From: Pseudomonadota bacterium
GTDB lineage: Bacteria; Desulfobacterota; Anaeroferrophillalia; Anaeroferrophillales; Anaeroferrophillaceae
Direction of reading: 5' to 3'
Length of the DNA stretch: 12,572 nt
NCBI GenBank assembly: GCA_011042595.1
Contig: DQWO01000235.1
Location: 1 to 12,572, forward strand
The notes under the pieces were generated by a model. The model ran no database searches, was not told the origin of the DNA, and was given only the letters and a program-made list of their open reading frames with translations. Positions 1 to 12,572 of this stretch are shown one piece after another; position 1 is the first letter of the stretch, and every line of letters begins with the position of its first letter. A program made the position numbers and the translations under genes.

Positions 1-38
1 CGTTCGGCACCCAATGCCGCTATGAGCCAAGCCCGAAC
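1..38 (+). mobile_element. Structured MITE-like repeat, copy 1 (right part only)
   Basis: Positions 1-38 match positions 2161-2198 of the complete copy at 2024-2240, with three substitutions at 9-11; the left part lies outside the window. Weaker similarity continues to about position 60 (shared ATGTAT and following bases). The 16-bp terminal inverted repeat that ends the complete copies is not visible here, so the right end is decayed, truncated or replaced. The copy lies about 95 bp upstream of the radical SAM gene and has the same orientation as copies 2 and 4. Confidence 0.8.
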
Positions 39-74
39 ATCCTGAATGTATTCCCGACAATTTCTTGTTTTTTA

Positions 75-91
75 TACCCCTCAAGGGGGTA
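75..91 (+). promoter_or_regulatory. Leader hairpin upstream of radical SAM gene
   Basis: TACCCC (75-80) pairs with GGGGTA (86-91) around a five-base loop. It lies 41 nt before the start codon at 133 and is preceded, not followed, by a T-run, so it is not a normal terminator in either direction. It may be a leader structure, or part of the decayed end of repeat copy 1. No function can be assigned. Confidence 0.3.
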
Positions 92-132
92 CTGAAAAGA
101 GTGACAGCCTTTCAGGAGTAAGGCACTAACAT

Positions 133-1056
133 ATGAAATATCTTTTTGGTCCTGTACCGTCGCGCCGACTGGGACTGTCTTTGGGCGTGGATTTGGTTCC
201 CTACAAGGTTTGTTCATTTGATTGTCTCTACTGCGAACTGGGACGAACAACCTCCCACACCAGTGAGCGGCGGGAATATGTCCCCACTATGGCCGTGCTT
301 GATGAGCTGCGGTCCCATTTCCAGGAAGCCGGCGAATCTTCCTGTGATTATGTGACCCTGTCAGGTTCAGGTGAGCCGACCTTGCATAGTAATCTGGCTG
401 ATATCGTCTTGGGGATAAAAGATATTACCGATAGACCTTTGGCGTTGTTGACCAACAGCTCACTTATGGATGATCCTGCAGTTCGCCGAGCTGTTCAGCC
501 GGTGGATGTGATACTTCCTTCCCTGGATGCAGTGACACCTCAAGTTTTTAAGCGTGTAAATCGACCTGTTGACCAGGTGCATATCGACTCAATCCTTTCC
601 GGTCTATCAGCTCTTAGACAGGAATTTAAGGGTGAAATCTGGCTTGAAATCCTCTTTTGCCGGGATATTAATGATTCTGAGTCTGAGGTTGAAGCCCTGA
701 CTAAAGCCTTTCAAGGTCTGCAGCCGGATAAAATCCAGCTTAATACGGTTGCCCGACCTGGTGCCTACCAGGAGGCGCAATCGGTATCCCTGGAATTTTT
801 GCAGCAGGTGCAGAAACGTTGGGGGGAACGGGCGGAGATCGTTGCTTCATTCAGCAGTACTCAACTGAATCACAGTCAACAGGATAGCCGGCAACAGATT
901 GTTAATACGCTTAAACGACGACCCTGCACGGTTCAGGATCTGGCCGCTTCCTGTGCGATGGTCCCGGCGGAAGTCGTCAAGTTTCTCGATTTGTTAAAAA
1001 ATGAGGGAACAGTCAGGGCATCCGTTCATGAGGGTATAACTTTTTATGTGGCATGA
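133..1056 (+). CDS. Radical SAM enzyme, COG0731 type, with winged-helix-like C-terminus
   Basis: A 307-residue protein that opens with a FGPVPSRRLG motif and then CSFDCLYC, the CX3CX2C cluster at Cys27, Cys31 and Cys34 that binds the radical-SAM [4Fe-4S] cluster. SGSGEPTLH near residues 77-85 fits the glycine-rich SAM-binding region. Family members are annotated as wyosine-synthesis-like or general Fe-S oxidoreductases; the true reaction of this bacterial branch is not settled, and I do not assign one. The last 50 or so residues look like a small winged-helix domain (TVQDLAASCAMVPAEVVKFLDLL), which is usual for this branch. The ATG at 133 is preceded by AGGAG (114-118, long spacing) and AAGG (120-123). 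The next gene begins 28 nt after the stop and encodes an Fe-S scaffold, which suggests shared Fe-S or maturation work. Confidence 0.9.
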   Translation: MKYLFGPVPSRRLGLSLGVDLVPYKVCSFDCLYCELGRTTSHTSERREYVPTMAVLDELRSHFQEAGESSCDYVTLSGSGEPTLHSNLADIVLGIKDITDRPLALLTNSSLMDDPAVRRAVQPVDVILPSLDAVTPQVFKRVNRPVDQVHIDSILSGLSALRQEFKGEIWLEILFCRDINDSESEVEALTKAFQGLQPDKIQLNTVARPGAYQEAQSVSLEFLQQVQKRWGERAEIVASFSSTQLNHSQQDSRQQIVNTLKRRPCTVQDLAASCAMVPAEVVKFLDLLKNEGTVRASVHEGITFYVA

Positions 1057-1084
1057 TGGTGCCTGGACAGCTCTGAGGTGAAAA

Positions 1085-1495
1085 ATGGCAATCATAAATC
1101 CTAAAATTCGAGATCATTTTACCAACCCCAGAAACATGGGAGAGATGGAAAATCCAACGGTGGTTGGTCGGGGTGGCGACCCTGATGGCTGTGGTGATTA
1201 TATCGAGCTGCAATTATTGCTGGAAAATGAGCGGATTATTGACATTGCTGCCCGGGTTTTTGGCTGCCCTTATGCTATTGCCACTACCAGCGTATTTACC
1301 GAACTGGTCAAAGGAAAGTTCTTAAGTGATGCGTTGGAGGTTGATGATCAGGATGTCGTGGACGCTTTGGGGGGATTGCCGGAGGTGAAGAAACATTGCT
1401 CACTCATGGGGCCTGAAGCCATGAAACGGGCGGCTTCCGAATATATTTTCCGCCAGATTACTACCCCCTGTGAGGTGGGAAATGCTAAAGCTTGA
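1085..1495 (+). CDS. NifU/IscU-type Fe-S cluster scaffold protein
   Basis: A 136-residue protein that corresponds to the NifU N-terminal (IscU-like) domain alone, without the ferredoxin-like or C-terminal NifU domains. All three cluster ligands are present: Cys36 in GDPDGCGD with the usual aspartate at 38, Cys61 in FGCPYAIAT, and Cys105 in LPEVKKHCS. LPEVK at 98-102 matches the chaperone-recognition region of IscU (LPPVK in E. coli). Such proteins assemble transient [2Fe-2S] or [4Fe-4S] clusters and pass them to target enzymes in the cytoplasm. The gene sits between a radical SAM gene and a HAD gene and overlaps the HAD gene by 14 bp, so translation is probably coupled. GAGGTG (1075-1080) serves the ATG. 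No cysteine desulfurase gene lies beside it, so sulfur must come from an enzyme encoded elsewhere. Confidence 0.92.
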   Translation: MAIINPKIRDHFTNPRNMGEMENPTVVGRGGDPDGCGDYIELQLLLENERIIDIAARVFGCPYAIATTSVFTELVKGKFLSDALEVDDQDVVDALGGLPEVKKHCSLMGPEAMKRAASEYIFRQITTPCEVGNAKA

Positions 1496-1952
1496 AATCC
1501 CCGGTCGCAGTGATATTCTCCTGAAGGGGATTGTCTTTGATATGAATGGCACCCTGACGGTGGACGGTGAGCTGGCTGCAAAGGATCGTGAGCTTCTTAT
1601 GCTCCTGGCCGGGAAGTTGGAGGTTTATGTCCTGACTGCCGACACCTTTGGAACGGCTGCGACTATGTTTGCCGGATTGCCGTTGGAGATCTGCCGGCTC
1701 AAAGGGCAGACGGGTTTTCTGGAGAAGAAAAAATTTATCGATTCCCGGGATAGTTCTTCTCTTGCAGCGGTGGGAAACGGCTACAATGATCATTTGATGC
1801 TACAAAGTGCAGCTCTGGGCATCTGTGTTCTTGGCGAGGAAGGTGCTCATCCCCTGACCATTACCCATGCCGACCTTATTGTTCCGTCAACCGGGGCAGC
1901 GTTGGAATTATTTCTCCATCCTCTTCGTCTGGTAGCTGGCCTTCGACGTTAA
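1482..1952 (+). CDS. Soluble HAD-superfamily protein resembling the P-type ATPase phosphorylation domain
   Basis: A 156-residue single-domain HAD protein. Motif I is FDMNGTLT (Asp20 nucleophile), motif II includes Thr52, a lysine cluster at 82-84 fits motif III, and motif IV is GNGYND (98-103). The residue two after the nucleophile is Asn rather than the general-acid Asp of ordinary HAD phosphatases. Together with the lack of a cap domain, this places it near the 'soluble P-type ATPase' group (COG4087). The substrate is unknown. A GTG at 1470 would add four residues, but the ATG at 1482 has GAGGTGGG (1472-1479) correctly placed before it, so I chose the ATG. The start overlaps the scaffold gene by 14 bp, making this the third gene of the operon. 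No clear terminator follows; the next landmark is repeat copy 2. Confidence 0.85.
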   Translation: MLKLEIPGRSDILLKGIVFDMNGTLTVDGELAAKDRELLMLLAGKLEVYVLTADTFGTAATMFAGLPLEICRLKGQTGFLEKKKFIDSRDSSSLAAVGNGYNDHLMLQSAALGICVLGEEGAHPLTITHADLIVPSTGAALELFLHPLRLVAGLRR

Positions 1953-2023
1953 TTCAGATTATGTCACAGATTTCCGGTTAACAACATAGAAGAATACACA
2001 AAAAGCATACCGGACACTATTGA

Positions 2024-2240
2024 CTCAACTTTCTGAGTTATGAAAAAAAACAGCCGAAAAAAAATTATTTAAAGGCTGTTCCGGCATGGCTCTCGCTCAT
2101 TCTCGCTGCACATCGTGTGCAGCTGTGAGGTGCCCGCCGCGAAACACCATCGTGGTGATTCGTTCGGCGGTCAATGCCGCTATGAGCCAAGCCCGAACAG
2201 CTTGACAATGTATCCTGAAAGTCCAACTCAGAAAGTTGAG
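2024..2240 (+). mobile_element. Structured MITE-like element, copy 2 (complete, 217 bp)
   Basis: The left end CTCAACTTTCTGAGTT (2024-2039) and the right end AACTCAGAAAGTTGAG (2225-2240) are perfect 16-bp inverted repeats. TATTGA stands directly outside both ends (2018-2023 and 2241-2246), as a 6-bp target duplication would. There is no coding capacity, so it would depend on a transposase encoded elsewhere. The interior is rich in inverted repeats. The outer stem has three blocks: 2076-2081 with 2195-2200, 2083-2085 with 2191-2193, and 2088-2092 with 2184-2188. One inner hairpin is 2105-2112 with 2116-2123. The other is 2134-2139 with 2165-2170, continued by 2140-2143 with 2159-2162 and by CACCA/TGGTG. 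It fills most of the 298-bp gap between the HAD and J-domain genes; the rest of that gap (1953-2017) shows nothing I can name. Confidence 0.9.
2043..2080 (-). terminator. Terminator-like hairpin inside repeat copy 2, minus strand
   Basis: Read on the minus strand, AACAGCC (2080-2074) pairs with GGCTGTT (2055-2049), giving a seven-pair stem with an 18-nt A/T-rich loop. Eight T residues (complement of 2043-2050) follow, two of them inside the stem. The large loop weakens the case. No minus-strand gene reads into it here, so any role would belong to the element rather than to neighbouring genes. Confidence 0.4.
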
Positions 2241-2250
2241 TATTGAGATT

Positions 2251-2553
2251 ATGTCAAACTTTGCTGAGATCCTTCGAGCCAGGAAAGTGCTTGGTCTTGG
2301 TGATCGCATTTCATTAAAAACTCTGCGTGAGCGATATATCCTTCTGGCCAAACGTCTCCATCCTGATGCCGCCAGTCCTGCCGTTGACGGGGATGAAGCT
2401 CCAGCTCTGGCAGAAATCACTCATGCCTACCAGCTGATGGTTTCTTATCTGGAAAATGTCAGCATTTCTTTAACTGATGATGACCTTCGTAAGCAGGACC
2501 CCCAAGCCTTTCATGCTTACCGTTTTAACGACTGGATGGGAGGTAAATCATAA
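2251..2553 (+). CDS. Small J-domain (DnaJ-like) protein
   Basis: A 100-residue protein whose first 70 residues form a J-domain: a helix II-like LKTLRERYILLAKRLHPD with the diagnostic HPD at 37-39, then helix III (ALAEITHAYQLMVSYL). No Gly/Phe region, zinc finger or client-binding domain follows; the C-terminus (DPQAFHAYRFNDWMGGKS) is not recognised. It probably stimulates an Hsp70 ATPase in the cytoplasm; the client is unknown. The Fe-S scaffold upstream invites comparison with HscB, but the HscB C-terminal domain is absent. I chose ATG 2251: the TTG at 2236 lies inside the mobile element's terminal repeat. The ribosome-binding site is weak (GAG at 2245-2247). Only 10 nt separate the element from the start codon, so the leader is essentially element sequence. 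Confidence 0.8.
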   Translation: MSNFAEILRARKVLGLGDRISLKTLRERYILLAKRLHPDAASPAVDGDEAPALAEITHAYQLMVSYLENVSISLTDDDLRKQDPQAFHAYRFNDWMGGKS

Positions 2554-2591
2554 GATTTTACCATTTGCAGCTAATTTTGTGCAGGATTGGT

Positions 2592-2620
2592 TTGCTATTT
2601 GGTGAAAAATTTGCTTAATA
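2592..2620 (+). promoter_or_regulatory. Candidate promoter for enolase
   Basis: The 139-bp gap 2554-2692 is A/T-rich and holds a possible sigma-70-type pair, TTGCTA (2592-2597) and TTAATA (2615-2620), with a 17-bp spacer. Neither hexamer is close to consensus, and TATAGAT nearby (about 2626) could serve instead. A weak call based only on pattern. Confidence 0.25.
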
Positions 2621-2668
2621 ACAATTATAGATATTTGAATTTAGAACAATCTGATGATCCCTGGTTGA

Positions 2669-3976
<1,308 letters not shown>

Positions 3977-3995
3977 AGAGAGTCAGAGACAATTC

Positions 3996-5042
3996 CTAAT
4001 CATACTTCTTAATGATTTTGTATAAAGTGCTTCTCTGGGCCGGCGTAAAGCCGGCCTCTTTTATGGTACTGACCATATCTTCAAGGGACATGCGGAAATG
4101 GACGCCGGCTGCAGCCACCACATTTTCTTCGATCATGGTACTGCCAAAATCATTGGCGCCGAAATACAGGGCCACCTGGGCCATCTTGGCTCCCTGGGTT
4201 ACCCAGGAGGCTTGGATGTTATCGATATTATCCAGGACAATACGTGATAGGGCCAGGACCCGCAGATAATCGACCCCGGTCGCGGCGATCGAAACATCAT
4301 CATAGAGATCGGTATTGTCAGGTTGAAAACTCCAGGGAATAAAGGCGGTGAAGCCAGCGGTTTTGTCCTGAAGTTCACGGACCCTGAGCAGGTGATCAAT
4401 CAACTCTCCCGGGGTTTCAACCGTGCCGAACATCATGGTGGCGGTGGATCGAAGTCCCTGCCCGTGGGCAAGTTCCATCACCTGCATCCATTGTTCCCAG
4501 CCGATTTTATTGGGGCTGATGTGACTGCGTACCCGGTCATCCAGAATTTCCGCTCCACCTCCGGGAATGGAGCCAAGTCCAGCCTCTTTCAGCCGGGAAA
4601 TGGTTTCTTCCAGGGTCAGGTCGGATTGTTGGCTGAAGTGCCAGATTTCCGGGGCGGAAAAGCCGTGGATATGGATGGTGGGAAAGTTCTTTTTTATATC
4701 TGTCAGCAGATTTTCGTAATAATCAATGGTCAGGTGTGGGTGAAGGCCGCCCTGGAGCAGGATTTGGGTGCCTCCCAAGTCAACGGTTTCAGCGATTTTC
4801 TGATGTAAGGTTTCCTGGTCCAAGATGTAGCCATCAGGGTCAGACTCTTCCCGGTAATAGGCGCAGAATCGACACTGACAGATGCAGATGTTGCTGTAAT
4901 TGATATTGCGATCGATGACGAAGGTGACCTGGTCTTCAGGGTTCTTGGCCAGGCGGAGATGATGTGCTCGCCGGCCCAGGGAAAGAAGTTCTTCTTCCTG
5001 GAAAAGCTGCAGGGCCTTCGATCGGGAAATGCGCTCATTCAT
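3996..5042 (-). CDS. mqnC: Cyclic dehypoxanthinyl futalosine synthase (MqnC), radical SAM
   Basis: A 348-residue radical SAM enzyme of the futalosine pathway of menaquinone synthesis. It cyclises dehypoxanthine futalosine to the spiro product that MqnD later cleaves. NINYSNICICQCRFCAYYR carries the CX3CX2C cluster (Cys53, Cys57, Cys60). LLQGGLHP, SIPGGGAEIL, SWVTQG and a C-terminal GSTMIEENVV are typical of MqnC and separate it from MqnE and CofH. The ATG at 5042 has AGGAA six bases upstream and lies 25 nt after the mqnE stop, so the two are cotranscribed. The last codons include a GC-rich palindrome (4038-4056) that may also terminate the opposing enolase transcript. mqnA, mqnB and mqnD are not in the window. 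Confidence 0.93.
   Translation of the reverse strand: MNERISRSKALQLFQEEELLSLGRRAHHLRLAKNPEDQVTFVIDRNINYSNICICQCRFCAYYREESDPDGYILDQETLHQKIAETVDLGGTQILLQGGLHPHLTIDYYENLLTDIKKNFPTIHIHGFSAPEIWHFSQQSDLTLEETISRLKEAGLGSIPGGGAEILDDRVRSHISPNKIGWEQWMQVMELAHGQGLRSTATMMFGTVETPGELIDHLLRVRELQDKTAGFTAFIPWSFQPDNTDLYDDVSIAATGVDYLRVLALSRIVLDNIDNIQASWVTQGAKMAQVALYFGANDFGSTMIEENVVAAAGVHFRMSLEDMVSTIKEAGFTPAQRSTLYKIIKKYD
4038..4062 (+). terminator. Probable intrinsic terminator for enolase, inside mqnC
   Basis: GGCCGGC (4038-4044) and GCCGGCC (4050-4056) form a perfect seven-pair GC stem around GTAAA, followed on the + strand by TCTTTT (4057-4062). It stands 61 nt after the enolase stop. On the other strand it encodes the AGFTPAQ segment near the MqnC C-terminus, so it could equally be a by-product of GC-rich codons. 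The T-run is short. Confidence 0.45.
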
Positions 5043-5067
5043 GATGTTCCTGTCTGTCGATTGAAAT

Positions 5068-6153
5068 TCAACGATTAACTTGTTGGTAAAAGGTATCTCG
5101 TTCCTGCGGTTGCCGGTTGGCGCGAACGATCAGATTACGGATATATGATTCACTGTGACCTTTAGCGCTTTTAGCCCCGGCAGCGTGGGTGATTCTCTCC
5201 TTGATCACCGTTCCATCCAGATCATTGACCCCGAAATTAAGTCCGACCTGGGCGATTTTTTCTCCCAGCATTACCCAGTAGGCCTTCAGGTGCTGGAAAT
5301 TGTCGAGAAAAAGACGGGCCAGGGCCAGGGTTTTCAAGTCGTCAACGCCACTGGTTTCTCCCATTTTCCTGATATCGGTATTGGTGGCATGGAAGGCCAG
5401 GGGGATAAAGACCTGAAAACCGCCGGTACGGTCCTGCAGCTGGCGGAGCTGTTCCATATGGTCAAGACGGTCGGCGATGGACTCGATATGTCCATAGAGC
5501 ATGGTGGCATTGGTGGGAATGTCAAGCTCATGGGCGATTGAGATGATTTCCAGCCATTTGTCACCACTGATTTTCTCCGGACATATTTGATTTCTGATTC
5601 CCGGAGCAAAAATTTCCGCCCCTCCACCGGGCATGGCCTGCAGCCCGGCATTTTTGAGCTGGCTCAGGACTTCCCGCACCGGCAGGCCGCCGATGCGGCT
5701 GAAATATTCAATCTCCACCGCGGTAAAGGCCTTCAGGATGATTTGTGGATGAACTTCCCTGAGCGTTTGCAGCAATTCCAGATAGAAGCTGAATGGCCGA
5801 TGGGGATGCAGCCCGCCGACAATATGGAATTCGGTAATTCCTTGGGTTTCTGCATCTTTTACTTCCTCCAGGATATCGGCAATACTTTGTTCGTATGCTC
5901 CTTCTTCCCCTTCCAGTTTGCTGTAAGCACAGAACCGGCACTGGTTGACGCAGATGTTGGTGGGATTGATGTGGTGATTGATATTGTAAAAGACAGTGGT
6001 GCCATTCGCTGCCAGGTTTATTTCGTTGGCAATCTCTCCCAGGGTAAAGAGGTCAGCTTCCTGGTAAAGAAAGAGGGCTTCAGCCAGGCTGATGCGGCCA
6101 CCATGCAGCCGCTGATTGGCAATCCGGTTAATTTCTGCAGTTATAGTACTCAC
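5068..6153 (-). CDS. mqnE: Aminofutalosine synthase (MqnE), radical SAM
   Basis: A 361-residue radical SAM enzyme that adds the SAM-derived adenosyl radical to 3-enolpyruvylbenzoate to make aminofutalosine, the committed step before MqnB and MqnC act. HINPTNICVNQCRFCAY holds the CX3CX2C cluster (Cys68, Cys72, Cys75). HIVGGLHPHRPF, AMPGGGAEIF, YWVMLGEKIAQVGLNFG and NDLDGTVIKERITHAAGA are family hallmarks. The start is GTG 6153, preceded by GGAAGGA in the end of the upstream gene; the ATG two bases earlier is out of frame and runs straight into TGA. Only two bases separate this start from the stop of the metallo-hydrolase gene, so translation is probably coupled. Order on the minus strand: metallo-hydrolase, mqnE, mqnC. 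Confidence 0.93.
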   Translation of the reverse strand: MSTITAEINRIANQRLHGGRISLAEALFLYQEADLFTLGEIANEINLAANGTTVFYNINHHINPTNICVNQCRFCAYSKLEGEEGAYEQSIADILEEVKDAETQGITEFHIVGGLHPHRPFSFYLELLQTLREVHPQIILKAFTAVEIEYFSRIGGLPVREVLSQLKNAGLQAMPGGGAEIFAPGIRNQICPEKISGDKWLEIISIAHELDIPTNATMLYGHIESIADRLDHMEQLRQLQDRTGGFQVFIPLAFHATNTDIRKMGETSGVDDLKTLALARLFLDNFQHLKAYWVMLGEKIAQVGLNFGVNDLDGTVIKERITHAAGAKSAKGHSESYIRNLIVRANRQPQERDTFYQQVNR

Positions 6154-6155
6154 AT

Positions 6156-6986
6156 TTATCCTTCCAGGGTGGCGCCGACACAGCCAAAGAAAAATCGTTC
6201 GGGCATGCGGGCATAGATCTGAGCTGATTTTTCCAGTCCGGTGCAGTGGGAAACCCCCAGTAGTTCTATCTGGTATTGGTCAAGAGCCTTCATGGTTTCG
6301 CTAAATTGTTCGTCGCTGGAAAAACCTAAGTGGGTGCCGCCAAGAATGGCGTAAATACGATCCCGGTTCAGTTCTTTCAGTACGTAGCGGATTATGTTTA
6401 CCATGCCGGCATGGGCGCATCCGAGAACGATGATTACACCTTTATCCGAGTCGATGACCAGGGAAAGATCGTCCAGCAGGGGATCAGGCTGTTGTTTTTC
6501 TCCTGCAGCCGTATAGGCGGTCATCTGGGGATCACCGGTTTCAAAACTGGTTTGGCGCGGGATTTCTCCGGTCAGGTAAACGGATGGGCCGACTTCAATC
6601 ATCTTCCGTCCCAGTTTAAAGTTGGCTCCCAATGATTCGAGGTATGTACGCCGATAAGGAATGCCGATAAACCGCTGGGCTTCACCCCAGAAGCGATCCA
6701 CAAACATATCCGGGTGACCGAAAACATCCACCGGACCGCAACGTTGCAATACTGCCGGCAGGCCACCGACATGGTCATAATGTCCATGACTGATCATGAT
6801 GTTGTCGATTTTGCTCAGGTTTTTTTGCAGTACGGTAGCGTTCTGGGTTATCCCCAGTCCCTGACCGGTATCAAAAAGATAAGTACCTTTTTCTGTTTCG
6901 ACATGACAGGCGAAGCCATGTTCACCGATGCCTCCGAAGGGAATGCCAACGGAATTTTCGCAGAGGATGGTTAGTTTTGTCTTCAT
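6156..6986 (-). CDS. Metallo-beta-lactamase-fold hydrolase, COG1237 type
   Basis: A 276-residue MBL-fold protein. SHGHYDH (66-72) is the main metal-binding motif. The early Asp in LFDTGQG, LGCAHAG (188-194), GGTHLGF (216-222) and SHCTG (246-250) complete a pattern seen in COG1237 proteins, which are often named after an archaeal dihydropterin-linked phosphate synthase; that name should not be taken as the reaction here. The start is ATG 6986, with AAAGGAG eight bases upstream. A longer in-frame reading back to 7136 runs through the promoter region and has no family match. As first gene of the mqnE-mqnC operon, two bases from mqnE, it may hydrolyse an intermediate or by-product of menaquinone synthesis, but this is inference from position only. 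Confidence 0.85.
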   Translation of the reverse strand: MKTKLTILCENSVGIPFGGIGEHGFACHVETEKGTYLFDTGQGLGITQNATVLQKNLSKIDNIMISHGHYDHVGGLPAVLQRCGPVDVFGHPDMFVDRFWGEAQRFIGIPYRRTYLESLGANFKLGRKMIEVGPSVYLTGEIPRQTSFETGDPQMTAYTAAGEKQQPDPLLDDLSLVIDSDKGVIIVLGCAHAGMVNIIRYVLKELNRDRIYAILGGTHLGFSSDEQFSETMKALDQYQIELLGVSHCTGLEKSAQIYARMPERFFFGCVGATLEG

Positions 6987-7020
6987 GGGCGGGCTCCTTT
7001 CTTCTGGGTTGATGGTCATG

Positions 7021-7049
7021 ATAATGAAGCAAATCTTCCATGTTGTCAA
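7021..7049 (-). promoter_or_regulatory. Candidate sigma-70-type promoter for the MBL-mqnE-mqnC operon
   Basis: On the minus strand a perfect TTGACA (7049-7044) is followed after 17 bp by CATTAT (7026-7021), which fits four of six -10 positions. Transcription would start near 7013, leaving a leader of roughly 27 nt before ATG 6986. Repeat copy 3 begins about 60 bp upstream of the -35 box. Confidence 0.55.
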
Positions 7050-7110
7050 TATGAACTCCTGGTGGAGAGCAAAAAAAGAGATTCTTGCTGAATGTCTTTT
7101 AAACTGATAA

Positions 7111-7304
7111 CACAACTTTCTGACTTGTATTACCAAAATATGCTATAAGGATGTTTGAGCTTGGCTTGTAGCGGTATTGGACGCCGAACAAATCACCACG
7201 ACTGATTTGCGGCGTACACCTCGGAGCTGCACACGACGTGCAGCGAGAATGAGCGAAAGCCATGCCGAAATATCCTGTGTTTTTTCATAACTCAGAAAGT
7301 TGAG
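7111..7304 (-). mobile_element. Structured MITE-like element, copy 3 (complete, 194 bp, inverted)
   Basis: The element's left end is at 7304 (AACTCAGAAAGTTGAG at 7289-7304 on the + strand) and its right end is CACAACTTTCTGACTT at 7111-7126, differing at two positions. Exact CTGATAA repeats flank both ends (7104-7110 and 7305-7311), a 7-bp target duplication. The interior is diverged from copy 2 but keeps the same stems, with paired substitutions at 7273/7151, 7268/7156, 7257/7167, 7215/7181 and 7208/7190. The A/T-rich first hairpin of copies 2 and 4 is lost here. It sits between the divergent MBL and isochorismatase-family genes. Confidence 0.9.
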
Positions 7305-7395
7305 CTGATAATAAATGAAGGTAGCTTGGATGAGTGATTGAAGGCGGAAGTTGAATAACACAGCTGAAAAACAATAGTGTTTATGGAGGTTGGAT

Positions 7396-7962
7396 ATGGG
7401 TAAGGCTGCTTTGGTTGTTATTGACATGGTTAAAGATAATCTGGCGAATCCTGAGAGCAACCTGGTGGCCCGGGAAGCCGAGGCTATAATTCCGGTTATC
7501 AATGGTTTGGCTGCTGATTTTCGCCAAAGGAGCTGGCCGGTTATTTATGCCAGTGATTCTTTTCTTGAGGGCGATTTTATTTTTGGCGGTAAAATGGCTC
7601 CCCATGCCATTCGAGGAACAGCAGGAGCCGAGGTGACTGATGCATTGTCAAGGGAAGCAGGGGATATAATATTACCCAAACGGCGGTTTTCTGCCTTTTT
7701 CAAGACCGATCTTGATCAGACTTTACGAACCTTGAAGGTTGATACGGTGGTTGTCTGCGGCATTACTTCCACGTTTTGTGTTTTGGCCACTGCGTTTGAT
7801 TCCCTATGTCATGATTTCAGGACCATTATTGTTGAAGATGGCAGCTGTGCTCACAAAGCTGAGGTACATCAGACATTATTGGGTTTCTACCGCAATAATC
7901 CGCTGTATCCTTTGTTTCAGATTTCGCCGGCAAATGAGGTTTTTGAACGGATTGACAGCTAG
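7396..7962 (+). CDS. Isochorismatase-family cysteine hydrolase
   Basis: A 188-residue protein of the isochorismatase-like fold. The catalytic triad is visible: Asp10 in ALVVIDMVKD, Lys95 in LPKRRFSAF, and Cys128 in CGITSTFCVLATA, which also gives the usual cis-peptide loop. The family includes nicotinamidases, N-carbamoylsarcosine amidases and ureidoacrylate hydrolases as well as isochorismatases; no feature here picks a substrate. The nucleophile Cys argues for an amidase or hydrolase rather than a true isochorismatase, which lacks it. I chose ATG 7396, with GGAGGT (7385-7390) five bases upstream, over a TTG at 7390. It is monocistronic, diverges from the MBL gene across repeat copy 3, and converges with the DUF1566 gene 55 bp downstream. 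Confidence 0.88.
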   Translation: MGKAALVVIDMVKDNLANPESNLVAREAEAIIPVINGLAADFRQRSWPVIYASDSFLEGDFIFGGKMAPHAIRGTAGAEVTDALSREAGDIILPKRRFSAFFKTDLDQTLRTLKVDTVVVCGITSTFCVLATAFDSLCHDFRTIIVEDGSCAHKAEVHQTLLGFYRNNPLYPLFQISPANEVFERIDS

Positions 7963-8017
7963 GAGGCTGTCCGAAAATGCCCTTTTCCCCCAACGCTGTG
8001 TCACATCAAAATTTTTT

Positions 8018-8503
8018 TTATTTAAGGTTTCGTACTGCCAGTGCCCGAAAACCCCTCTTGGTGGCCATTCGATCCATATAACTGTAGCCGCGGGTGAAAT
8101 TAAAAACCCTGGCCGTAATCGATTTATTTTCCCCTGACCATACCCAGATGCAGCTTAACCGGATTTCTGGAATGATGTGTACGGTTTTGCCGCAGTCAGT
8201 CTGATAACCATGATCGCCTTGCTCGGTTACATAAAGGCTGCGAAGTTCTTTGATGGTTGGCAGCCGCCAGTTATCATAGCTTTTTTCGATTGTGTAAGGA
8301 AAAGTAAAGGTAACCCATCTTTTTGCTTCCTGCCAGTTAATATCCCCCTGGTTATCGAATGCTCCCCACATTAATCCCAGTTGCCTATCCGTAACGGTGC
8401 CATCCTCATTGTTGATAAATCTATCACCAGCTATTGTTGGCAGGGGAGAAATCAACATAATCACAATGACAGCGATAAATAATATAATGAATTTTTTCCC
8501 CAT
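8018..8503 (-). CDS. Secreted DUF1566-domain protein
   Basis: A 161-residue protein with a clear Sec signal peptide (basic MGKK, a hydrophobic stretch to about residue 21, probable cleavage after TIA-G near 25). The mature part is one DUF1566 (Lcl C-terminal-like) domain: NNEDGTVTDRQLGLMWG, INWQEAKRWV, YDNWRLPTIKELRSLY, a central VWSGEN, and a terminal RGFRALAVR. The biochemical role of the domain is unknown; proteins carrying it are exported and common in deltaproteobacteria. Two cysteines in the mature part (in QTDCGK and RLSCIW) could form a disulfide. ATG 8501-8503 follows GGAGG. The gene starts 50 bp after the fused TRAP permease on the same strand with no visible terminator between, so it may be the last gene of that operon. 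Confidence 0.85.
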   Translation of the reverse strand: MGKKFIILFIAVIVIMLISPLPTIAGDRFINNEDGTVTDRQLGLMWGAFDNQGDINWQEAKRWVTFTFPYTIEKSYDNWRLPTIKELRSLYVTEQGDHGYQTDCGKTVHIIPEIRLSCIWVWSGENKSITARVFNFTRGYSYMDRMATKRGFRALAVRNLK

Positions 8504-8553
8504 AACATCCTCCGCATACGATAATTGAGAACCTGGGTGACATCTCCGGAAAA

Positions 8554-10608
8554 TTAAGCTGTTATGCTAGTTTTCATTCTATAGCTCTGGAGACAATAGA
8601 TAGCCGCCCATAAAATCAGACCGGCAGGATAGGCCAGGTATTTGTTAGGCAGTGACAGCAAGTTGGCCAGCAGGCCGGGGCGGAACATTATAATGGTAAC
8701 TCCCAGCAGGAGAAAAAGATCATACCATTTGTTTTTGGTAATAAACCAGCCCTGGGTGGCTGAAGCAAAGCTGCAGCTGCCAATGCAGGCCATGATGAAA
8801 ATGAGGATGCCTAGGGGCCAGCTGTTGATATTATGCAGAATCAAATCGCTGTTGAAGACAAACATGAATGGGATGATCGCTGTTCTGATATCGTACATGA
8901 ATCCCTGTATTCCCGTGGGGATTGGATCAGAATGAGCCAGGGCGGCGGCCGCGTATGATGCCAGTCCCACCGGCGGCGTATCGTCAGCCAGGATGCCGAA
9001 ATAGAAGCAGAATAGATGGGCGGCCATCAGGGGGACGATAAAGCCGTTGGCGCCGCCGACATTGACAATGATGGGCGCGGTCAAGGAGGCCATAACGATA
9101 TAGGTGGCGGTGGTTGGCAGTCCCATGCCAATCAGCAGACTGGCAATGGCAGTGATGATCAGCATCAAATAGATGTTGCCGCCGGAGAGCTGTTCGACAA
9201 TCTGGGTGATCATGCCGCCAATGCCCATGTTGACCACTCCGACAATGATGCCGGCCGACGCACAGGCTAATGCAACGCTGACCATATTGCGGGCACCGGA
9301 GGACATGCCGTCGAAAATAGTAGTGGCACTTTTTTTCAGAATTGCGCTGATCGGGCCGCGCGTATGCCGCCAGTCATAGATATCTTTCAAAATAATGACG
9401 CCAAAAAGCCAGAGAATGGAATTAAAGGCTGACTTATCCGGTGAATGCCGCAGGATGATCAGTTCATAGAGCAGGATGCCGATGGGCAAGAGGAAATGAA
9501 GGCCGGACAGCAGGGTTTCTATCAGCCTTGGCAGCTCATCTTTACGCAGGCCCCGTAGCCCCAGCTTGGAAGCTTCAATATGGGTGATGTAGAGCAGGGC
9601 CACATAGGAGGCAAAAGCCGGAATAGCTGCCGCTTTGACCACCGCAACATAAGGGACATTCACATATTCAGCGATGATGAAAGCTGCCGCGCCCATAATG
9701 GGTGGAGCTATCTGGCCATCAGTGCTGGCTGCCACTTCAATCGCGGCCGCTTTGGTAGCTGGGTAGCCGACTTTTTTCATTAAAGGGATAGTGAAGGTGC
9801 CGGTGGTGACAATGTTGGCGATGCTGGAACCGGAAACCATGCCGGTAAAACCGCTGGCCAGAACGGCGGCCTTGGCGGGTCCACCCTTAAATTTGCCCAG
9901 GAAACACAGGGCCAGGTCTATGAAGAATTTCCCGGCTCCCGCTTTTTCCAGCAGGGCGCCCAGCAGGACGTAGAGAAAGACAACCCGGGCGGAAACATCC
10001 AGCGGGATGCCGTAAATGCCTTCGGAAGATAACGATATCTGGCTGAAATAACGGTTCAGTGAAACTCCCCGGAAGGCCAGGACCTCCGGCATGTAGGGGC
10101 CGAAATAAGCATAAAGGCTGAAGGCAATGGCGATAATTGGTAATGCCGGCCCGATGGCCCGGCGGGCGGCTTCCAGAAGCAGGACCAGAAGGATGACACC
10201 GAAAACGAGATCAAGGGTAGAAGGCATTCCGGCTCGGCCGGAAATGCCTTCCCAGTTAAAATAGAGGTAGAGGGCGCTGATGGCGCCAACGATGGCAAAA
10301 AGGTAGTCATTCCAGGGAATGCGGTCCCGGGCCGCCAGAAACCTCAGATGCTTGCGAGGTTTTTTAAATACAGGAATGCTGAGGAAGATAATCAGCATCG
10401 CAAATGCCAGGTGAATGGCTCGGATGGTAATGGAATCAAGTAGCAGCCAGCTGGAGATGGATAGCTGAAAAAGGGACCAGGTAACGGCTATCACTGGAAT
10501 AAAATAGCGCTCCAAGCCCTTGAGGATCCTGAATTCCCCGGTCTCTTCGGCAATGATCTCCTCCAGCTGAATCTTTTGCTCGAGATGATTGTCTTCTTTT
10601 GCCGCCAT
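8554..10608 (-). CDS. TRAP transporter fused permease (small and large subunits in one protein)
   Basis: A 684-residue inner-membrane protein of the TRAP 4TM/12TM fusion type, which works with TAXI binding proteins. A charged cytoplasmic N-terminus of about 35 residues precedes four hydrophobic segments (DctQ-like, roughly 38-55, 63-80, 102-118, 133-147), then the DctM-like part. Conserved DctM stretches are SGFTGMVSGSSIANIVTTGT (252-271), GMGLPTTATY (494-503) and ADDTPPVGLA (541-550). It should drive Na+- or H+-coupled uptake of an organic acid or amino acid delivered by the binding protein; the substrate cannot be read from the sequence. ATG 10608 is preceded by AGGGAGG. The gene lies 125 bp after the binding-protein gene, a gap that contains an intrinsic terminator, so permease output is probably lower than binding-protein output. 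Confidence 0.95.
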   Translation of the reverse strand: MAAKEDNHLEQKIQLEEIIAEETGEFRILKGLERYFIPVIAVTWSLFQLSISSWLLLDSITIRAIHLAFAMLIIFLSIPVFKKPRKHLRFLAARDRIPWNDYLFAIVGAISALYLYFNWEGISGRAGMPSTLDLVFGVILLVLLLEAARRAIGPALPIIAIAFSLYAYFGPYMPEVLAFRGVSLNRYFSQISLSSEGIYGIPLDVSARVVFLYVLLGALLEKAGAGKFFIDLALCFLGKFKGGPAKAAVLASGFTGMVSGSSIANIVTTGTFTIPLMKKVGYPATKAAAIEVAASTDGQIAPPIMGAAAFIIAEYVNVPYVAVVKAAAIPAFASYVALLYITHIEASKLGLRGLRKDELPRLIETLLSGLHFLLPIGILLYELIILRHSPDKSAFNSILWLFGVIILKDIYDWRHTRGPISAILKKSATTIFDGMSSGARNMVSVALACASAGIIVGVVNMGIGGMITQIVEQLSGGNIYLMLIITAIASLLIGMGLPTTATYIVMASLTAPIIVNVGGANGFIVPLMAAHLFCFYFGILADDTPPVGLASYAAAALAHSDPIPTGIQGFMYDIRTAIIPFMFVFNSDLILHNINSWPLGILIFIMACIGSCSFASATQGWFITKNKWYDLFLLLGVTIIMFRPGLLANLLSLPNKYLAYPAGLILWAAIYCLQSYRMKTSITA

Positions 10609-10688
10609 ATTGCCATCCTCCCTGAGTCATGAGAATATATGATTTTAAATAATGTTACTGAATTTTTGGTCTGCTATTATGTTGAATG

Positions 10689-10726
10689 AAAAAAACAGGC
10701 AATGTCAAAAATGACATTGCCTGTTT
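10689..10726 (-). terminator. Strong intrinsic terminator between TAXI gene and permease gene
   Basis: A perfect 15-bp stem (10693-10707 with 10712-10726) with a four-base loop, starting seven bases after the TAXI stop codon. On the minus strand it ends in seven T residues, three of which lie in the stem. Partial read-through would give more binding protein than permease, as is common for binding-protein-dependent transporters. Confidence 0.85.
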
Positions 10727-10733
10727 GTCTGGT

Positions 10734-11702
10734 TTACATCAGACCGGCTTCCTTGAAATATTTGATGGCGCCGGGATGGAATGGAGCTGATAGCCCTTCG
10801 AGCATATTTTTCTTAGTCAGGACTGAATATGCCGGATGGAGTTTTTTGAAGTCTTTAAAGTTGTCAAAAACTTCCTTGGTAATGGCATAGACCACATCAT
10901 CAGGAACCTTGGCCGAGGTTACCAGCGTTGCTTTAACGCCGAAAGTCGGGACCAGTTCTTCCTTGTTGGTGGCATTGGGATAGAATTTCATCGGGATATT
11001 GGCTGCGGCATAATAAGGGAATTTATCCGTCAGCGGTTTTACATTGGTAATCGGGACGATATGGACTTTCACCCGGCCGGCAGTGGCTTCCTTGATGGAA
11101 CCATTTGGGTGGCCAACGGTATAAAAATAGGCATCAATCCGTTCATCCTGCAGGGCGCTGGCTGATTCTACTGCTTTGACGTATTCGGCTTTGATATCCT
11201 TTTTTTCGTCCAGCCCGGCCAGCCACAGGGCATCCCGGGAATTTCCCAGCTGTCCGGAACCGGGATTGCCGATGGCAACTCGTTTGCCCTTCAGATCTTT
11301 GAGTGAGTTAATGCCGCTGGCGTCAGAGGCAATCAGGGTGATGGATTCCGGATGAATGCTGAAAACCGCCCGCAGATCCTTCTGGGGTTTCCCTTTCCAT
11401 TCTTTCATGCCATGGTATGCCTGGTACTGACGGTCGGATTGGGCGATGCCGAATTCCAGGTCGCCATTCACCACTGCATTGATGTTAAATACTGAGCCGC
11501 CGGTTGATTCAACCGTGGCTTTCAAGCCATATACTTTGGCTTTTTTGTTGACCATGCGGCTGATGGCTCCGCCGGTGGGATAGTAAACCCCGGTGACTCC
11601 GCCGGTTCCAATAGTGACAAAACGCATCCGGGCGGATGACTGAATCGGGGCACAGAGGCAGAGCAGTGCCAGACTGAGCAAGAGAACGGTTAATTTTTTC
11701 AT
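10734..11702 (-). CDS. TRAP transporter solute-binding protein, TAXI family
   Basis: A 322-residue periplasmic binding protein. The signal peptide is MKKLTVLLLSLALLCLCAP... with probable cleavage after SSA near residue 24. The mature protein opens with the family hallmark FVTIGTGGVTGVYYPTGGAI (28-47), followed by NAVVNGDLEFGIAQSD and LRAVFSIHPESITLIA. LKDLKGKRVAIGNPGSGQLGNSRDAL lines the binding cleft in relatives. TAXI proteins bind glutamate or other small anions; the ligand is not predictable here. I chose ATG 11702, with AAAGGAGG seven bases upstream, because it gives a normal signal peptide. An in-frame ATG at 11801, also behind a Shine-Dalgarno-like sequence, would add 33 mostly polar residues before it. 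It lies downstream of the universal stress protein gene and upstream of the permease. Confidence 0.93.
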   Translation of the reverse strand: MKKLTVLLLSLALLCLCAPIQSSARMRFVTIGTGGVTGVYYPTGGAISRMVNKKAKVYGLKATVESTGGSVFNINAVVNGDLEFGIAQSDRQYQAYHGMKEWKGKPQKDLRAVFSIHPESITLIASDASGINSLKDLKGKRVAIGNPGSGQLGNSRDALWLAGLDEKKDIKAEYVKAVESASALQDERIDAYFYTVGHPNGSIKEATAGRVKVHIVPITNVKPLTDKFPYYAAANIPMKFYPNATNKEELVPTFGVKATLVTSAKVPDDVVYAITKEVFDNFKDFKKLHPAYSVLTKKNMLEGLSAPFHPGAIKYFKEAGLM

Positions 11703-11823
11703 GAATCTCCTCCTTTGGTTGTATGTTTTAGGTTGCTCTTCTGTCTTGACGATGAAATTTTTATCAGAACTAACTGCGTCACATCCTGTTTTTAGCGGCA
11801 TTCCTCCTTTCTGATGAGTTTGA

Positions 11824-12267
11824 TTAGTCAGGTTTTCTGGTTACTAAAATGGTGTTATTGGTGCGGCGGACGACTTTTTCAGCCGTGGTACCGTAAAAGT
11901 ATTTTTTCGATGCGTGTTTGCCATGGGAGCCGATAACCACCAGATCGACTGGATTTTTTTCCAGTTCCTCCAGTATCTCAACATAGGGAACTCCCCGGCG
12001 GACATGGTAATGGTATTCAATATCTTTTAACTTGGGAAATTTGTTTTCCAGATCTTTAAGCATTGCTTTCGCGTCCTCGAGGGCTCGGTTGCGAATGGCC
12101 TCATATTCACTGGTGGAAAGGTAGTGATAGAGCATGCTTTCATCGCGGTTCACGTAGAGAATATGCAGGGTGCTGTCATGGCTGGCTGCCAGATCAAGGG
12201 CATATTCAAGGGCATAATAAGAATCTTCGGAGAAGTCAATTGGCGCCAGGATTGTTTTTATTTCCAT
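11824..12267 (-). CDS. Universal stress protein (UspA family), ATP-binding type
   Basis: A 147-residue single-domain Usp. ILAPIDFSEDSYYALEYA carries the usual early Asp (11), and GSHGKHASKKYFYGTT gives the ATP-binding G-2X-G-9X-G-[S/T] pattern at 113-127, followed by VVRRTNNTILVTR. It is a cytoplasmic nucleotide-binding regulator, normally dimeric. In Halomonas the Usp TeaD regulates the TRAP transporter TeaABC, so a regulatory role for the transporter encoded directly downstream is plausible (inference). ATG 12267 is preceded by GGAAGGAG. The TAXI gene begins 121 bp after its stop with no visible terminator between, so the two may be cotranscribed. Confidence 0.93.
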   Translation of the reverse strand: MEIKTILAPIDFSEDSYYALEYALDLAASHDSTLHILYVNRDESMLYHYLSTSEYEAIRNRALEDAKAMLKDLENKFPKLKDIEYHYHVRRGVPYVEILEELEKNPVDLVVIGSHGKHASKKYFYGTTAEKVVRRTNNTILVTRKPD

Positions 12268-12325
12268 ACTTTTTACTCCTTCCCCCAGGTTTTCAGAAAG
12301 TAATTTATATTGCTTACAATCATTT

Positions 12326-12353
12326 GATATAGCATATCTATTGCGAATATCAA
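12326..12353 (-). promoter_or_regulatory. Candidate promoter for the usp-TRAP locus
   Basis: On the minus strand TTGATA (12353-12348) and TATATC (12331-12326) are separated by 16 bp, and TGC directly before the -10 makes it an extended -10 element. The -10 overlaps the inverted repeat GATAT-AGC-ATATC (12326-12338), which could bind a regulator. The rest of the 12268-12425 gap is A/T-rich and shows nothing else I can name. Confidence 0.45.
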
Positions 12354-12425
12354 CCCTTAAAATATCTTTTTATTGTTGAAAGCAAAAAAAGATGCAGCTT
12401 GAGTTTGAGTTTGGTTATAATTTTA

Positions 12426-12572
12426 CTCAACTTTCTGAGTTATGAAAAGACAGCCGAAAAAAATTATTTAAAGACTGTTCCGGCATGGCTCTCGCTCATT
12501 CTCGCTGCACATCGTGTGCAGCTGTGAGGTGCCCGCCGCGAATCACCGTCGTGGTGATTCGTTCGGCGGTCA
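12426..12572 (+). mobile_element. Structured MITE-like element, copy 4 (left part, runs off window)
   Basis: It begins with the same 16-bp terminal repeat as copy 2 (12426-12441) and matches 2024-2172 closely to the window edge, with a 2-bp length difference. The right end is outside the window. The terminator-like hairpin is kept on the minus strand (12450-12455 with 12473-12478) but needs a G-U pair there; on the plus strand the same position is a C-A mismatch. The inner hairpin CGAATCACC/GGTGATTCG is better paired than in copy 2. It lies upstream of the usp promoter. Confidence 0.88.

Follow-up and report, generated by a model that had tools for sequence, protein, structure and literature searches.

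A three-way-junction core in small mobile elements of the Desulfobacterota whose stem complementarity is probably kept at the DNA level

The MITE analysed here carries an imperfect palindrome of about 130 bp, referred to as the core, in which an outer stem encloses two hairpins. The stems of this core stay complementary while their sequence varies freely, over several bacterial families and several kinds of carrier. We regard it as probable that this complementarity is maintained at the DNA level and not as RNA, whether through selection on the hairpin, through arm-to-arm copying or through both.

Results

The window, that is, the whole stretch of 12,572 nucleotides under analysis, is the entire contig C8 of a draft genome of 1.85 Mb in 370 contigs. 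It contains a MITE copy of 217 bp (2024–2240, forward strand), bounded by 16-bp terminal inverted repeats (TIRs; 2024–2039 and 2225–2240) and flanked by a duplication of TATTGA (2018–2023 and 2241–2246), and a copy of 194 bp on the reverse strand (7111–7304, with its core at 7149–7275), flanked by a duplication of TTATCAG (7305–7311 and 7104–7110). These are the two copies that an earlier note on this DNA had compared as copies 2 and 3, and the TIRs and duplications are present in both. Another copy (12426–12572, forward strand), whose core starts at 12473, is truncated at the contig end. A gene for a small DnaJ-domain-like protein (window 2241–2553) follows the 217-bp copy, its likely ATG (2251) being about 10 bp away; the similarity of the encoded protein lies below the Pfam cut-off.

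Exact duplications of 6–7 bp were found at 16 of 32 TIR-bounded candidates, including both full window copies, and by the exact rule the other 16 had none; the element is 174–238 bp long in 30 of the 32 and contains no transposase gene. With up to two mismatches, the TIR pattern had 129 matches in its own draft genome, compared with a single match for the backwards control, and a similar pattern had 226 matches in the congener G001 (control, 0). The copies studied were drawn from 61 whole contigs of the 370 and some part loci in the former genome, and from 34 TIR pairs in 20 stretches plus some loci, out of the 226 TIR matches, in the latter. By their TIRs, duplications and copy number, these copies are MITEs, short non-autonomous mobile DNA elements. 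A core-less MITE of 81 bp (L204, positions 218–298) also has a perfect 6-bp duplication, which suggests that elements may move without a core.

The three-way-junction core of the 217-bp MITE spans positions 2074–2202 on the forward strand and corresponds to the element singled out in the earlier note. It scored 142.5 bits with R1, a model built from 56 cores of which it is itself one row; a second model, R2, was built from 42 cores including distant ones. All parts of the core are given on the forward strand. The arms of the outer stem S1 (2074–2092, pairing with 2184–2202) close the hairpins H1 (2105–2123) and H2 (2132–2172), and the near-invariant segment CTCATTCTC (2096–2104) sits at the junction, where pairing is possible between its final CTC and the GAG at 2127–2129. 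H1 reads GCTGCACATCGTGTGCAGC here and GCGGCACATCGTGTGCCGC or GCCGGCCGTCCATGGCCGGC in other copies, and its variants in near copies (GCTGCAC/GTGCAGC, GCGGCAC/GTGCCGC and GCCGGCC/GGCCGGC) all pair. Every column of CTCATTCTC reaches at least 95% across 42 cores, distant families included. The sequence of S1 is almost free in the same 42 cores (mean entropy 1.31 bits), and 95.0% of its cells are paired across 91 distant cores. S1 has two conserved mismatches: of 56 near copies, 52 keep the C·C and 50 the A·A. A coding role was discarded on the basis of length: because insert-free cores vary from 127 to 133 bp, they share no common reading frame. Other small palindromes, CTGCCTGTCGGCAGACAGG and GGGGACAG..CTGTCCCC, are nested within the core at L140, L207, L062, L120 and L146, the latter fitting the GGGGWSAS motif given in PMC3733652.

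The cores at 2074–2202 and 7149–7275 differ at 22 positions. The earlier note had described five stem pairs that change on both sides and stay paired, and all five were recovered: C2076–G2200 to A–T, C2081–G2195 to T–A, C2092–G2184 to T–A, C2134–G2170 to A–T and G2141–C2161 to A–T. It was equally right about the single broken pair (G2078–C2198, A·C in the other copy), about the two pairs that become G·T (G2083–C2193 and A2112–T2116) and about the overall shape; when the whole MITE is folded with RNAfold, the forward-strand structure (z −7.5) includes the outer stem and both hairpins, and the opposite strand also folds (z −8.0). Every detail of that observation is therefore confirmed. Further one-sided changes affect G2074–T2202, which is G–C in the second core, and A2144–A2158, unpaired in the first core and T–A in the second. 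When the 22 substitutions were randomly placed on like bases in 20,000 trials, 0.72 compensated pairs were expected, as against the five observed (P = 0.00015).

Covariation was then assessed on copies from the same and from other genomes. Changes on both sides were found for 35 of 41 pairs in 42 cores (334 cells, compared with 75.7 after shuffling), for 36 of 41 in 91 cores (1067 compared with 322) and for 34 of 41 in 15 further cores that had been left out of the model (171 compared with 48.7), although one of these, L400, coincides with the locus of L164, a row of the model. The fraction of paired cells, 95.1% for the 42 cores, 93.0% for the 15 left-out cores and 93–95% over the three sets, fell to 28–45% in each of them when the partner was slid, on alignments that were fitted to the structure and are hence biased towards pairing.

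In a tree-based analysis, changes were mapped onto trees and, for the null expectation, redistributed branch by branch in 300 or 200 runs. Double changes on the same branch numbered 13 in the near set (null mean 1.9, maximum 5), 88 in Desulfurivibrio (3.6, 9), 50 in G304 (2.6, 7) and 67 in G004 (4.4, 10), an excess of 7-fold for the near set and of 15- to 24-fold for the far groups, which recombination between copies, ignored by tree parsimony, could have inflated. The distinct double changes in the far groups were 51 of 88, 39 of 50 and 47 of 67. The near tree set derives from 175 matches, of which 150 were aligned; rows past 133, mostly reverse-strand echoes of the palindrome, were cut, and a filter for unique rows covering at least 115 of the 129 columns left 82. 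The far trees omit one identical row, four gappy rows and the G363 row, as well as pairs formed in less than 70% of the group. Compensation lies far above the shuffled and the tree-null expectation, and the maintenance of the fold across many copies and several bacterial families is strongly supported.

Further occurrences of the core lie in carriers whose ends differ and in additional bacterial families, and several of its hosts are sulfur-cycle bacteria. With the best few candidates per genome scored, R1 had matches in 9 of the 395 genomes sampled across the phylum, its own genome included, and R2 in 14 of 257 genomes of the class of G209, which was taken as Desulfurivibrio alkaliphilus AHT2T; three of these 14 are already among the nine, and the two samples share some genomes. 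Model matches numbered 38 in G209 (25 aligned), 26 in its congener G252 (19 aligned), 39 in G304 (25 aligned), 30 in G004 (21 aligned) and one in G363 (aligned). Copies in G304 have the ends CCTAAG..GCGATT, with 5-bp duplications recognised by eye in several of them, and many Desulfurivibrio copies end near CAGGGCAACGTCAAAGTC. Many copies in G004 have AGCTGTC-like ends of the outer stem, and inspection by eye revealed no common repeat outside the stem in the copies of this genome. Shared positions between D. alkaliphilus and G252 were accepted for two of five candidate pairs, the three others being weaker, which amounts to 2 of 25 aligned copies set against 19 aligned copies. At one pair of loci (L254 and L253), the core lies 3' of a gene that, from its sequence, we take to be metW-like in both D. 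alkaliphilus and G252, and the versions of H1 and of the stem differ.

The carrier designated type ii lacks TIRs and has a left hairpin, GCGGGC..GCCCGC, and a right one, GCCTT..AAGGC. Of 35 left ends, 34 have the motif CYAA ahead of the hairpin, and the motif was present at 20 of the 22 right ends listed, which were retrieved with a pattern that itself contained CTAA. The right part of such an element, with the same core, occupies positions 1–129 of the window (forward strand), comprising a core remnant (1–42) and the right end GCCTTtcaggagtAAGGCACTAA. Three bases separate the end of this element (129) from the start codon of a radical SAM gene (ATG at 133), so that the AGGAG/AAGG bases resembling a ribosome-binding site lie inside the mobile element. 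A core-less short form of a carrier other than that of L204 was observed at L345. Searches of plasmids with a near core and of phages with one D. alkaliphilus core gave no match, seven motif-bearing viral contigs had no model match, and a literature search with most subscription papers outside its reach found no paper describing the core.

A partner transposase was sought through the ends of the elements. Among facing pairs of the window TIRs 0.5–3.5 kb apart, in 61 of the 370 contigs of the same genome taken whole and in part of G001, none had an exact duplication of 6–7 bp, the best agreeing at 5 of 6 positions. One facing TIR pair in G001, suspected of bounding an autonomous element, was in fact formed by two MITEs lying amid ordinary genes. 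The D. alkaliphilus ends had 42 matches (backwards control, 5), with no facing pair 0.3–5 kb apart. Y1 transposase genes are present in the core carriers G001, G002, G209, G252, G304 and G363, and also in four genomes with no core match (G007, G010, G014 and G016); no RAYT (Y1) gene was found in the drafts G000, G004 and G005. A Y1 transposase was rejected as the driver, no such gene having been found in G004, which has 30 cores and is 98% complete. None of 30 Y1 loci contained a Y1 gene bounded by type ii ends; at L388, a lone left-end-like hairpin lies about 0.9 kb from a Y1 frame, with another frame between them. As far as tested, there is no tie between the core and Y1 transposases.

Discussion

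The earlier note had proposed that the fold itself is selected, either as structured RNA or as extruded DNA. The fold is indeed kept in many copies and several families, and it is the RNA half of the proposal that the data disfavour. Were the core a transcribed ncRNA or a cis-regulatory element under selection for its RNA fold, its three-way junction, conserved unpaired segments and strongly covarying helices would be in keeping with that role. A preponderance of G·U over A·C would also be expected, and it was not seen when near or far cells were counted: among 3031 cells of the far cores, taken from S1, H1 and the outer portion of H2, G·T occurs 47 times and A·C 65 times, and the near set has 53 and 48 among 3333 cells, as against 9 and 0 among 168 cells in the acceptor and T stems of a tRNA control (14/16 distinct tRNAs). 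On the trees, one-sided events gave 35 G·T and 44 A·C on near terminal branches, 34 and 57 on far terminal branches and 11 and 12 on far internal branches. The exception is provided by the near internal branches, with 15 G·T and 3 A·C, an excess to be expected of RNA or of a single strand of ssDNA, which speaks against upkeep at the DNA level as the far internal branches do not. A transversion-type double change cannot pass through a G·U intermediate, whereas one of the transition type can. Transversion-type doubles account for 62 of 88 in Desulfurivibrio, 32 of 50 in G304 and 32 of 67 in G004, but in the near set for no more than 3 of 13; the remaining 10 near doubles could have passed via G·U, and this difference from the far groups also counts against a DNA-level explanation. 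The near internal branches and this transition bias are the results that keep the RNA reading alive.

Orientation points in both directions. The near cores are evenly oriented with respect to neighbouring genes (11, 11, 11 and 12, for the 45 of 82 with both neighbours called), which argues against RNA. Cores between tandem genes run along the genes in 14 cases and against them in 3 in G304 (loci L246–L319), and against them in 10 and along them in 3 in the two Desulfurivibrio genomes; these leans favour RNA, and neither is predicted by a pure DNA element. The scarcity of positions shared between D. alkaliphilus and G252 weighs against RNA as well, as does the Rfam search that the earlier note had suggested, which returned no match at E values up to 1 for the window and 10 distant loci. 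On the balance of wobble, orientation and Rfam, a one-strand RNA is disfavoured, and we consider selection on an RNA fold to be improbable.

The earlier note had also warned that template switching can mimic covariation. If a polymerase switched template and copied arm onto arm, the covariation would be a by-product of quasi-palindrome correction and the fold would be unselected. In three sets, double changes do affect adjacent pairs at roughly double the expected frequency (11 compared with 5.3, 13 with 7.1 and 10 with 5.3; P = 0.008, 0.011 and 0.026), although exchange between copies could also produce such clusters; the far groups contain many doubles of the transversion type; and at L163 both conserved S1 mismatches have been made complementary, along with one compensated pair. 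Template switching has been reported (PMC8794818) to give rise to RNA hairpins and to preserve them, with an enrichment of multiple compensatory changes, and by analogy with those hairpins the clustered doubles and L163 may be taken as marks of arm copying. Copying alone, however, explains neither the near-invariance of CTCATTCTC across families nor the persistence of the C·C and A·A mismatches in most near copies while neighbouring pairs undergo double changes. Nor was any spacer inversion found in 30 aligned MITE copies, because the interior keeps a single orientation relative to the flanks in all of them. We therefore judge correction without selection to be rather unlikely as the whole explanation. 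A further possibility is that the outer stem derives from the target DNA, in which case the inner part would have been inserted into the loops of differing pre-existing hairpins. Most of the G004 copies shown do have an outer stem of their own around a conserved inner part. Against this, stems within a genome share their length and their ends (AGCTGTC in many G004 copies, GGGCCGC in many from Desulfurivibrio), like-flanked copies differ by compensated changes within the stem, and the core-less forms resemble interior deletions, all of which makes insertion into pre-existing hairpins very improbable.

For the favoured explanation, that stem complementarity is kept in DNA, the following mechanism can be envisaged. 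The MITE in the window would move through a transposase acting on its TIRs, and its palindrome would form a hairpin or a cruciform when the DNA is single-stranded, during replication or transposition. Complementarity would be upheld by the loss of copies that are unable to fold and also by copying between the arms, and the conserved junction CTCATTCTC would be a putative recognition site for a factor. More tentatively, the core might be a three-way-junction DNA module that is recognised in its folded form by a factor and has been repeatedly acquired by unrelated non-autonomous transposons across the Desulfobacterota; the outer stem, free in sequence and bound to complementarity, might then be the DNA counterpart of RNA covariation, a suggestion we hold just as tentatively.

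Comparison with known systems reveals likenesses and differences. The type ii carrier, which we take from its features to be IS200/IS605-like, resembles non-autonomous elements of that type in lacking TIRs and in having hairpins near both ends together with CYAA, and differs in that its ends bound no Y1 gene in the 30 Y1 loci. The core shares covarying helices and a conserved junction with the structured RNAs of Rfam, but matched none of them at E up to 1 in the window or in 10 distant loci and has no consistent wobble preference. Bacterial MITEs, including RUP, NEMIS, ERIC and Nezha (PMC3733652) and QMITE2 (PMC10969869), are likewise short, TIR-bounded, duplication-flanked, multicopy, non-coding and foldable. 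What sets the present family apart from them is the recurrence of one folded core across different ends and distant families, with an outer stem that is free in sequence yet complementary. The REP/BIME/REPIN sequences and their RAYTs, as described in PMC3733652, PMC2817692 and PMC3116915, are also palindromic repeats with many copies per genome; the core differs from them in its size of about 130 bp and its three-way junction, and no Y1 genes were found in G004 or the draft G000.

Covariation is usually taken as proof of a functional RNA; this core family shows strong covariation in what appears to be mobile DNA. The family also suggests simple tests that set selection on RNA against upkeep at the DNA level, namely the balance of G·U and A·C, that of transition- and transversion-type compensation, and the clustering of double changes. 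If the junction is indeed recognised as folded DNA, this would point to a factor common to unrelated small transposons.
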